From Bacteroidia bacterium (GTDB lineage: Bacteria > Bacteroidota > Bacteroidia > Flavobacteriales > Schleiferiaceae): a DNA stretch of 64,000 bases. This document shows, piece by piece, positions 1-64,000 of the stretch (position 1 is the stretch's first letter; each line of letters opens with the position of its first letter). The translations under genes were made by a program, and so were the position numbers. The DNA is taken from contig JAUHWL010000007.1 of NCBI GenBank assembly GCA_030424545.1, forward strand, positions 62,001-126,000, read 5' to 3'. The notes beneath the pieces are model-generated. The model worked only from the letters and a program-made list of their open reading frames with translations, made no database searches and was not told the DNA's origin.

Positions 1-67
1 TACGTTTACTCATTGGTCGATGTAATGAAGTGAGTATAAAAACTCGTTTAATAAAAAGTTTAAATAC

Positions 68-94
68 TTAAACAATGTTTAAACAATAATTGTT
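68..94. promoter_or_regulatory. Two adjacent palindromes upstream of the ECF sigma gene
   Basis: TTAAACA-A-TGTTTAA (68-82) is immediately followed by AACAAT-A-ATTGTT (82-94). Both are perfect inverted repeats and they abut the TAnnTTTG -7 element at 94-101, so they occupy the -33 region. This is a good place for a repressor or activator. In AT-rich DNA such repeats also arise by chance, so function is inferred from position only. Confidence 0.3.
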
Positions 95-101
95 AAATTT
101 G
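94..101 (+). promoter_or_regulatory. Candidate -7 promoter element for the ECF sigma gene
   Basis: TAAATTTG is an exact match to the Bacteroidota -7 consensus TAnnTTTG, 25 bases before the ATG at 127. No clear TTG -33 box lies at the usual distance; the place is taken by two palindromes. Confidence 0.45.
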
Positions 102-126
102 ACCCATAACTAAAACGATACACAAT

Positions 127-633
127 ATGTCACCTAAAGAATTTGGATTAATACTGGACAATCAGAAAGATTTTCTTATTCAATTGGCGTTAAAACTAAC
201 GAAGCAAATGGATGATGCTGAGGATCTTAGGCAAGACACTTATTTTAAAGCCATTAAAAATGTTGATAAATACGAGCAGGGAACAAACCTAAAAGGGTGG
301 TTGTACACCATTATGCGAAATACATTTATCAATAATTACCGCAAAAAGAAAAATCAGAACACTTTTGTAGATGAAACCGACAATGGCTACTTTATAGATC
401 AAGGCATTAATAATAGAGTAGAACAGGCCGATCATAATGTAGATCAAGATTACATCATGCGCCAAATAGACAGCGTAGATAAAAATTATGTTGAAGCATT
501 TATGATGCATTTTAATGGTTATAAATACGAAGAGATTGCGGAAATTCTTGATATACCCTTGGGTACGGTAAAAAGTAGAATATTCTTGGCCCGTAAAAAG
601 ATGATGAATAAACTAAAAGATATTCGTTATTAA
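127..633 (+). CDS. ECF-type RNA polymerase sigma factor
   Basis: A 168-residue sigma-70 family protein of extracytoplasmic-function type. Region 2 lies at about residues 12-75, with the DAEDLRQDTYFKA core and a LKGWLYTIMRN stretch followed by a basic patch. Region 4 lies at about 115-165, with a helix-turn-helix EEIAEILDIPLGTVKSRIF that would read the -35 box. There is no signal peptide and no membrane anti-sigma gene follows. The next gene is idi, 56 bp downstream on the same strand. In several Flavobacteriia a short partnerless sigma factor of this kind sits in the carotenoid gene cluster with idi (general knowledge). A role in controlling isoprenoid or carotenoid genes, perhaps in response to light or oxidative stress, is inference from that neighbour. 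Confidence 0.93.
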   Translation: MSPKEFGLILDNQKDFLIQLALKLTKQMDDAEDLRQDTYFKAIKNVDKYEQGTNLKGWLYTIMRNTFINNYRKKKNQNTFVDETDNGYFIDQGINNRVEQADHNVDQDYIMRQIDSVDKNYVEAFMMHFNGYKYEEIAEILDIPLGTVKSRIFLARKKMMNKLKDIRY

Positions 634-689
634 TTCGGTTACAGTTCTATTTTTGAGCCCGAAATAAATGCACATTTTAATTTAGCTAG

Positions 690-1214
690 ATGGAACAAGT
701 AATTCTTGTAAATGAGAACGATGAAGAAATTGGTCTCATGGAGAAAATGGAAGCACATGAAAAAGGGCTTCTACATAGAGCTTTTTCTGTTTTTGTAATA
801 AATTCAAAAAATGAGCTCTTGCTTCAACAAAGAGCTTTTGAAAAATATCATTCAGGAGGTCTTTGGACAAACACTTGCTGTAGCCATCCGCGTAAAAACG
901 AACGAAATATAGACGCAGCCCACAGACGCTTGGTAGAAGAAATGGGCTTTGATTGTTCTTTGGAAAAATTAACCGATTTTATTTACAAGGCAGAACTTGA
1001 TAGCGGATTAACCGAGCATGAGTTTGACCATGTATTTGTGGGCAATTGGGAGGGGAAGCCCAATATAAATCCCAAAGAAGTTGCCTCGTATAAATGGATG
1101 AATATTGATACGTTAGAAAAAGACATCGAGGCATTTCCTGAACTTTATACCGAGTGGTTTAAAATCATTTACCAAAAATTTCTCAATCACGTAAAGAATG
1201 AAAGTAACCGTTAA
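690..1214 (+). CDS. idi: Isopentenyl-diphosphate delta-isomerase, type 1
   Basis: A 174-residue Nudix-fold enzyme that interconverts isopentenyl and dimethylallyl diphosphate, supplying the starter unit for menaquinone side chains, undecaprenyl phosphate and carotenoids. Visible signatures are the WTNTCCSHP active-site segment, with Cys64 matching the catalytic cysteine of the type 1 family, the Nudix helix around residues 72-90 (DAAHRRLVEEMGF), and the second active-site segment EHEFDHVF at 109-116 with the catalytic glutamate. Length is normal for the bacterial family. Its 3' end overlaps the next gene by 17 bp in another frame, which implies a shared transcript and probable translational coupling. 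Confidence 0.95.
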   Translation: MEQVILVNENDEEIGLMEKMEAHEKGLLHRAFSVFVINSKNELLLQQRAFEKYHSGGLWTNTCCSHPRKNERNIDAAHRRLVEEMGFDCSLEKLTDFIYKAELDSGLTEHEFDHVFVGNWEGKPNINPKEVASYKWMNIDTLEKDIEAFPELYTEWFKIIYQKFLNHVKNESNR

Positions 1215-1611
1215 CAGAAAGGCTCATTTTAATGCTGCACATAGATTACACAATAATAATTGGAGTGTAGAGAAAAATAGAAGCGTTTTTGGTAAATGTA
1301 ATAATGAACATTTTCATGGACATAACTACGAGTTTATTGTTTCTGTAACTGGAGAAATAGACCCGCATACGGGATATGTTGTAGACATGAAATGGCTGGC
1401 AGAGCTTTTAGAAGCAGAAATCTGCGAACGCTTTGATCACAAAAATTTAAATCTGCAAACAATAGAGTTTGAAGAAGTAAACCCAACCGCAGAGAATATT
1501 GCTGTGGCTATTTGGCATATTTTACGAGTGCATATTAATAAAAATCACAGACTAAAAATTACGCTATTTGAAACACCAAGAAACTTTGTTGAATTTGATG
1601 GTGAGCATTAA
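1198..1611 (+). CDS. queD: 6-pyruvoyl-tetrahydropterin synthase / 6-carboxytetrahydropterin synthase family protein
   Basis: A 137-residue T-fold enzyme. The zinc-binding histidines are visible at about residues 15, 40 and 42 (AAHRLH and HFHGHNY), and the candidate catalytic Cys34 precedes them in FGKCNNEHFHGHNY. The DHKNLN segment and a late glutamate in the ETPRNF region also match the family. Members convert dihydroneopterin triphosphate to 6-carboxy-tetrahydropterin (queuosine pathway) or make pyruvoyl-tetrahydropterin. The sequence alone does not separate these, but QueD is the usual bacterial role. It overlaps idi by 17 bp. No other queuosine genes are in the window. Confidence 0.88.
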   Translation: MKVTVNRKAHFNAAHRLHNNNWSVEKNRSVFGKCNNEHFHGHNYEFIVSVTGEIDPHTGYVVDMKWLAELLEAEICERFDHKNLNLQTIEFEEVNPTAENIAVAIWHILRVHINKNHRLKITLFETPRNFVEFDGEH

Positions 1612-1655
1612 ATAAAATAGTGATTAATGAAAATGTGTTTTAATTTAAACAATTG

Positions 1656-1684
1656 TTGCATTCGAAATTTGGTTCATTAACTTG
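1656..1684 (+). promoter_or_regulatory. Candidate promoter for the small ORF at 1730
   Basis: TTG at 1656-1658 is followed after 19 bases by TAACTTG (1678-1684), one T short of TAnnTTTG. Spacing fits the Bacteroidota promoter. It lies in the otherwise gene-poor gap 1612-2014. Confidence 0.3.
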
Positions 1685-1729
1685 AGGCAAGTAATATTTA
1701 AAACAAAACGATTACAATACGTACTGAAT

Positions 1730-1861
1730 ATGAGGTTATTAAAAAAAATTGGAATGATGTTTAAGTCGAAAGCCAATCAAGATAATCACCCTAAAGATGT
1801 AAAGTTAGAGCAAATTAGAAGTGAGATTGCCTTAACAGAAATTGAGTTACGCGATCGCTAG
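1730..1861 (+). CDS. Possible small protein of 43 residues
   Basis: An ATG at 1730 opens a 43-codon frame ending in TAG. The product starts with a basic, hydrophobic stretch (MRLLKKIGMMFKSKA) and ends in a Glu/Ile/Leu-rich amphipathic helix (residues 28-43) likely to form a short coiled coil. It is the only open frame of note in the 403-base gap between the pterin gene and feoA, and a plausible promoter precedes it. I recognise no family. The frame could be chance, but charge pattern and promoter spacing favour a real small gene. Confidence 0.35.
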   Translation: MRLLKKIGMMFKSKANQDNHPKDVKLEQIRSEIALTEIELRDR

Positions 1862-1916
1862 GTCGAATTACGTTGTATTAACCTATACTTTTTTACAATC
1901 CTTTTTTAACTGACTT

Positions 1917-1933
1917 TTCTCATATCATGAGAA
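1917..1933. promoter_or_regulatory. Palindrome upstream of feoA, candidate metal-regulator site
   Basis: TTCTCAT-ATC-ATGAGAA is a perfect 7-bp inverted repeat. It is flanked further out by TGACTT (1911-1916) and AAGTCA (1942-1947). It lies 56 bases upstream of the feoA -7 element. Iron-uptake operons are usually controlled by Fur or DtxR-family repressors. The sequence is not a clear consensus of either, and the position is more typical of an upstream site than of a blocking operator. Confidence 0.35.
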
Positions 1934-1988
1934 TGAAAAAGAAGTCAATTTTGTTTCAAATTCTTTATTTAGAATAAATCCAAATAAT

Positions 1989-1996
1989 TAGTTTTG
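1989..1996 (+). promoter_or_regulatory. Candidate -7 promoter element for feoAB
   Basis: TAGTTTTG exactly matches TAnnTTTG, with the feoA ATG only 18 bases further on. This predicts a leader of roughly 10 nucleotides. No TTG box is seen at the usual -33 distance. Confidence 0.5.
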
Positions 1997-2014
1997 CCAA
2001 CTATATAAAAGGAA

Positions 2015-2269
2015 ATGGAAAGTACAACGCTTGCCGATTTAAGGCCAGGAAAATGCGCAGTAATTACTGGCTTTGCTGATGAAAATGTGCCTTTAAAGTT
2101 ATTAGAAATGGGATTGTTACCAGACAATGAGGTTTGTGTAAAAGGATGGGCTCCGCTAAAAGACCCAATACATATAGTAGTAGCTGGTTATGAAATTGCA
2201 CTTAGAAAAGACGAAGCAAAGTTTGTTTTGGTTGTTCCTGTAAATATTGAAGCCCAATTAGAAATATGA
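2015..2269 (+). CDS. feoA: FeoA, ferrous iron transport accessory protein
   Basis: An 84-residue cytosolic SH3-like protein. The FeoA pattern is clear: L-x-DLRPGKCAVITGF near the start, the KLLEMGLLPDNEV segment at about 30-42, and a C-terminal strand GYEIALRKDEAKFVLV. FeoA works with FeoB in Fe(II) uptake, probably by binding its cytosolic part. The gene overlaps feoB by four bases (ATGA), so the two are translationally coupled. Confidence 0.93.
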   Translation: MESTTLADLRPGKCAVITGFADENVPLKLLEMGLLPDNEVCVKGWAPLKDPIHIVVAGYEIALRKDEAKFVLVVPVNIEAQLEI

Positions 2270-4359
2270 AAATTGCTTTAGTAGGGAATCCCAATACTGG
2301 AAAAACCACTTTGTTTAATAAACTCACGGGATTAAATCAAAAAGTTGGTAATTACCCTGGAATTACAGTTGATAAAAAAGTTGGCTACTTTAAGTTAGAA
2401 AGTGGTAAAAATATTCAGCTTATAGATTTACCGGGAACGTATAGTTTAAATGCTTCTGCAAAAGATGAAGAAATAGTAACAGAAGCACTCTCAAATAAAA
2501 ATTTTATAGAATATCCAGAGGCGGTAATAGTGGTAGCAGATGCAACCAACTTAAAACGGAATCTGTTGCTATTTACGCAAGTTTTAGACTTAAAACTACC
2601 CTGCGTATTGGTGTTAAACATGAGCGATGTTGCCATTAAAAGAGGCATTGATGTAGATGTCTTAAAAATGGCTCAAAAGTTTGGCGTTCCTGTGGTTTCT
2701 ATAAACGCGCGCAAAGGCCTTGGTGTAGATGAATTAAAATCAGTTTTAGAAAAGCCGTTGTCTCCTCCAGTTCAACAAGTTTTTAAGCCTTTAGAAATAA
2801 ATGCAGAATTTGTAGAAAAAGCAAAATCAGTTCTCCATTCAGATTCTAATTACAGTGCTTGGCTCATAGCAAATACACCAAATTTTGCATTTATCACAGA
2901 ACATGAAGAGCAAGAGCTAAACAAAATACGCAAAGCATTAAATATAAATACCCAGCGCAATAAGGTTTCAGAAACCGTTGCGCGCTACGGGTTTATAGAT
3001 AATATCATTAAAGAATGCGTGTCTAAAAAAGAAACCAAATACAGCTCTTTTACAGGAAAGTTAGACGCGATATTAACACATAAAATTTGGGGCTTCTTCA
3101 TTTTTATAGCTATTCTGCTCTTAATATTTCAAGCTATTTTTAGTTGGTCTGAGTGGCCGATGGAGCTTATAGATAATTTGTTTGGTACAGCAAGTACGTG
3201 GGTTTTATCTGTTTTTCCTGAAGGGCCCGTGGCCAATTTATTGGCAGATGGAATTATACCAGGCATTGCAGGGGTAGTTATTTTTATTCCTCAAATAGCC
3301 ATTTTATTTGCGTTTATAGCACTTTTAGAAGAAACCGGGTACATGAGCCGAGTGGTATACATTATGGATAAAATAATGCGGCAGTTTGGTTTGAATGGAA
3401 AAAGTGTTGTTCCGTTACTTTCGGGCATGGCATGTGCTATTCCTGCTGTAATGGCCACAAGAAGCATTAGCAATTTTAAAGAAAGGCTCATTACCATTTT
3501 GGTTACACCGTTTATGACTTGCTCTGCAAGACTACCTGTGTACACCATATTAATTGCGTTGGTTATACCCAATACCAAGTATTTTGGATTTATGAATTTG
3601 CAAGGAATGGTGCTCTTATCGCTTTACCTTTTTGGTTTTGTTATGGCCATTTTAAGTGCTGTTGTTTTTAATAAGATTTTAAAATCAGCACATGTAAGCC
3701 AATTAATCATGGAGATGCCGCCATATAAAGTGCCACATTGGCGCAATGTTATTTTAACCATTGTAGAAAAAGTAAAGAGCTTTGTTTTTACTGCGGGTAA
3801 AATAATTGTTGCCATATCTATTGTGTTATGGGCGTTAGCAAGCTATGGTCCGGGCAATAGAAGAGAAGTGGCTATACAGCAAATTGAAGTTCAAGCAGCA
3901 GATAACAATTGGAATGAAGAGACCAAAAACCTTCATTTAATGTCGGCTAAGCTAGAAAACTCTTACATGGGTATTTTTGGCAAAAGCATAGAACCCGTAA
4001 TTAAACCTTTGGGTTACGATTGGAAAATAGGCATAGCCTTAATTGCAAGTTTTGCTGCACGAGAGGTTTTTGTAGGCACCATGGCAACCATATATTCGGT
4101 TGGCGAAGAAGGAGATCCGGCTCAAGGTGTAAAAGCACAAATGGCAAAAGATGTAGATTTAGAAACAAATCAGCCAAGATTTACCTTTGCCGTGGCGGTT
4201 TCGTTATTAATATTTTACGCGTTGGCCATGCAGTGTATGAGTACTATTGCGGTGGTGTACAGAGAAACAAAAGGGTGGAAGTGGCCGTTAATACAATTTG
4301 GGTTTATGACCGGTTTGGCATATTTACTCTCGTTTTTGGCATATCAATTTTTAAAATGA
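2266..4359 (+). CDS. feoB: FeoB, ferrous iron transporter
   Basis: A 697-residue inner-membrane Fe(II) transporter with an N-terminal G domain. G1 is GNPNTGKTT (residues 7-15), G2 is in GNYPGITV (28-35), G3 is DLPGTYS (54-60), and G4 is the LNMSD variant common in FeoB. A helical spacer follows, then the polytopic region from about residue 270. The two gate segments include SGMACAIPAVMATRSI and, near the C-terminus, ALAMQCMSTIAVV. Length is normal for Bacteroidota FeoB. It lies between feoA and a small Cys-rich membrane protein gene in one overlapping operon. Confidence 0.97.
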   Translation: MKIALVGNPNTGKTTLFNKLTGLNQKVGNYPGITVDKKVGYFKLESGKNIQLIDLPGTYSLNASAKDEEIVTEALSNKNFIEYPEAVIVVADATNLKRNLLLFTQVLDLKLPCVLVLNMSDVAIKRGIDVDVLKMAQKFGVPVVSINARKGLGVDELKSVLEKPLSPPVQQVFKPLEINAEFVEKAKSVLHSDSNYSAWLIANTPNFAFITEHEEQELNKIRKALNINTQRNKVSETVARYGFIDNIIKECVSKKETKYSSFTGKLDAILTHKIWGFFIFIAILLLIFQAIFSWSEWPMELIDNLFGTASTWVLSVFPEGPVANLLADGIIPGIAGVVIFIPQIAILFAFIALLEETGYMSRVVYIMDKIMRQFGLNGKSVVPLLSGMACAIPAVMATRSISNFKERLITILVTPFMTCSARLPVYTILIALVIPNTKYFGFMNLQGMVLLSLYLFGFVMAILSAVVFNKILKSAHVSQLIMEMPPYKVPHWRNVILTIVEKVKSFVFTAGKIIVAISIVLWALASYGPGNRREVAIQQIEVQAADNNWNEETKNLHLMSAKLENSYMGIFGKSIEPVIKPLGYDWKIGIALIASFAAREVFVGTMATIYSVGEEGDPAQGVKAQMAKDVDLETNQPRFTFAVAVSLLIFYALAMQCMSTIAVVYRETKGWKWPLIQFGFMTGLAYLLSFLAYQFLK

Positions 4360-4517
4360 TTTTACAAAACAGCATCATATTAATCTTGTTATTGGCTGCC
4401 CTATGGGTGCTTTACAAAAAACTTACTGCTGCCTTTAAGCAAGAGGGCAATTGCTCTGGTAGTTGTGGTTGCAGCGCTGCAGAGCTTAACGAATTAAGAA
4501 AAAATAAGTTGGGTTAA
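4356..4517 (+). CDS. FeoB-associated Cys-rich membrane protein
   Basis: A 53-residue protein whose ATG overlaps the feoB stop codon. It has one N-terminal transmembrane helix (about residues 5-20, IILILLLAALWVLY) followed by a cytosolic tail with three cysteines in NCSGSCGCS. This is the layout of the FeoB-associated Cys-rich membrane protein family, found downstream of feoB in Bacteroidota and Firmicutes. The cysteines may bind iron or an Fe-S cluster; that is inference. A longer frame from 4020 is only read-through over the end of feoB in another frame and is not the gene. Confidence 0.85.
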   Translation: MILQNSIILILLLAALWVLYKKLTAAFKQEGNCSGSCGCSAAELNELRKNKLG

Positions 4518-4526
4518 ACCAAAACG

Positions 4527-5759
4527 TTACTCGTACCTCAAAGCTTTTATAGGGCTAATTTTACTTACCATTAATGCCGGTAGCAAGAGCGTAATCATAC
4601 AAATTACAAGCACGCCAGCATTTAAATACAAAATGTACAAATAGTTTAACGCAATTGGTGCTTCAGAAACGTAATAAGTTTCTGGGTCTAAATGCACAAT
4701 GCCAAAGTATTGTTGTAGTAAACAAATGCCAATGCCAATTAGGTTTCCCCAAAACATGCCTCTAAAAATTATTGCACCGCTCTGATATAAAAATATAGAG
4801 ATTACCATTTTGTTATTTCCGCCCAAAGCCTTTAGTAGGCCTATCATATTGGTTCTATCAACAATTAAAATAAGTAACGCGCTTACCATGTTAATTACAG
4901 CAACGGCAATCATAATTACAAGAATCATATAAATGTTTAAATCGAATAAATCTAACCAATGAAACAATTGCTCGTTGTTAGATTTTACCGATTGTGCGTC
5001 TAAATCATAAGGCAATTCGGCACGAACTTGAGACGTAATTAACTCTAGTTGGTCTATGTTGTTTAGTAGAATTTCAAAGCCACCAACCTCATTGTTTTGC
5101 CAATTGTTTAATCTTTTAAGATGATATAAATCGCCAATTAAAAAGGTTTTATCAAACTCTTCTAAGCCCGTGCTATAAATGCCACAGATGTAAAATTTCC
5201 TGATTCTTGGCGGTCTGGGGGCTTCTTGTATAAAGTACATGTTTACGGCATCGTGTAGTTTTAGCTTTAGCCTTTTGGCTAGAATAGCAGATACCAAAAC
5301 AGAATCGTTTCGCGCAGAATCTTGCAAGGTTGGCCAATTGCCTTCTACAATACTTTCTTTAAAAAATGTTGCGTTATAGTTTTTGTCAACACCTTTTAAA
5401 ACGGTTCCTTCAAAATCTTCGGGGCCTTTTAAAATTCCTGCTTTAGTACCAAAAGCTTGAATAGAAACTACGCCCGGAATGCTTTTTATTTCTTGTGTTA
5501 ACGCAGAATCCAACTCAATAGGAGCGCGCTCAAACGAGTTGTTTATATCATATTGAGAGATTGTAATATGCCCAGAAAAGCCAACTATTTTTTCTCTGAT
5601 GGCCTTTTTTAATCCCATGCCTGTACCCAAAGAAACAATCATAAGTATTATTCCTAAGGCTATGGCTAGCGTTGCAGCTTTTATTACCGGACCAATTATT
5701 GATCCTTTATTATTTCGCGCCTTTTGTATCTTCCGCGCTATAAAATATGAAACGTTCAA
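4527..5759 (-). CDS. FtsX/LolC-LolE-like ABC transporter permease
   Basis: A 410-residue inner-membrane protein of the MacB/FtsX type, related to the LolC/LolE lipoprotein-release permeases. There is one N-terminal transmembrane helix (around residues 25-48), a large periplasmic domain, and three C-terminal helices ending in SKISPIKALRYE, the usual family ending. I choose the TTG start at 5759 because the product then begins LNVSYFIARKI, matching the MNxxxFIAxR start of relatives. An ATG at 5789 would add ten residues and overlap the divergent gene. Its partner ATPase is not in the window. It converges on the feo operon, with only nine bases between stop codons. Confidence 0.85.
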   Translation of the reverse strand: MNVSYFIARKIQKARNNKGSIIGPVIKAATLAIALGIILMIVSLGTGMGLKKAIREKIVGFSGHITISQYDINNSFERAPIELDSALTQEIKSIPGVVSIQAFGTKAGILKGPEDFEGTVLKGVDKNYNATFFKESIVEGNWPTLQDSARNDSVLVSAILAKRLKLKLHDAVNMYFIQEAPRPPRIRKFYICGIYSTGLEEFDKTFLIGDLYHLKRLNNWQNNEVGGFEILLNNIDQLELITSQVRAELPYDLDAQSVKSNNEQLFHWLDLFDLNIYMILVIMIAVAVINMVSALLILIVDRTNMIGLLKALGGNNKMVISIFLYQSGAIIFRGMFWGNLIGIGICLLQQYFGIVHLDPETYYVSEAPIALNYLYILYLNAGVLVICMITLLLPALMVSKISPIKALRYE

Positions 5760-5760
5760 A

Positions 5761-6954
5761 GTGTCTAAATTCAGCCTCAAAAATAGCATAATAGCCCTTC
5801 TTATTACCATAAGTGTTGCAGCAAAAGCACAGAACAATGCAATTGTTTTAGGTGCCGATAAATTACAAGAGTATTTGCCGTTGCTTAAAGAAAAAAATGT
5901 TGCTGTAGTTGCCAACCAAACTACGGTTTTAAGTTCTGGCGTTCACCTTGTTGATGCCTTATTACTCAATAAAATAGCGGTGAAAAAAGTTTTCTCGCCA
6001 GAGCATGGGTTTAGAGGAACTGCTTCGGCAGGCGAAAAAGTAGACAACGGAAAAGATGAAAAAACAGGCTTACCCATTGTTTCTTTATATGGCAAAAATA
6101 AAAAGCCATCGGCAGAAATGTTAAAAGATGTTGATGTTGTTGTTTTTGATATACAAGATGTGGGCGCTAGATTTTATACCTATATATCTACCATGAGCTT
6201 GGTTATGGAAGCTTGTGCCGAGAATGATATAGAAGTGGTGGTGCTAGATCGGCCAAACCCAAACGGGCATTATGTAGATGGTCCTGTTTTGCAAAAGGGG
6301 TTTGAAAGTTTTGTGGGCATGCACAAAATTCCTATTGTGCACGGTATGACTATTGGCGAGTATGCCTTGATGGTGAATTACGAAAATTGGTTGCCCAACG
6401 GAATAAAATGCAAGCTTAAAGTTATAGTGATGGATGGTTACGATCACACCAAAGTTTTTTCGGTACCCATCGCACCTTCGCCAAATTTACCAAATGATGA
6501 GGCTATACGTTTGTACCCATCTTTGTGTTTGTTCGAAGGCACAACCGTTAGTGTAGGGCGCGGAACCCCAATACCTTTTCAGCAAATTGGGGCACCTTGG
6601 CTAAAGGCAGAATTTGGCAATTACTCTTTTACACCCACGCCAAACGAAGGAGCCAAACACCCTAAATATGAAAACGAAAAATGTTACGGAATTGATTTAA
6701 AACCGTTTGCCAATGGTTTTTTAATGCACTACAACAAGCTTTACATTTATTGGTTGATAGAAAGTTATGGCGTAAGCCCAGATAAGGATAAATTTTTCAC
6801 TTCGTTTTTTGACAAACTTGCTGGAAACGATGTTTTAAGACAACAAATTATTTTAGGTGTTCCAGAAGAAGAAATAAGAGCAAGTTGGCAGGCCGATTTA
6901 AACGCGTTTAAATTAATTCGTAAAAAATATTTGCTGTACGCAGATTTCGAATAG
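5761..6954 (+). CDS. namZ: DUF1343 family exo-beta-N-acetylmuramidase (NamZ-like), exported
   Basis: A 397-residue protein with a signal peptide (about residues 1-21, hydrophobic IIALLITISVAAKA then Q). The DUF1343 hallmarks are present: VKKVFSPEHGFRG, a DxQDVGARFYTYISTM segment, LDRPNPNGHYVDGP, a PSPNLPNDEAIRLYPSLCLFEGTTVSVGRGTPIPFQQIGAPW block split over about residues 220-265. NamZ releases terminal MurNAc from peptidoglycan fragments, so a role in wall recycling or digestion in the periplasm is likely. The GTG at 5761 gives a clean signal peptide. It starts one base from the divergent permease start, so its promoter must lie inside that gene. Longer upstream frame is antisense to the permease. 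Confidence 0.88.
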   Translation: MSKFSLKNSIIALLITISVAAKAQNNAIVLGADKLQEYLPLLKEKNVAVVANQTTVLSSGVHLVDALLLNKIAVKKVFSPEHGFRGTASAGEKVDNGKDEKTGLPIVSLYGKNKKPSAEMLKDVDVVVFDIQDVGARFYTYISTMSLVMEACAENDIEVVVLDRPNPNGHYVDGPVLQKGFESFVGMHKIPIVHGMTIGEYALMVNYENWLPNGIKCKLKVIVMDGYDHTKVFSVPIAPSPNLPNDEAIRLYPSLCLFEGTTVSVGRGTPIPFQQIGAPWLKAEFGNYSFTPTPNEGAKHPKYENEKCYGIDLKPFANGFLMHYNKLYIYWLIESYGVSPDKDKFFTSFFDKLAGNDVLRQQIILGVPEEEIRASWQADLNAFKLIRKKYLLYADFE

Positions 6955-6961
6955 GCAGGCT

Positions 6962-7717
6962 TTAGCCTTTAAATCTCGACCATTTTTCTGCCAACAACGT
7001 GTAAAAATGGTTTTTCCATTCAAACTGATTGATATCTTTCTCGGTAATTTCTAGCTCAGCCTTTTGTTGTAGCCACAATGCTTTACCGTAGGCGTAAAGT
7101 TCCAAATCAAATTGGTTGTGCTTTTCTATTATGGCTCTGTCATCTGCGTTTAATTTTAACGGATATTTTTGAACCGTACCTTTTAAATAATAAGGCTTTT
7201 TTTTCCAGTTTAACTTTTTGTGTAGGGCCAACAAACCGGCTGTAAAGTCTTCTGTAATGCCAACAAACAAGAATTTTTTTAGGTTTTCTTTGGCCACAAC
7301 TAGAGCTTCGGCCTCGCGGCCCGTAATATCTCCCATGCCTGCCAAATGCCTAACCTGAAAATTGCTACCCAAAAGGCTACTTGCAAAATCTTGTAATGTT
7401 TGTTTTTTTAGGTGCTGATGCGTGCCATTTTTGTTGCTGATTACATAGTTGTAATTAGAAAAAACTTGATATACAGGATCTCGCAAAAAGGTTAGCAAGC
7501 AATAATTGTTTTGCGGCAAACGCTTTATAAAATTGTGCCTAAAATGTCCTATGGCTGCAACTGCATTGGGGTTTAGCTTGGGGCGTTGAATGTCTTTATG
7601 CGCATAAAACAGTTGTAATTTTTTACGGTATTGCCTTTTTAAAACGTAGGCCAAAGTGGTGCCCGCAGTTTTGGGTATGTGCATAAAAAGTAAAAAGCAA
7701 TTAGAGGATGTTGACAT
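6962..7717 (-). CDS. Sulfotransferase family protein
   Basis: A 251-residue protein with the N-terminal P-loop-like PAPS-binding motif HIPKTAGTTL (about residues 13-22). A second phosphosulfate-binding block is LLTFLRDPVYQVFSNYNY (about 80-97), where the RDP and the following Ser fit the 3'-phosphate site. This is the pattern of membrane-associated or cytosolic carbohydrate sulfotransferases. The N-terminus is not a convincing signal peptide. No sulfatase, PAPS synthesis or glycan cluster is adjacent, so the acceptor is unknown. Its stop lies seven bases from that of the namZ-like gene. Confidence 0.75.
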   Translation of the reverse strand: MSTSSNCFLLFMHIPKTAGTTLAYVLKRQYRKKLQLFYAHKDIQRPKLNPNAVAAIGHFRHNFIKRLPQNNYCLLTFLRDPVYQVFSNYNYVISNKNGTHQHLKKQTLQDFASSLLGSNFQVRHLAGMGDITGREAEALVVAKENLKKFLFVGITEDFTAGLLALHKKLNWKKKPYYLKGTVQKYPLKLNADDRAIIEKHNQFDLELYAYGKALWLQQKAELEITEKDINQFEWKNHFYTLLAEKWSRFKG

Positions 7718-7899
7718 ACGTGTACAACTAGATTTAATTCGCTAAATAGGGCACGCAAATTAATCTTTCAAAACGCGTCTTTCAAAATTATTAACCAAAC
7801 TTAATAAACATAATTTTTGGTTAAAGTAGCTTCTGGCCTTAAATAATCTAAATTTTACGCCAGAAATAAACCACCTAAATTCATTCGAATTACAAGTAA

Positions 7900-7917
7900 T
7901 TTAGATTGATATCTAAA
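7900..7917. promoter_or_regulatory. Palindrome overlapping the H-NOX promoter
   Basis: TTTAGAT-TGAT-ATCTAAA is a perfect 7-bp inverted repeat whose spacer carries part of the TTG box at 7906-7908. Such placement would let a bound protein block or alter promoter use. Function is inferred. Confidence 0.35.
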
Positions 7918-7936
7918 CTTGAAAAAAGTAATTTTG
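7906..7936 (+). promoter_or_regulatory. Candidate promoter for the H-NOX-menA-menC operon
   Basis: TTG at 7906-7908 and TAATTTTG at 7929-7936 (exact TAnnTTTG) are separated by 20 bases, the usual Bacteroidota arrangement. The H-NOX ATG follows seven bases later, predicting a very short leader. Confidence 0.55.
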
Positions 7937-7943
7937 CCGGCTT

Positions 7944-8498
7944 ATGAAGGGAATTATATTTACCAACTTTATCGGCTACATGCAAAGCAAGTACAGCGAT
8001 GATGTGTTAAAAAACACATTAAAGGATGCCGGTAGATTAACCGATGAAGGTGGGTATACAGAGTCTGAATCTTACCCGTACGAGGAGATGTTTGAGTTGG
8101 CGGGAAACTTGGCAGCTTTAACAGGAGTTACGCTTGCACAAACCTTCGAAGATTTTGGGCAGTACCTTTTTATAAACTTAGCCAAGCGTTTTTCTCAGTT
8201 TTTTGCCCCAGACGAAACCTTGTTTTCTTTTCTTCAAAAGCTAGAAGATCACATTCATATAGAAGTAAGAAGAAAATATCCAGACGCCAATTTGCCCGGT
8301 TTTACCTTCGAAAGCCTAGACCAAAATAATTTGCGCATGATTTATACTTCTGAGCGTGCCATGAGCGATTTTGGCATGGGCATGATTAGAGGCGCAGCCA
8401 TTTGGTTTAAACGCGAAGTGTTTGTTGGCAAGAAAGATATAACGCCCAACCATGACGGTACACGGGTAGAAATTCATGTTCGTTTATTAGATGTCTAA
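7944..8498 (+). CDS. Stand-alone H-NOX (haem NO-binding domain) protein
   Basis: A 184-residue single-domain haem sensor. The HNOB pattern is visible: MKGIIFTNFI start, SYPYEEM around 43-49, the helix LEDHIHIEVRRKYPDANLP with His105 as the likely proximal haem ligand (spacing to Pro118 matches known members), and Y134-x-S136-x-R138, the YxSxR motif that holds the haem propionates. H-NOX proteins bind NO or O2 and normally act on a partner kinase, cyclase or chemoreceptor. None is adjacent. Instead the gene overlaps menA by eight bases and leads an operon with menC. A link between NO/O2 sensing and menaquinone synthesis is inference from that arrangement. Confidence 0.9.
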   Translation: MKGIIFTNFIGYMQSKYSDDVLKNTLKDAGRLTDEGGYTESESYPYEEMFELAGNLAALTGVTLAQTFEDFGQYLFINLAKRFSQFFAPDETLFSFLQKLEDHIHIEVRRKYPDANLPGFTFESLDQNNLRMIYTSERAMSDFGMGMIRGAAIWFKREVFVGKKDITPNHDGTRVEIHVRLLDV

Positions 8499-9420
8499 AA
8501 CTGTTTCGTTTAGAAAATGGCTTGCAGCTGCAAGATTAAGAACCTTGCCGCTAGCTTTAGCGGCTATAATTTTGGGTTCGTTAATGGCCATTTTTACGCA
8601 TAATTTTAACGGTTATATTTTATTCTGGAGCATCATTACAGCAATATGTTACCAAGTATTAAGCAATTTTGCCAACGATTTAGGAGACGGCATTAAAGGC
8701 ACAGATCAGCACAGAAAAGGAGAAAAAAGAGCTATTGCTTCGGGGGAGATAACCATAAAGCAAATGACCAACGCAGTAATTCTATTTTCTGTTTTATCTT
8801 TTATATCGGGTACATATTTAAGCTGGTTGGCCACAAATAATATGGACTTATGGGTAACTGCAGGTTTTGTTTTACTAGGCGTTTTGGCCATTTTTTCGGC
8901 ATTAAAATACACCTTGGGTAAAAACGCCTATGGCTACTCGGGCTGGGGCGATGTTTTTGTACTCTTGTTTTTTGGATGGGTTGGTGTTGTTGGAGCTAAC
9001 TTTTTGCACACCAATGTGTTTTGGCCAGAATTGTTCTTACCAGCAACTGCTGTAGGATTTTTAGCCATGGGCGTGCTTAACTTAAATAATATGCGCGATG
9101 TAAAAAATGATGAAGCCGCAGGTAAGCATACGCTTGTTGTAAAGTTGGGTTTAAAAAAAGCCAAGATTTATCAAGTTTGTTTAATTGTTGGAGCCATTAT
9201 TTTGCAACTAATATTTGTTTTACTAACAAACCCCGGTTGGGGCGGATACCTGTTTTTAATTATTCTACCAGCACTTTTGCTCAATGTAAAAAGTGCGTTA
9301 TTGGCCAAAACAGAAGAACAATTTGACCGATTACTAAAACCCTTGGCGATAAGCACGTTGCTGTTTTGCATCTTAGCGGGCCTTGGGCAAAATTTAAATC
9401 TCTTACTACAATCATTTTAA
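8491..9420 (+). CDS. menA: 1,4-dihydroxy-2-naphthoate polyprenyltransferase
   Basis: A 309-residue UbiA-superfamily membrane enzyme with about eight to nine transmembrane helices. It attaches the polyprenyl chain to DHNA, the committed membrane step of menaquinone synthesis. The first Asp-rich motif is NFANDLGDGIKGTD (about residues 49-62) and the second is NNMRDVKNDEAAGK (about 193-206). The N-terminal WLAAARLRTLPLALAAIILG matches MenA. It overlaps the H-NOX gene at its start and is followed by menC after ten bases. Confidence 0.95.
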   Translation: MSKTVSFRKWLAAARLRTLPLALAAIILGSLMAIFTHNFNGYILFWSIITAICYQVLSNFANDLGDGIKGTDQHRKGEKRAIASGEITIKQMTNAVILFSVLSFISGTYLSWLATNNMDLWVTAGFVLLGVLAIFSALKYTLGKNAYGYSGWGDVFVLLFFGWVGVVGANFLHTNVFWPELFLPATAVGFLAMGVLNLNNMRDVKNDEAAGKHTLVVKLGLKKAKIYQVCLIVGAIILQLIFVLLTNPGWGGYLFLIILPALLLNVKSALLAKTEEQFDRLLKPLAISTLLFCILAGLGQNLNLLLQSF

Positions 9421-9430
9421 TTTATACGTT

Positions 9431-10480
9431 TTGAAAGCAACTTGGAAAAAACACATCTTAACTTTTAAAAAACCTGGAGGAACTTCTAGAGGAGTACTAA
9501 AAGAAAAAGAAACCTATTTTTTAATTGTAGAAGATAATGGGGTAAAAGCCGTTGGCGAGTGTGCTGTATTGCGAGGTTTAAGTTTTGATGATCGTCCGAA
9601 TTACGAAGAAAAATTAGATTGGGTTTGTGCCAATATTTCGTTGGGTTTAGAAGAACTATACGTGCAACTAAAAGATTGGCCAAGCATACAATTTGGCGTA
9701 GAGCAAGTATTTAGAAGTTTAGAAGTAGAGGGTAGCCATATTTTGTTTAATACTCCATTTACACAAGGTAAAAGAGGTATTCCAATAAACGGTTTAATTT
9801 GGATGGGTAGCATTGAAGAAATGCAAAAACAAGTAGACCAAAAACTAAAAGAGGGCTATAGATGCTTAAAATTTAAAATTGGCAAACTAGATTGGGACCA
9901 AGAATTTGCACTTTTAAAAGCCCTTAGAAAAAGCCATGATACGCTTGATTTAGAAATTAGAGTAGATGCAAACGGTGCGTTCAATTTCTCTCAAGCAGAA
10001 AAAGTATTAAACGATTTGGCCAGCATAGAAGCACATTCTATAGAACAACCCATGCCTGTGAATAAATGGGATTATTTAGAAGCGCTTTGCGATGATTCTA
10101 TAGTGCCCATTGCGTTAGACGAAGAACTTATTGGTATTACCGATAGAGCTAAAAAGAAAGAAATGCTAGAGGCTATAGCGCCAGATTACATTGTATTAAA
10201 ACCCAGCTTTATTGGTGGTTGGCGTGGCACCGAAGAGTGGATAGAAATAGCCGAAAATTTTGGTGTAGATTGGTGGATAACATCGGCATTAGAGAGCAAT
10301 GTTGGTTTAAATGCTATTGCGCAATACACTGATGCCAAACATCTTAGAATGGCACAAGGATTGGGTACGGGTGGTTTGTATACAAACAATACAGCATCGC
10401 CATTATACATTAAAGATGCCGGTTTGTACTTTGATACCGCAACAGAATCTAAAGTAGCAGACGATCCTATTTTTAAGTAA
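9431..10480 (+). CDS. menC: o-Succinylbenzoate synthase (enolase superfamily)
   Basis: A 349-residue enolase-superfamily enzyme with a TTG start. The muconate-lactonizing subgroup signature is seen: the catalytic Lys pair in CLKFKIG (about residue 147), metal ligands D in RVDANGAF (about 178), E in SIEQPM (about 206) and D in LDEE (about 232), then LKPSFIGG with the second catalytic Lys (about 257). The position next to menA and the length support MenC, which dehydrates SHCHC to o-succinylbenzoate. Dipeptide epimerases share this fold, so context is part of the evidence. The remaining men genes are not in the window. Confidence 0.88.
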   Translation: MKATWKKHILTFKKPGGTSRGVLKEKETYFLIVEDNGVKAVGECAVLRGLSFDDRPNYEEKLDWVCANISLGLEELYVQLKDWPSIQFGVEQVFRSLEVEGSHILFNTPFTQGKRGIPINGLIWMGSIEEMQKQVDQKLKEGYRCLKFKIGKLDWDQEFALLKALRKSHDTLDLEIRVDANGAFNFSQAEKVLNDLASIEAHSIEQPMPVNKWDYLEALCDDSIVPIALDEELIGITDRAKKKEMLEAIAPDYIVLKPSFIGGWRGTEEWIEIAENFGVDWWITSALESNVGLNAIAQYTDAKHLRMAQGLGTGGLYTNNTASPLYIKDAGLYFDTATESKVADDPIFK

Positions 10481-10534
10481 GAAAATCATTAATAACTCTG
10501 TTTAAGATGAGCGGTTTTGGGCGGCCAAAAAAAT

Positions 10535-10542
10535 TATCTTAG
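10535..10542 (+). promoter_or_regulatory. Candidate -7 element before the SGNH/MBOAT operon
   Basis: TATCTTAG matches seven of eight positions of TAnnTTTG, 30 bases before the ATG at 10572. A TTTTGG (10515-10520) lies upstream at slightly short spacing. Confidence 0.3.
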
Positions 10543-10571
10543 GCACCCAAATAAATCTGCTTTTACATTTC

Positions 10572-12089
10572 ATGGTAAAGCCATTTCATGTTTTACTTAC
10601 GTTAGTTGCTGTTGCCGCGGTTTGTATGCTTGCCATGCTTGTTTTTCCGGCAAATGGCATTAAAATAAACAATGATGTTACGCTAAACTTTCCGCAACTT
10701 TCTAGTTTTATAGAAGAAGATACCGTGGCTGTATTAGATGTAGATTCTCTTTTAAACAGCTACGAAGAGCCCATAGATTCTACCGCTATAAAAGACAGCA
10801 TACAGCGTTTTAAGCTTAGGCATCGTCAGAAAATGTTAAGCATTCAGTTTGCATCTAACCAAGCGCATCTTACCAAGTTTTACCAAAGTTTATTAGATCT
10901 TAAAAGTGGCAAACGCAGCAAAGTGCGCATTTTACATTATGGCGATTCTCAGATAGAAGGCGATAGAATTACCAGTTACATCCGCCAGAAGTTACAGGTT
11001 GAGTATGGTGGTTCAGGTCCCGGAATGTTGCCGCTAATGCAGTTTATTCCAAACATGAGTATTGTGCAAGAGCAAAGCGATAATTGGTTGCGCTACACGG
11101 CTTTTGGCAGAAAAGATACCACCGTAAATCATAACGGTTTTGGTTTGCGTGGCATAATCTCTCGGTTTACGCCTTATGTAAATAACCAAGATTTAAACAC
11201 CTTAGAACCGGTTACAGCAACCGTGCAATTAAAGCCATCTAGGTTAGGATATGCAAAAGTAAAACGGTACAACAAAATGCGTATTCATTACGGAAACGCC
11301 AAAATGCCCGTGTACTTCCGCATTAAATTGGGTGAAGTAGAGGTGTTTGCAGATTCGTTGCAAGTGGGCGATAATTCGTTTGTTTTTGAGTATGAGTTTG
11401 AAAATACGCCAGATGAAATTAATTTGGAGTTTACAGGAAAATATAGTCCAGATTTTTATGCCGTTAGTTTAGAAAGCTCAACAGGTGTAATTGTAGATAA
11501 TGTGGCCATGCGCGGAAGTTCGGGAACCATTTTCTCTAAGATTAGCAATAGTCAATTGCGCTATCAATACGGTAAAGAACCCATTACCTTGGTATTGTTA
11601 CAATATGGCGGTAACACCGTTCCGTATATAGATTCTGATAAAAAAGCCCAAGATTACGGCAGATGGTTTGGCGCACAAATAGCATATTTAAAGAAGTTAC
11701 TACCAAACGCAGATTTTGTGTTGATTGGGCCCAGCGATATGGCCAAAAAAGAAAAAACTCAGTTTGTTACATATCCTTACTTGCCAAAAGTTAGAGATGC
11801 CTTAAAAGCGGCTGCCTTTAAAGAAGGAGCAGGTTTTTGGGATATATACGAAGTTATGGGAGGCAAAAACTCTATGCCGAGTTGGGTTAATGCAAATCCT
11901 CCGCTTGCCGGAACAGATTATGTGCACTTTACACCTAAAGGCGCCAAGCGCATTGCAGAGCTGTTTTACTCGGCCATGCAAAACGATTTTGAAAAATACA
12001 TGACTGCAATAGAAATGCAAAAACAGGCCGAAAAGGCTAAAAAAGATTCTTTATTAACCGCTAACGACACCTTTAACATTGCGCAATAA
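10572..12089 (+). CDS. SGNH/GDSL hydrolase-like protein, membrane-anchored
   Basis: A 505-residue protein with an N-terminal signal anchor (about residues 7-26). A spacer with a charged helix precedes the SGNH domain. Block I is LHYGDSQIEGDRI, giving nucleophile Ser126. A later LLQYGGN resembles block III, and the C-terminal DYVHFTPKGA supplies the catalytic Asp-His pair. An inserted beta-rich region at about 215-300 fits the carbohydrate-binding part of AlgX/PatB-like O-acetyl transfer enzymes. With the following SGNH gene and MBOAT gene it probably moves acetyl groups onto an exported glycan. The polymer is unknown. Confidence 0.8.
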   Translation: MVKPFHVLLTLVAVAAVCMLAMLVFPANGIKINNDVTLNFPQLSSFIEEDTVAVLDVDSLLNSYEEPIDSTAIKDSIQRFKLRHRQKMLSIQFASNQAHLTKFYQSLLDLKSGKRSKVRILHYGDSQIEGDRITSYIRQKLQVEYGGSGPGMLPLMQFIPNMSIVQEQSDNWLRYTAFGRKDTTVNHNGFGLRGIISRFTPYVNNQDLNTLEPVTATVQLKPSRLGYAKVKRYNKMRIHYGNAKMPVYFRIKLGEVEVFADSLQVGDNSFVFEYEFENTPDEINLEFTGKYSPDFYAVSLESSTGVIVDNVAMRGSSGTIFSKISNSQLRYQYGKEPITLVLLQYGGNTVPYIDSDKKAQDYGRWFGAQIAYLKKLLPNADFVLIGPSDMAKKEKTQFVTYPYLPKVRDALKAAAFKEGAGFWDIYEVMGGKNSMPSWVNANPPLAGTDYVHFTPKGAKRIAELFYSAMQNDFEKYMTAIEMQKQAEKAKKDSLLTANDTFNIAQ

Positions 12090-13332
12090 TCTGCTTGTAA
12101 TATTTTGTTTGCTATTTGCGTTGCAAGGTTTGTCGCAGAGACTTAACGGGCAATTGCAAAAAAAATATCCGTTTCTGCATTTAGAAAAAAACAAACTAGA
12201 GTTTTTTGGCGATAGCACCGCCTTTATGAACTTTTATGAAAAATTAGATACGTTAATTTTTAAGGGCAAAGGCGAAATTAATATTGCTCATTTTGGTGGA
12301 AGCCACGTACAAGCAGGAACCCTAAGCGATAGAATGCGCCAAAATTGGATGAATCTTTCGCCCGGATTAAAACAAACCCGCGGATTCTTTTTTCCCTACA
12401 ACCTTGCACATACTAACAACCCGCACAATTACAAAGTAATTTACGATGGCTTTTGGGAAGGATGCCGCTGCGCATTGCCTTCGGCAAATTGCAGTTGGGG
12501 TGTTTCGGGCATAAATGCCAGTACAGTAGATACAAACTCAGAGTTTACCGTAACCGCTTTGGATAATGATACGTTGCATTACTCGTTTAAAAAAGTGCGC
12601 GTTTTTTACATCATGAACGATTCTAGCTTTACTATAACGCCAGGACCATCTCACCAAGTAAAAAATGTACGGTATGATAGCATTGCGCAATATGTTGAGT
12701 TTGAATTTGTAAAACCTTACGATTCTTTAAACTGTGTTTTGGTGCAAAAAGATAGCACACAAACAGGCTTTACATTGCAAGGCATACAATATGTAGATGA
12801 TGTGCCAAGCTTGGTATACCACAGCATTGGTGTAAATGGTGCGGCAACATATTCGTTTTTGCGTTGCGAGAATTTTACCAATCAGCTACAAAGCTTGCAC
12901 CCCGATTTGGTAATTTTTGGTTTGGGAATAAATGATGCTTACAGACCAGAGAGCCAGTTTTATACCAAAACTTACGAAAACAATTACGATAGTTTAATAG
13001 CTAAAATTAGAACCGTAAATCCAAATTGCGTTTTTATTTTTATGACCAATAACGATAGTTATTACAAAAGAAAATACAGCAACCCCAACATTACCAAAGT
13101 GCAAGAAGCCATGCGCAATTTGTCTAAAAAATACCAAAGCGCGTATTGGGATTTGTACGAAATAATGGGCGGAAAAAACAGCATTAAAACCTGGGAAAAC
13201 AACAACCTAGCTAAGCGAGATAAAATTCATTTTACACCTTCGGGTTATGTTTTAAATGCCGATTTATTGTTTGAAGCAATAAAATTGAGCTACGGAAATT
13301 ATTTGCGCAACCAATATAAATCTAGCAATTAA
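12079..13332 (+). CDS. Second SGNH hydrolase-like protein, exported
   Basis: A 417-residue relative of the preceding protein. The TTG start at 12079 gives a good signal peptide (LLVIFCLLFALQGLSQ). Block I reads HFGGSHVQAG, so Ser75 is kept but the usual Asp before it is Gly. LVIFGLGINDA resembles the Gly/Asn blocks and DKIHFTPSGY carries the catalytic Asp-His pair. A Cys-rich short segment (CRCALPSANCSW) lies around 130-142 and may form a disulfide. It overlaps the previous gene by 11 bp and the MBOAT gene by one base, so the three are expressed together. Confidence 0.8.
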   Translation: MRNNLLVIFCLLFALQGLSQRLNGQLQKKYPFLHLEKNKLEFFGDSTAFMNFYEKLDTLIFKGKGEINIAHFGGSHVQAGTLSDRMRQNWMNLSPGLKQTRGFFFPYNLAHTNNPHNYKVIYDGFWEGCRCALPSANCSWGVSGINASTVDTNSEFTVTALDNDTLHYSFKKVRVFYIMNDSSFTITPGPSHQVKNVRYDSIAQYVEFEFVKPYDSLNCVLVQKDSTQTGFTLQGIQYVDDVPSLVYHSIGVNGAATYSFLRCENFTNQLQSLHPDLVIFGLGINDAYRPESQFYTKTYENNYDSLIAKIRTVNPNCVFIFMTNNDSYYKRKYSNPNITKVQEAMRNLSKKYQSAYWDLYEIMGGKNSIKTWENNNLAKRDKIHFTPSGYVLNADLLFEAIKLSYGNYLRNQYKSSN

Positions 13333-14990
13333 TGGAGCAGTGGTTGCATGATATCTTTTACTATAACGAGGCAAAACCGTTAATTTTTACGGGCCTGTTT
13401 TTTTGGGGATTTTTTGCCGTTGTTTTGGCTATTTACAGTTTTGTTTACAAACAGAAAACCCTCCGAAATGCTTTCTTGTTTTTTGCAAGTTTGTTCTTTT
13501 ATTACAAAACAAGCGGGTTTTTCTTCGTTATTCTCATACTATCTACACTTATAGATTTTGGTATTGGCCACGGTATTTACAACACCAAAAGCAGCTTAGG
13601 CAAAAAGCTCTTGGTAGCGCTTAGTGTACTTGTAAACCTGTTTTTGCTGGGATATTTTAAGTACTCGTATTTCTTTGCCGATTTCTTTAACGATGTTTTT
13701 GGCACACAGCTTACCGTTACCAACCAGTTTGCTTACGCCACAAATCAAATTTTTGGTAGCGATTTTGTTTTCGATCGCATTTTGCTTCCGGTGGGTATTT
13801 CTTTCTTCACGTTTCAAACCATTAGCTATTCGGTAGATATTTATAGGGGGTTGATAAAACCCGTGAAAAGCATTTTAGATTTTGGCTTTTACGTTAGCTT
13901 TTTTCCGCAACTCGTAGCAGGGCCAATTGTGCGGGCATCAGAGTTTATACCACAGCTGTACCAAGATTATAAACTTACCAAAGTGCAATTTAGCACCGCC
14001 TTGTTTTGGATTTTAAACGGCTTGCTAAAGAAGATGTTTTTGGCCGATTATATTGCCGTAAACTTTGTAGATCGCGTTTTTGCCAATCCGTTGTCTTATT
14101 CAGGTTTCGAAAACATGATGGCGCTATTTGGGTATTCGCTGCAGGTTTATGCCGATTTTAGCGGGTACACCGATATTGCCATTGGCGTGGCATTGCTGCT
14201 CGGGTTTACGCTTCCAACAAACTTTAACTCGCCCTACAAAGCCATTAGCGTTGGCGATTTTTGGCGTAGATGGCACATCTCACTTTCTACATGGCTAAGA
14301 GATTATTTGTACATCCCCATGGGCGGCAACAGAAGCGGCTCATTCTTTAGCTATTTTATGATGTTTGTGGTGATGATGTTTGTGAGCTTGTTGGCCCAAA
14401 GTTGGTATGTGCCGGTAGGTTTGGCCGTTTTTGTATTGTTGTTTTTCATCCTCACCAAAGTATCTGTAGCCTTTAAACGTTGGACAGACACCAACATAAA
14501 TTTAATGCTTACAATGCTTTTGGGCGGTCTTTGGCATGGCGCCAGCTGGAACTTTGTTGTATGGGGAGGTTTAAACGGTTTGGGTCTAGTTGTATACAAA
14601 CTCGTTAAGAAAATTTTACCGTGGAAAGACAAAAGCAAATGGTACAACAGAACTATTGGTCTTACCATTACGCTAATCTTTATCACCTTTACAAGAACGT
14701 GGTTTAGAAGCCCAACAGCCGAGGGCGCAAACCAAATGTTAACGCAAATTGGCACCAATTTTAACGCATCAATAATACCCGATGTGCTATGGGGATTTCG
14801 GTATGTTTTTGCGGTTATGGTGTTAGGGTACATTATACATTGGTTGCCAACATCGGTTAAAGATTGGTATAGAAATACATTTATAAATTGGCACATTGCC
14901 ATAAAAATCTTGGTAATATTTTTAAGTATATTCTTTATATACCAAGTATTAAGTGCAGATTTACAACCCTTTATCTATTTTGCTTTTTAA
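13332..14990 (+). CDS. MBOAT family O-acyltransferase (AlgI-like)
   Basis: A 552-residue polytopic membrane protein. The MBOAT signatures are GDFWRRWHISLSTWLRDYLYIP (interrupted by one residue class, about 305-330) and the catalytic-His segment GGLWHGASWNFVVWGG (about 398-413). PVGISFFTFQTISY near residue 155 is also typical of AlgI/DltB relatives. These proteins pass acyl groups from a cytosolic donor across the inner membrane to periplasmic SGNH partners, which here are encoded just upstream in overlapping frames. It is about 50-80 residues longer than AlgI. Confidence 0.93.
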   Translation: MEQWLHDIFYYNEAKPLIFTGLFFWGFFAVVLAIYSFVYKQKTLRNAFLFFASLFFYYKTSGFFFVILILSTLIDFGIGHGIYNTKSSLGKKLLVALSVLVNLFLLGYFKYSYFFADFFNDVFGTQLTVTNQFAYATNQIFGSDFVFDRILLPVGISFFTFQTISYSVDIYRGLIKPVKSILDFGFYVSFFPQLVAGPIVRASEFIPQLYQDYKLTKVQFSTALFWILNGLLKKMFLADYIAVNFVDRVFANPLSYSGFENMMALFGYSLQVYADFSGYTDIAIGVALLLGFTLPTNFNSPYKAISVGDFWRRWHISLSTWLRDYLYIPMGGNRSGSFFSYFMMFVVMMFVSLLAQSWYVPVGLAVFVLLFFILTKVSVAFKRWTDTNINLMLTMLLGGLWHGASWNFVVWGGLNGLGLVVYKLVKKILPWKDKSKWYNRTIGLTITLIFITFTRTWFRSPTAEGANQMLTQIGTNFNASIIPDVLWGFRYVFAVMVLGYIIHWLPTSVKDWYRNTFINWHIAIKILVIFLSIFFIYQVLSADLQPFIYFAF

Positions 14991-15037
14991 ACAGTTAGAA
15001 ATAGGCAGAGCACGGTATTACACAGAAATTCATCATT

Positions 15038-15502
15038 ATGCTTACAAAAGAAGAGCGCAAAAAATTAAACACAGATTTTTATACCGCCCTTGGTGTGATG
15101 ATGAAACATTACCCTTCTGAAACAGGCCGTAAAATTAAATGGACCAATTACAAAACTGGGGTAAAAGACATCTTTGTAAGAATGTATACCGACCACAATG
15201 GCGCTACCTTTTCTATTGATTTGCAGCATAGAGATAAAGGAGTTAGAGAGTTAATGTGGGAACAGCTAGAAGAGTTTAAAATGCTTTTAGAATCTGAGCT
15301 TGGCGAAGAATTGATTTGGCACGAAAACTACATGTTGCCAAACGGCATGGAAATTAGTAGGGTAGAAGTAAAGCTACAACAAGGTTCGTTGTTTGATAAA
15401 AGTACTTGGCTAGAAATATTATCGTTTTATAAGCGTAATTTGCTTGGTTTTGATACAGTTTGGGCCAACTGCTTTGATATATTTAAAGCCTTAGAAAATT
15501 AA
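15038..15502 (+). CDS. DUF4268 domain-containing protein
   Basis: A 154-residue soluble protein that matches the DUF4268 family over its whole length. It opens with a KEERKKLNTDFYTALG helix, has the KIKWTNYKTGVKDIF and FSIDLQHRDKGVRELMWEQL segments, and ends in FLGFDTVWANCFDIFK-like sequence. The family is often found alone or as the C-terminal part of nuclease-like proteins, but no nuclease motif is present here. Function unknown. It lies 47 bp after the MBOAT gene and 17 bp before a J-domain gene. Confidence 0.8.
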   Translation: MLTKEERKKLNTDFYTALGVMMKHYPSETGRKIKWTNYKTGVKDIFVRMYTDHNGATFSIDLQHRDKGVRELMWEQLEEFKMLLESELGEELIWHENYMLPNGMEISRVEVKLQQGSLFDKSTWLEILSFYKRNLLGFDTVWANCFDIFKALEN

Positions 15503-15519
15503 TAATGCTTAGCAAGTAA

Positions 15520-16407
15520 TTGATTTCATACTATAAAATATTAGGCTTAAGCGAGGGCGCAACCGAGGCGCAAATTAAAAAGGCATACCGTAAGCTTGCT
15601 TTAAAATACCATCCAGATCACAACAAATCTACAGGCGCAAAACAACATTTTTTTAAACTTACCGAGGCCTATAATTATCTGTTAGATCAGCCCAAAAAGC
15701 AAAGTGCATACTCTAGTATTGCCGAGGAAGAGCGTAGAAAACGAGCTCACGAAAAAGCAAAAAGAGCTATGTGGCAACGCTACACAGCATTTAAAGAGCA
15801 ACAAGCTAGAGCTCAAAGCCGTAGCTATAGCCAAGGCTTAGCCATTTTAATTGCTCTTGTATTTTTGGGTACGGCTGTATATTTCGGTAAAGATTATTAC
15901 AATGATTGGTTGGTAAATCAATCGCCAAATGAAACATTGGGCTACATATCAAACTCTAAAGTTCGCGTTTATACTATTAAATATACCGTAAATAACAGGG
16001 AGTACGTAAAACACCTTTCGGGCAAAAGAAGCCGTTATTTTTTACTCACACCAAATGGTATGCCCGCACTTATTGGTGCAGAATTCACTGTAAAATACAA
16101 CACTGAAAACCCCAATAGGTGTACCATTGTTTATGATGAAATAACTCCCAAAACATTAAGGTTATACGTTCAAATCACCAAAGAAGAAGCGGCAAAATCT
16201 GTGCGGCTAAAACCGCATCAACTAGAAGTAGAATGCTTGATTTTGCAAGTGTTTGAGAATTTTGGAATTGATGGGTTGGCCAATTTATTTTTTTGGCAAG
16301 AATCTTTTTTTGAGAATATGAGCAACAACAAAGAAACTTTTGAAACCATGCAAGAAACAAAGGAGTACAAAAACATTCTAAAAAACTGTTTAATAGAAAA
16401 AAGCTAA
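15520..16407 (+). CDS. Membrane-anchored J-domain protein
   Basis: A 295-residue protein with a TTG start. Residues 1-65 form a J domain (YYKILGLSEGATEAQIKKAY, then HPD at 31-33, then FFKLTEAYNYL), which would stimulate an Hsp70 ATPase. A basic, Ala/Arg-rich linker follows, then a single transmembrane helix at about residues 106-123. The C-terminal 170 residues contain a beta-rich region (YTIKYTVNNREYVKH) and match no family I can name. It lacks the G/F, zinc-finger and C-terminal domains of DnaJ, so it is a specialised type III J protein. Client and partner are unknown. Confidence 0.85.
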   Translation: MISYYKILGLSEGATEAQIKKAYRKLALKYHPDHNKSTGAKQHFFKLTEAYNYLLDQPKKQSAYSSIAEEERRKRAHEKAKRAMWQRYTAFKEQQARAQSRSYSQGLAILIALVFLGTAVYFGKDYYNDWLVNQSPNETLGYISNSKVRVYTIKYTVNNREYVKHLSGKRSRYFLLTPNGMPALIGAEFTVKYNTENPNRCTIVYDEITPKTLRLYVQITKEEAAKSVRLKPHQLEVECLILQVFENFGIDGLANLFFWQESFFENMSNNKETFETMQETKEYKNILKNCLIEKS

Positions 16408-16432
16408 ATACATTTTCAGAGGGTTGAAATAG

Positions 16433-16440
16433 TAAATTTG
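16433..16440 (+). promoter_or_regulatory. Candidate -7 promoter element for the DegT aminotransferase gene
   Basis: TAAATTTG is an exact TAnnTTTG match, 71 bases before the ATG at 16512. This places the start site near 16447 and the 26-bp palindrome inside the leader. Confidence 0.5.
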
Positions 16441-16470
16441 CAGCCCTTAATGTTAATTAAATCACCAACA

Positions 16471-16496
16471 TTTAACGTTGAACATTCAACGTTAAA
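16471..16496. promoter_or_regulatory. 26-bp perfect palindrome in the leader of the DegT aminotransferase gene
   Basis: TTTAACGTTGAA, two bases, then its exact reverse complement TTCAACGTTAAA. It ends 15 bases before the start codon. With transcription from the TAAATTTG element it would form a strong hairpin close to the ribosome binding region, or serve as an operator. No T tract follows, so it is not a terminator. Confidence 0.55.
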
Positions 16497-16511
16497 CTAA
16501 AAAACATACAT

Positions 16512-17708
16512 ATGCCAGGAACAGAATATTTTGGAGCCGAAGAAAAAAAAGAAGTAAACGAAGTTTTAGATTCGGGTTGTTTGTTTAGATACAACCATGA
16601 GCATCTTCGTAAAGGAATGTGGAAAGCCCTTGAGATGGAAAGCGAAGCAAAACGTTTTACGGGTGCCAAATATGCACATGCCGTTTCTTCTGGTTCTACT
16701 GCAGTAACTACCGCTTTGGCTGCTGCAGGCATCGGCTATGGGGATGAAGTAATTGTTCCTCCGTTTACCTATTTGGCTACAATAGAAGCCGTAATCTGGA
16801 TGGGTGCCATTCCCGTTTTTGCTGATATAGACGAAACGCTTTGTCTTAGTGCTGAAGGCATTAAAAAAGTATTAACCCCCAAAACAAAAGGTATTTGTTT
16901 GGTACATATGTGTGGTGGCGCGGCCGATATGGACGGCATTATGAAAATTGTGAATGAACACAATTTAACGCTAGTTGAAGATGCTGGACAAGCGTTGGGC
17001 GCATTTTATAAAGGAAAATCGGTTGGGCTGTTTGGTGTTTCTGGTGCGTTTTCTTTTGATTTCTTTAAAATTACCACAGCAGGCGAGGGCGGACTTTGCA
17101 TTACAGATAGCGAAGAAGCATATGAAATTATGCACCAAGTTTCTGATCACGGTCATAGCCACTTAGGCGATAACCGCGGTATGGAAACGCATCCGATATT
17201 CGGAAACAACTTTAGAATTAGTGAGTTGCACGCAGCTATTGGCAAGGTACAATTGCAAAAAGTTGATAAAATTAGAGCCGATAAAAAAGCGAACAAAGAA
17301 GTGTTAAAGGACCGTTTAAGAGAGGTGAGCGGAATTACTTTTAGAAAAATGGATGATCCCGAAGGCGACTCTGGTACCTTTTTAAACTTTTTCTTGCCAA
17401 CACAGGCCATGGCGCAAAGAGCTATGAATCAGTTTGCAGCAGATGGCATAGGTGGTTTTAACTACTGGTACACAAATATGTATCACTTTATTAATCAGTG
17501 GGATCACATAAAAAATAAAGATTCGGCAGTAAAATTGCCCTATCATGTGTTAGATTGTCCTCAAGATTATGCAAACTTAGATTTGCCAAATGCACAAAAC
17601 GTTGTTGGCCGCTTAATTTCATTGGGAATTCGTGGAACTTGGACTTCTGATGAACTAAAAGAAATTGGCGATAAAATGGTTGCGAGTTTGAAAAAAGTAG
17701 TTGGTTAA
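16512..17708 (+). CDS. DegT/DnrJ/EryC1/StrS family PLP-dependent aminotransferase
   Basis: A 398-residue fold-type I enzyme of the sugar-aminotransferase family. The substrate/cofactor segments are HAVSSGSTAVTTALAA (about 56-71), VPPFTYLATIEAV, the PLP-ring Asp in VEDAGQALGA (about 155-164), and the Schiff-base Lys186 in FSFDFFKITTAGEGG. Such enzymes make amino sugars for surface glycans or aminocyclitols. No nucleotide-sugar or glycosyltransferase genes flank it, so the substrate is open. It appears monocistronic, with its own promoter, a palindromic leader and a weak terminator. Confidence 0.9.
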   Translation: MPGTEYFGAEEKKEVNEVLDSGCLFRYNHEHLRKGMWKALEMESEAKRFTGAKYAHAVSSGSTAVTTALAAAGIGYGDEVIVPPFTYLATIEAVIWMGAIPVFADIDETLCLSAEGIKKVLTPKTKGICLVHMCGGAADMDGIMKIVNEHNLTLVEDAGQALGAFYKGKSVGLFGVSGAFSFDFFKITTAGEGGLCITDSEEAYEIMHQVSDHGHSHLGDNRGMETHPIFGNNFRISELHAAIGKVQLQKVDKIRADKKANKEVLKDRLREVSGITFRKMDDPEGDSGTFLNFFLPTQAMAQRAMNQFAADGIGGFNYWYTNMYHFINQWDHIKNKDSAVKLPYHVLDCPQDYANLDLPNAQNVVGRLISLGIRGTWTSDELKEIGDKMVASLKKVVG

Positions 17709-17732
17709 CAGGTAAAAACAAATATAAAAAGG

Positions 17733-17767
17733 GCCAAATGTGTGAAAATACAGTTGGCTTTTTTTTT
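17733..17767 (+). terminator. Weak Rho-independent terminator after the aminotransferase gene
   Basis: GCCAA (17733-17737) pairs with TTGGC (17754-17758) across a 16-base loop, followed by a run of nine T. The short stem and large loop make it weak, but position and T tract fit. Confidence 0.4.
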
Positions 17768-17874
17768 GGTTTTTATTTTTTTTTCGCCATTATAGGCCTT
17801 GATGCATCCTAAACCAACTAATTGACTGATTTTTAGCTAAAATAAATAATTAGCTTTTGCAGTTATTAAAAGCC

Positions 17875-17882
17875 TACGTTTG
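17875..17882 (+). promoter_or_regulatory. Candidate -7 element for the cold-shock gene
   Basis: TACGTTTG matches TAnnTTTG exactly, 25 bases before the ATG at 17908. A TTTTG at 17855-17859 could act as the upstream box, though the 15-base spacing is short. Confidence 0.45.
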
Positions 17883-17907
17883 TACTTTAAATAATAAAGT
17901 AAAAGTT

Positions 17908-18099
17908 ATGAGTACTGGTACAGTAAAATTTTTCAATACCACTAAAGGTTTTGGATTTATTACACCTGAGAATGGTGGAAAAGATGTTTTCGTTCACGTT
18001 AATGGTTTAACTGACGAAATCACTGAAGGAGACAAAGTTTCTTTCGATGTAGAAGAAAGTCCCAAAGGATTAAACGCAGTAAACGTACAAGTAGTTTAA
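17908..18099 (+). CDS. Cold-shock domain protein
   Basis: A 63-residue CSD protein. RNP1 is KGFGFIT (about residues 13-19) and RNP2 is VFVHV (about 27-31), the nucleic-acid binding surfaces of the five-stranded barrel. Start at 17908 gives the standard [10 protein letters not shown] opening; the frame open upstream from 17857 is leader. CspA-type proteins act as RNA chaperones. A strong terminator follows 25 bases after the stop, so it is a single-gene unit. Confidence 0.96.
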
Positions 18100-18123
18100 T
18101 CTATTATACAATATTGCACAAGA

Positions 18124-18155
18124 AAGCCTTCTGATTTTTTCAGAAGGCTTTTTTT
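18124..18155 (+). terminator. Rho-independent terminator of the cold-shock gene
   Basis: Perfect 11-bp stem AAGCCTTCTGA / TCAGAAGGCTT with a five-T loop and a following T tract. A textbook intrinsic terminator 24 bases after the stop codon. Confidence 0.9.
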
Positions 18156-18352
18156 ATGTGTTTAATATTTTTTGATCCTAACCTTTTGTTTATTGTATTA
18201 TGGCAACGCGTAATTATTAGATAAACGTTGTAAAAGCCACGTATGTATAGACAGGGTAGGATATAGAATATGGGAGTCAGGAATATAACTCTTTACAGTT
18301 CACCTATCCCTTTTTTGCAATTTAGAAGTAAAGTGTAAAATGTGATGATGTT

Positions 18353-19303
18353 TTAATCAAACCACTCTTCTTGCTGCAATTTTGTTAAAAAGCTCCAGGC
18401 AATTATCCGGCTAGTTTTATTGCCTTGCCCCATATGTATTGTTCTAACATCTTTTGCCTTTACTTTTTTAAGTTCTTGATAGGCTCTTTTTACGTTAGGT
18501 TCCTTAGAAATTAAAGTAGTAAACCAAAGACAAGAATCTGCAAAATGTGCACTTTCATATATCATGTTTCGCACAAACCTTTCTTCGCCACCATTGCACC
18601 AAAGCTCGTTACCCGTGCCACCGAAGTTTAGAGTTGGTTTGGTAATCTTTACTTGCTTTAAATTGCTTTCTTTTCTTATCGATCCAGCTGTAGCATCTTC
18701 GGCAGATTTATGAAAAGGAGGGTTGCAGATTGTAATGTCCACTTTTTCGTCTTCGTATAAGATTCCTTTAAAAATATTGTTTTCTAAAGGTTGTAATCTT
18801 AAATCAATTTTTCCTCTTAAATTTTTATTGGCAGCAATTGTTTTTTTAGCAGCACTTATGGCAATCTTGTCAATATCCGTTCCTATAAATTGCCAGCCAT
18901 ATTCTACTGCCCCAATAATAGGATAGATGCAATTTGCACCTGTGCCTATGTCTAGCGCAGTTACACGCTCTCCGGTAGGGATTTTCGCCCTGTTTTCTCC
19001 CAGCAAATCGGCCACATAGTGAATATAATCTGCTCTACCAGGAATTGGTGGGCACAAATATGCTGTAGGAATGTGCCAAGATGATATTGAATAATGATGC
19101 ATCAACAAGGCGGTATTTAACATTTTTACCGCATCCGGATTAAAAAAGTTTATAGAATCACTGCCGAATTTATTCTTTTCAACAAAAGGTTTTAATTCAG
19201 CACAAACATCAACTAGTGCATTAAAATCATAGCGCCCATGGTGTTTGTTTCTTGGGTGTAATTGTGCTTTGGCATGTGGTATTTGGTTCTTTTTTTGTGG
19301 CAT
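18353..19303 (-). CDS. rlmF: 23S rRNA (adenine(1618)-N6)-methyltransferase
   Basis: A 316-residue SAM-dependent methyltransferase of the RlmF family, which modifies A1618 of 23S rRNA. Hallmarks are LHPRNKHHGRYDF near the start, LCPPIPGRADYIHYVADLL, the SAM-binding motif ALDIGTGANCIYPIIG, and the catalytic NPPFHKSAEDA. I start at the ATG at 19303 because the product then begins about as in E. coli RlmF. The frame stays open to an ATG at 19378, adding 25 residues, and that start cannot be excluded. It is divergent from lplA. Confidence 0.93.
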   Translation of the reverse strand: MPQKKNQIPHAKAQLHPRNKHHGRYDFNALVDVCAELKPFVEKNKFGSDSINFFNPDAVKMLNTALLMHHYSISSWHIPTAYLCPPIPGRADYIHYVADLLGENRAKIPTGERVTALDIGTGANCIYPIIGAVEYGWQFIGTDIDKIAISAAKKTIAANKNLRGKIDLRLQPLENNIFKGILYEDEKVDITICNPPFHKSAEDATAGSIRKESNLKQVKITKPTLNFGGTGNELWCNGGEERFVRNMIYESAHFADSCLWFTTLISKEPNVKRAYQELKKVKAKDVRTIHMGQGNKTSRIIAWSFLTKLQQEEWFD

Positions 19304-19427
19304 AAGGGCAGATTTTAATAAGGCATAAATGTAATGCGAAAAGCGTGTTTTCTTCATTTCTTCAAAAAGAGAAATCAATCAACCTTTAAATAATCAATCA
19401 ATTGTAGAAAAGTGCAAAACAACTTAA

Positions 19428-19435
19428 TACTTTCG
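19428..19435 (+). promoter_or_regulatory. Candidate -7 element for lplA
   Basis: TACTTTCG matches seven of eight positions of TAnnTTTG, 24 bases before the ATG at 19460. A TTG at 19402-19404 lies 23 bases upstream. Confidence 0.4.
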
Positions 19436-19459
19436 CTAATTAATTTATAACTAAAAAAT

Positions 19460-20449
19460 ATGCTTTGCATTAACAACGCCAGTTTAGATCCCTTTTTTAA
19501 TCAAGCTACAGAAGAGTATTTTTTAAAAAATACAAACGAAAATATTTTTATGCTTTGGCAAAACGACAATACGATTGTTGTTGGAAAGCACCAGAACACC
19601 CTGGCCGAGATTAATATTGATCATGTAAAAGAGAAAAATATTAATGTGGTAAGAAGGTTAACTGGGGGAGGTGCAGTTTTTCATGATTTAGGAAATTTAA
19701 ATTATACGTTTATCATGGGGTATGGCGAGGAAGGTGCTAAGGTTGATTTTAAAAAATACAACCAACCCATAATTGATGTTTTGGCTAGTTTAGGTGTTGA
19801 AGCGGCTTTCTCCGGTAGAAATGATATTTTAATAGATGGCCTAAAGTTTTCAGGAAATGCAGAGCATATATATCATCAAAAGCAACGCGTTTTGCATCAT
19901 GGAACTTTATTATATGCATCAGAAATACAAGACATATCCGATGCGTTAAGAGTGAACCCGCTGAAGTACGAAGGGCGTGCCAGAAAATCTGTTAAAAGCA
20001 GAGTTACCAACATTAGTTCTCATTTAAGCAATGATATTGGCGTTAAACAATTTGGCGAAACGGTAATGGCACATATTACCAAATTATATCCTGATGCTAT
20101 ACCGTATCAAATTTCTGAACAAGATACAGAGGCAATAAAAAAACTTGCCGATGAAAAATATAGTCAATGGCATTGGACGTATGGATACTCGCCTAAATAC
20201 GGCTTAAAGAAAGGTATTAAAACACAAGGCGGTCATATTGAGGTGCATTTAAACGTGGCAAAAGGCATCATCACCGAGATATCAATTTTTGGAGATTTTT
20301 TTGTAAACAAAGATTTGGATGAGCTTGTAAACTCTATGGTTGGTGTAGAGCATAGAGAGGAGGCTATTCTTTCTCATTTAATAAGAATGAAAAGTGAAGA
20401 GTATTTTACAAATATTTCTGCTGAAGAATTGGTGGAAGCATTTTTTTAA
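19460..20449 (+). CDS. lplA: Lipoate-protein ligase A
   Basis: A 329-residue enzyme that activates lipoate with ATP and attaches it to E2 and GcvH lipoyl domains. The lipoate-binding loop RRLTGGGAVFHDLGNLNY (about residues 65-82) is intact, as is the catalytic-lysine segment DGLKFSGNA (about 134-142). The C-terminal accessory domain is present, giving full length. The gene is monocistronic by position; a 105-base gap with a CRP-like palindrome follows. Confidence 0.95.
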   Translation: MLCINNASLDPFFNQATEEYFLKNTNENIFMLWQNDNTIVVGKHQNTLAEINIDHVKEKNINVVRRLTGGGAVFHDLGNLNYTFIMGYGEEGAKVDFKKYNQPIIDVLASLGVEAAFSGRNDILIDGLKFSGNAEHIYHQKQRVLHHGTLLYASEIQDISDALRVNPLKYEGRARKSVKSRVTNISSHLSNDIGVKQFGETVMAHITKLYPDAIPYQISEQDTEAIKKLADEKYSQWHWTYGYSPKYGLKKGIKTQGGHIEVHLNVAKGIITEISIFGDFFVNKDLDELVNSMVGVEHREEAILSHLIRMKSEEYFTNISAEELVEAFF

Positions 20450-20481
20450 AATTCTACGGATTACATTACATGGAAATTTTG

Positions 20482-20497
20482 TGTGATAATAGTCACA
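20482..20497. promoter_or_regulatory. Perfect CRP-type palindrome upstream of the PAS-MBL operon
   Basis: TGTGA-TAATAG-TCACA is an exact match to the E. coli CRP core TGTGA-N6-TCACA. It lies 57 bases before the ATG at 20555. The downstream gene pair encodes a PAS sensor and a metallo-beta-lactamase-fold protein. CRP/FNR-family regulators occur in Bacteroidota, but whether one recognises this sequence here is unknown. Confidence 0.55.
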
Positions 20498-20554
20498 TAT
20501 TTATTTATAATTAGTTAATATTGATACTTAAACTTAATTTAACCAATCAAGGTC

Positions 20555-20950
20555 ATGTCAGGTCAGCCTTTAGAATTAATTTTAGCTAGACAGTTTGCTG
20601 ATAGCATGGGTATGGCTGTTTTTATTGTAGATCCAATAGGAAATTTGTTGTTTTATAATGAAGGAGCAGAGTCAATTCTCGGAATTAGATTTGCTGAAAC
20701 AGGAAGCATGGCCGTTGAAGATTGGGCTTCTGTATTTACACCAACGGATGAACATGAAAACCCTTTGCCACCGGATGGTTTACCATTGGTGCAAACACTT
20801 TCTACTCATAAACCAGCTCATGGCTCGTTTTATATTTTTAATAACAAAGGCGAAAAACTACTAATAACAGTTACTTCGTTTCCAATAGAAGGTAGGCCAA
20901 ATCGGTATTTAGGCGCAATGGCATTGTTCTGGAAAACTGTTGTAACATGA
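20555..20950 (+). CDS. Single-domain PAS protein
   Basis: A 131-residue protein made almost wholly of one PAS fold. Residues 10-60 hold the AVFIVDPIGNLLFYNEGAESILG core, typical of PAS domains that follow FxxDxxGxIxxxNxA. The C-terminal strands (HGSFYIFNNKGEKLLITVTSFPI, about 88-110) complete the fold. No output domain is attached. Ligand unknown. It overlaps the next gene by four bases (ATGA), so sensor and metallohydrolase are made together. Confidence 0.85.
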   Translation: MSGQPLELILARQFADSMGMAVFIVDPIGNLLFYNEGAESILGIRFAETGSMAVEDWASVFTPTDEHENPLPPDGLPLVQTLSTHKPAHGSFYIFNNKGEKLLITVTSFPIEGRPNRYLGAMALFWKTVVT

Positions 20951-21783
20951 AGGTTCAAGTGTGGGGTTGCCGAGGATCTTTACCTTCTCCAAGCCCTGAA
21001 AAAGACATTTTTGGTGGAAATACTTCGTGTGTGCAGGTTACGCATAAAGACATCTGCATTATTCTAGATGGAGGGTCTGGCATACAAAGATTAGGTGAGC
21101 ATTTAGGCAATGAGATTAAAGAAGTGCATATATTGCTTACACACCTCCATATAGATCACACTATGGGATTAGGGTTTTTCTTGCCACTGTATAATCCAAG
21201 CATAAAAGTGCATATTTGGGGGCCTGCCACGAGTGATGAAACTTTGTTAAAGCGGTTACGTAGATATTTTTCTCCTCCGCTTTTCCCAGTTAGATTAAAC
21301 GAATTGCCTACACATCCCATCATCCACGAAATAGACGAAAGCGAATTTATGATTGGTGATGTGAAAATTTGCTCAAGTTATATTTGCCACCCAGGACCAA
21401 CGTTGGGTTTCAGACTTACTTGTGGAAACTCCGTGTTTGCTTATATGCCAGATCACGAAATTCCGTTAGCGTCTCCAGATTTTCCAAATAACCCAGAATG
21501 GACCAGCGGCTATAATCTTGCTAAGGATGCAGACTTGCTTTTTCATGATGCGCAATACAGACCCGAGGATTATAAAAGTCGTATTGGATGGGGGCATAGT
21601 TCTATAGTAGATACAATTGCTTTTGCAAAAATGTGTGGTGTTAAAAAACTATCGTTATTTCATCATGACCCTGGGCATACTGATAAACAATTGGTAGAAA
21701 TGCTTGATGAGTTTACAAATGAGAAGCACTTTGATTTTGACATTGAGATGTGTGCGGAAGAAAACATCTACGATTTAAGCTAA
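20947..21783 (+). CDS. Metallo-beta-lactamase-fold hydrolase
   Basis: A 278-residue soluble MBL-fold protein of the Lactamase_B_2 / RNase Z-like branch. The metal motif THLHIDH is at 65-71, with further ligands likely at His152 region (CHPGPTLGF), the DH of YMPDHE and HDAQY, and the last His in GWGHSS. The N-terminal VWGCRGSLPSP opening is characteristic of a group often found near signalling genes, including nucleotide cyclases. Phosphodiesterase activity on a cyclic nucleotide is a plausible but unproven guess. It is coupled to the PAS gene. Confidence 0.85.
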   Translation: MKVQVWGCRGSLPSPSPEKDIFGGNTSCVQVTHKDICIILDGGSGIQRLGEHLGNEIKEVHILLTHLHIDHTMGLGFFLPLYNPSIKVHIWGPATSDETLLKRLRRYFSPPLFPVRLNELPTHPIIHEIDESEFMIGDVKICSSYICHPGPTLGFRLTCGNSVFAYMPDHEIPLASPDFPNNPEWTSGYNLAKDADLLFHDAQYRPEDYKSRIGWGHSSIVDTIAFAKMCGVKKLSLFHHDPGHTDKQLVEMLDEFTNEKHFDFDIEMCAEENIYDLS

Positions 21784-21785
21784 AA

Positions 21786-22235
21786 TTATTTATCTGTAAT
21801 TACGGTTACACCGGGTAAAGCTGCTTTTGCAGCATCGCATTTTTCTTTACTCCATTCTGGTATGTCGCTAAAATTAACAACTTGTAAAGACGGCAATTCT
21901 TTTAAAACCTCTGGAAATTTAGATAAATATCGATTTCCTGATAAATCTATAGATTTTAACTTCTTTAATTCTTTCAGACCGTTTGGTAAGGAAGATATTC
22001 TATTAAAAGATACATCAAGGTATTCTAAATTAGGAAACAACAATACCTCTTTGGGTATGGTTGTGAGTTTGTTTTCTTGCATGGCCAAGTCTAGGTATAC
22101 AACGCTGTCTGGCTGTGTTAGCGCTTCTTCTAAATCATAGAATTTTGTTCCGTTTTTATGTCTTAAAGCTTGGGCAGAAACCTCTAGTGAACCCAATATG
22201 ATTATGAATAAAAAAAGGTGTTTTATCGCTTTCAT
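21786..22235 (-). CDS. Secreted leucine-rich-repeat protein
   Basis: A 149-residue protein with a signal peptide (about residues 1-22, ending SAQA). Four LRR units follow, spaced about 23 residues: VVYLDLAMQENKLTTIP, LEYLDVSFNRISSLP, LKSIDLSGNRYLSKFP and LQVVNFSDIPEW. It has no sorting domain or anchor and may be periplasmic. LRRs bind proteins; partner unknown. Its stop is two bases from that of the convergent MBL gene. Confidence 0.8.
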   Translation of the reverse strand: MKAIKHLFLFIIILGSLEVSAQALRHKNGTKFYDLEEALTQPDSVVYLDLAMQENKLTTIPKEVLLFPNLEYLDVSFNRISSLPNGLKELKKLKSIDLSGNRYLSKFPEVLKELPSLQVVNFSDIPEWSKEKCDAAKAALPGVTVITDK

Positions 22236-22339
22236 GGGAAAAAAATATAGGGGGCATCTAATTTATAAATTATCAATTAACCCAAGCAGGTTGTCAGGTG
22301 CTTACAATTCTCTGTTAGATATTTATTAGAATAGTTTTG

Positions 22340-23653
22340 TCAAACAAAATTTAATGCTCTTAAATGCGCAGAAATATTGTTTTTGTGGGCATCAGAAACA
22401 TTTGCAATTGCTGCATAGCCCAGCCATTCGCAAACCACAGCGCGTATTTCATTTATTATTTTCTCTGCCTTTTTTATGTTGATTGATTTGGCAAGCACTA
22501 ACAAATCAGCCTTTGTAATGTCCTTGTGTTTGCCGTTTATGCTTAGCGTGTGCTGATTTACCCAAACATTTGTGGGGTCGTAACTGTAGCAAACATCATA
22601 AGCGGGTGCGAGTTCCCAGCGTCCGTTTTGTTTTAAGCGGAAAGAAAAATTCTTGGTGTGGTCGTCATAATTTGTGGCCATCACGTTAAAAACCATCCGC
22701 CTAAACATTTGCTCGGCTTCGGGATAGGAGAGGCGCAGCATGCGCATGGTCTGGAAAAGTTGCTCGTAACTATAGCCGTACAAATTGTTATAATCAAAAT
22801 GCTGTATACCGCAAAACGTTTGCACATGGTGTTTGATGTTGTTTTCATCACGGTCAAAACGTCTGGTCATAAAGTGTGCGCGGCCATTTTCTTCCAAAAG
22901 TTCGCTCTCCATCATGTTAATACCACAGTCTTTGGCCATTAAATAATAGGCGAATTCTACGCGGCCGTAGCCATGACTTGTGCCGAATTGCGCATCGCTC
23001 ACGCCATCGAGTTTCAGCAGCCAATGCTCAAATCCTTGTGGCACGTTGGTTTGTCCGGAGCGTACTTCGCCTGTTTTTTTGTTGTACGCAATTACCGCTT
23101 TTGGTCGGGCTCCACCTGCCGAAGTCCCGATTTTTAGAATATCGATCATGGCTTTGCGCTCTTCTTCTTGCAGGTTTGTGCCAAAATCTTCGCGATTAGC
23201 CAGCATTTTATGCGCGGCTTCTACCAAGCTTTTTAGTTCGATGGCAAAAGTTTGTTTGTTGGTTTTTATCTGCGCGGGTTCAAATTCTAAAGCGCCCATG
23301 CCGCGCGCGCCAATAAAGCAAAGTTGTTCTACAGGGTTCATGCTGTCTGGCGGACGGCCGTTTTGCGCCAACCAAATATTAATTAGTTGGTTTCCGTATT
23401 TGTCGGGCAGCGAATCGGCCAATAAGCCCGGCAGACCTTTAAACGTGGCAATTTGCTCGTTTTTGGTTTTCCGTAATTCGGGGAAACTATAAATCCTGTC
23501 GCCATTAGCAACGGGCATTTTTAAGGGCGATAAATCAATGCTTTTGGCAAGAAAACTTTTCTCGTATTCAAAGGTGGCCAATTGCTGCGCTTCGTCCCAG
23601 CGCACCGCGCCAACAGGCATTCCCCAAATGTTTACGGTGGCTACATCTACCAT
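22340..23653 (-). CDS. hipA: HipA-family serine/threonine kinase toxin
   Basis: A 437-residue protein. The N-terminal HipA_N domain (about 5-105) precedes the kinase. The Gly-rich regulatory loop is GTSAGGARPK (176-185), with ARPKA in place of the E. coli AGAQEK. The catalytic loop NYDDHTKNF has Asp331, and metal-binding Asp353 is in APAYDV. HipA of E. coli phosphorylates glutamyl-tRNA synthetase; the target here is unknown. The start overlaps hipB by seven bases. The locus is GC-richer than its surroundings, suggesting transfer. All catalytic residues are intact, so it should be active. Confidence 0.93.
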   Translation of the reverse strand: MVDVATVNIWGMPVGAVRWDEAQQLATFEYEKSFLAKSIDLSPLKMPVANGDRIYSFPELRKTKNEQIATFKGLPGLLADSLPDKYGNQLINIWLAQNGRPPDSMNPVEQLCFIGARGMGALEFEPAQIKTNKQTFAIELKSLVEAAHKMLANREDFGTNLQEEERKAMIDILKIGTSAGGARPKAVIAYNKKTGEVRSGQTNVPQGFEHWLLKLDGVSDAQFGTSHGYGRVEFAYYLMAKDCGINMMESELLEENGRAHFMTRRFDRDENNIKHHVQTFCGIQHFDYNNLYGYSYEQLFQTMRMLRLSYPEAEQMFRRMVFNVMATNYDDHTKNFSFRLKQNGRWELAPAYDVCYSYDPTNVWVNQHTLSINGKHKDITKADLLVLAKSINIKKAEKIINEIRAVVCEWLGYAAIANVSDAHKNNISAHLRALNFV

Positions 23654-23994
23654 TCTGATTCGGGATTTTGGTTTGTGTTTTTACTGCGTGCGCGTTGCTT
23701 TTTGTTTTTTTGGAGTTTGGCGTAGGCAATAGGGCTGATGCTTTCTGAAACGGTAAAAGCGTCCATAACAAATAGCAGATCGAGCACGCGCAACACTTGA
23801 ATGAGGCTGCCCAAATTGATTTTTTGGCCGCGCTCTAAAAGACTCAGCGTAGAGCGACTCATGCCCGCGGCCAGCGCCACATCTGCTTGCGATTTGTTTT
23901 GCTTCAACCGGTGATGCTGCACAAACTTACCGATGGTTTCCATCAGCGCAGCATCGCTCATTGCTGTCCAGTTTTTGAATGAAATATCAGTCAT
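23647..23994 (-). CDS. hipB: HipB-like helix-turn-helix antitoxin/repressor
   Basis: A 115-residue XRE-family DNA-binding protein. The helix-turn-helix is at about residues 25-60 (QNKSQADVALAAGMSRSTLSLLERG in two parts), followed by INLGSLIQVLRVLDLL, the usual HipB pattern. A long Lys/Arg/Asn-rich C-terminal tail follows. HipB neutralises HipA and represses the operon. I choose the ATG at 23994 (MTDISFKNW); an ATG at 24012 would add six residues. A 14-bp palindrome between the -7 element and the start is the likely operator. Confidence 0.88.
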   Translation of the reverse strand: MTDISFKNWTAMSDAALMETIGKFVQHHRLKQNKSQADVALAAGMSRSTLSLLERGQKINLGSLIQVLRVLDLLFVMDAFTVSESISPIAYAKLQKNKKQRARSKNTNQNPESEW

Positions 23995-24016
23995 AAAGTA
24001 TTTATTATACAATTAC

Positions 24017-24030
24017 TGAATTATAATTCA
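24017..24030. promoter_or_regulatory. Likely hipBA operator palindrome
   Basis: TGAATTATAATTCA is a perfect 14-bp palindrome, three bases downstream of the -7 element for hipB, so bound repressor would cover the transcription start. It is AT-rich and could be chance, but the position is what autoregulation needs. Confidence 0.45.
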
Positions 24031-24032
24031 TT

Positions 24033-24040
24033 CAAAAGTA
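24033..24040 (-). promoter_or_regulatory. Candidate -7 element for hipBA
   Basis: Reads TACTTTTG on the minus strand, an exact TAnnTTTG. A second copy of the same ten-base context (CAAAAGTAGT on the plus strand) occurs at 24126-24135. Confidence 0.5.
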
Positions 24041-24175
24041 GTGTAAATAATGCTAAGTTGTTATGTGGTGTATGAAATGTAAGGCGTAATTGTGAATAAT
24101 GTATGTTAGTGCGTTAGATATCATACAAAAGTAGTTAGTTATAAATCTATTTATTTTCTCAATTAGACTTCTGTT

Positions 24176-24760
24176 TTACGTGCCAAATCTGTAATGCCCA
24201 ATAATCTTAAAATTAAAAAGCATGTCTTCGGCAACTTGACCAGAACCAATGTTGTGTTTGATTAAATAACGTTGGCCATCTTTAGATTTTATTCTCGAAA
24301 CAATGCCAATATGGGTGATTCCGCCTCCAAGATTCCAGCATACAACATCGCCCGGTTGATAGTCTGTTGGGTTTTGCGAAATCTTTTTAACGGTGCCATG
24401 TCTGGTAAAAAATGTCATTAAGTTAGGCACTCTTCGGTGATCTATATTCTTATCGGTTTTAGTCAATCCCCAATTCTTAGGGTATTGATCAAAATTCGCT
24501 ACCATATCTTCGTGTACTTCCTTCTGCAAATCAAAGCCAGCTTTTCTGTATGCTCGGAATATGACATCCGTACAAACGCCTTTTCCGGCAGGTACATCGC
24601 CATTTGGGTATACAATGCTAAAATAGGAGGGGTCGTACAGAACTTGTTGTTTTGTTAATTCCAACGATGCATCAGCCAAGCGTGTGTAAAAATCTACTTG
24701 CCCAAAAGCTGAAGTATAAGCGAGAAATAGAATTAAAATTTTAATGAAATGGTTCTTCAC
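24176..24760 (-). CDS. DUF1287 family exported protein
   Basis: A 194-residue protein with a signal peptide (about residues 1-20, ending in AFG then Q). The DUF1287 pattern is clear: GKGVCTDVIFRAYRKAGFDLQ with a conserved Cys (about residue 62), HRRVPNLMTFF, GDVVCWNLGGGITHIGIV with a candidate His (about 150), and HNIGSGQVAEDML. The fold is related to NlpC/P60 papain-like enzymes, so a cell-wall amidase or peptidase role is plausible but unproven. Base composition is AT-rich, unlike hipBA and the ABC gene on either side. Confidence 0.85.
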   Translation of the reverse strand: MKNHFIKILILFLAYTSAFGQVDFYTRLADASLELTKQQVLYDPSYFSIVYPNGDVPAGKGVCTDVIFRAYRKAGFDLQKEVHEDMVANFDQYPKNWGLTKTDKNIDHRRVPNLMTFFTRHGTVKKISQNPTDYQPGDVVCWNLGGGITHIGIVSRIKSKDGQRYLIKHNIGSGQVAEDMLFNFKIIGHYRFGT

Positions 24761-24854
24761 GGAAAAGGATTATTACTCAACCTGTGTTGATGATTATGTA
24801 TTTATAATCGATGAACCACTACATTCTAGTATACAGAAAATCAATAATTTATTG

Positions 24855-26594
24855 CTAAATCCTACTCTGATACGTAAACAGCTCGTAATAGCGGCCCTGC
24901 TTAGCAATCAGCTCATCGTGCTTGCCACGTTCTACAATTTCGCCACCCTCAATAATTAAAATTTGGTCGGCTTGGCGAATTGTGCTCAGTCTGTGGGCGA
25001 TCACAAACGTTGTGCGGCCGCGCATCAATTGTTCTAAACTGCGCTGTATAAATGTTTCGCTTTCGGTGTCGAGATTTGAAGTGGCTTCATCTAAAATAAT
25101 TATCTCCGGATTTGCCAAAAGTGCGCGCGCAATGGAGATTCGCTGGCGTTGCCCGCCCGAAAGTTTTACACCGCGCTCGCCAATTACGGTGTCCAATCCA
25201 TCTTCAAACCGATCGGTAAACTCGTTTACATAAGCACCTTTTACAGCGTCTAAAAGCTCCGATTCGGTAGCGTTTGGTCGGGGAAAAAGAATGTTTTCGC
25301 GAATGGTTCCTTCAAACAGAAAATCGTCTTGCAGCACCACGCCCAAATGCTGGCGGTAACTTTTCAAGCTCACCTTAGAAAGGTCTTGGCCGTCAATGGT
25401 AATGAGGCCGCTGTCGGGGTTTAAAAAAGTGGCCGCTAAGCCCGCAATGGTAGATTTTCCCGAACCCGAACTTCCCACCAAAGCTGTAACGCTGCCCCGA
25501 GGTGCCACAAAATTTATATTTTTCAGGACGGTTTTATCTTCTTCGTAACTAAAGTTTACATTCTCAAAAACAATGTCTCCATTTACAGAAGTCAAAGTAT
25601 TTGGCCGATTAATCTCGTCATCTTCGGGCGCCATTTGCATAATTTCTTCGGTGCGGTCTAGCCCCGCAAATGCCTCTGTAAGTTGGCTGCCAATGTTGCT
25701 CATTTGCACAATGGGCGCAATCATAAACCCGAGATAGAGTGTAAAAGCAAGAAAATCGCCAAAGGTCATGCTGCCAACAATGATAAAATAACCGCCCATT
25801 CCCATGATTCCGGTGCTGGCCAAACCGAGTAAAAACGTAGCCGAACTTGTAACCAAAGCAGTAGAAGTGAGGCTGGCTTTAACGTTCTCAAAAAGGCGTC
25901 TAGCGCCATCTTCAAACACCAAGTTTTCTTGTTCTTCGGCATTAAAACCTTTAATTACACGGGCGCCATTCAATGTTTCTGTAAGCCTGCCCGTTACCTC
26001 GGCATTTAACTTCCCGCGTTCGCGGAAAATGGGGCGAATTTTACCAAATGCTTTTAGCGCAACAAAAGCGAAAATCGCCACCGGAACAAGCACGAAAAAT
26101 GTCATGGTTGCATTTATTCTAATCAGTAAAAACAAAGAAATAATAGCCGTTAACGTGCCACCCACCAATTGCACCAATCCTGTTCCTACTAAATTCCGGA
26201 CGCCTTCTACATCCGTCATAATACGCGAAACCAACGCGCCAGATTTGTTGTTGTCAAAGTAACTAATCGGCAGTGAAAGCACTTTTTTCTGCACTTTGGT
26301 GCGCAGTTCAGAGATAAGAAATTGTGCCTCTACACTTAATAGTTTCGTGAGTAAAAACGAGGTAATGGCTTGCACAGCAATGGCCGCAACCACTACCAAA
26401 AGCAAGATTTTAAGCATGTCAAGGTCTTTGTTTACTATGACATTGTCGATAAGAAATTTACTAGCGCCCGGTAGCACCAAGCTCGCCACGCGGCTGATAA
26501 CGATTAAAATTAAACCTATAAATATGGTTTTTCTGCGCGGCCAAATAATCTGCTTAAAGGCCCATGCAAACGTGATGTTCTGTTTCTTGCTCAT
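24855..26594 (-). CDS. MsbA-type ABC exporter (fused permease-ATPase)
   Basis: A 579-residue half-transporter. Six transmembrane helices occupy about residues 20-310. The nucleotide-binding domain follows with Walker A GSSGSGKST (about 374-382), signature LSGGQRQR (about 482-489), Walker B IIILDEATSN and the H-loop AHRLST. It would work as a homodimer exporting lipid or a small hydrophobic compound. MsbA-like lipid A flipping is possible, but this family is broad. It is GC-richer than most genes here. A second exporter of similar design is at 61881-63656. Confidence 0.93.
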   Translation of the reverse strand: MSKKQNITFAWAFKQIIWPRRKTIFIGLILIVISRVASLVLPGASKFLIDNVIVNKDLDMLKILLLVVVAAIAVQAITSFLLTKLLSVEAQFLISELRTKVQKKVLSLPISYFDNNKSGALVSRIMTDVEGVRNLVGTGLVQLVGGTLTAIISLFLLIRINATMTFFVLVPVAIFAFVALKAFGKIRPIFRERGKLNAEVTGRLTETLNGARVIKGFNAEEQENLVFEDGARRLFENVKASLTSTALVTSSATFLLGLASTGIMGMGGYFIIVGSMTFGDFLAFTLYLGFMIAPIVQMSNIGSQLTEAFAGLDRTEEIMQMAPEDDEINRPNTLTSVNGDIVFENVNFSYEEDKTVLKNINFVAPRGSVTALVGSSGSGKSTIAGLAATFLNPDSGLITIDGQDLSKVSLKSYRQHLGVVLQDDFLFEGTIRENILFPRPNATESELLDAVKGAYVNEFTDRFEDGLDTVIGERGVKLSGGQRQRISIARALLANPEIIILDEATSNLDTESETFIQRSLEQLMRGRTTFVIAHRLSTIRQADQILIIEGGEIVERGKHDELIAKQGRYYELFTYQSRI

Positions 26595-26687
26595 GGGCGG
26601 TTATTCGTCTAAAATCGTACCTCAAAATTTGGTCTGACAAATCGTCTCTAAACAAAATGAGAATCATGATTTAATGGGCACTTTGCC

Positions 26688-26695
26688 TACTTTCG
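26688..26695 (+). promoter_or_regulatory. Candidate -7 element for the ABC-F gene
   Basis: TACTTTCG, seven of eight positions of TAnnTTTG, 24 bases before the ATG at 26720. Confidence 0.35.
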
Positions 26696-26719
26696 CGCCC
26701 CTTTTTAAAAGATGCAGAA

Positions 26720-28357
26720 ATGATTTCAGTAAATGCAATTGGCGTAGAATTTAGCGGAGAAACGCTGTTTAAAGATGTTTCTTTTGTAGTTAACGAAAAC
26801 GATAAAATTGCCTTGATGGGCAAGAATGGCGCTGGAAAAAGCACCATGATGAAAATTATTGCGGGCGTAACGAAACCTACAAAAGGGAGTATTTCGGCAC
26901 CAAAAGACGCTGTAATTGCATACTTGCCTCAGCATTTGCTTACCGAAGATAACTGCACCGTTTTTGAAGAAGCGGCCAAAGCATTTCGCTCTATTTTTGA
27001 GATGCGAGACGAAATAGACAAGCTGAACAAAGAGCTTGAAACCCGCACCGATTATGAAAGTGATGCCTATATGGACATCATCAATCGGGTATCTGAATTG
27101 GGCGAAAAATATTATTCGATAGAAGAAAGCAACTTTGATAAAGAAATAGAGCGCGCACTTATTGGCCTTGGTTTTAAGCGTGAAGATTTTACGCGCCAGA
27201 CCAAAGAATTTAGCGGTGGATGGCGCATGCGCATTGAGTTGGCAAAAATTCTGCTGCAAAAACCAGATTTGGTTTTGTTGGATGAACCTACAAATCACAT
27301 CGACATTGAGTCTGTGATTTGGTTGGAAGATTTTTTAAAGAATAAAGCCAAGGGTGTGGTGGTTATTTCGCATGATAAAACCTTTATCGACAACATTACC
27401 AACCGAACCATTGAAGTAACAATGGGCCGTATTTACGATTACAAAGCCAATTACTCACACTATTTAACCTTGCGCGAAGAAAGGCGTATTCATCAGCTTA
27501 AGGCATACAACGAGCAACAAAAATTTATTGCCGATAACATGGCGTTTATAGAACGGTTTAAGGGAACTTATTCCAAAACCAATCAGGTAAACTCGCGCGA
27601 ACGCATGCTAGAAAAATTGGAAATTATTGAGATAGATGAAGTTGATAACTCAGCATTAAACCTGCGTTTTCCGCCTTGCCAACGCAGTGGAGACTATCCG
27701 GTAATTGCAAAAGATTTAAGCAAAAGTTATGGCGAAAAAGTGGTGTTTAAATCAGCAAACCTGAGTATTGCAAGGGGAGAAAAAGTGTGTTTTGTTGGCC
27801 GTAATGGCGAAGGAAAAAGTACCATGATAAAAGCCATTATGGGCGAAATAGATTTTGAAGGCGAATGTACTTTGGGGCACAATGCCAAAGTAGGATACTT
27901 TGCGCAAAATCAGGCTGCTTTGCTGGATCCAAGTTTATCGGTTTTTGAAACAGTAGACCAAATTGCCAAAGGTGATGTGCGCACACAAATAAAAAATATT
28001 TTGGGCGGATTTATGTTTAGCGGAGATGCTATCGATAAAAAAGTTCAGAATTTATCTGGGGGAGAGAAAACGCGTTTGGCCATGGTAAAACTGCTATTAG
28101 AGCCTGTAAACGTGCTTATTCTAGATGAACCTACCAATCACCTCGACCTAAAAAGTAAAGATGTTTTAAAACAAGCCTTGCTAAATTTTGATGGCACGTT
28201 AATTCTTGTTTCGCACGATCGTGATTTCTTGCTTGGGCTTTCGCAAAAGGTTTTTGAGTTTAAAAACCAACGGGTTATTGAGCATTTTGAAAGCGTTGAC
28301 GAATTTTTAGAGCGCAATAAAATTGACAATCTAAAACAAGTTGAACTGATAGGATAG
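26720..28357 (+). CDS. ABC-F family ribosome-associated ATPase
   Basis: A 545-residue soluble protein with two ABC ATPase domains and no membrane part. First Walker A is GKNGAGKST (about 34-42) with signature FSGGWRMR; the second is GRNGEGKST (about 360-368) with signature LSGGEKTR. A charged linker of about 80 residues between them (the P-site tRNA interaction motif region) defines ABC-F translation factors such as EttA, YbiT and Uup. It most resembles the YbiT branch. A role in translation, possibly relieving stalled ribosomes, is known for the family. I see no sign of antibiotic-resistance specialisation. Confidence 0.93.
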   Translation: MISVNAIGVEFSGETLFKDVSFVVNENDKIALMGKNGAGKSTMMKIIAGVTKPTKGSISAPKDAVIAYLPQHLLTEDNCTVFEEAAKAFRSIFEMRDEIDKLNKELETRTDYESDAYMDIINRVSELGEKYYSIEESNFDKEIERALIGLGFKREDFTRQTKEFSGGWRMRIELAKILLQKPDLVLLDEPTNHIDIESVIWLEDFLKNKAKGVVVISHDKTFIDNITNRTIEVTMGRIYDYKANYSHYLTLREERRIHQLKAYNEQQKFIADNMAFIERFKGTYSKTNQVNSRERMLEKLEIIEIDEVDNSALNLRFPPCQRSGDYPVIAKDLSKSYGEKVVFKSANLSIARGEKVCFVGRNGEGKSTMIKAIMGEIDFEGECTLGHNAKVGYFAQNQAALLDPSLSVFETVDQIAKGDVRTQIKNILGGFMFSGDAIDKKVQNLSGGEKTRLAMVKLLLEPVNVLILDEPTNHLDLKSKDVLKQALLNFDGTLILVSHDRDFLLGLSQKVFEFKNQRVIEHFESVDEFLERNKIDNLKQVELIG

Positions 28358-28408
28358 CATGTAAATTCATGTCCTATGCATTTAGGTGAACCTAGATTCT
28401 AGACTTGT

Positions 28409-28828
28409 TTAATTAAACTGAAGAACAGCCAAAACAATGATGAGCAGCCCGCTAAGCATAGTGATTTTACCGAGCAAAGCAATTTTTTTCATGTGGACCT
28501 CATAATCGGCTTTGGCAGCTTTTTTTGCAATGGAACCAATAATTCCCACCAAAACAACAAGTAGAACAACCAAAATAAGTTTGGCCAATAAGAGGGGAGT
28601 TTTGGTTAAAATTTCCCAATAGGGCGTAAGTAAATAAAGTCCACTTATTACCAAAAGCGTTAGGCCTGTATGGCCCATTTTACTTAGTGTAAACGCATTA
28701 ATTTGAAAAGTTTTAGCCTGATCGGACGGCATTTTTGATGCGGCCATACCAATAAACATAAAGGCAAAACTGGTGCCCAAGCTCATGCCAATGCCTATAA
28801 AATGTAGGATTAATGCCGCATCTCTCAT
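28409..28828 (-). CDS. Small four-helix integral membrane protein
   Basis: A 139-residue protein with four predicted transmembrane helices (about 5-27, 50-70, 80-103, 117-137). The first carries a His (LILHFIGIG) and the second loop another (MGHTG), a layout seen in CopD/DUF2269-like membrane proteins that may bind haem or metal. I cannot assign a family firmly. It converges on the ABC-F gene and is divergent from the porin gene. Confidence 0.65.
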   Translation of the reverse strand: MRDAALILHFIGIGMSLGTSFAFMFIGMAASKMPSDQAKTFQINAFTLSKMGHTGLTLLVISGLYLLTPYWEILTKTPLLLAKLILVVLLVVLVGIIGSIAKKAAKADYEVHMKKIALLGKITMLSGLLIIVLAVLQFN

Positions 28829-28927
28829 AATCTAATGTGTTATTGTTAAAAACGAAAAGTATTCTATTTTTTGATTTTAAAAAAGCGTTAGATTTTGTCT
28901 TTACTTTAGAGCAGAAATTGGTTTTAT

Positions 28928-30109
28928 ATGAAAAAAGTTTTACTAAACATTCATTTTACATTTTTGGGTATTCTAATTTTCTTGAGTTGTGCAACGCCTA
29001 TTCGAGCGCAAACAGCGGGATACGACACCACCCAATTCAATCCAACTTTTATTCAAAGCGAAAATGGGCATTATAGTTTGCGCTTGGGCATGTACACGCA
29101 ATTCCGCTACAACGCAACTTATCAAGCAAACATGCCAGATTCCCTTACGTCCTTTGCGAGAGGGTATAGTTTAGCGCGTACACGGATTTTTTTTGAAGGA
29201 AACTTAACAAAGAAGTTCTATTATCATACACGCATCAACATCAACCCAACGGGAGATTTTGAGTTCATGGTGGCCTTTTTGCAATGGAACATAAATAAAA
29301 AAATGTGGATTAGGGCTGGCAAACAGTTTATGGCTTTAGGGCTAGAAGACTGGATGTTTCCGCAAGATTTGGCTTCGATAGAGTTTTCGGCAAATGATTT
29401 TACCTATGCCATTTGGTCAAGTTTTGGTTTTCAATTTCGGCATGTACCTAATGATAAGCTACGTTATTTTATAAGCGTTGGCAACGGTGCTTATGGCGGC
29501 CGTCAAGGGTTTCCGGCCCCGAATGCTACAGATGCTACTTTTATTGGCCGTGGAGAATGGAACATACTTGGAAACGGTTGGAGCAATTGGGATGATATGG
29601 TTGGCCGCAGAGGTAAAAAGCTTGGCATGCTCCTCGGTTTTAGCGCGGGTAGCAGCAGCAGACAAAAAGAAGCGCTAGATTCGACCGATTTCTTATCAGC
29701 AACACAGTTTAACATAGATTACAGTATAACCGGCAATGGATTTCGATTGTTCACCGCAGCTTCATTAACCAGTCGTAATTATGAGAATGCCTCTTTAAAC
29801 AATTCGGTAAATGGTTTTTATGCAACATTGGGCTATTGGGTGGGCAACAATTTGTTTGCCTATGGGCGATTTGATTATGTAGGCAAGGGAGATTTTAAAG
29901 GTGCATCTCAAAATTATGTTGCACCAGGTTTAGGCATTTCTTTTTACCCTTTCCAATGGACAAACAGAACGCGGTTTACAATAGAATACAATTATCTGGA
30001 TGCAACCATTACAAACACAATTGTGGCTCCTGATGGTCAGCTTGGTTGGACAGATAGCCCGTATGGCAACCAACAAGCATTTCGTCTTCAAATACAATTC
30101 GGATTTTAA
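28928..30109 (+). CDS. Outer-membrane porin (phosphate-selective porin O/P-like)
   Basis: A 393-residue protein with a signal peptide ending CATPIRA-QT; the Cys lies inside the hydrophobic core and a lipobox is not convincing. The mature part is a beta-barrel with alternating aromatic strands (YSLRLGMYTQFRYNATYQ; FYYHTRININPTG; WIRAGKQFMALGLEDW) and a C-terminal Phe, needed for outer-membrane insertion. It resembles the OprO/OprP porin family of Bacteroidota. A secreted glutaminase gene follows after 19 bases, so this may admit glutamine or peptides; that is inference. Confidence 0.85.
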   Translation: MKKVLLNIHFTFLGILIFLSCATPIRAQTAGYDTTQFNPTFIQSENGHYSLRLGMYTQFRYNATYQANMPDSLTSFARGYSLARTRIFFEGNLTKKFYYHTRININPTGDFEFMVAFLQWNINKKMWIRAGKQFMALGLEDWMFPQDLASIEFSANDFTYAIWSSFGFQFRHVPNDKLRYFISVGNGAYGGRQGFPAPNATDATFIGRGEWNILGNGWSNWDDMVGRRGKKLGMLLGFSAGSSSRQKEALDSTDFLSATQFNIDYSITGNGFRLFTAASLTSRNYENASLNNSVNGFYATLGYWVGNNLFAYGRFDYVGKGDFKGASQNYVAPGLGISFYPFQWTNRTRFTIEYNYLDATITNTIVAPDGQLGWTDSPYGNQQAFRLQIQFGF

Positions 30110-30128
30110 CTTTAATAAAACACCAAGC

Positions 30129-31178
30129 ATGATAACATCTAATTTTTCAATAAAAGGTCAAATTGTTTTTACGCTGCTATTTGTAGCTGCATGTATTCCG
30201 GCAAATGCACAGAAAAGCAAGAAGAAAAGTAAAGCTCCAAATTATCAGGAAGTAATTAACGAGGCGCACGCCAAGTACAAGGACGTAAAAGAAGGTGCCA
30301 ATGCCGATTATATTGAGGAGTTGGCCAAAGTAAACCCAAATATCTTTGGAATTGTAATCGTTACCCCTAAAGGCGAGGTTTTTACCGTAGGAGATTTTTC
30401 TGAATATGTTTCTATCCAAAGTGTTTCTAAAGTTTTTACAATGGCAAAAGTTATTGAAGAACTAGGGCCAGAGGCACTTTTAGAAAAAATTGGCGCAGAT
30501 GCTACAGGCTTGCCTTTTAATTCGGTTGAGGCCGTAGAACATATGAAAGGCAAAGAAATAAACCCCTTGGTAAATCCAGGCGCCATCATGAGTACGAGCT
30601 TGATTGCAGGGACAGATTCCGCAGAAAAATGGAACAATGTACAGGCAACTTTAAACAGCTTTGCCGCAAGAAAATTAGAAATCAATAAGCCGGTTTACAT
30701 CAGCGAAGCCAATGATAATGTACACAACCAAGCGTTGGCCGTACTCTTACAGAGTTATGGTAGAATGTATTGGGACCCGCGAGAAATTACAGACGTTTAT
30801 ACAAAACAATGTAGTATGAACGTAAGCGCAAAAGACTTGGCAATTATGGCTGGTACGCTTGCCAATGGTGGCATAAACCCAGTTTCGAAAGAAGTTGTTG
30901 TTAGTCCTTCAACTGTTTCTCATGTGTTGGCTGTAATGAGTACGGCAGGTTTGTATGATGATTCTGGAATTTGGTTTTACAATACAGGGTTGCCCGCAAA
31001 GAGTGGTGTAGGAGGTGGTTTTATTGCTGTTGTACCGGGTAAATTTGGCATTGCGGTGGTCTCACCTCCGTTAGATAAAGCCGGTAACAGCGTTAAAGCA
31101 CAATTGGTGATTGAACATGTCGTAAATGCTTTGGGTCTAAATCCTTATTTGATTAAACCTGTTGGTGCCAAGAAGTAA
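30129..31178 (+). CDS. glsA: Exported glutaminase A
   Basis: A 349-residue protein. The ATG at 30129 gives a signal peptide (about residues 1-28, ending ANA-Q), followed by a Lys-rich spacer and the glutaminase domain. This belongs to the serine-dependent beta-lactamase-like fold, with S98-x-x-K101 in SVSKVF. NPLVNPGAI, the SEANDNVHNQALA and YTKQCSMNV segments, and GLPAKSGVGGG all match. It hydrolyses glutamine to glutamate and ammonia. Most bacterial glutaminases are cytosolic, so the export signal is notable. It shares a transcript with the upstream porin. Confidence 0.93.
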   Translation: MITSNFSIKGQIVFTLLFVAACIPANAQKSKKKSKAPNYQEVINEAHAKYKDVKEGANADYIEELAKVNPNIFGIVIVTPKGEVFTVGDFSEYVSIQSVSKVFTMAKVIEELGPEALLEKIGADATGLPFNSVEAVEHMKGKEINPLVNPGAIMSTSLIAGTDSAEKWNNVQATLNSFAARKLEINKPVYISEANDNVHNQALAVLLQSYGRMYWDPREITDVYTKQCSMNVSAKDLAIMAGTLANGGINPVSKEVVVSPSTVSHVLAVMSTAGLYDDSGIWFYNTGLPAKSGVGGGFIAVVPGKFGIAVVSPPLDKAGNSVKAQLVIEHVVNALGLNPYLIKPVGAKK

Positions 31179-31201
31179 CTTGACGTAGCGTAAAGTATTC
31201 A

Positions 31202-31918
31202 TCAACAAGAACAAAACGACACGATAACTACTTTTTGCCCATGAAATTTTTCTAAAATTTCTGCGGTTATTTCATCAATAGAATCTTCAAATTCGTTCAT
31301 ACGTTTTTCTGCTTCGCGATATGATTCGCTGCCGTTATAAGGCTCTTCGTCTTCTAGATTTTTTAAAATTTTATTGTAGATGGCCTGACTCTTTTCTAAC
31401 TCGGCAAGTATTTCTTCTGTTTGTGCTGTTTTTTCGTGGATAAAAATCTCCCAACTGCACAAATAGCCGTTTGCCAAAACAGTTTGTATAGGCGTACTTT
31501 TCATCCAAATTGTATCGGCAAGTGTATGGCTAGTCTCTATATTACTCAAATACCCATAGTCTATCATGGTATCTATTGAAATACGGGCTATGTCCTGGAA
31601 AGCAATTTTATCCGGATTTACCAAAGTATAAATCACGGCTACGTCATAGCTTTCGAAAGGCGAGTAGGTGTATGAAATTCTGTTTTTAGAATATATTAAA
31701 GTGTCGTTTCCATTATTTAATAATCGGCAAAACCTTTTTGTAACGTAGCCATCGTGCTTCATAGAATCTACATCAAAATAGGCACTAGCAATGTATGCGT
31801 GCCCTTTTATCACCTCTTGGTTTTTTGTTTGAAGCGTGAAATCTACATACCAACCGTTATATTCTGCGCTTGCGAAGTGGAAAAGCGCGAGCAATATTAT
31901 AGTGAAGAGTTTTCTCAT
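31202..31918 (-). CDS. Secreted protein of unknown function, Cys-terminating
   Basis: A 238-residue protein with a short signal peptide (about residues 1-18). It has no recognisable domain. Residues 20-150 look beta-rich and residues 160-225 form a long charged helix, a likely coiled coil (HEKTAQTEEILAELEKS and onward). The last residues are SFCSC, with a CxC at the very end. It is the third gene after an ABC permease and ATPase, eight bases after the latter, so it may be the cargo or partner of that transporter. This is inference from position. Confidence 0.75.
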   Translation of the reverse strand: MRKLFTIILLALFHFASAEYNGWYVDFTLQTKNQEVIKGHAYIASAYFDVDSMKHDGYVTKRFCRLLNNGNDTLIYSKNRISYTYSPFESYDVAVIYTLVNPDKIAFQDIARISIDTMIDYGYLSNIETSHTLADTIWMKSTPIQTVLANGYLCSWEIFIHEKTAQTEEILAELEKSQAIYNKILKNLEDEEPYNGSESYREAEKRMNEFEDSIDEITAEILEKFHGQKVVIVSFCSC

Positions 31919-31926
31919 TTACAATG

Positions 31927-32607
31927 TTATTTTAGTCCTATGTTTTCAATTTTAAAACCAATAGTCATCATTTTCATGTCTTCTTCTAAGCTTGCAAATT
32001 CATCATTTTTAACGGCCCTGATTTGCTTTCCTTTTTGCAACAAATGAATCTCATCACAGGTATCGCTCAATGTAGAAAATATGTGCGAAGAAATGAGGAC
32101 GATTTTATTCAATGCCTTTAGTTTATTAATGATTTCGATGAGCATCATGTTGCTCTGAATGTCAACCCCATTAAAGGGTTCGTCTAAAATAAAGTAGTCG
32201 TTTTCTTGTAGTAGAATTGCCGTAAGCGCCAGCTTTTTCTTCATTCCGGTAGAGTAGGTTGCTGCGTACTGATTGAGTGGCAAATCGAAAATATTCTTGC
32301 TTTCTATGTCGATATTGGTTTTGCCGCGCGCATTGCAAAGCAAGCGGATGTATTCTTTTCCGGTGATGCGTTTAAAGAAGAAAGGTTCTGTCAGTAATAA
32401 ACCCAAATGGTTTTTTAGCGGAGCAATTTCTGATGTTATTTTACCATCATAATCTTCTAAACCCGCAATACACCTAAAAAGCGTTGTTTTTCCCGCGCCA
32501 TTTTCGCCAACAATGCCGTACACTTTTCCACTAGAAAATTTCAAATTTATATTCTCTAAAACGGTGTGTTTGCCATAGGCTTTGCAGAGGTCTTCAATTT
32601 CAATCAT
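31927..32607 (-). CDS. ABC transporter ATP-binding protein
   Basis: A 226-residue ABC ATPase of the drug/gliding-export type. Walker A is GENGAGKTT (about 34-42). The signature is YSTGMKKKL, a variant of LSGGQ typical of ABC-2 exporters. Walker B is YFILDEPFNGVD and the H-loop SSHIF. It overlaps the upstream permease gene by four bases, so the pair forms one exporter. Confidence 0.9.
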   Translation of the reverse strand: MIEIEDLCKAYGKHTVLENINLKFSSGKVYGIVGENGAGKTTLFRCIAGLEDYDGKITSEIAPLKNHLGLLLTEPFFFKRITGKEYIRLLCNARGKTNIDIESKNIFDLPLNQYAATYSTGMKKKLALTAILLQENDYFILDEPFNGVDIQSNMMLIEIINKLKALNKIVLISSHIFSTLSDTCDEIHLLQKGKQIRAVKNDEFASLEEDMKMMTIGFKIENIGLK

Positions 32608-33521
32608 CTTAAATAGCGGTTTAATTTGTTGATTGATTTTTTAAAGAGATAGGGGATCAACAGCAACAAAAGTGGTGGAAAGTACAAGCAAATAACCAGC
32701 AGTATGGCCTCGGGGATATTCATCTCAATTGGGTATGCCGCATACTTTGCCAATATAACGGCCCATAGAAAAAACAGACCTGCAAATAAAAATAAGATGA
32801 TTAAATCGGTGTCTGCGGGATAATAAACAATTAAGCTGCACACAATGGGTAGTGCCAATGGCAACGTATAAATGCTGGCAATTTTTAGTTTTTTAAAGAG
32901 GAAGTCGCTAGGGTTATCTGCGTGAATCCACACATAAAATTCGTTTTCTGGTTTGGCATAAAAGCTCATCGCAACAAGAAAAACCAACAGCATCGCAAAG
33001 ATTCCTAAATTCATATTATTTACACGAATGGCAATAAACGTAAGTGCGTAAGCAATAGGGAAAATGTAGAATGTTTTCCGAAAACCTACGGTAAACTCAA
33101 AAGGGTTTTTGTAAAAAGGTGTTGGAATTGTAAAGGAGCGATTGATTTTAATAGAAATGGTGGCGATAAGAAAACTCGCGATAAACAGTAAAGAGGCTTC
33201 TATAAACGCATTGTGGTAAAGCAATAATCCAACAAAAGGAGTACTTACAATGATGTTTTCGATCACCCGGATTTGTCTAAACTTTTTAGTGCCAAAGGTG
33301 CATTGCAAAAACTCGTTTCTGTTTGTGTGGGTGAGGTTAAATAGCAAACTCAACGCAACAAGAACAACCAAATACTTGGCAAATGTTGATTGCTCGAACA
33401 AATAATCAGACAACAAAACAAAGCCCATTGCGCCTAATCCGTAACCAATTACAGGATTTATTTTAGCTTCCCAAAGCCTGCGGTTTGCCATTTTGTATTG
33501 AAGGATGAAGTATTCTTTCAC
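32604..33521 (-). CDS. ABC exporter permease-like membrane protein
   Basis: A 305-residue polytopic protein with about eight hydrophobic segments and a charged N-terminus (MKEYFILQYKMANRRLWEAKINP). I recognise no named family, but the layout and the coupled ATPase gene point to an ABC-2-like permease. Similar uncharacterised permeases occur in other Flavobacteriia (general knowledge, not checked). Substrate unknown. It leads the three-gene operon that ends with the Cys-terminating secreted protein. Confidence 0.75.
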   Translation of the reverse strand: MKEYFILQYKMANRRLWEAKINPVIGYGLGAMGFVLLSDYLFEQSTFAKYLVVLVALSLLFNLTHTNRNEFLQCTFGTKKFRQIRVIENIIVSTPFVGLLLYHNAFIEASLLFIASFLIATISIKINRSFTIPTPFYKNPFEFTVGFRKTFYIFPIAYALTFIAIRVNNMNLGIFAMLLVFLVAMSFYAKPENEFYVWIHADNPSDFLFKKLKIASIYTLPLALPIVCSLIVYYPADTDLIILFLFAGLFFLWAVILAKYAAYPIEMNIPEAILLVICLYFPPLLLLLIPYLFKKSINKLNRYLR

Positions 33522-33786
33522 GAAAAATGTGTGTGGTTTATTTTGCTATTTCAACCGATATACTGCGATGCAAATCTTGGGTCATAAGTGGCTCATGTTT
33601 GGAATATTGCCGTCCCGAAGGTTTATATGCATATTATTACGAATATCGTTTTTCAGCGTTTGCTTCCGAATCCAATTGTTTTTTAACGGAGGTAAAATAA
33701 ACGTGGTAAAGCTCAAAACAAAGTTTCTAGGCTATTGTGATTTGAGCCAACATTAGCGTAAGCAAAGCCAGGTTTAGATGTTCATT

Positions 33787-36519
33787 TTATGAATTCGCCA
33801 TCGCCTTAAATTTCCCTTTGCTTTTTCTTATTCGGCACACAACTACTTTGTACTCAGGGCACATGGCCTCGCTGTCATGCACATCGCTAGTAATGTTGTT
33901 CAGCATAATTTCAGGGAAGTGGAAGGTAGAGCTCAACACGCCCGGGCGCACTTCATCTGTAATAAAGGCTTTAATATCAACCTTGCCGCGTGGCGATTCT
34001 ACACAAACCATCTGGCCGTCTTCAATAAAATTGTCGGCTGCATCTTTGGGGTGTATCAACAAAACATCTTCGGTAAGAATATCCACATTGCCTGTTCTAC
34101 GGGTCATTGTTCCGCAATTGTAATGCTCTAATTCGCGGTTTGTTGTAATGATGTAAGGGTAGTCTTTGCCGTGCGCTTCAACCTCGGCACTCTCTCTCCA
34201 ATTTTTAAAAGTAAACTTACCAAGGCCACGTTTAAACTCGGTAATGTGTAGCATTGGCGTATCTTTTCCGCCTTCAAAAACGGGCCATTGCAAACCGTTA
34301 TCGCCAAGGTTCTCCCACGTTGCTCCCATAAAGAAGGGCACAATGCCTGAGATTTCTTCTAACATGCCTTCTGGCGTGTAAGCGGGTTGCGGATAACCCA
34401 TGCGATTCATGATGTCTACAATAATTTCACCGTCTGGCTTAGAGCCCTCGATGGGTTCAACAACTTTTTGCACGCGCTGTATTCTGCGCTCGCCATTGGT
34501 AAACGTGCCGCTCTTTTCTAAGAATGATGCGCCTGGTAGAATAACCGTGGCGTGTTTGGCTGTTTCGGTCATAAAGATTTCCTGCACAATCAGTAGTTCT
34601 AGGCTGTCCATGGCCTTCATTACTTTTTGTGTGTTCGGGTCGGTTTGCACCACATCTTCGCCAATAATCCAAAGTGCTTTTAAATCGCCACTAATGGCCG
34701 CGTTAAACATTTCTGGAATTTTATAACCAATGTGGCTAGGCACTTTTGCATTGTAAAAACTATTGTAGCGTGCGTTTATCTCGGGGTTTGTAACATCTAG
34801 ATAACCAGCACCTTGATGGGGTTGTGCGCCCATATCGGCAGCGCCTTGTACGTTGTTTTGTCCACGTAGTGGATTCATCCCAGAACCTTTTTTACCGATG
34901 TTGCCCGTAATCATGGCGAGGTCGGCAATAAGCTGCACGGTAAATGTTCCTTGACTGTGTTCGGTTACACCCAAACCATGGAATTCCATGGCTGCATTCG
35001 CATTGGCGTAGGCTAGGCTAGCTTCGCGAACAAGGTCTTTATCAACACCTGTAATTTGTGCCAATTCATCAATGTCAAGTTTTAAGATTTCTGCTTTAAA
35101 CTCTTCAAATCCTTCGGTGCGTTTGGCCACAAAATCTTTGTCCATTACATCTTCGGTAATGATGAAATACAACATCATATTGAGCAATGCAACGTTAGTT
35201 CCAGGACGAAGCTGTAAGTGATATGTGGCGTATTTTGCAAGTTCAATTCGTCTAGGATCTACAATAATGCTTGTAACTCCTTTCATCATTCTTTGCTTAA
35301 TCTTAGCGCCCGTAACAGGGTGTGCATCAGTTGGGTTAGCGCCAATTACAAAAATGCAATCTGTGTAGTTTAAATCTTCTATAGAGTTGGTTGCAGCACC
35401 GGTGCCAAAGGCGCGTTGCATGCCCAAAGCGGTTGGCGAGTGGCATACGCGTGCACAACAATCAATGTTGTTTGTGCCGATAACCGCGCGCATAAATTTC
35501 TGCATCAAATAGTTTTCTTCGTTTGGCGTACGTGCCGAAGAAATACCTGCGATAGAATCTGGGCCGAAATCGGTTTTTAATTGTGTTAATTTATCGGCTA
35601 TAAAATCGTATACTTCATCCCACGTAGCTGGCACAAACTCGCTATTGCGCTTGATTAATGGCGTGCGTAATCTGTCAGGGTGATTGTAAAATTTAAATGC
35701 ATAGCGACCTTTTAAACAGGTGTGACCGCCATTGGCAATTGCATCATAAGGCGCTTGAATGGATAAAATTTGCCCGTTTTTCGTTGATACTTCTAAATTG
35801 CACCCCACGCCACAATAGGTGCAAATGGTTCTTGTTTTTTCGCTTTGTGCAACTATGGATTTACTTTCAAATACATCACTGATGGCGGAAGTTGGGCAGG
35901 CTTGCGAACAAGCTCCACAACTCACACAATCGCTATCCATAAAATTATCATCAAAACTTTTAATAATTTTTGAGTCGAACCCACGACCCGCCATGTTTAG
36001 CACAAATTCGCCTTGAACCTCGTCACAAGCGCGTATACAGCGGTAGCAATTGATGCACTTTGTTAAATCGCTGGTCATGTACGGGTGGCTAAAATCTTTC
36101 TGGTAATGCTGATGATTTTCCCCTTCAGGATAGCGCACTTCGCGCATCCCTACGCTGGCAGCCACATCTTGCAGTTCGCAGTTTCCGCTTACTTCGCAGG
36201 TTAAGCAATCAAGCGGGTGATCCGTAAGCACCAGCTCAATGATGTTTTTTCGAAGCTTTTGTATGTTTTCTGAATCTGGAAATATATAGGCGTTTTCAAA
36301 AATTGGAGAATGGCAACTTGCCATTGCTTTGGTTTTACCTCCGGGTTGTAAGGCCACATCTACACTACACACGCGGCAGCTGCCAAAGGGCTCTAAATTG
36401 GGTGCATCACATAACGTGGGCACTTTCTTTTCGCCATAATTTCGCTTTAAAAAAGAGAGCATTGTTTCGCCTTCTTTTATTGCAAACGGACGATTATTTA
36501 TATAGGCTATTTTACTCAT
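33787..36519 (-). CDS. fdhF: Formate dehydrogenase catalytic subunit (molybdopterin, NuoG-like N-terminus)
   Basis: A 910-residue cytosolic subunit. Order: [2Fe-2S] domain (Cys37, 48, 51, 69), the His-Cys cluster HPLDCLTCEVSGNC (101-114), two 4Fe-4S ferredoxin clusters (about 155-208), CTYCGVGC 4Fe-4S at 233-240, then the bis-MGD domain with metal ligand Cys359 and His360 (ARVCHSP), and a C-terminal MGD-binding domain. The ligand is Cys, not selenocysteine. It oxidises formate to CO2 and passes electrons to the NuoE-NuoF fusion partner and NAD. I start at the ATG at 36519, four bases after the partner stop; a TTG at 36534 would overlap it. Confidence 0.95.
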   Translation of the reverse strand: MSKIAYINNRPFAIKEGETMLSFLKRNYGEKKVPTLCDAPNLEPFGSCRVCSVDVALQPGGKTKAMASCHSPIFENAYIFPDSENIQKLRKNIIELVLTDHPLDCLTCEVSGNCELQDVAASVGMREVRYPEGENHQHYQKDFSHPYMTSDLTKCINCYRCIRACDEVQGEFVLNMAGRGFDSKIIKSFDDNFMDSDCVSCGACSQACPTSAISDVFESKSIVAQSEKTRTICTYCGVGCNLEVSTKNGQILSIQAPYDAIANGGHTCLKGRYAFKFYNHPDRLRTPLIKRNSEFVPATWDEVYDFIADKLTQLKTDFGPDSIAGISSARTPNEENYLMQKFMRAVIGTNNIDCCARVCHSPTALGMQRAFGTGAATNSIEDLNYTDCIFVIGANPTDAHPVTGAKIKQRMMKGVTSIIVDPRRIELAKYATYHLQLRPGTNVALLNMMLYFIITEDVMDKDFVAKRTEGFEEFKAEILKLDIDELAQITGVDKDLVREASLAYANANAAMEFHGLGVTEHSQGTFTVQLIADLAMITGNIGKKGSGMNPLRGQNNVQGAADMGAQPHQGAGYLDVTNPEINARYNSFYNAKVPSHIGYKIPEMFNAAISGDLKALWIIGEDVVQTDPNTQKVMKAMDSLELLIVQEIFMTETAKHATVILPGASFLEKSGTFTNGERRIQRVQKVVEPIEGSKPDGEIIVDIMNRMGYPQPAYTPEGMLEEISGIVPFFMGATWENLGDNGLQWPVFEGGKDTPMLHITEFKRGLGKFTFKNWRESAEVEAHGKDYPYIITTNRELEHYNCGTMTRRTGNVDILTEDVLLIHPKDAADNFIEDGQMVCVESPRGKVDIKAFITDEVRPGVLSSTFHFPEIMLNNITSDVHDSEAMCPEYKVVVCRIRKSKGKFKAMANS

Positions 36520-36523
36520 CTCT

Positions 36524-38176
36524 TTAATTTTCAAAGTGTTTATTTAATTCTTCTCCAAAATATTCTAGCGCATTTTTAGCGGGCAGAGGAATACCACCTC
36601 CATGCGCGCATAAAGAACCTTGACGTAAGGTGTCCATTAAATCGGTAAACAATTCTCTGGAAATTTTATAATCTGTGGTAGCTGATTTCCGCAGCAATTC
36701 ATGTGCGCGCTTTGTGCCTAATCTACAAGGAAAGCATTTGCCACAACTTTCAAAAGCAGCAAAATCAAATAGATGCTCTAAATAATTAATCATAGGCATA
36801 CTCTCTGGAATGCACACTACCGAAGCGTGTCCAAGTAAAAACCCATGTTTTGCAAAGCTTTCGAAATCTATGGTTAACTCTTTAATTTTTGAGATTGGCA
36901 CAATGCCACCTAACGGACCACCAATGTGCAATGCTTTCATGGGTTGTGTAAAGCCTCCTGCCATTTCATAAATCACTTCAGAAAGAGGTGTGCCCATTTC
37001 TACCTCATAGATTCCGGGCTTTTTCACAAAACTGTCTAAGCTAATCAACTTGGTGCCGCTACTTTTTTCTGTACCAAGTTCACGATGGTTTTTACCGCTG
37101 TTTTTTACTATATAATGAACGGCAGCAAGAGTTTCCACATTATTAACTACGGTTGGTTTGTTAAACAATCCCATAGTTGTAGGGTAGGGAGGGCGCGTGC
37201 GCACTTCTGGGCGTTGCCCTTCTATAGAATTTATAAGTGCTGTCTCTTCGCCACAGATATAGGCACCTTGTGCTTGAATTATTTTAAGATCGAAATTGAA
37301 ATTACTATTTAAAATATTCTTACCTAAATATTTGTTTGCACGAAGTTCATCAATGGCATTTTGTACTATTTCTACAGATTCTGGGTATTCTGCTCTTATG
37401 TATACAATTCCCCACTCGGCACCAATGGCATATCCGGCCATCATCACGCCAAATAATAAAGAATGAGGGCGCTGTTCTAAAATGTACCTATCTGAAAAGG
37501 CACCTGGATCTCCCTCATCAGCATTGCAAATAATAAACTTGGTATCGCTTTTTTCTTTCGCAGCGGCTTCTAACTTAAACCCCATGGCAAACCCAGCACC
37601 ACCGCGGCCTCTTATTTCCGATTCTTTAATTTCGTTTAAAACCTCAGTTGGGGGTTGTTTAAGCGCATCCCTAAAGGGTGCATAATGCTTTTCAAAGCCT
37701 TCGTAGGGTAATGTAAGAACGGCTTTAGATGCAACAACGTGATATTGATCTAAATCAGGCTGTTCGGTTTTGTTTAATATCGCTAGAATTTCATCTGCGT
37801 TTTTTGCCGAGTAATTTTTACCATCATAGTGAAAGGCACCATTTTCATGGCAGCGCCCAAGGCAAGTCATATGGCCAATCTCATCAGCTTTTAAAGCGGT
37901 TTCCAACGTCTGTTTTACAGCGTCTTGTGTGCCTGCACATAAACAAGCAGAACCGTTACACACATATGCTTTTTTGCCTTTGTTTTCAGGCTTCATGAAA
38001 TCATAAAAGCTCGTAGTGCCAAACGTATTTGCTTTACCCATTAAAAATTCCTTGGCTAAATCATCTAAATCTTTTTTAGACGGGGCACCTGTTTCTTTGG
38101 CCGCTTGGCCCATTTTTTCAAAAAGGTTGTCAACAATGCCTTTGCGGCCCGATAATTCACTTAAATTTTTTGACAT
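36524..38176 (-). CDS. NAD-dependent formate dehydrogenase, NuoE-NuoF fusion subunit
   Basis: A 550-residue diaphorase subunit. Residues about 65-135 form a NuoE-like thioredoxin-fold [2Fe-2S] domain with ligands Cys73, Cys78, Cys105 and Cys109 in the classic spacing. Residues about 150-550 are NuoF-like: RGRGGAGFAMGFK for FMN, GAYICGEETALINSIEG for NAD, and SCGKCFPCRLGT plus a later Cys for a 4Fe-4S cluster. It transfers electrons between the catalytic subunit and NAD(H). It lies between fdhD (five bases) and the catalytic gene (four bases). Confidence 0.93.
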   Translation of the reverse strand: MSKNLSELSGRKGIVDNLFEKMGQAAKETGAPSKKDLDDLAKEFLMGKANTFGTTSFYDFMKPENKGKKAYVCNGSACLCAGTQDAVKQTLETALKADEIGHMTCLGRCHENGAFHYDGKNYSAKNADEILAILNKTEQPDLDQYHVVASKAVLTLPYEGFEKHYAPFRDALKQPPTEVLNEIKESEIRGRGGAGFAMGFKLEAAAKEKSDTKFIICNADEGDPGAFSDRYILEQRPHSLLFGVMMAGYAIGAEWGIVYIRAEYPESVEIVQNAIDELRANKYLGKNILNSNFNFDLKIIQAQGAYICGEETALINSIEGQRPEVRTRPPYPTTMGLFNKPTVVNNVETLAAVHYIVKNSGKNHRELGTEKSSGTKLISLDSFVKKPGIYEVEMGTPLSEVIYEMAGGFTQPMKALHIGGPLGGIVPISKIKELTIDFESFAKHGFLLGHASVVCIPESMPMINYLEHLFDFAAFESCGKCFPCRLGTKRAHELLRKSATTDYKISRELFTDLMDTLRQGSLCAHGGGIPLPAKNALEYFGEELNKHFEN

Positions 38177-38181
38177 ATTCT

Positions 38182-38982
38182 TTAAATTGTTTTAACCAAG
38201 ATTCGATTTGGATTTGCGTAGCAAGTTGCTTTATTACTTCTACAAAAGCCAAGTAATGTAAGGCCTAATTCTTTGGCAAAATCTACAGCAAGGGTAGATG
38301 GTGCAGATACTGCAGCTAAAATCGGAATTTTTGCCCTAAAGGCTTTCATTACAATTTCATAACTAATACGGCCAGAAACGGTAAGCACTGTAGCTTTCTT
38401 TAATGTGTTTCTTGCGATTAAGTCTCCTATTACCTTGTCAACTGCGTTATGACGGCCAATATCTTCCATCACGCTTAATAGCTCTCCTCCAGCAGAAAAG
38501 GCACCAGCAGCATGGCTACCACCAGATTTTTTAAACGTATTTTGATGTGCGTTCATAGCTGCAAACATTTCTTCTAATTGATGTGCTGATATACGTTTCG
38601 CATCTATAATCTGTCCGCTAAGCTCATCTAATTTTGTTTTGCCACAAATTCCGCAGCTACTTACCGAAAGAAAGTTTCTGCTATTGCGATATCCGCTTTT
38701 TAAAGTATCTGTGGGAATTGTAACGGCAACGGCTTTCGTGTCGCCAGCATCGTTTTTCTTAACTACTTCAATCTCTAATTGGTCAGGGCTACCGATAAAA
38801 ATATCTTCTGTATGCAAATACCCAAGAATAAATTCATAATCATTACCCGGGGTTCTCATGGTCATAGTAAATGGTTTGCCATTGAGCGAAATTTCTAGTG
38901 ATTCTTCTACGGTTAGCTCATCTGCAACATGTGTAGTTTTATTTGAGATATATTTTTTGCCTTCGTAGACGATAAATGTCAT
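38182..38982 (-). CDS. fdhD: FdhD, formate dehydrogenase sulfurtransferase
   Basis: A 266-residue accessory protein that carries sulfur from a cysteine desulfurase to the molybdenum cofactor, needed for active formate dehydrogenase. The catalytic loop SSCGICGK holds Cys110 and Cys113. The MRTPGNDYEFILGYLHTED and MEDIGRHNAVDKVIG segments are typical of the family. First gene of the fdh operon. A cysteine desulfurase gene at 49564 could supply sulfur. Confidence 0.95.
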   Translation of the reverse strand: MTFIVYEGKKYISNKTTHVADELTVEESLEISLNGKPFTMTMRTPGNDYEFILGYLHTEDIFIGSPDQLEIEVVKKNDAGDTKAVAVTIPTDTLKSGYRNSRNFLSVSSCGICGKTKLDELSGQIIDAKRISAHQLEEMFAAMNAHQNTFKKSGGSHAAGAFSAGGELLSVMEDIGRHNAVDKVIGDLIARNTLKKATVLTVSGRISYEIVMKAFRAKIPILAAVSAPSTLAVDFAKELGLTLLGFCRSNKATCYANPNRILVKTI

Positions 38983-39107
38983 GTGTAGATTCTATTTTTT
39001 AGGGTTTTAAAAAACCGCAATAGTGGAGCTAAGAATTGTATGGCAAATTAGAAAAATAAACTCAATTAATTGGTTCTAGATGAAAGGAAGCAATGTTTTA
39101 CTGTACT

Positions 39108-39830
39108 TTATTTATTCCATAAAACATATGTTACGCCCACTTGAAAATTTAGATAAGATGAAGCATCAGAAGAATAATTAAAAGGCAATTCTTGACCAAG
39201 AATATCGGCTGTTGCTTCTTCGTTTTCTATTTCGTTAAATGCTAAATTGTATTGTGCACTAAGCTTTAGCCCTATGTTTTTTGCCAATTGTATAGCAATT
39301 CCTGCTCGGGGAGAAAGTAATAAACCGTTGTGGCTTTTTGTAGAAACGGGAACATCTACAGGGATTTTAAACTCAAAAGGAAATTGGCCAACTCTATAAA
39401 TTTGTCTAATGGTAACATCAGGTGTATATAGAATGTAACCAATTCCCATTTCTACAAAGGGTTTAAAAGCTTTGTTAAAAAAGAAATATGAACCTTTAAT
39501 AAGCAGTGGAATTGATGTACCAGATGAATTAAAAAAGGTGTTTTGGTCGTTTATTTTGGTTTCTGTTTTTTTACTTCTAAACGAAATATATCCAGCTTCT
39601 AGGCCAACCGCAATGTGGTTTGAAAACCAATAATTGATATCTATAGTACCGCCATAGCCTGCATCTGGCATTGCGCTACTTGGAGGAATAGGAACTAGTG
39701 GGATAGTTGCACTTACATTATAATCGCCAATAGGTAAGCCATAGGCAAAGTTTCCACCAATCTCTAACTTTTGCCCAAAAGCAGCAAATGAAATTATTAT
39801 GTAGAGGGTTGCGGTAAATAGATGTTTCAT
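39108..39830 (-). CDS. Outer-membrane beta-barrel protein (paralogue 1)
   Basis: A 240-residue protein beginning at the ATG at 39830, which gives a signal peptide (about residues 1-18, ending AAFG-Q). Alternating hydrophobic strands such as LEIGGNFAYGLPIGDYN, GLLLSPRAGIAIQLAKNIGLKLSAQYNLAF (in two strands) and a final LNFQVGVTYVLWNK fit an OmpA-like or OMP_b-brl barrel of eight to ten strands. It is a clear paralogue of the next gene upstream. Function unknown. An 18-residue frame extension upstream to 39884 runs into the neighbour's terminator and is not used. Confidence 0.8.
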   Translation of the reverse strand: MKHLFTATLYIIISFAAFGQKLEIGGNFAYGLPIGDYNVSATIPLVPIPPSSAMPDAGYGGTIDINYWFSNHIAVGLEAGYISFRSKKTETKINDQNTFFNSSGTSIPLLIKGSYFFFNKAFKPFVEMGIGYILYTPDVTIRQIYRVGQFPFEFKIPVDVPVSTKSHNGLLLSPRAGIAIQLAKNIGLKLSAQYNLAFNEIENEEATADILGQELPFNYSSDASSYLNFQVGVTYVLWNK

Positions 39831-39883
39831 TTGATTAAGATATTTATTGGGAAATATAAAGAACCTAGCTCTACTTTTTACCA

Positions 39884-39910
39884 TAAAAAAGCCACCAAAT
39901 TTGGTGGCTT
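39884..39910 (-). terminator. Terminator between the two barrel genes
   Basis: An 11-bp perfect stem AAGCCACCAAA / TTTGGTGGCTT (39889-39910) with no separate loop, followed on the minus strand by a run of T. It lies 21 bases after the stop of paralogue 2. Confidence 0.8.
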
Positions 39911-39931
39911 AAAAGTAAAGAGTTACTTCGT

Positions 39932-40600
39932 TTATTTATTAAACAATGAAAAAACAACACCTACGTTTATACCTAAATAATTTGTTGCGTCTCCCTTTAT
40001 GTCTTCAAAAGTTTCTGTTTCCTTTTGTCCAAAAGCATCTGTAGTAACTTCTAAATCACCATCAACACTGTTCATTAGCACATTGTATTGTACATTTAAA
40101 TTAATGGCAATTAGGTCTGACAATTGATACAAAGCACCTACGCGTGGAGAAATAAGAATTCCATTTTGATTCCAGCTAATTTCGTAAGTTAAATTACCGA
40201 ATTCCTGAGTGATTTCTCTGTTAACAATTTGGTATCCAACACCAAGACCTACATATGGTCTAAAAGCGTTTTCTAAAAAATAGTATTGAAATTTAGCACT
40301 AAAAGGAATAGCTGAGATTGCAGTTTTTGCAGGCTCGCCATCTAGATTAACATTGTTATCAGCAAAACCTATAAAGCCAGCTTCTATACCAACGCTCATG
40401 GCATCATTAAACCAATAGTTTACATCTAGATTTACACCTGTTCCAGCTCCTGGAGCCAATGGAAGAGAGAGATCGTTATCACCAAAAGTGTAATCTCCCA
40501 TTGGAGCTCCAAATAAAAAGTTTGCACCAACATCTAATCGCTGTGCATTTGTTGTGTAGCCAGTTAACGCTATAAAGGCTAAGGCAATTAATTTTTTCAT
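39932..40600 (-). CDS. Outer-membrane beta-barrel protein (paralogue 2)
   Basis: A 222-residue protein with a signal peptide (about residues 1-19, ending TNA-Q). It resembles paralogue 1 over its full length: RLDVGANFLFGAPMGDYTF near the start, FRPYVGLGVGYQI, GILISPRVGALYQLSDLIAINLNVQYNVL in two strands, and a LGINVGVVFSLFNK ending. The pair probably arose by tandem duplication. Each seems to have its own transcript, since a terminator separates them. Confidence 0.82.
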   Translation of the reverse strand: MKKLIALAFIALTGYTTNAQRLDVGANFLFGAPMGDYTFGDNDLSLPLAPGAGTGVNLDVNYWFNDAMSVGIEAGFIGFADNNVNLDGEPAKTAISAIPFSAKFQYYFLENAFRPYVGLGVGYQIVNREITQEFGNLTYEISWNQNGILISPRVGALYQLSDLIAINLNVQYNVLMNSVDGDLEVTTDAFGQKETETFEDIKGDATNYLGINVGVVFSLFNK

Positions 40601-40746
40601 TGAATTTGAGTTTTAAAATTTTAATCGAAATTACATCAAAATGACATGTGTAGTAATGGAATAAATGGAATAATTTTTAGCGGCTCGTTGTTTAAAAATC
40701 AACAGTGATTCTGCTTATAACTTTTATAATTAAAAACCGTTAAAAG

Positions 40747-42759
40747 TTACTTGGTTTTTTTGATATCTACTTCTAACTCAATAAGCAAATCTCTTAAACG
40801 GGCAGCTTCTATAAAGTCTAAACTTTTTGCGGCCGTTTCCATTTTTTTACGGGTTTCGCGGATGGCTTTTTCAAAATCTTGTTTAGAATGATAGCTTGTC
40901 ATCGATTCTGCCGCAGTGGTGAGGCTGTGTTCAATTTCGTAGCGAAATTCGGCTTTAGCTGCTTGACTTTGCCCCATAATACTTTCCTTAGATTTTTTAA
41001 GCGCCATGGGTACTTGGCCGTGCTCTAGGTTGTATGCCTGTTGTTTTTCGCGTCTTCTGTAGGTTTCGTCAATGGTTTTTTGCATGCTGTCTGTAATTTT
41101 ATCAGCATACATAATAGCAAGTCCTTTTGTGTTTCTAGCGGCTCGGCCAATGGTTTGTACTAAGCTTCGCTCACTACGTAAAAAACCTTCTTTGTCCGCA
41201 TCCAAAATGGCAACCAAGCTTACCTCAGGAAAATCTAACCCTTCTCGAAGTAGGTTTACGCCAATCAATACGTCAAAAATTCCGAGGCGTAAATCTCTCA
41301 TGATTTCTACACGTTCCAAGGTATCTACATCGCTGTGTATATAGCGGCATCTAACGCCATAACGTGTTAAGTATTTGGTTAATTCTTCGGCCATGCGCTT
41401 GGTTAGGGTTGTTACCAAAACGCGCTCATCCAGCTTCACACGGGCATTAATTTCGGCCATCAAATCATCAACCTGGTTTTCGCTGGGTCTTACTTCAATG
41501 TTTGGATCTAACAATCCGGTAGGACGAATAAGTTGCTCTGCTACCACGCCCTGGCTCTTTTCTAATTCGTAATCGGCCGGGGTTGCAGAAACGTACACCA
41601 CTTGGTTTTGAAGCTTTTCAAACTCCTCAAATTTTAAAGGCCGATTGTCCATAGCTGCCGGCAACCTAAAGCCATATTCTACTAGGTTTTCTTTTCGGGC
41701 TCTGTCACCGCCATACATTGCGCGTACCTGGGGCAGCGTAACATGGCTTTCATCAATGACCATGACAAAATCGCTAGGAAAATAATCTAGCAGGCAGAAT
41801 GGGCGAGTGCCAGGAGAACGGCCATCTAAGTAGCGGCTATAATTTTCTATGCCACTGCAATAGCCCAGTTCACGAATCATTTCTAAATCAAATTCGGTGC
41901 GTTCTTGCAAGCGTTTAGCCTCTAATGGGCGTTGGTTTGCACTAAAAAAATCGACTTGCTTCACCATATCCTCCTGTATTTGGTGGATGGCATTTTGAAG
42001 TTGATCTTTTTCGGTAACAAATAAATTTGCAGGATATATGCGTAGCTGTGATAAAAGTTCAATCAGCTCATTGGTTGTGGGGTCCCAATGTTCTATTTTT
42101 TCAATTTCATCGCCCCAAAAATGAAACCTATAAAAAGTATCCGCGTAAGCCGGAAATAAATCTATCGTATCTCCTTTTACGCGGAAGGTACCGCGTTTAA
42201 ACTCGGCAACAGTTCTAGAATACAAGGCGTTTACTAGTTGATGCAAAAATTTGTTTCGACCAATGATTTGGTTTTGCGCCACCTCTACCACACCTGCAAT
42301 AAAGGCATCGGGGTTGCCCATGCCGTATAGGCAAGATACCGATGCCACAACCAAAACATCTCTACGACCAGAGAGCAAAGAAGAGGTGGTGCTCAACCTC
42401 ATCTTCTCTATTTCTTCGTTAATAGAAAGGTCTTTTTCTATATAAATGCCCGATGTAGGTATATATGCTTCGGGTTGATAATAATCGTAATAAGAAACAA
42501 AATACTCTACGGCATTTTCTGGGAAAAACTGTTTAAACTCGCCATACAATTGTGCCGCAAGGGTTTTATTATGGCTTAAAACTAACGTTGGTTTTTGAAC
42601 TTTTTCAATCATGTTGGCAACGGTAAACGTTTTACCACTGCCGGTTACACCTAAAAGTGTTTGATAGCGTTCTCCAGAAAATATTCCTTCGGCTAACTGC
42701 TGTATGGCCTGCGGTTGGTCTCCAGTAGGTACAAAGTCAGCTTTAATTTTAAATTCCAT
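40747..42759 (-). CDS. uvrB: Excinuclease ABC subunit B
   Basis: A 670-residue DNA-repair helicase-like protein. Walker A is GVTGSGKT (37-44), with the beta-hairpin YYQPEAYIP (about 92-100), the DESHVTLPQ box (about 337-345) and the helicase motif VI segment QTIGRAARN. The C-terminal UVR motif (ARLRDLLIELE at about 652-662) that binds UvrC is intact. It acts in nucleotide excision repair with UvrA and UvrC, which are not in the window. It lies 21 bases after the DUF349 gene and may be read from it. Confidence 0.98.
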   Translation of the reverse strand: MEFKIKADFVPTGDQPQAIQQLAEGIFSGERYQTLLGVTGSGKTFTVANMIEKVQKPTLVLSHNKTLAAQLYGEFKQFFPENAVEYFVSYYDYYQPEAYIPTSGIYIEKDLSINEEIEKMRLSTTSSLLSGRRDVLVVASVSCLYGMGNPDAFIAGVVEVAQNQIIGRNKFLHQLVNALYSRTVAEFKRGTFRVKGDTIDLFPAYADTFYRFHFWGDEIEKIEHWDPTTNELIELLSQLRIYPANLFVTEKDQLQNAIHQIQEDMVKQVDFFSANQRPLEAKRLQERTEFDLEMIRELGYCSGIENYSRYLDGRSPGTRPFCLLDYFPSDFVMVIDESHVTLPQVRAMYGGDRARKENLVEYGFRLPAAMDNRPLKFEEFEKLQNQVVYVSATPADYELEKSQGVVAEQLIRPTGLLDPNIEVRPSENQVDDLMAEINARVKLDERVLVTTLTKRMAEELTKYLTRYGVRCRYIHSDVDTLERVEIMRDLRLGIFDVLIGVNLLREGLDFPEVSLVAILDADKEGFLRSERSLVQTIGRAARNTKGLAIMYADKITDSMQKTIDETYRRREKQQAYNLEHGQVPMALKKSKESIMGQSQAAKAEFRYEIEHSLTTAAESMTSYHSKQDFEKAIRETRKKMETAAKSLDFIEAARLRDLLIELEVDIKKTK

Positions 42760-42780
42760 GAACGAGGCGCGCTATAATTT

Positions 42781-44673
42781 TTAGTTGTCTTTTAGTTTTC
42801 TAAGCATTTTCATTTTGCTTTTTAGTAAAGCAATTTGCTCTTTATGGCGCTCTATGTTTTTGTTTGCTTCTTTAACAATTGGGTTTTTTTCATCGGCATT
42901 TGCAAAAAACATAATGTTGTTTTCTAACTGATGAAGTTCTTTTACAGACTCATCTATTTTACGTTGTAAAAGCTCTTTTTCTTTGATTAATTGTCTGCTG
43001 TTATCGTTATCAGAGAGTGCGTTTAATTTATTTTCAAAACGCATAAGAGCGGCTTCTTCTCTGTCAAGTTTTAATTTCGTAAAGTGCTCGTCTAAGGTTT
43101 TATTAAACTCATTGTTAATATCAATATTTGCCTTTGGCACCTTTCCAATGGCTTTCCACTCGGCAATAAATTCTTTTAACATGTTAACCTCGTTTTTCTT
43201 CTCGCCTGTAGGTTGCCACGCTTTAATTTTTTCTAGCAACTGTTTTTTAAGATCATAGTTGCCTTCAAATTGTTTGTCTAATTCCTTATTGTGGTTAGAA
43301 AGGTTGTTAAAGAAATGATTGCATGCAGCTCTAAACTGTTTCCAAATTTTATCGCTTTCGCTTTTGGGCACATAGCCAATTTTTTTCCAATCTTCTTGTA
43401 TGCGCTTTAGTTTATTGGCCGTTTCGCGCCATTCTGTACTGTCTTTAAGCTCTTCGGCTTTAGCAAGCAACGCACGTTTTTTATCTAAGTTTTCTTGATG
43501 TTTAGTCTTTAGGGTTTTGTAAAATTCGTTTTTGGTTAAATTAAAATGCTTGTTTAACTCTCTAAATTTCTCCCAAAGTTCATCGTTCTGTGGCAGGTTT
43601 ATACGCCCAATATTTTTATAGTTTTCGCGCAGCTGATTCACTTTTTTAATGGTGTTTTGCCATGCGCTATGGGTTTTTAAACCAGCTAAATCTAAGCCCG
43701 AAATCTCATCTATAATTTCTTGTTTTTTAGCAATGAGTTCTTCTCTTGTAGCACGTAAAGACTCGTAATACGCGTGTCTTTTATCGTGTACGAGTTTAGT
43801 GGCCGCGCTAAATCTTTCCCACATAGGTTCGCTATGCTCTCTATCTACAGGGCCAATAAGCTTCCATTTTGCGTGTAATTTTTGCAGCAGCTTAAAGGTT
43901 TCAGCATCGCCATCTTTTTCGGCCAATTCTTCAGCTTCTACACAAAGTTCTGTTTTACTTTCTAAATTCTTTTTAAAATCTAATTCGCGCAGCTCATTGC
44001 TTACACGTAAAAAATCGTAAAAATTATCTACGTGATGATGATAGTTTTTCCACAGTTTGTCGCTCTCAATTCTAGGAACAGGACCTGTATTCTTCCATCT
44101 ATCTTGCAGCTCTCTAAACAGCTTGTATTTTTCTGGGCCGCTACCCATTTGGTTTGGCAACTCTTTAATACTCTGAATAATTGCTTTTTTAACCTCAAAG
44201 TTTACGGTTAAATCTTCTTCTAATTTTTTGTAGTACAGATGGCGCTGGTTCTTGTATTCTTTATACAGTCCAACAATAGATCTCCTCAAAGGCTGATCGT
44301 ACGAAAAATCCATTTCTACGCCACCTTCTTCAATAAAGGCGCTCAATTTTTCAGCACGCTCTTCATCAAAATGATGCATGGCAGCACTGTGCAATGCATC
44401 CATTTCTTCTTTAATGTCTTGCACCGGTTGGGTTAAAAGCTTTTTTGCTTCTATTTCTAATTGCGCAATGGGCATGTGGGCAAAATCAGGCAACTCTTTA
44501 GCTTCAGCTTCGTACACATCTGTTTCAGTGTGCTCGTCAGATTCTACTTCTACCGTATCTAAATTTTCGGTTGTCTCCATTGTTGAATCAACAACATTTT
44601 CTTCTTGTGTAGATTCAACATGATCAGCAACGTTATCATTTTGCTGAAGAGCATCTTTTTGGTTCTCGTCCAT
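42781..44673 (-). CDS. DUF349 repeat protein
   Basis: A 630-residue cytosolic protein with an acidic N-terminal region (about 1-90), then five to six DUF349 units of about 70 residues. Each is helical and carries the LxxxWKxIGxV-type signature, as in LHAKWKLIGPVDREHSEPMW and IQEDWKKIGYVPKSESDKIW, with a coiled-coil C-terminus. Function is not established. The ATG at 44673 is preferred over 44697 because a TAnnTTTG element overlaps the latter. Confidence 0.88.
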   Translation of the reverse strand: MDENQKDALQQNDNVADHVESTQEENVVDSTMETTENLDTVEVESDEHTETDVYEAEAKELPDFAHMPIAQLEIEAKKLLTQPVQDIKEEMDALHSAAMHHFDEERAEKLSAFIEEGGVEMDFSYDQPLRRSIVGLYKEYKNQRHLYYKKLEEDLTVNFEVKKAIIQSIKELPNQMGSGPEKYKLFRELQDRWKNTGPVPRIESDKLWKNYHHHVDNFYDFLRVSNELRELDFKKNLESKTELCVEAEELAEKDGDAETFKLLQKLHAKWKLIGPVDREHSEPMWERFSAATKLVHDKRHAYYESLRATREELIAKKQEIIDEISGLDLAGLKTHSAWQNTIKKVNQLRENYKNIGRINLPQNDELWEKFRELNKHFNLTKNEFYKTLKTKHQENLDKKRALLAKAEELKDSTEWRETANKLKRIQEDWKKIGYVPKSESDKIWKQFRAACNHFFNNLSNHNKELDKQFEGNYDLKKQLLEKIKAWQPTGEKKNEVNMLKEFIAEWKAIGKVPKANIDINNEFNKTLDEHFTKLKLDREEAALMRFENKLNALSDNDNSRQLIKEKELLQRKIDESVKELHQLENNIMFFANADEKNPIVKEANKNIERHKEQIALLKSKMKMLRKLKDN

Positions 44674-44694
44674 CTGGATAATTTCTATATCGTA

Positions 44695-44702
44695 CAAATT
44701 TA
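44695..44702 (-). promoter_or_regulatory. Internal promoter -7 element before the DUF349 gene
   Basis: Reads TAAATTTG on the minus strand, an exact TAnnTTTG, in the 39-base gap after aroE. It argues for separate transcription of DUF349-uvrB and fixes the start codon at 44673. Confidence 0.5.
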
Positions 44703-44712
44703 AACTTATGTA

Positions 44713-45435
44713 TCAACCTTGCCATAAAATCCACGCTTTTTGCGCTTGTTTATGCAACATTTCTAAGCCGCCTATTGTAGCTGCATTTCTGTGTTTGGCT
44801 TCTTTTAAAAAAGCGGTCTCTTTTGGGTTATAGACCAAATCTACCACAAAATGGTTGCTTGTGATATTTGAAAAAGGCAGATTGAGTAGTTGATTAATAT
44901 TTGGAAATGTGCCTACCGGTGTGGTGTTAATCCACAAGGTTGACTTTCTTCCCAATTCTGTAGTTATTTGAGCGTATGTAATTGCATTTTGTTTAGGCGC
45001 TCTGCTTACCAATTGGTAGCCGATGCTTTTCTTTTTTAAAACATACTCTACCGCTTTACTAGCTCCACCAGTACCAAAAACCAAAGCATCTTTTGCTGTG
45101 CAGTTTATTAGATCAAGCAAATGTTCGAAGCCAAAAACATCGGTATTATGGCCAATGGTTTTGCCGTTTTTAAAAACGATGGTGTTTACTGCACCTATTT
45201 CAGCCGCCTCGGGCGATAATGAATCTAGAAAAGGAATGATGGCTTGCTTGTATGGAATGGTAACGTTTAGTCCGCTAAAACTTTCTTTTTGTAAAAGGTC
45301 AGGAAAGTGGTTGATAGACGCTAAAGGAAACAATTTGTAGTTGGCATCAATTCCTTCTGCTGTAAATTTTTGGTTAAAATAATCAGGCGAAAAACTTGTT
45401 TTAATCGGGTAACCAATCAATCCATATTGTTTCAT
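44713..45435 (-). CDS. aroE: Shikimate dehydrogenase
   Basis: A 240-residue NADPH enzyme of the aromatic amino-acid pathway, reducing 3-dehydroshikimate. Substrate residues are seen in GYPIKTSFSP (about 8-17), NVTIPYK with catalytic Lys63, and GHNTDVFGF with Asp99. The NADP-binding loop is FGTGGASKAVEYVL (about 119-132). It is slightly shorter than E. coli AroE, as is usual in Bacteroidota. It overlaps the DUF368 gene by four bases. Confidence 0.95.
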   Translation of the reverse strand: MKQYGLIGYPIKTSFSPDYFNQKFTAEGIDANYKLFPLASINHFPDLLQKESFSGLNVTIPYKQAIIPFLDSLSPEAAEIGAVNTIVFKNGKTIGHNTDVFGFEHLLDLINCTAKDALVFGTGGASKAVEYVLKKKSIGYQLVSRAPKQNAITYAQITTELGRKSTLWINTTPVGTFPNINQLLNLPFSNITSNHFVVDLVYNPKETAFLKEAKHRNAATIGGLEMLHKQAQKAWILWQG

Positions 45436-46388
45436 TCGGCTTCTTCTTTTTTAGAAAAACCTTCTAATCCCACAATAATGCCTATGCCCACAAAAAAGAG
45501 AATAATGGCCCAAGTGGTTTCCGCAGGCAAATTATTTACTTGTTCGTATGTGTTGGGCAAAACATTAATTTGCTCTAAAGGGATTATTTTTTCGTTTTCC
45601 TCGCCAGCGTGTTTTGTAAAGGTAGATAGTGTTTGCTTCCAAGGCCAAATTTTATTTAGGCTACCCAACAAAAAGCCGCTTAGAACAGCTATTGTAATGT
45701 CATGGTAATTGGCAAACATCCACTTTAGCAAACGCGAAAAAGACAATAAACCAATTACGGCACCCATCATAAAGGTTGCAATAAGCAATAGGTTTTTATC
45801 GTGAATGCTGCTTAATACAACTTGGTAACTACCTAAAAGTAAGAGGATGAAACTACCCGAAATACCAGGTAAAATCATGGCGCAAATGGCAATCATCCCA
45901 CTTATAAAAATAAACCACAACGCATCTGATTCAGGTTGAGCGGGCAACGATGTTAGAAAATAAGCGATTGCTGCACCTATGATAAAGAAGATATACCGAT
46001 TGGCGCTCCATTGCTTAACCTTTTTGCCAACAAAATAAATGCTTGCAAACACCAACCCGAAGAAAAACGCCCAGATTAAAACGGGTTGTGTATCTAATAG
46101 ATAGGTAATGATTTTTGCCAATGAAACAATTGCTGTTGCAATTCCGAGTAAAAGGGCCACAAAAAAGTTGCCATTTACATATTGCCAGAAGGCTTTAATA
46201 CCTTCTTTTCTTAAAGTAGTAAAGGCTTGTAGATTTATATTGTTGATGGAGTTTATCAGCTCTTCATAAATTCCAGCAATAAAGGCAATTGTACCTCCAG
46301 AAACACCTGGAACTACATCTGCAGAGCCCATGGCCATTCCTTTAAAAAATATAAAAATGTAGTCTTTTATTGATCTTGCTGCCTTCAT
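45432..46388 (-). CDS. DUF368 family membrane protein (polyprenyl-phosphate transporter type)
   Basis: A 318-residue protein with about eight to nine transmembrane helices. The two DUF368 signatures are GSADVVPGVSGGTIAFIAGIY (split, about 21-41) and ILPGISGSFILLLLG (about 170-184), an inverted pair. Members of this family, called PopT, have been shown to recycle undecaprenyl phosphate across the inner membrane for wall and glycan synthesis. That role is likely here. It is coupled to aroE and follows the TPR gene. Confidence 0.9.
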   Translation of the reverse strand: MKAARSIKDYIFIFFKGMAMGSADVVPGVSGGTIAFIAGIYEELINSINNINLQAFTTLRKEGIKAFWQYVNGNFFVALLLGIATAIVSLAKIITYLLDTQPVLIWAFFFGLVFASIYFVGKKVKQWSANRYIFFIIGAAIAYFLTSLPAQPESDALWFIFISGMIAICAMILPGISGSFILLLLGSYQVVLSSIHDKNLLLIATFMMGAVIGLLSFSRLLKWMFANYHDITIAVLSGFLLGSLNKIWPWKQTLSTFTKHAGEENEKIIPLEQINVLPNTYEQVNNLPAETTWAIILFFVGIGIIVGLEGFSKKEEAE

Positions 46389-46443
46389 GCGCTTAAATTA
46401 TTGGCGGCAAATATAATGGCACAGAGTAGTGCAGAGCAATATT

Positions 46444-47835
46444 TTATTTGGGTGTGTTTATCTTGCTTAAAATCACCGAAACATGGTTTTCTTCTGCCAA
46501 TTCTGGAAAATATTCTATGAATTTGGCATAAGCATCATTATCAATAGCATTGGCATCTAGCAAATGCTCTATTCCTAAGGTCAGGTTTCCAATCGCAAAT
46601 AAGTATCCTGCGCTAATGAGATGTAAATCTTCGTTTTTAGGGTTTTTATCAATTGCATCTTTTAGCAAAGCCAAAGCATCGTCTACTTCATCAATCTCAA
46701 CCAAAACCTCGGCATAATCTAAATATAGGTCAGCATCATCATAACCTAGTTCAATCAATTTTTTGTAAGATTTAATCATATCTAGTTTTAAACCAGCTTT
46801 GTCGTAAATCTCAATGGCTGTAAACAAGTAGTCAGGATTCTCTGGATCTAATTCTAACGCTGTGTTCAGCGCGTGAAGGGCTTCTGGGGTTTTGCCTTCT
46901 ACAATAAGTATAGCGGCCAACTCTAAATATGCTTCGTCTAGTTCTTCATCTTCATGTACGGCTCTGTTTAGGTATTTTTGAGCCAATTTATTTTTGTGCA
47001 ATTGCAAATAGCAGTGGCCAAGTTTGTAATAAATGTAGCCGCTAGGTTCATCAAACTCAATACTTCTGTGGTATGTTTTTGCCGCATTTAAAAAGTCTTC
47101 TTTTTGCTCATAAATACGCGCTATTTCGTAGTAAGATGCTGTAAAATGTTCATCAACCAACAAAGAGTATTCTAACGATTCCAGTGCCTTGTCGTAATTT
47201 TTTAATTTACCATACGTAAGCCCTAAGTGGTACCATGCCAACTCGTTATATGGATTAGCGTTAATAAACTTATTAAAGTATTCTACAGAGCTTTCAGATT
47301 GATTTAAAGAATCATAACAAATAGCAATGTTGTACATGGCTATTTCATCCTCAGGCATGTCTTCTAACAGTAGTTTTAGGTATTTAATAGCCTCACCATA
47401 GTTGCCCATGTTCTGGTATTCGCCTGCTAACATGGGGTAAATATCAAAAGGAGAATTTGTGTTTCTAAGGCTTTGCTTTAAGATTTTAACAGCTTTGCCG
47501 TGCTGGCCTTTTTTGCTGAGTATGGTAGCACGCGCAATTATTAATTCTACGTTATTCGGATCAAGGCCTTCGGCTAAGTCCAATTCTCTAGAGGCTTCTT
47601 CTAATTTATTTAAGGCCACCAAATATTGGGCATGTTTAAGCGGAAATGCTGGAGAATGTGGATGCTGAGATCGGGCCATGCGAATAGCCTTGAGTGCATT
47701 TTTGTATTTGCCCATGGTTAAATAATGTTCGGCAATAATTTCAAACTCCTCAACATCAAAGAATAACAAATCGTTTTCAGCAATCATTTGCTCAAAACGA
47801 CTAATTACAATCGAAATATCTTTTTTATGATCCAT
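46444..47835 (-). CDS. Tetratricopeptide repeat protein
   Basis: A 463-residue soluble protein made of about twelve 34-residue TPR units from about residue 30 to the end. Typical units read AWYHLGLTYGKLKNYDKALESLEYSL and GYIYYKLGHCYLQLHKNKLAQKYLNRAV in consecutive stretches. There is no signal peptide or transmembrane segment. TPRs bind other proteins; the partner is unknown. It heads the DUF368-aroE gene group. Confidence 0.88.
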   Translation of the reverse strand: MDHKKDISIVISRFEQMIAENDLLFFDVEEFEIIAEHYLTMGKYKNALKAIRMARSQHPHSPAFPLKHAQYLVALNKLEEASRELDLAEGLDPNNVELIIARATILSKKGQHGKAVKILKQSLRNTNSPFDIYPMLAGEYQNMGNYGEAIKYLKLLLEDMPEDEIAMYNIAICYDSLNQSESSVEYFNKFINANPYNELAWYHLGLTYGKLKNYDKALESLEYSLLVDEHFTASYYEIARIYEQKEDFLNAAKTYHRSIEFDEPSGYIYYKLGHCYLQLHKNKLAQKYLNRAVHEDEELDEAYLELAAILIVEGKTPEALHALNTALELDPENPDYLFTAIEIYDKAGLKLDMIKSYKKLIELGYDDADLYLDYAEVLVEIDEVDDALALLKDAIDKNPKNEDLHLISAGYLFAIGNLTLGIEHLLDANAIDNDAYAKFIEYFPELAEENHVSVILSKINTPK

Positions 47836-47918
47836 AGTAGATTTCCTTGCAAACTAATTTATATGAAATAATTAGGCCAAAACAACAAAGTGTGCCAACA
47901 TATTCACCAAGAAATTAA

Positions 47919-47933
47919 CATTCTGCCAGAATG
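47919..47933. promoter_or_regulatory. Palindrome in the divergent region between the TPR operon and glmM
   Basis: CATTCTG-C-CAGAATG is a perfect 7-bp inverted repeat in the 217-base gap between divergent starts. It may be an operator for either side; no other support. Confidence 0.3.
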
Positions 47934-48022
47934 GTTTAAAACGCGTGGGTTATCAACGCTACATGGTTAAATAGATTGTGAAAAAGAGGTTGTTTTTAAG
48001 GCTAATAGGTATTTTGAACGGC

Positions 48023-48030
48023 TATATTTG
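48023..48030 (+). promoter_or_regulatory. Candidate -7 element for glmM
   Basis: TATATTTG, exact TAnnTTTG, 22 bases before the ATG at 48053. Confidence 0.5.
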
Positions 48031-48052
48031 CGCCTCTAAAAATTAGTTGGAA

Positions 48053-49441
48053 ATGACACTTATCAAATCAATATCAGGTATAAGAGGTACAATTGGCGGA
48101 AAACAAGGCGATACATTAAGCCCCATTGATGCTGTAAAATTTGCATCGGCATATGGCACTTGGTTAAAAAAATCGGGTCAAGCTAAAACAACAGTTGTAA
48201 TGGGTCGCGATGCCAGACTGTCAGGAGAAATGATTGCCAACTTGGTAGGCTCCTCGCTTTTAGCCTTGGGTATTGATGTAATTGATTTAGGCTTAAGTAC
48301 CACACCTACGGTAGAAATGCTGGTTACGCAATTAAACGCGCAAGGCGGAATTATTTTAACAGCATCTCATAACCCCATAAACTGGAACGCTTTAAAACTA
48401 CTAAACGAAAAAGGCGAGTTTATTTCTGGCCAAGATGGCGCAGATTTGCTAGAAATTGCCGAAAGCGGAGATATTGAATTTGTTGATGTTCTTGAATTGG
48501 GAACCTATAGAAAGTATGAAAACGGTATAGAAGACCATATAAAGGCTATTATAAACTTACCCCAAGTAGATGTTGAAGCTATAAAAAAAGCCGATTTTAA
48601 AGTGGCTTTTGATGCAGTAAATTCTACGGGAGGTATTTCTATTCCACCTTTGTTAGAAGCTTTGGGAGTAAACCAAATTGTTCCATTGTTTGATGAACCT
48701 ACAGGCCATTTTCCGCATAACCCAGAACCGTTAAAGGAACATTTGGGCGATATTATGGCCATGGTAAAAGATCATGGCTGTGATGTTGGTTTTGTTGTAG
48801 ATCCTGATGTGGATAGATTGGCCATTATTGGCGAAGACGGAAGCATGTTTGGCGAAGAATATACATTGGTTGCTGTTGCCGATTATCTGTTAGGATTAAA
48901 CCCGGGCAATACAGTTTCTAATTTATCATCTTCTAGAGCCTTAAGAGTTGTAACCGAAAAACACGGTGGTAAGTACACGGCCAGTGCTGTAGGCGAAGTA
49001 AATGTTGTTACAGAAATGAAAGCCCAAAACGCTGTAATTGGTGGAGAAGGCAACGGAGGAATTATTTTCCCCGAACTACATTACGGAAGAGACTCATTGG
49101 TTGGTATAGCTTTATTCTTAACACATTTGGCCAAAACAGGGCTAAGCGTTTCTAAACTGAGAAGCACGTATCCAAACTATTATATGGCTAAGAAAAAAAT
49201 TAGTTTAGAAGAAGGAATGGATGTAGATGCCTTGCTTTTGCAAATGGAAAAAAACTATGCCCACGAGAATATTTTAACCATAGATGGTGTTAAAATAGAT
49301 ATGGCAGATGGTTGGGTTCATTTAAGAAAGTCTAATACAGAACCTATAATAAGGGTTTACACAGAAGCAACAAGTCAAAAATTAGCAGATGAATTAGGTG
49401 ATAAATTTGTTAAAGAGTTGGCTCAGTTGGCTGAAAATTAA
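48053..49441 (+). CDS. glmM: Phosphoglucosamine mutase
   Basis: A 462-residue phosphohexomutase that converts glucosamine-6-phosphate to glucosamine-1-phosphate for UDP-GlcNAc, hence peptidoglycan and LPS. The phosphoserine loop is TASHNP with Ser105, the Mg loop DPDVDRLA (about 243-250), the sugar loop GEGNGGIIFPE (about 325-335), and the phosphate loop RKSNTEPIIRVYTEA (about 425-439). I use the ATG at 48053; a TTG two codons upstream is possible. Phosphomannomutases share the fold, but the motif set fits GlmM of Bacteroidota. Confidence 0.9.
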   Translation: MTLIKSISGIRGTIGGKQGDTLSPIDAVKFASAYGTWLKKSGQAKTTVVMGRDARLSGEMIANLVGSSLLALGIDVIDLGLSTTPTVEMLVTQLNAQGGIILTASHNPINWNALKLLNEKGEFISGQDGADLLEIAESGDIEFVDVLELGTYRKYENGIEDHIKAIINLPQVDVEAIKKADFKVAFDAVNSTGGISIPPLLEALGVNQIVPLFDEPTGHFPHNPEPLKEHLGDIMAMVKDHGCDVGFVVDPDVDRLAIIGEDGSMFGEEYTLVAVADYLLGLNPGNTVSNLSSSRALRVVTEKHGGKYTASAVGEVNVVTEMKAQNAVIGGEGNGGIIFPELHYGRDSLVGIALFLTHLAKTGLSVSKLRSTYPNYYMAKKKISLEEGMDVDALLLQMEKNYAHENILTIDGVKIDMADGWVHLRKSNTEPIIRVYTEATSQKLADELGDKFVKELAQLAEN

Positions 49442-49465
49442 ATCTCTATATAAAATTCAACATAG

Positions 49466-49473
49466 TATTTTTG
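49466..49473 (+). promoter_or_regulatory. Candidate -7 element for the cysteine desulfurase gene
   Basis: TATTTTTG, exact TAnnTTTG, 90 bases before the start codon, leaving a leader of about 85 bases that contains an inverted repeat. Confidence 0.4.
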
Positions 49474-49484
49474 TCAACTTTAAA

Positions 49485-49502
49485 ATAAGTATATCTACTT
49501 AT
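49485..49502. promoter_or_regulatory. Inverted repeat just downstream of the cysteine desulfurase promoter
   Basis: ATAAGTA-TATC-TACTTAT is a perfect 7-bp inverted repeat starting 12 bases after the -7 element. It could be an operator over the start site. AT-rich, so chance is possible. Confidence 0.3.
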
Positions 49503-49563
49503 ATAAAACAGTTTTAAAATTTAAGAAATCACAAGATAGATTTTTTAATGAAAATTTTGATTT

Positions 49564-50703
49564 ATGGTTTATTTCGATAGCGCAGCAACTACTCAATTGC
49601 ACCCCTTAGTAAAAGAAGAAATGATTCGCGTAATGGATCTGTATGGCAACCCATCTTCTACACATGAGGCGGGAAGAAAATCTAAAATTGAAATTGAGCG
49701 TGTTAGAAAACAAATTGCAACGGCTTTAAAATGTTTGCCAGGAGAGATTTTCTTTTGTGCTGGTGGAACGGAGGCAGACAATTTTGCCATTTTTAGTAGT
49801 GTTAGAGATTTAGGCGTAACACACATTGTTTCTACCGAAATAGAACATCATGCCGTTGGTCATGCGGTTGATTTTATGGCCGCGTCTAGAAATGTTAGAG
49901 TTACTTATTTACCCGTTGATCAACATGGCGATATAAACCTGAGTGATTTAGAAAAAGCTTTGCAAACCGATGATAAAACATTGGTTAGCTTAATGTATGC
50001 CAACAATGAAATTGGCAACATCAACCCCATGAAAGAAATTGTTGCGTTAACAAAAAAACATGGTGCACTAATACATTCTGATTGTGTACAAGCCGTTGGC
50101 CATATAGCATTTGATTTGCAAGAATTACCTCTTGATTTTATGGCATTTTCTGCACATAAAATTCATGGCCCAAAGGGAATAGGCTTTTGCTATGTTAGAG
50201 GAGGATTGGCCGTTAAACCACAAATTACGGGTGGTGCACAAGAAAGAAACATGCGGGCAGGTACAGAAAATGTTATGGGCATTGTAGGTCTAGGCAAAGC
50301 GCTTGAATTGGTTTTGCAAAATTTTAATGAAGATAAAAGCTACATAGAAGGATTAAAATCTTATGCAATAGAAGCACTACAAAAGAACATACCTGATTTG
50401 ATTTTTCTTGGGCAAAGTGGAAATCTTGACAAAAGCATTTTTACGGTTTTAAACGTTGGTATTCCACAAGATGAAACTACGGGAATGTTGCTTTTTAGCC
50501 TTGACATGAAAGGGATTGCCTTGAGTGGAGGAAGTGCTTGTAATTCGGGTTCAAGCAAAGGTTCTCATGTAATTTCAGCATTAGGCCAAGAGTTTGCTAA
50601 TTACGCTCCGTTGCGCATAAGTTTTAGCAAATTCAATACAAAAGAAGATATTGATTTTTTGGTAAGTACTTTAAAAGAGCTTAGACCTGTTGCCGTAAAC
50701 TAG
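49564..50703 (+). CDS. Cysteine desulfurase (NifS/IscS type)
   Basis: A 379-residue PLP enzyme that takes sulfur from cysteine for Fe-S clusters, thiolated tRNA or molybdenum cofactor. DSAATTQLHPLV and GNPSSTHEAGR open the protein. The PLP lysine is in SAHKIHGPKGIGF (about residue 199). The catalytic Cys lies in the flexible loop SGGSACNSGS (about 325), the class I arrangement. No iscU or suf genes adjoin. It could feed FdhD, but that is inference. Its stop codon overlaps that of the convergent T9SS gene. Confidence 0.93.
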   Translation: MVYFDSAATTQLHPLVKEEMIRVMDLYGNPSSTHEAGRKSKIEIERVRKQIATALKCLPGEIFFCAGGTEADNFAIFSSVRDLGVTHIVSTEIEHHAVGHAVDFMAASRNVRVTYLPVDQHGDINLSDLEKALQTDDKTLVSLMYANNEIGNINPMKEIVALTKKHGALIHSDCVQAVGHIAFDLQELPLDFMAFSAHKIHGPKGIGFCYVRGGLAVKPQITGGAQERNMRAGTENVMGIVGLGKALELVLQNFNEDKSYIEGLKSYAIEALQKNIPDLIFLGQSGNLDKSIFTVLNVGIPQDETTGMLLFSLDMKGIALSGGSACNSGSSKGSHVISALGQEFANYAPLRISFSKFNTKEDIDFLVSTLKELRPVAVN

Positions 50704-53700
50704 TAGAAAACAGTTATCGTTCCTCTTTTCTCAAATTCATCAGCTTTAAAGTAATAGATGTATACATCTTCCTGACATGGTTTTCCGTTTATAAAACCAT
50801 TCCAGAATTTGTGAAAAGGGTCGTCTGTTTCAAATATGATATTACCGTAACTATCAAATATTTGAAACTTTGCACCGGCTAGGCATTCATTCCCAGCAAT
50901 AATAAACTCTTCGTTTATATTATCTCTATTGGGTGTAAAGGCATTGGGTATGTACACTCTATCTTTTATGTGTTGTATGTTTTCATTAAAGTTAAAGGTG
51001 TACTCTGCATTACACAGTGTATCTAAAATAGTTAATGAAAATTGCTGGATTCCGGAGTTTTGATATCGATAATCTGGATACTTGGCGAGTTGAATAACAC
51101 CGTTAAAATCCCATACATACGTGTACCAGGCACTATCATTTTCGTAAACCACATTTATACCACCATAGTAACAAGAATCTGGTAAAATGTTTACCGTTGG
51201 TGGTGGGGTGTTATTTGTAAAATCTACAGGAATGGTAAGTGTGTCAGAAGCACCACAAGTAGTGTCAACCGCAATTAGCGTAATTGTAAAAATACCTTCG
51301 GTAAAATAACTATGGCTAGGATTAAATCCTATGGCTGTTCTTCCATCACCAAAATCCCAATAATATTTATTTGCTTTTTTGGAGTTGTTTGTAATGTTTA
51401 CTACTTTAAATACATCGCAAGAGGTATATGATACATCAAAGTCTGCACTTGGCCTAGTTCCTTTATCATGAATTAGTTCTAAATACGTTGTGTCAGAGAT
51501 ATCGCAAAGTGTATCAATAGCTATCAACTGGATTGTGTATGTTCCTAAACTATCATAGGTCACAGTAGGGTTTTTGACTACAGAGGTTAATCCATTCCCA
51601 AAATCCCATAAAAAGTCATTTGCATTTTTGCTATTATTAGAAAATGATAGCGTTAAAGAATTACAATTCGTATCAATTGTAGACGCAGAATCTAAGCTTG
51701 CTTGAGCTCTAATGTTGGTTTCAAAATTAAATTTTATTACACCCAAATTGCAGTTATTGCTATTGTTAGTGCTGCTCCAAGCTCCTGTAGTTGTAGGAAA
51801 GTCAGAAAAACTACCGCATCCAGCACATACAGCTTGGTAGATGTTTCCGTTTTTATCAAACCGGCTAGTTCCGCCATCAACATGTTCAGAACTTTGAGGT
51901 CCGCCAAAATAAGTGGCAAACTTTAGGCTGTCTGCATTGGCGGTAAAAACCATAAAATAAAAATCGTTACCATCTGTATTTGGCTGAAATGCATCTGGTG
52001 TAATGGGCATGTTTTTTACATTTCCTCCTAGGTTAGAGCCGTTTGATGAGCCTCCCCAGCCGCTAAGCAAAATGTTTAAACAATCATCTACATTAAAAGC
52101 AGTTGGCACAATGTCAATGCTCGAATGACCTTTGCCAAAAACAGTAGAAAAAATAGAAGTGGTAAGGTTATTATTTAGTTTATGAATAAACTGCTTACCG
52201 GAATTGTTGGTGTAAACATTGGCAGAAACAGGATAGTTACCTAATGTTTGGCCAAACAAATACACATTGTTAAACTTGTCTAAATCAATTAAAAAAGCTT
52301 GATCATAGGTGGTTGTGCCCAAGTAGCTTGTACCAAGTAAAGCTCCATCTGATTGGTTAAATTGTGCTACAAAACCATCATGACTACCCCCTTGATATTG
52401 ACTATTAAACTTTCCTGAAGTACCAGCTAAGTTGTTGCTTTTCGTTCCTCCACAAATGTATGCAGTGCCGTTGGTTCCGGTCTTTATACCGTAGCCAGCA
52501 TCATCTAAATTTCCTCCATAAAACGTTGCCCAGTTTACACTGGTAAGAGTGTTGTTTAAACTTAACACCACGGCATCTTGGTTGCCACCATGCACACTTT
52601 GCGATGGGTTTACAAGAGGAAAATCATCTGACATTGTTGAGGCTACAACAAATACTTTATTGTCTTTACTAACAACTATTTCACCTCTAGAAACATCTCC
52701 ATAGTTCAAAGACATTTTTTTATTCAAGCCGTCATTTTTGGTTCCTCCTAAAAAGGTAGCTCCTTCTAATGCACTGCCACTTGGATTTATTTTTACAACA
52801 AACATATCAGTACCGTTGGGGAATTTATAGGCACTAATCGATGTGTTTGTTCCTCCAGAAAAGGTGTCTTGATATGCATTTGTTGTTGTAGGAAAATCTG
52901 CGGAACCCGTAACCCCAAGGATGTAAAGAGAACCTAAACTATCAACAAACATAGAGTGGGGTTGATCTTGTGAACTGCCACCTAAATATGATGAGTAAAT
53001 TAAATTATTACCTGATGCGTTAAACTTGGTTATAGAGCAATCTACGCCATAGTCTGGCGTAGGATTAGAATCTGTAGGATTGGCATGATTGGTTTGCAAA
53101 GCACCCATGGTGGTTGGATAACCTGCATTCATTACTATTCCACCAGCATAGAGGTTTCCTAGATTATCATATGTTGCTGTAAACCCCCAATTATCAGCCA
53201 AAGAACCAGAAAAAGACGCGAACTCCAAAACAGGGTCTATTACAAGTGTGTCTTTTTTGTTGTAGTGTTTTATATCAAAACCAAATACATTATTGTTCAA
53301 TGTAAAAGCGGCTGCAACAGGAGTTTTGATATTGTTTTGAAGGGTATAAACAGCAGGCAATTCTTCTGTAACAAAACCAACACTTGTTTGAATAATTATT
53401 TTGTTTTCCTTAATCCATACTGAATCGGCTCCCTCATAATTCCACTTTATTGTAGATGGATTGCCGCCTGGTGCAACAATCCAATTGTATTTTAATTGGT
53501 TATCATGATTGTGATAATCTATAGAAATGCGGTTATAAATATTTTCATAATAAAGGCTTTGATAAACGGGCACGTTACCTTTCCATGTAAGTGGATTTTT
53601 GCCTAAAAAATAATTGTGGTGATACTCCAAAGGATTGGCACCTTTAATTTGCGGAATTAAACTTCCCAACCATTTTTGCTTTAGGGCATGATGATGAACA

Positions 53701-53933
53701 ATTTCTTGAGAATGAGTATCATGGGCTTGTTCACCATGTTTTTTATTTAAATCAGACGCACTTATTAGGTGCATTTTTACCCCATCTTCCTCAAAAAATA
53801 ATCCACCATATTTTAAACTCGTTTTGTATTTAAAATCATTGTCCCATTGCCCATAATTTGGCACAAAAGAGAGCTGTCCAAAAAGTAGAATTGGAAAGAA
53901 AAGCAGATAAATTATATTGATTTTCTTTATCAA
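50700..53933 (-). CDS. Large T9SS type B exported protein with beta-propeller and PKD repeats
   Basis: A 1077-residue cell-surface or secreted protein. A signal peptide (about 1-19) is followed by a conserved N-terminal region (LSFVPNYGQWDNDFKYKT) seen in many Bacteroidota surface proteins. Residues about 230-740 hold SBBP-type repeats (SxxYLGGSxxD-like, e.g. YSSYLGGSSQDQPHSM and ATFLGGTKNDG), predicted to form a propeller. Two PKD domains lie at about 770-935 (WDFGNGLTSVVKNPTVTY; WDFGDGRTAIGFNPSHSY). The end is the gliding-motility-associated type B sorting domain, VYIPNAFTPNRDNINEEF onward. Probable adhesin or matrix protein. Confidence 0.9.
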   Translation of the reverse strand: MIKKINIIYLLFFPILLFGQLSFVPNYGQWDNDFKYKTSLKYGGLFFEEDGVKMHLISASDLNKKHGEQAHDTHSQEIVHHHALKQKWLGSLIPQIKGANPLEYHHNYFLGKNPLTWKGNVPVYQSLYYENIYNRISIDYHNHDNQLKYNWIVAPGGNPSTIKWNYEGADSVWIKENKIIIQTSVGFVTEELPAVYTLQNNIKTPVAAAFTLNNNVFGFDIKHYNKKDTLVIDPVLEFASFSGSLADNWGFTATYDNLGNLYAGGIVMNAGYPTTMGALQTNHANPTDSNPTPDYGVDCSITKFNASGNNLIYSSYLGGSSQDQPHSMFVDSLGSLYILGVTGSADFPTTTNAYQDTFSGGTNTSISAYKFPNGTDMFVVKINPSGSALEGATFLGGTKNDGLNKKMSLNYGDVSRGEIVVSKDNKVFVVASTMSDDFPLVNPSQSVHGGNQDAVVLSLNNTLTSVNWATFYGGNLDDAGYGIKTGTNGTAYICGGTKSNNLAGTSGKFNSQYQGGSHDGFVAQFNQSDGALLGTSYLGTTTYDQAFLIDLDKFNNVYLFGQTLGNYPVSANVYTNNSGKQFIHKLNNNLTTSIFSTVFGKGHSSIDIVPTAFNVDDCLNILLSGWGGSSNGSNLGGNVKNMPITPDAFQPNTDGNDFYFMVFTANADSLKFATYFGGPQSSEHVDGGTSRFDKNGNIYQAVCAGCGSFSDFPTTTGAWSSTNNSNNCNLGVIKFNFETNIRAQASLDSASTIDTNCNSLTLSFSNNSKNANDFLWDFGNGLTSVVKNPTVTYDSLGTYTIQLIAIDTLCDISDTTYLELIHDKGTRPSADFDVSYTSCDVFKVVNITNNSKKANKYYWDFGDGRTAIGFNPSHSYFTEGIFTITLIAVDTTCGASDTLTIPVDFTNNTPPPTVNILPDSCYYGGINVVYENDSAWYTYVWDFNGVIQLAKYPDYRYQNSGIQQFSLTILDTLCNAEYTFNFNENIQHIKDRVYIPNAFTPNRDNINEEFIIAGNECLAGAKFQIFDSYGNIIFETDDPFHKFWNGFINGKPCQEDVYIYYFKADEFEKRGTITVFY

Positions 53934-54004
53934 AATGCGGTTTTATTGAGTCGTAAAAATAAGGTATTGCGCATTTTAACCAAGGTTGAATTATTTAACC
54001 GAAT

Positions 54005-55195
54005 TTATGATTGAGCCATAATTTTTTTGGCTACTATAAAAACGCGTTTTTTAAGAAAGGTTGTCGCAAAAATTTTAAAACTTTTTCCTTCGGCCATCTT
54101 TAGCCGTTTGCGTATGGCATCAGGTTTTTCAGGATAATTTTTAGAAATGATGCTTGCGCCATGATACACTCCTTTTAGTTTGTATGGTTTGGCAACCTCT
54201 AGCACCTTATAAATGTTTCCAGGAAAATGTTCGCTATAATGAGTTGAAGAAAACAAATGTGCATTTGCATCAAGTTTATTTAAGCGAAATGCATTAGCTA
54301 CTGCACCAAAAGCACCCGATTTTAAAATTGCTGCGTTGGGCTCGTACAAGTACGTTTCTATTTCTGTACAAAATTGGGTTGATACGTTTTTTATACTCCA
54401 ATTAAACTGAAATGTTTGAGTAGCCTCAGTATTGAAATTTATGGTTTTTACATGTGGATTTTCAATACCGTTTTTTGTTAATAGAATTAGGATTTCTTTA
54501 CACTCATTTTGAACAGCCACTACGTGAAATTCAACCAAATTGTCTTTAAATTGATCATACAAATACGTTAAATCTGCAAAAGGAGAGACCTTGATTAATA
54601 CATAGTTAGCCGTTTCTAGTAACTTGTTTTTTAACTCAATAACATTTGGCTCATATTCGTGCAGGGCAATCACTTTTTTCCCTGATGTACTTCTTCTAGA
54701 CGGGTCTATAAAAAGTAAATCATACTGCTGTTTTGTTGTCGCTAAAAACTCTTCGGCTTTGCTATTTATATACGTTGTGTTTGTAATATTCAACACATCA
54801 AAATTGTGAGCCGTAATTGCGCATAAACTTTTATCAGGCTCAACAAGCGTATGCTTTTCTGCTTTTATGGCAAATTGCCAGGAGTCTATTCCCGTGCCAC
54901 CAGTTAAATCTACACTTGTCTTAAAAGGTAAAATGTTTGCTTTATAATTGGCGGTAATTTCAGAAGAAGCTTGTTCTAAATTTTGTTTAGGAGGAAAAAC
55001 AATTCCCTTTTTTCCATGCCAAGTTATCAATTTGGTTTCGGCTCTTTTTCTGGCCTCCAATTGCAGGCTTAATGCACGTTTATCTACATCAGAACTAAAC
55101 TTTAACAATAATTGCTCTAAATTATCATGTTGGTGTTTGCTGTAGAACTCTTCGGCTTCTTCAGAGGTAAAAAAAGAATAGGGGGGGCTAAACAT
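54005..55195 (-). CDS. SAM-dependent methyltransferase with PG_1098-type and THUMP-like domains
   Basis: A 396-residue protein. The SAM site begins VDLTGGTGIDSWQFA (about 92-106), and the catalytic-type segment is LLFIDPSRRSTSGKK (about 155-169). A ferredoxin-like domain and a THUMP-like C-terminal domain follow, the arrangement of the PG_1098 family of Bacteroidota. An RNA methyltransferase role is likely, though the substrate is unknown. The start overlaps the AI-2E gene by eight bases. Confidence 0.85.
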   Translation of the reverse strand: MFSPPYSFFTSEEAEEFYSKHQHDNLEQLLLKFSSDVDKRALSLQLEARKRAETKLITWHGKKGIVFPPKQNLEQASSEITANYKANILPFKTSVDLTGGTGIDSWQFAIKAEKHTLVEPDKSLCAITAHNFDVLNITNTTYINSKAEEFLATTKQQYDLLFIDPSRRSTSGKKVIALHEYEPNVIELKNKLLETANYVLIKVSPFADLTYLYDQFKDNLVEFHVVAVQNECKEILILLTKNGIENPHVKTINFNTEATQTFQFNWSIKNVSTQFCTEIETYLYEPNAAILKSGAFGAVANAFRLNKLDANAHLFSSTHYSEHFPGNIYKVLEVAKPYKLKGVYHGASIISKNYPEKPDAIRKRLKMAEGKSFKIFATTFLKKRVFIVAKKIMAQS

Positions 55196-56282
55196 TTTTT
55201 GTGAACGATTGAATAAATCGAGAATCAGAAAAGAACTCCTTAATTATAATTCTGATGACAGAATAGGATGGCACGGCTATGACCATTCCAATTATACCGC
55301 CTAATAATCCTGCTACAGAAATAACAAGAAAAATTTCTAAAGGGTGAGCGTGAATACTATTTGAGAATATTAAGGGTTGAGATATAAAGTTATCTGTAAG
55401 TTGGGCGATGCCAAATACCACCATTATCTCTATGGCCAAAATACCAAACTGTACATCAGGGTTTAAAGCCAGAGCTTGTCCTAGCCCAAGTATTATTCCG
55501 AATATAACACCAATCATGGGGCCTATATAGGGTATTAGATTAATAAATGCAGCAAACGTGGCTATAACCAATGCGCTTTCCAAGCCTACAATTTTTAATC
55601 CAATAAAAACAATTAAAAAAATAATGGTCATCTGGGCTAGCAACCCAATTGAATACCTAAACGTTGTTTTTTTAATCTTCGGCAAGATGTTGCCTACATG
55701 GTTTGATAAAACAGAGTTTAAAAAGTTGGTTCGGAGGTACGTGGTTAAATCCTTTTCTTTTAAAAAAAAGAATAAAATAAAAACGATAGAGAATAGCGCA
55801 ATGGCTAAGTTTCCAAGTCCTCCTAGTACGGAAGCTACAGTATTCTCAAGTGTTTTTAAATCTAAAAAGCTAGTTAAACTGTCTCTAATGGTTGCTTCTA
55901 AAGAATGCGCATAAACATCAAAATTACCTGTCCATTGATTTAGTATGGTTATGCTTTTTAGTGCATTATCATACACCTCGCTAAAATCTATATTAGAAAG
56001 AACTGCAAATTCTGAGACAATTTTAGGAATGACCATGGCCACAATAAAACCAGATAAACCGAACAACAAAACCACCAACAGTGCAGCAACAATAGACCTT
56101 GGAATAGAAAACTTTTTAATTTTTAGATCGCAAACAAAGTTGACTATTGGTTTTAAAACCAGGGCTAAAATAGAGGCGATGATTATATAAACAAGCACAC
56201 CTCTTACCATATAAATTAACCAAGCTGATAAGGCTAATAATAATAGTTGCAAAACAGATTTTGTATAAACGGTAAGTTTCAT
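55188..56282 (-). CDS. AI-2E family transporter
   Basis: A 364-residue membrane protein of the AI-2E/PerM family with about eight transmembrane helices and a central amphipathic region. The conserved segments are LVLKPIVNF near the start, FFLKEKD, AAFINLIPYIGPMIGVIFG (about 237-255), and a C-terminal IISQPLIFSNSIHAHPLEIFLVI-like stretch. The family exports varied small molecules or Na+; the name does not prove AI-2 transport. It lies two bases after the DUF4159 gene. Confidence 0.9.
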   Translation of the reverse strand: MKLTVYTKSVLQLLLLALSAWLIYMVRGVLVYIIIASILALVLKPIVNFVCDLKIKKFSIPRSIVAALLVVLLFGLSGFIVAMVIPKIVSEFAVLSNIDFSEVYDNALKSITILNQWTGNFDVYAHSLEATIRDSLTSFLDLKTLENTVASVLGGLGNLAIALFSIVFILFFFLKEKDLTTYLRTNFLNSVLSNHVGNILPKIKKTTFRYSIGLLAQMTIIFLIVFIGLKIVGLESALVIATFAAFINLIPYIGPMIGVIFGIILGLGQALALNPDVQFGILAIEIMVVFGIAQLTDNFISQPLIFSNSIHAHPLEIFLVISVAGLLGGIIGMVIAVPSYSVIRIIIKEFFSDSRFIQSFTKNV

Positions 56283-56284
56283 TT

Positions 56285-56929
56285 TTACTGGCCTGTTAGT
56301 ACAAAGTTGATAATATTGGCACCCATTCGAAGTGCTTTTTCTCTTACTTCTTCGCTATCATTATGCACATCGCTATCTTCCCAACCATCTCCTAAATCGC
56401 TTTCAAATGTGTAGAGCAACACCATTCTACCTTCATGATACAAAGCAAACGCTTGAGGCTTTGCAGCATCATGTTCATGTATTTTAGGGAGCCCATTTTC
56501 AAAATCAAAATAACTATGAAAAATAGGGTTGTCAGCACTCAGTTCAAGCAATGTTGTACCAGGCAAAAGTTGGTTTAGTATCGGACGAATAAATTTATCC
56601 ATTCCGTAATTATCATCTACGTGAAGGAACCCACCAGTTCTTAAATAAAGACTTAAATTTTGATACTCTTGTTGAGATAAAACAACGTTTCCATGTCCCG
56701 TTAGATGGATAAATGGATAATTAAAAATTTCTTCAGAACCAACTTCTACCGTGGCCGGCTTAGGGTTTATTTGCGTGCCGATTTCAGTGTTGCAAAAATA
56801 AATTAGATTGGTTAATGCAGTAGGATTCGCATACCAATCGCCACCACCATTGTATTTTACAACAGCAATGTCAAATTCGGTTTGAGCACAAATAAATAGC
56901 GGAAACAGCAAAAGTGCAAGTAATCTCAT
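56285..56929 (-). CDS. DUF4159 family exported protein
   Basis: A 214-residue protein with a short signal peptide (about residues 1-15, ending FICA-Q). The DUF4159 core follows: FDIAVVKYNGGGDWYANPTALTNL, PFIHLTGHGNVVLS, GGFLHVDDNYGMDKFIRP and HDAAKPQAFALYHEGRMVLLYTF, a flavodoxin/ThuA-like fold. Function unknown. It opens an operon with the AI-2E transporter and methyltransferase. Confidence 0.88.
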   Translation of the reverse strand: MRLLALLLFPLFICAQTEFDIAVVKYNGGGDWYANPTALTNLIYFCNTEIGTQINPKPATVEVGSEEIFNYPFIHLTGHGNVVLSQQEYQNLSLYLRTGGFLHVDDNYGMDKFIRPILNQLLPGTTLLELSADNPIFHSYFDFENGLPKIHEHDAAKPQAFALYHEGRMVLLYTFESDLGDGWEDSDVHNDSEEVREKALRMGANIINFVLTGQ

Positions 56930-56935
56930 ATGTCA

Positions 56936-56943
56936 CAAATATA
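56936..56943 (-). promoter_or_regulatory. Candidate -7 element for the DUF4159 operon
   Basis: Reads TATATTTG on the minus strand, exact TAnnTTTG, with the start codon only six bases downstream. The transcript would be nearly leaderless. Confidence 0.45.
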
Positions 56944-57003
56944 AAGGCGAGAATGGTAAAAATGCTATTGAATTATGTTAAGAATATTTATGTTCTTTGA
57001 ACC

Positions 57004-58056
57004 ATGCAAAACAAGATTAAATATATGCAGCGCTGCATAGATTTAGCTAAAAACGGAAGGGGAAGCACGTCTCCAAACCCATTGGTTGGTGCTTTAGTTG
57101 TTCACGATAATACTATTATTGGTGAGGGTTGGCATAAAAAAGCGGGAACAGCACATGCCGAGGTTGTAGCCATAAACAGTGTAAAGAACAAAGCATTATT
57201 GTCAGAGAGCACATTATATGTAAGCCTAGAGCCCTGTTCTCATTTCGGTAAAACACCACCATGCGCAGATTTAATTGTATCAGAAAAACTGGCAAAAGTT
57301 GTTGTTGGATGCAAAGACCCAAACCCTTTAGTTGCTGGCAATGGCATTAAAAAATTGTTAGATGCTAATATTGAAGTAGAATACGGTGTTTTAGAACAAG
57401 AGTGCATAGATTTAAACAACATTTTTTTTGTTAACCAACGAAAAAACAGACCCTTTATAACCCTAAAGTGGGCACAGTCAAACGATGGTTTTATGGATAT
57501 TAACCGTGCACATAATGAACAAGGGTCTTTTGCAATAAGCGGAATAAAAAGTAAAGTTTTTGTTCATAAATTAAGAGCACATCGCGGTGCGATATTAATA
57601 GGAAGCAATACCGCACGTACAGATAACCCAACACTATCAACAAGATGGTATGGTGGAGAGTCTCCAGTTCGGTTGATCTTAAATAAAGCCGATAACTTGC
57701 CAAAAACACTTCGTGTTTTTAATGATAATAAAGAAACAGTTGTCTTTGTCTCTGAAGATAAATTGCAGTCAAATTCAAAATTCAAAGTTGCATTATCAGA
57801 ACAAGAGTTTTTACTACAAATGCTTCGCTATTGTATAAAAATCAACATTTCTAGTATTTTGGTAGAAGGGGGCAAACAAGTATTGCAAAGCTTTTTAGAG
57901 CATAACCTTTGGGACGAAATATTTGTAATACAAAGCGATATATTTTTAAATGAAGGTTTAAAAGCTCCTTTACCACAAGGTGAATTATTAGGTGATTTAA
58001 TAGCAGGAACTGACGTCATAAAACATTATCAAAACAATGCTATACTTACTGTTTAG
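57004..58056 (+). CDS. ribD: Bifunctional riboflavin deaminase/reductase
   Basis: A 350-residue enzyme for the second and third steps of riboflavin synthesis. The deaminase half has HAE at 51-53 and PCSHFGKTPPCAD with zinc ligands Cys78 and Cys87. The reductase half starts near residue 150 (RPFITLKWAQSNDGFMD) and includes ILIGSNTARTDNPTLSTR and ILVEGGKQVLQSFL. Length is normal. Other rib genes are absent, and no FMN riboswitch is seen in the 74-base upstream gap. It overlaps the EamA gene by 20 bases. Confidence 0.96.
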   Translation: MQNKIKYMQRCIDLAKNGRGSTSPNPLVGALVVHDNTIIGEGWHKKAGTAHAEVVAINSVKNKALLSESTLYVSLEPCSHFGKTPPCADLIVSEKLAKVVVGCKDPNPLVAGNGIKKLLDANIEVEYGVLEQECIDLNNIFFVNQRKNRPFITLKWAQSNDGFMDINRAHNEQGSFAISGIKSKVFVHKLRAHRGAILIGSNTARTDNPTLSTRWYGGESPVRLILNKADNLPKTLRVFNDNKETVVFVSEDKLQSNSKFKVALSEQEFLLQMLRYCIKINISSILVEGGKQVLQSFLEHNLWDEIFVIQSDIFLNEGLKAPLPQGELLGDLIAGTDVIKHYQNNAILTV

Positions 58057-58909
58057 CATTGTATGCTCCACATTAATTTTTATTCTTTTTAAAACGTTTA
58101 AACGTTTTGAGGTAAATAACACATACGCCATAGTTTGTAATTATATAGTTGCGAGTGCACTGAGTTTTTTTGTAGCAGAATCATCAAGTAGTTTACAAAC
58201 CATATTGTTAAAAGAATGGTTTTTTAAAGCATTTTTTATTGGTTTTCTCTTTGTTGCCATTTTTAAACTTATGGCTATTACAGCCCAAAAGCTTGGCGTT
58301 GCAAAAGTGAGTATTGCGGTTAAAATGAGTGTTGTATTGCCGGTTATTGCTGGCGTTTTTATTTACAATGAAAATCTAGCATGGTACAAAGTAATAGCCA
58401 TTTTGTTGGCTTTATCATCGGTTTTTATGGCTACGTATAAAAGAGAAGAACCTAATAAAAAGGCCCTTTCTAAAAAATTGCTATTGCTGCCTATACTATT
58501 GTTTTTTGGTAGTGGTTTTATTGATGTTTTCATGAAGCAAGCACAATACGTTTGGGTGAAAAATGACGAATTAGCTCTTTTTAGCTCGGTACTATTTGGA
58601 ACGGCTTTTTTTTGGGGGATATTATTTGGAACAAGAGAGTGGTTTGTCACAAAAATAAAACCAACTACAAAAGATGTTTTTTGGGGGTTTTTGTTGGGTA
58701 TTCCAAATTTTGGTAGCATCTATTTTTTACTACAAGCACTTGATGAATCAACCTACCCAAGCGCTGTTTTGTTTCCTATTAACAATGTTTCTATTGTAGC
58801 TTTTAGTGCCTTAGCAGGATATTTTGTTTTTAAAGAATCGTTAAGCAGGTTAAATATAATAGGCATCTTTAGCGGAATAATTTCGATTGTTTTATTTGCT
58901 TATGGATAA
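58037..58909 (+). CDS. EamA/DMT family transporter
   Basis: A 290-residue membrane protein with about ten transmembrane helices in two repeats, as in the drug/metabolite transporter superfamily. The ends of the repeats are visible as GVFIYNENLAWYKVIAILLALSSVF (split) and GYFVFKESLSRLNIIGIFSGI. Substrate unknown. The overlap with ribD (20 bases) suggests riboflavin-related transport could be considered, but gene order alone is weak evidence. Confidence 0.88.
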   Translation: MLYLLFSIVCSTLIFILFKTFKRFEVNNTYAIVCNYIVASALSFFVAESSSSLQTILLKEWFFKAFFIGFLFVAIFKLMAITAQKLGVAKVSIAVKMSVVLPVIAGVFIYNENLAWYKVIAILLALSSVFMATYKREEPNKKALSKKLLLLPILLFFGSGFIDVFMKQAQYVWVKNDELALFSSVLFGTAFFWGILFGTREWFVTKIKPTTKDVFWGFLLGIPNFGSIYFLLQALDESTYPSAVLFPINNVSIVAFSALAGYFVFKESLSRLNIIGIFSGIISIVLFAYG

Positions 58910-59513
58910 GGAAAGCCCCTTCGAATACTTCACTATAGAAACTCCCGCTACAGGATATTTTAAAGATAAAGGGAGTAAGTTCTATGCATTTTGCTATCCC
59001 TTTGAAGATAGCGACATGTTAAAAGAGGTTATTGAAAGTTTAAAGAAAGAGCACCATAACGCCAGGCATTTTTGCTACGCATACCGCATTAAATCTAACG
59101 AAATAGAGGAGAGAGCGAATGATGACGGAGAACCTTCTCACTCTGCAGGAACACCCATACTTGGTCAATTACAATCTAATGAATTGGAAAATGTTTTGGC
59201 TGTAGTAGTTCGGTATTTTGGAGGGACTAAATTGGGGATTCCGGGGCTTATTAATGCCTATAAATCGGCTACAATTGCGGCAATAGAGGAAGCTAATATT
59301 GTAAAGAAAGAAGTAGAATCTTTATTGAAATTAAATTTTGATTATGCAGAAATGAATAATGTTATGCGTATTATTAAAGTTTTATCGCCACGCATAATAA
59401 AACAAACCATGAATTTACGCGTTGAAATGGTGCTTTCAATTCGCAAGGACCGCCTTTCTGAGTTAAAGAACCAACTAAAAAATGTGAAATTCCTTACTTT
59501 TACCGAACTATGA
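58902..59513 (+). CDS. YigZ/IMPACT family protein
   Basis: A 203-residue protein. The UPF0029 N-terminal domain is clear: GSKFYAFCYPFED, HNARHFCYAYRI, NDDGEPSHSAGTPILGQL and VVRYFGGTKLGIPGLINAYKSA. A C-terminal domain of about 75 residues follows, with ferredoxin-like pattern. The family is related to eukaryotic IMPACT; its bacterial function is unclear. The ATG at 58902 is chosen over a TTG five codons upstream. It overlaps EamA by eight bases and the peptidase gene by four. Confidence 0.9.
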   Translation: MDKESPFEYFTIETPATGYFKDKGSKFYAFCYPFEDSDMLKEVIESLKKEHHNARHFCYAYRIKSNEIEERANDDGEPSHSAGTPILGQLQSNELENVLAVVVRYFGGTKLGIPGLINAYKSATIAAIEEANIVKKEVESLLKLNFDYAEMNNVMRIIKVLSPRIIKQTMNLRVEMVLSIRKDRLSELKNQLKNVKFLTFTEL

Positions 59514-61318
59514 AAAAACTCACAACTCTACTTTTATGCGGTTTTATTTCCGTTTCACTTTTTGGACAAAAGCAGCAAAACAATCCCCATGAAGAAAATG
59601 TATACGATGAATCTTTTGCGCAAATTCATTATTGGGATTTTAAATTAGGAAATGCATTAGATACCCAAGTTATTAAGAGTTTAGTGGCTCGTCAATTTTA
59701 TTTTAATGAAAATGATGGATTGCGGGTAACGCATATTAGTAGAAGTTTAACGGCTACACATATAAACTTTCAGCAAGTATATAAAGGTATTGATGTATTT
59801 GGAGGCGGAATTAAAGTAGCCATTTCTAGAAACAACATTTTGTTTAGAGGCATAGAAACGTTGTTCAATACAAATGGGTCCATTTCCGATGTTCAGAAAT
59901 ATATGGATGTTAATGCTGCGCTTGCAGAATTTAAAGATGTAGTGTTTTTAGAAAACAAACCCGTTTATTTATGGAATGGAGAAAACATTGTACCTGGTTG
60001 GTATGCAAAGTTTAATCATGATAGATATCAAAGCCATGAGGCCACATGGTTTGCAAATAATGAACGCTATTTTGTAAGAGATTTATTAGCCTATGATAAG
60101 GATACAGTGGTTACAGGCAAAGTTTTTCATCCAGACCCAATTACGCCAATTAGCAAGGTTTATGGTGGTGTTTATGTAGATAATAGCGACAATAATGGCG
60201 TGGTTTTAAACCCGTTAAGAAAAGAAGTGAGCTTACAAGTAACGTTTGAAAACGGGCTTTTTGCGCTGAAAAACGAATATGTAGAAATTGTTGATATGGA
60301 TGCGCCTTTTGACAATCCTGTAAAATCGCCCACTCCAGAATTTAGTTTTTCTAGAAGCTTACCTGGTTTTGAACAAGTAAATAGCTTCTACCACATTACA
60401 GAAACGCAAAAGTATTTACAAAGCATTGGGTATTTAAATTTAAATAACGCACCCATATTGGTAGATGCAAATGCATACAACGGCCAAGATAATTCCAGCT
60501 TCAACCCCAATTCTAACCCAGCACCTTCTTTGTTTTTTGGCAATGGAGGTGTAGATGACGCAGAAGATGCGGATGTAGTGGTGCATGAATATGGTCATGC
60601 CATTTCTTATAGGGCTTCTCCCAATACCAATGTAGGGTTTGAGAGACGTTGTTTAGACGAAGCTTTTGGAGATTACATTGCCGTTTCTTATACCAGAGAC
60701 GAATTTTCTTTTGGGAAAAACCTAGTTTTTAATTGGGACGGTCATAATCCGTTTTGGGTTGGAAGAACGGTTAATAACCCAGATAATATATGTTATGATG
60801 ATATTTTATCATTCTCAAATGTGCATCAATACACAACTGTTTTTAATGCAGCAATGTTTGAAATTTATGATAAAATTGGAAAAACAGCTACAGATAAATT
60901 ACAAATTGAGGCATTGTTTGGTTACTCAAGCAATATGACTTTTACAGAAGCAGCACTTATGATCCTTGATGCTGACACAGCTTTGTTTGGAGGTGCGCAT
61001 AGCATAGATATTTGGGATGCTTTTGATAAACGCTGCATTTTAGATTGGACAAGTGTTGATTCTTATAGAAATGATGGTTCAAAGCCATATTCTGTTAAAA
61101 ACACATTATTAACAGCAAACACACCGTTGTTTTTAAATATAAGAGCCAATAACGCCTTCGTAAGTGTATTAGATTTAAATGGAAGAATTGTATTGGAAAA
61201 AAGATTGGACTCGGGCGCTTCAGAAATCTATTTAAACGGCCTAAGCAATGGGATGTATTTGATAAACATTCAAATAAATCAACATTTATTTACAGAAAAA
61301 ATAGTACTAGCTAATTAA
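59510..61318 (+). CDS. T9SS type A exported metallopeptidase (thermolysin/fungalysin-like)
   Basis: A 602-residue secreted zinc peptidase. A signal peptide (about 1-20) precedes an FTP-like propeptide (about 40-200, including RVTHISRSLTATHINFQQ and YKGIDVFGGGIKVA). The catalytic motif is HEYGH at 359-363 with the third zinc ligand Glu384 in CLDEAFGDY, a gluzincin layout. The last 75 residues form a type A sorting domain ending in NGMYLINIQINQHLFTEKIVL, for export through the type IX system. The start overlaps the YigZ-family gene (ATGA), so a secreted protease is coupled to a housekeeping chain. Confidence 0.92.
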   Translation: MKKLTTLLLCGFISVSLFGQKQQNNPHEENVYDESFAQIHYWDFKLGNALDTQVIKSLVARQFYFNENDGLRVTHISRSLTATHINFQQVYKGIDVFGGGIKVAISRNNILFRGIETLFNTNGSISDVQKYMDVNAALAEFKDVVFLENKPVYLWNGENIVPGWYAKFNHDRYQSHEATWFANNERYFVRDLLAYDKDTVVTGKVFHPDPITPISKVYGGVYVDNSDNNGVVLNPLRKEVSLQVTFENGLFALKNEYVEIVDMDAPFDNPVKSPTPEFSFSRSLPGFEQVNSFYHITETQKYLQSIGYLNLNNAPILVDANAYNGQDNSSFNPNSNPAPSLFFGNGGVDDAEDADVVVHEYGHAISYRASPNTNVGFERRCLDEAFGDYIAVSYTRDEFSFGKNLVFNWDGHNPFWVGRTVNNPDNICYDDILSFSNVHQYTTVFNAAMFEIYDKIGKTATDKLQIEALFGYSSNMTFTEAALMILDADTALFGGAHSIDIWDAFDKRCILDWTSVDSYRNDGSKPYSVKNTLLTANTPLFLNIRANNAFVSVLDLNGRIVLEKRLDSGASEIYLNGLSNGMYLINIQINQHLFTEKIVLAN

Positions 61319-61320
61319 TT

Positions 61321-61388
61321 AAATTTAAAAAGCCCATAAAAAAACCGCTAATTTGTTTTAGCGGTTTTTTTATGGGCTTTTTAAATTT
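61321..61388. terminator. 68-bp bidirectional terminator with perfect 31-bp arms
   Basis: The arms 61321-61351 and 61358-61388 are exact reverse complements around a six-base loop. Inside, CCGCTAA pairs with TTAGCGG and is flanked by seven-A/seven-T tracts; outside, AGCCCAT pairs with ATGGGCT, again flanked by A/T tracts. It therefore terminates in both directions and can form nested hairpins. It begins two bases after the peptidase stop, and its right arm contains the stop and last codons of the convergent DUF3276 gene. Confidence 0.92.
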
Positions 61389-61767
61389 CGTCAAAATTCA
61401 CATCTATAAAAGCGTTGTGATTATTCTCTTTTTCTTCAAGTTCTATTTCTGCTGATTTATATTCTTCCTTTTTAAAATCGGGGTTGTGTCTGTCAGAAAT
61501 AACTTCTTCACCTTTTTCTTTAATGATGTAATCCATAACATCATCCATTATTCCTTTAAAGCGTTCAAAATCTTCTTTATATAAGTAAATTTTATGCTTC
61601 TTATAATAGCTATCGCCATTATTGTTTTCGTGCTTTTTACTTTCTGTAATGGTTAAATAGAAATCATTTGCTTGTGTTGCTCTAACATCAAAAAAATAGG
61701 TTCTTCTACCAGCGCGTAATACTTTAGAAAAAATTTCATCTTTATTTGGGGAAGCATTTTCACTCAT
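61381..61767 (-). CDS. DUF3276 (PUR-alpha-like) protein
   Basis: A 128-residue protein of the DUF3276 family, whose fold resembles the PUR-alpha single-strand nucleic-acid binding domain. The core is RAGRRTYFFDVRATQANDFYLTITESKK and KHKIYLYKEDFERFKGIMDDVMDYI. The C-terminal 40 residues are acidic and probably disordered. Nucleic-acid binding is plausible but not shown. Its last codons and stop lie inside the terminator stem. Confidence 0.88.
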   Translation of the reverse strand: MSENASPNKDEIFSKVLRAGRRTYFFDVRATQANDFYLTITESKKHENNNGDSYYKKHKIYLYKEDFERFKGIMDDVMDYIIKEKGEEVISDRHNPDFKKEEYKSAEIELEEKENNHNAFIDVNFDEI

Positions 61768-61880
61768 CCTTTTTCTCTTATTTCAATTTCATGTTCCGAA
61801 CAAATCTATAAAAGTTAATCAAATAACAAACGGTAAGATTTATTTATTCTATTTAGACTAAAAAAAGTAAAGTTATTGAC

Positions 61881-63656
61881 TTAAGCGTTTGTAACAGAAG
61901 ATTCTTCAACCTGTTTGCTGTACAACTCTTGGTAGTATCCGTTGCTTTTTATGAGGGTATCATGGCTTCCTTTTTCTATTATTTCACCTTTTTCCAGTAC
62001 AATTATTTCATCGCAATGTTTTATTGCAGAAATTCTATGGCTTATAATAACGGTTGTTTTGTTCGTCATTATCGTCTTAAGGTTTTGCAATATCTTTTCT
62101 TCTGTTTCTGTATCAACGGCACTAAAGCTATCATCAAAAATTAAAATTTTAGGGTTTTTTATAATGGCTCTCGCAATAGAAACTCGTTGCTTTTGTCCAC
62201 CACTTAAAGTTACACCACGCTCGCCAACCTTGGTTTGGTATTTTAACGGAAAGCCTAAAATATTGTCATGAATCTGTGCGTTTTTCGCTGCATCTTCTAC
62301 CATTTTATCATCCGTAATATCTAAGCCAAATGCAATATTGTTATAGATTGTATCAGAAAACAAAAAACCTTCTTGAGGAACGTAGCCTATTTCTTGTCTA
62401 AGATTGTTAAGGTTTATGTTTTCTATATTCTTATCATCAATTTTTACAACTCCATTTGTAACATCAAACAAGCGCCCAATAAGCGAGGCAATGGTGCTTT
62501 TGCCCGAGCCTGTTTTACCTAATATTGCTAATGATTTACCCGGTGTTATAGAAAAAGAAACATTCTTTAATGCTTCAATTCCAGAATTTGGGTAAACAAA
62601 TGATACGTGATCAAATTCTATTTTTCCTTCAATTGGAGTATTTAATACATTGTTACTCGTAATTTCAGGTTTTGTGTTTAAGAATTCATTGATTCGTTCT
62701 TGAGATGCAGAGGCCCTTTGTACAATAGAGGTTACCCAACCAATAGAGGCAACTGGCCAAGTTAACATCCCCACATAGTACACAAATTCGGCTATATTTC
62801 CGGCACTTATTTCTCCAGCAATGTATAATCTGCCGCCTATATAAATAGTAAGTATGGTGCTTAAACCTATTAACAGGGTCATTAAAGGCATAAACAAAGA
62901 GTTTACTCGGTATAGCTTTTCGTTTACCTCAATGTATTTGTCAGCTTCAGCTGTAAACTCTTTCATGTTTTCTTCTTCTCGGGTAAACGATTTTAAAATA
63001 CGTATGCCCGAAAACGTTTCTTGGCTAAACGTAGAAATAGTAGAAAGTTGTTTTTGTACCGCATGACTTCTTATATTAATCATTTCGCTTACGCGATAAA
63101 TAAGCCATGACAATAGGGGGAGAGGAGCTAAAGTGAGTAAAGTGAGTTTAATATTTACACTAAGCATAATACCAATAACAATAATGACTAGAACTCCAGT
63201 GTTTAGCGTGTACATAATAGCAGGCCCAATGTACATGCGCACTTGGCTAACATCTTCACTAATCCGATTCATCAAATCGCCAGTATTATTTTTTCTGTAA
63301 AATGAGAGTGATAAATCTTGATATTGTTTAAATATTTCGTTTTTTAAATCATACTCAATATGCCTACTCATTACAATAATGGTTTGCCGCATAAAGAACA
63401 TAAATATGCCTTGCAAAAGGGTGGCACCTATTATGTACAATCCATAGCTTATTAATTTAGCGGTTAGCTCACCTGCATTTTCGGCTAAATTTTGCTGATG
63501 AATTTTTATTGCTTCTTCTATAGCATTAAAGGAATCTCTAATAAAGACAGCCGGAAATACTCTAAAAATAACAGAAACGATAACAAACAAGGAGCCAAGC
63601 AGAAGTAAATACTTGTATTTTAATAGATATTTATTGAGGTGCCAAAGTGCTTTCAT
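61881..63656 (-). CDS. ABC exporter (fused permease-ATPase), second copy
   Basis: A 591-residue half-transporter with six transmembrane helices (about 17-310) and a nucleotide-binding domain: Walker A GKTGSGKST (about 382-390), signature LSGGQKQR, Walker B ILIFDDSFSAVD and H-loop SHRIS. The FDDSFSA form of Walker B marks the MdlB/YheI-type multidrug and lipid exporter branch. It works as a homodimer or with another half-transporter. It lies upstream of the DUF3276 gene on the same strand, 113 bases away. Confidence 0.93.
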   Translation of the reverse strand: MKALWHLNKYLLKYKYLLLLGSLFVIVSVIFRVFPAVFIRDSFNAIEEAIKIHQQNLAENAGELTAKLISYGLYIIGATLLQGIFMFFMRQTIIVMSRHIEYDLKNEIFKQYQDLSLSFYRKNNTGDLMNRISEDVSQVRMYIGPAIMYTLNTGVLVIIVIGIMLSVNIKLTLLTLAPLPLLSWLIYRVSEMINIRSHAVQKQLSTISTFSQETFSGIRILKSFTREEENMKEFTAEADKYIEVNEKLYRVNSLFMPLMTLLIGLSTILTIYIGGRLYIAGEISAGNIAEFVYYVGMLTWPVASIGWVTSIVQRASASQERINEFLNTKPEITSNNVLNTPIEGKIEFDHVSFVYPNSGIEALKNVSFSITPGKSLAILGKTGSGKSTIASLIGRLFDVTNGVVKIDDKNIENINLNNLRQEIGYVPQEGFLFSDTIYNNIAFGLDITDDKMVEDAAKNAQIHDNILGFPLKYQTKVGERGVTLSGGQKQRVSIARAIIKNPKILIFDDSFSAVDTETEEKILQNLKTIMTNKTTVIISHRISAIKHCDEIIVLEKGEIIEKGSHDTLIKSNGYYQELYSKQVEESSVTNA

Positions 63657-63692
63657 TTACTAATATTAGGTAACGCAGCATGATTAAATTGT

Positions 63693-63700
63693 TACTTTCG
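63693..63700 (+). promoter_or_regulatory. Candidate -7 element for the dehydrogenase gene
   Basis: TACTTTCG, seven of eight positions of TAnnTTTG, 77 bases before the ATG at 63777. Confidence 0.35.
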
Positions 63701-63776
63701 CAGCGCCTTAAAAGAAACAGTTCTTTACTAACAAGGTTCAAAAATAAACAAGTATTCTACAGTAAAAATAGAACGT

Positions 63777-64000
63777 ATGATTACCACTGAAACTTTCGTT
63801 CAAAAACCAAATAATCTTGTTTTTTCTAACCCCTCATACTTGGGGCATGAGCAAGTGGTTTTTTGTCAAGACGAAGAAACCGGATTAAAAGCAATTATTG
63901 GAATTCACAGCACTGTTTTAGGCCCAGCTTTGGGAGGAACAAGAATGTGGAATTATGAAAACGAATATGATGCCTTGGTTGACGTATTGCGTCTTTCTAG
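63777..64000 (+). CDS. Leucine/glutamate-type amino-acid dehydrogenase, N-terminal part
   Basis: The first 74 codons of a gene cut by the window edge. The visible product has [23 protein letters not shown], the substrate-binding region of leucine, phenylalanine and valine dehydrogenases. These oxidatively deaminate amino acids with NAD. The family is certain, the substrate is not, though leucine dehydrogenase is the best guess for Bacteroidota. Confidence 0.88.

Follow-up and report, generated by a model that had tools for sequence, protein, structure and literature searches.

The known outputs of H-NOX proteins are signalling enzymes. Some are paired with histidine kinases, in modules (HnoX-HnoK/HahK) found in Vibrio, Shewanella, Pseudoalteromonas and most Bacteroidota. 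Others are paired with DGC/PDE enzymes, as in Legionella (Hnox1) and Paracoccus denitrificans, where contact between H-NOX and enzyme has been described and the output is c-di-GMP (PMC8738867). In Thermoanaerobacter and Caldanaerobacter an O2-binding H-NOX is fused to a chemotaxis receptor. The known partners are usually encoded adjacent to H-NOX and are contacted by both of its subdomains (PMC8738867).

The locus considered here lies in a stretch of 64,000 nucleotides (the window) from the genome of a member of the Bacteroidota, where an H-NOX gene overlaps menA and is followed by menC. Its product has the sensor fold, proximal histidine, YxSxR motif and hinge glycines of the kinase-linked proteins (Z 20.0 and 30% identity to 6bdd, the H-NOX of Kordia algicida), whereas there is no co-directional kinase, and menA or other menaquinone (men) genes occupy the partner's position. 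As compared to the proteins partnered with DGC/PDE, contact with an enzyme is proposed rather than described, and the output would be a quinone biosynthetic pathway rather than c-di-GMP. The haem fold is also that of the Thermoanaerobacter/Caldanaerobacter type (1u4h, Z 19.3), but residue 143 is phenylalanine instead of tyrosine, and there is neither a fusion nor a membrane receptor. On the side of the pathway, the feedback of DHNA on MenD in S. aureus, M. tuberculosis and L. lactis provides a protein-level control point that a sensor could use (PMC9835592, PMC12421875), though that control is small-molecule allostery with no gas sensor protein, while a sensor protein is proposed here.

Published neighbourhood networks, built from the H-NOX of V. 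cholerae and P. denitrificans, place a "chorismate-binding enzyme" near some H-NOX groups, list Nudix and serine dehydratase as well, and make no mention of menaquinone (PMC8738867, its Figure 6). I found no paper in the open-access literature linking H-NOX to menA or to menaquinone synthesis. The chorismate-binding enzyme near H-NOX of Proteobacteria is, I presume, most likely PabB and not MenF. What appears to be new, judging from gene order, is a true H-NOX whose genomic partner is metabolic. Respiratory quinone (vitamin K2) feeds oxidases that are poisoned by NO, and control of its synthesis by H-NOX would show how bacteria tune quinone supply under NO. In the men-linked clade, the tie between a gas sensor and respiratory quinone synthesis would be compact and open to testing. 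It may also provide a small two-protein system for solving the contact between H-NOX and effector; as of a 2022 review, no high-resolution structure of H-NOX with a partner existed (PMC8738867).

The H-NOX, menA and menC genes of the window

The three genes lie on the forward strand. H-NOX (HNOB, PF07700; 7944–8498) is an intact open reading frame of 184 amino acids. It is followed by menA (8491–9420; 309 amino acids), encoding 1,4-dihydroxy-2-naphthoate polyprenyltransferase of the UbiA family, and, 10 bases further on, by menC (9431–10480; 349 amino acids, TTG start), encoding o-succinylbenzoate synthase. The last eight bases of H-NOX are also the first eight of menA (ATGTCTAA, 8491–8498). 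An earlier, sequence-only reading had claimed an intact H-NOX with His105 and YxSxR, the eight-base overlap and a menC gene after menA, and all of this was borne out. The match of H-NOX to PF07700 is full-length (117.4 bits against a cut-off of 25.5; residues 2–159 of 184), and no other H-NOX is encoded in the window genome. MenA scores 240 bits against TIGR00751 (cut-off 102) and is the sole menA match in the genome. The best NCBIfam model for MenC, TIGR01927 (o-succinylbenzoate synthase), gives 107 bits, below its cut-off of 130.55; the name is backed by the position of the gene after menA, which matches the order in most of the family genomes examined.

The residues expected of an H-NOX are kept: H105, the proximal haem ligand, P118, Y134-x-S136-x-R138, and G72 and G146 at the hinge glycine positions. 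H105 is invariant in every men-linked and kinase-linked sequence compared, and Y134, S136 and R138 are invariant in the men-linked members. An AF2 model built from five input sequences (pLDDT 80, pTM 0.78) found H-NOX or guanylate cyclase entries in all of its best 42 PDB rows, over 167–179 residues and with Z up to 20.4. That the protein is a true H-NOX sensor is nearly certain.

The binding of O2 by H-NOX is tied to a distal tyrosine (PMC8738867). The equivalent of Tyr140 of the Thermoanaerobacter protein, taken as the residue five after the arginine of YxSxR with no gap, is position 143, which is phenylalanine in all four men-linked proteins found in this study and F, L or V in kinase-linked ones. 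Sensing of O2 is ruled out by Phe143 in place of this tyrosine, and therefore NO alone is the predicted ligand. The men-linked proteins also contain no cysteine, hence no 3-Cys zinc site, so that the thiol/zinc mode of sensing (V. cholerae type) cannot operate and is likewise ruled out.

That NO matters to the window organism is indicated by its cNOR-type NO reductase: the genome encodes NorB (E 2e-113 to 3o0r), a NorC-like cytochrome and a NorQ-like ATPase. The norC-norB-norQ-like cluster lies outside the window (contig C15, locus L165, 564–3215). The remaining three genomes with men-linked H-NOX yielded no comparable NorB (third PF00115 protein).

Distribution and descent of men-linked H-NOX

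H-NOX is present in 15 and menA in 83 of the 88 genomes of the family. The men-linked type of H-NOX occurs in four, belonging to three genera: the window genome (G000), G074 and G076 of another genus, and G024 of a third (JAOARK010000501, a Schleiferiaceae MAG). Three of these four are known from MAG contigs, with contamination of 5% in G024. All four carry this H-NOX against menaquinone genes. A survey of adjacency beyond this strain, as the sequence-only reading had proposed, thus extended the linkage to three further genomes, yet the total is 4 of 88 in the family, with none seen outside it.

The usual order in the family is thioesterase-menF-menD-menB-menA-menC-menE, some genomes having two bPH-domain proteins between menD/menB and menA. 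G000 has H-NOX-menA-menC, and its thioesterase-menF-menD-menB-bPH-bPH genes are on another contig (L145). G074 and G076 have thioesterase-menF-menD-H-NOX-menA-menC, with menE about 2.5 kb beyond, and the eight-base overlap of H-NOX and menA recurs in them as ATGACTAA (loci L039 and L040); the overlap ATGNCTAA is common to the window and g18. In G024 the order is menD-menB-H-NOX, with menA-menC on a separate contig. The H-NOX of this last locus is 67% identical to the window protein, and the genome holds a second, kinase-linked H-NOX besides. A single site for H-NOX, between menD/menB and menA, would accommodate all four positions. The two bPH-domain proteins of L145 (7781–9791) follow menB, and open reading frame pairs of similar size lie between menD/menB and menA in L110, L111 and L114.

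The comparison with other H-NOX rests on 74 loci gathered from searches of the family, order, class and phylum, those of the order, class and phylum being samples. Tblastn of their flanks found a histidine kinase at 64 loci, men genes at four and neither at six; none of the 70 other Bacteroidota loci examined has men genes beside H-NOX, and no histidine kinase match appeared at the four men-linked loci. Five of the six loci with neither were scanned, and each has another signalling gene: a PAS/HNOBA sensor protein adjoining H-NOX in L018, L019, L021 and L022 (and, in L018, a confirmed receiver protein) and a SpoIIE phosphatase in L098. The sixth, L020, belongs to the same clade and has genes of matching size. 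Among the loci sampled, then, men genes replace the signalling gene only in the men-linked clade. A scan of the genome collection with two short peptide patterns returned the three known relatives and one kinase-linked H-NOX; with such narrow patterns and sampled searches, rarer men-linked members elsewhere may be missed. Plasmid records gave H-NOX matches below 40% identity only.

Two of the other arrangements deserve description. L017–L022, L122 and L127 represent a very divergent clade of Flavobacteriales H-NOX (beginning MYGxx) beside a PAS-rich HNOBA protein, with a stand-alone receiver in L018. In L098 (1501–3085), from another Bacteroidia family, H-NOX overlaps or abuts the SpoIIE-type phosphatase (PF07228).

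In a tree of 73 H-NOX sequences, the four men-linked proteins are united in one clade (100/99), whose long stem arises among the kinase-linked H-NOX of Bacteroidota. In a MenA tree made by a quick method, the sequences from these four genomes occupy three separate positions, and its starred branches force three changes; the nearest MenA relatives of G074 and G076 (G064, G068, G072 and G073) have menD followed by menA without H-NOX. Movement of H-NOX-menA as a single cassette is unsupported, since MenA of these genomes is not monophyletic. With MenA scattered and H-NOX in one clade, the gains or losses of H-NOX at men loci did not follow the descent of MenA; this also explains the patchy spread of H-NOX. 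By these trees, the clade would have arrived beside men genes on different men backgrounds, or else have persisted there through many losses.

The case for function rests most strongly on gain or loss independent of MenA yet against a men gene in each case found, and the recurrence of the same H-NOX clade in the men clusters of three more genomes indicates a linkage beyond chance. One could suppose instead that the placement of H-NOX is accidental, or the inherited result of a single insertion, with no functional relation to the men genes, and its rarity (4 of 88 in the family and none found elsewhere) is what such an origin would produce. I consider this quite unlikely, because one H-NOX clade occupies different men positions while MenA is not monophyletic. 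Further, by a rough estimate, of the positions open to a gene in a 3,000-gene genome about 0.2–0.3% are in contact with a men gene and on its strand, so that even one independent repeat is improbable. Finally, the men genes are split differently in G000 and G024, the set being broken on opposite sides of H-NOX, and in both H-NOX stays with men genes.

Probable coupling to menaquinone synthesis and its possible targets

A monophyletic men-linked H-NOX clade with no co-directional kinase as neighbour supports a coupling of sensor to quinone, and I regard functional coupling of this H-NOX to menaquinone synthesis as likely. There may be an even chance that it represents an NO sensor that departed from histidine-kinase signalling and is now dedicated to the control of menaquinone synthesis. 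The sequence-only reading had supposed that NO or O2 sets quinone synthesis: the coupling is supported on the grounds just given, NO is the predicted ligand, and O2 falls with Phe143. It had supposed as well that H-NOX may act directly on MenA. MenA does adjoin H-NOX in two of the three lineages; in G024, however, the neighbour is menB. There H-NOX follows menD-menB and menA is elsewhere, from which it follows that what has been conserved is a tie to the pathway and not only to MenA.

Direct action of H-NOX on some Men enzyme seems to me about as probable as its opposite. In its boldest form, this reading has the H-NOX clade as an allosteric, gas-responsive regulator of a metabolic pathway, acting directly on a menaquinone enzyme when NO is bound; the output would then be neither a kinase, nor a cyclic-nucleotide enzyme, nor a chemotaxis receptor. 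I tentatively give this form a probability of about 0.42. H-NOX would be made together with the Men enzymes. Binding of NO to ferrous haem would, as it does in other H-NOX, break the bond to histidine, whereupon one subdomain would turn against the other at the glycine hinge. The altered surface would then bind or release a Men enzyme, which might be MenD, the committed enzyme and a control point under allosteric regulation in other bacteria (PMC9835592, PMC12421875), or MenA, the commonest neighbour. Quinone supply would in this way be matched to the stress that NO places on respiration. The binding of haem and NO, the direct contact, the enzyme touched and the sign of the effect of NO on synthesis are all points that I infer.

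The neighbours of H-NOX vary (menA-menC; menD and menA; menB) and are always men genes. Against direct control, the enzyme encoded next to H-NOX differs between loci, and most relatives in the family run the menaquinone pathway without H-NOX. No docking insertion, tail or unique residue set was found in MenA, MenC or MenD of the H-NOX-containing genomes.

The partner of the sensor might instead be a histidine kinase, or some other signalling protein, encoded elsewhere in the genome, the men operon merely tying the level of the sensor to respiratory capacity. Nearly all Bacteroidota H-NOX examined adjoin a signalling gene, and the window genome offers 16 kinase or receiver matches. The identity of its kinases to the catalytic region of a kinase paired with H-NOX reaches 33%. 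None of the matches listed spans the N-terminal region (about residues 1–160) that comes after H-NOX in the canonical pair taken as query; the similarity is in the catalytic and receiver domains, with no full-length match to suggest an orphan HnoK, though an unrelated kinase might fill the role. G024 has a TPR histidine kinase (L038, 8811–10670) convergent to H-NOX and a LuxR-type regulator (L109, 2354–2965) divergent from menA, but the kinase is unmatched in G074 and G076 and has only distant paralogues in G000, and no signalling gene was seen in common at the four men-linked loci. An unlinked partner thus seems rather unlikely. The TPR kinase was dropped as a hidden conserved partner for want of a match in G074 and G076, and the placement of kinase and LuxR-type regulator is possibly coincidence.

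It is also conceivable, if very unlikely, that the haem protein traps NO near the Men enzymes and so shields them or their naphthoquinol intermediates, with no allosteric signalling. Such a role would suit a haem protein that consists of a single domain, stands alone and lacks an output domain, and the gene overlap implies co-expression with the pathway. However, the glycine hinge and YxSxR are kept, and H-NOX has changed less than the enzymes under its supposed protection, a pattern more in keeping with an interaction surface than with a sponge. Between G074 and G076 it shows purifying selection (dN 0.013, dS 0.34, dN/dS 0.04), with dN below those of MenA, MenC, MenD and MenF. Moreover, such a sink would be stoichiometric, without turnover, and G000 already has an NO reductase.

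Upstream region and local signals

The 226 bases upstream of H-NOX (7718–7943, forward strand) are the expected site of a predicted promoter for H-NOX-menA-menC. Given this gap and a divergent sulfotransferase-like open reading frame on its far side, H-NOX is apparently the first gene of the transcription unit. The region contains a perfect 7+7 inverted repeat, TTTAGAT-TGAT-ATCTAAA (7900–7917), 26 bases 5' of H-NOX, with half sites resembling it at 7845–7854 and 7875–7881. The exact sequence occurs once in the window genome. As the operator of a regulon the repeat was rejected, its near-matches numbering 87 against 91 for a reversed control pattern, so that no regulon could be read. Scans of the region for sigma-70 promoters and terminators gave results close to background. 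A putative -7 motif of the Bacteroidota type, TAATTTTG, was identified by eye at 7929–7936. Within the first codons of menA there is a terminator-like hairpin (8547–8564) followed by TATAATTTTG; four such sites were found in the region, near the background of 2.5 expected.
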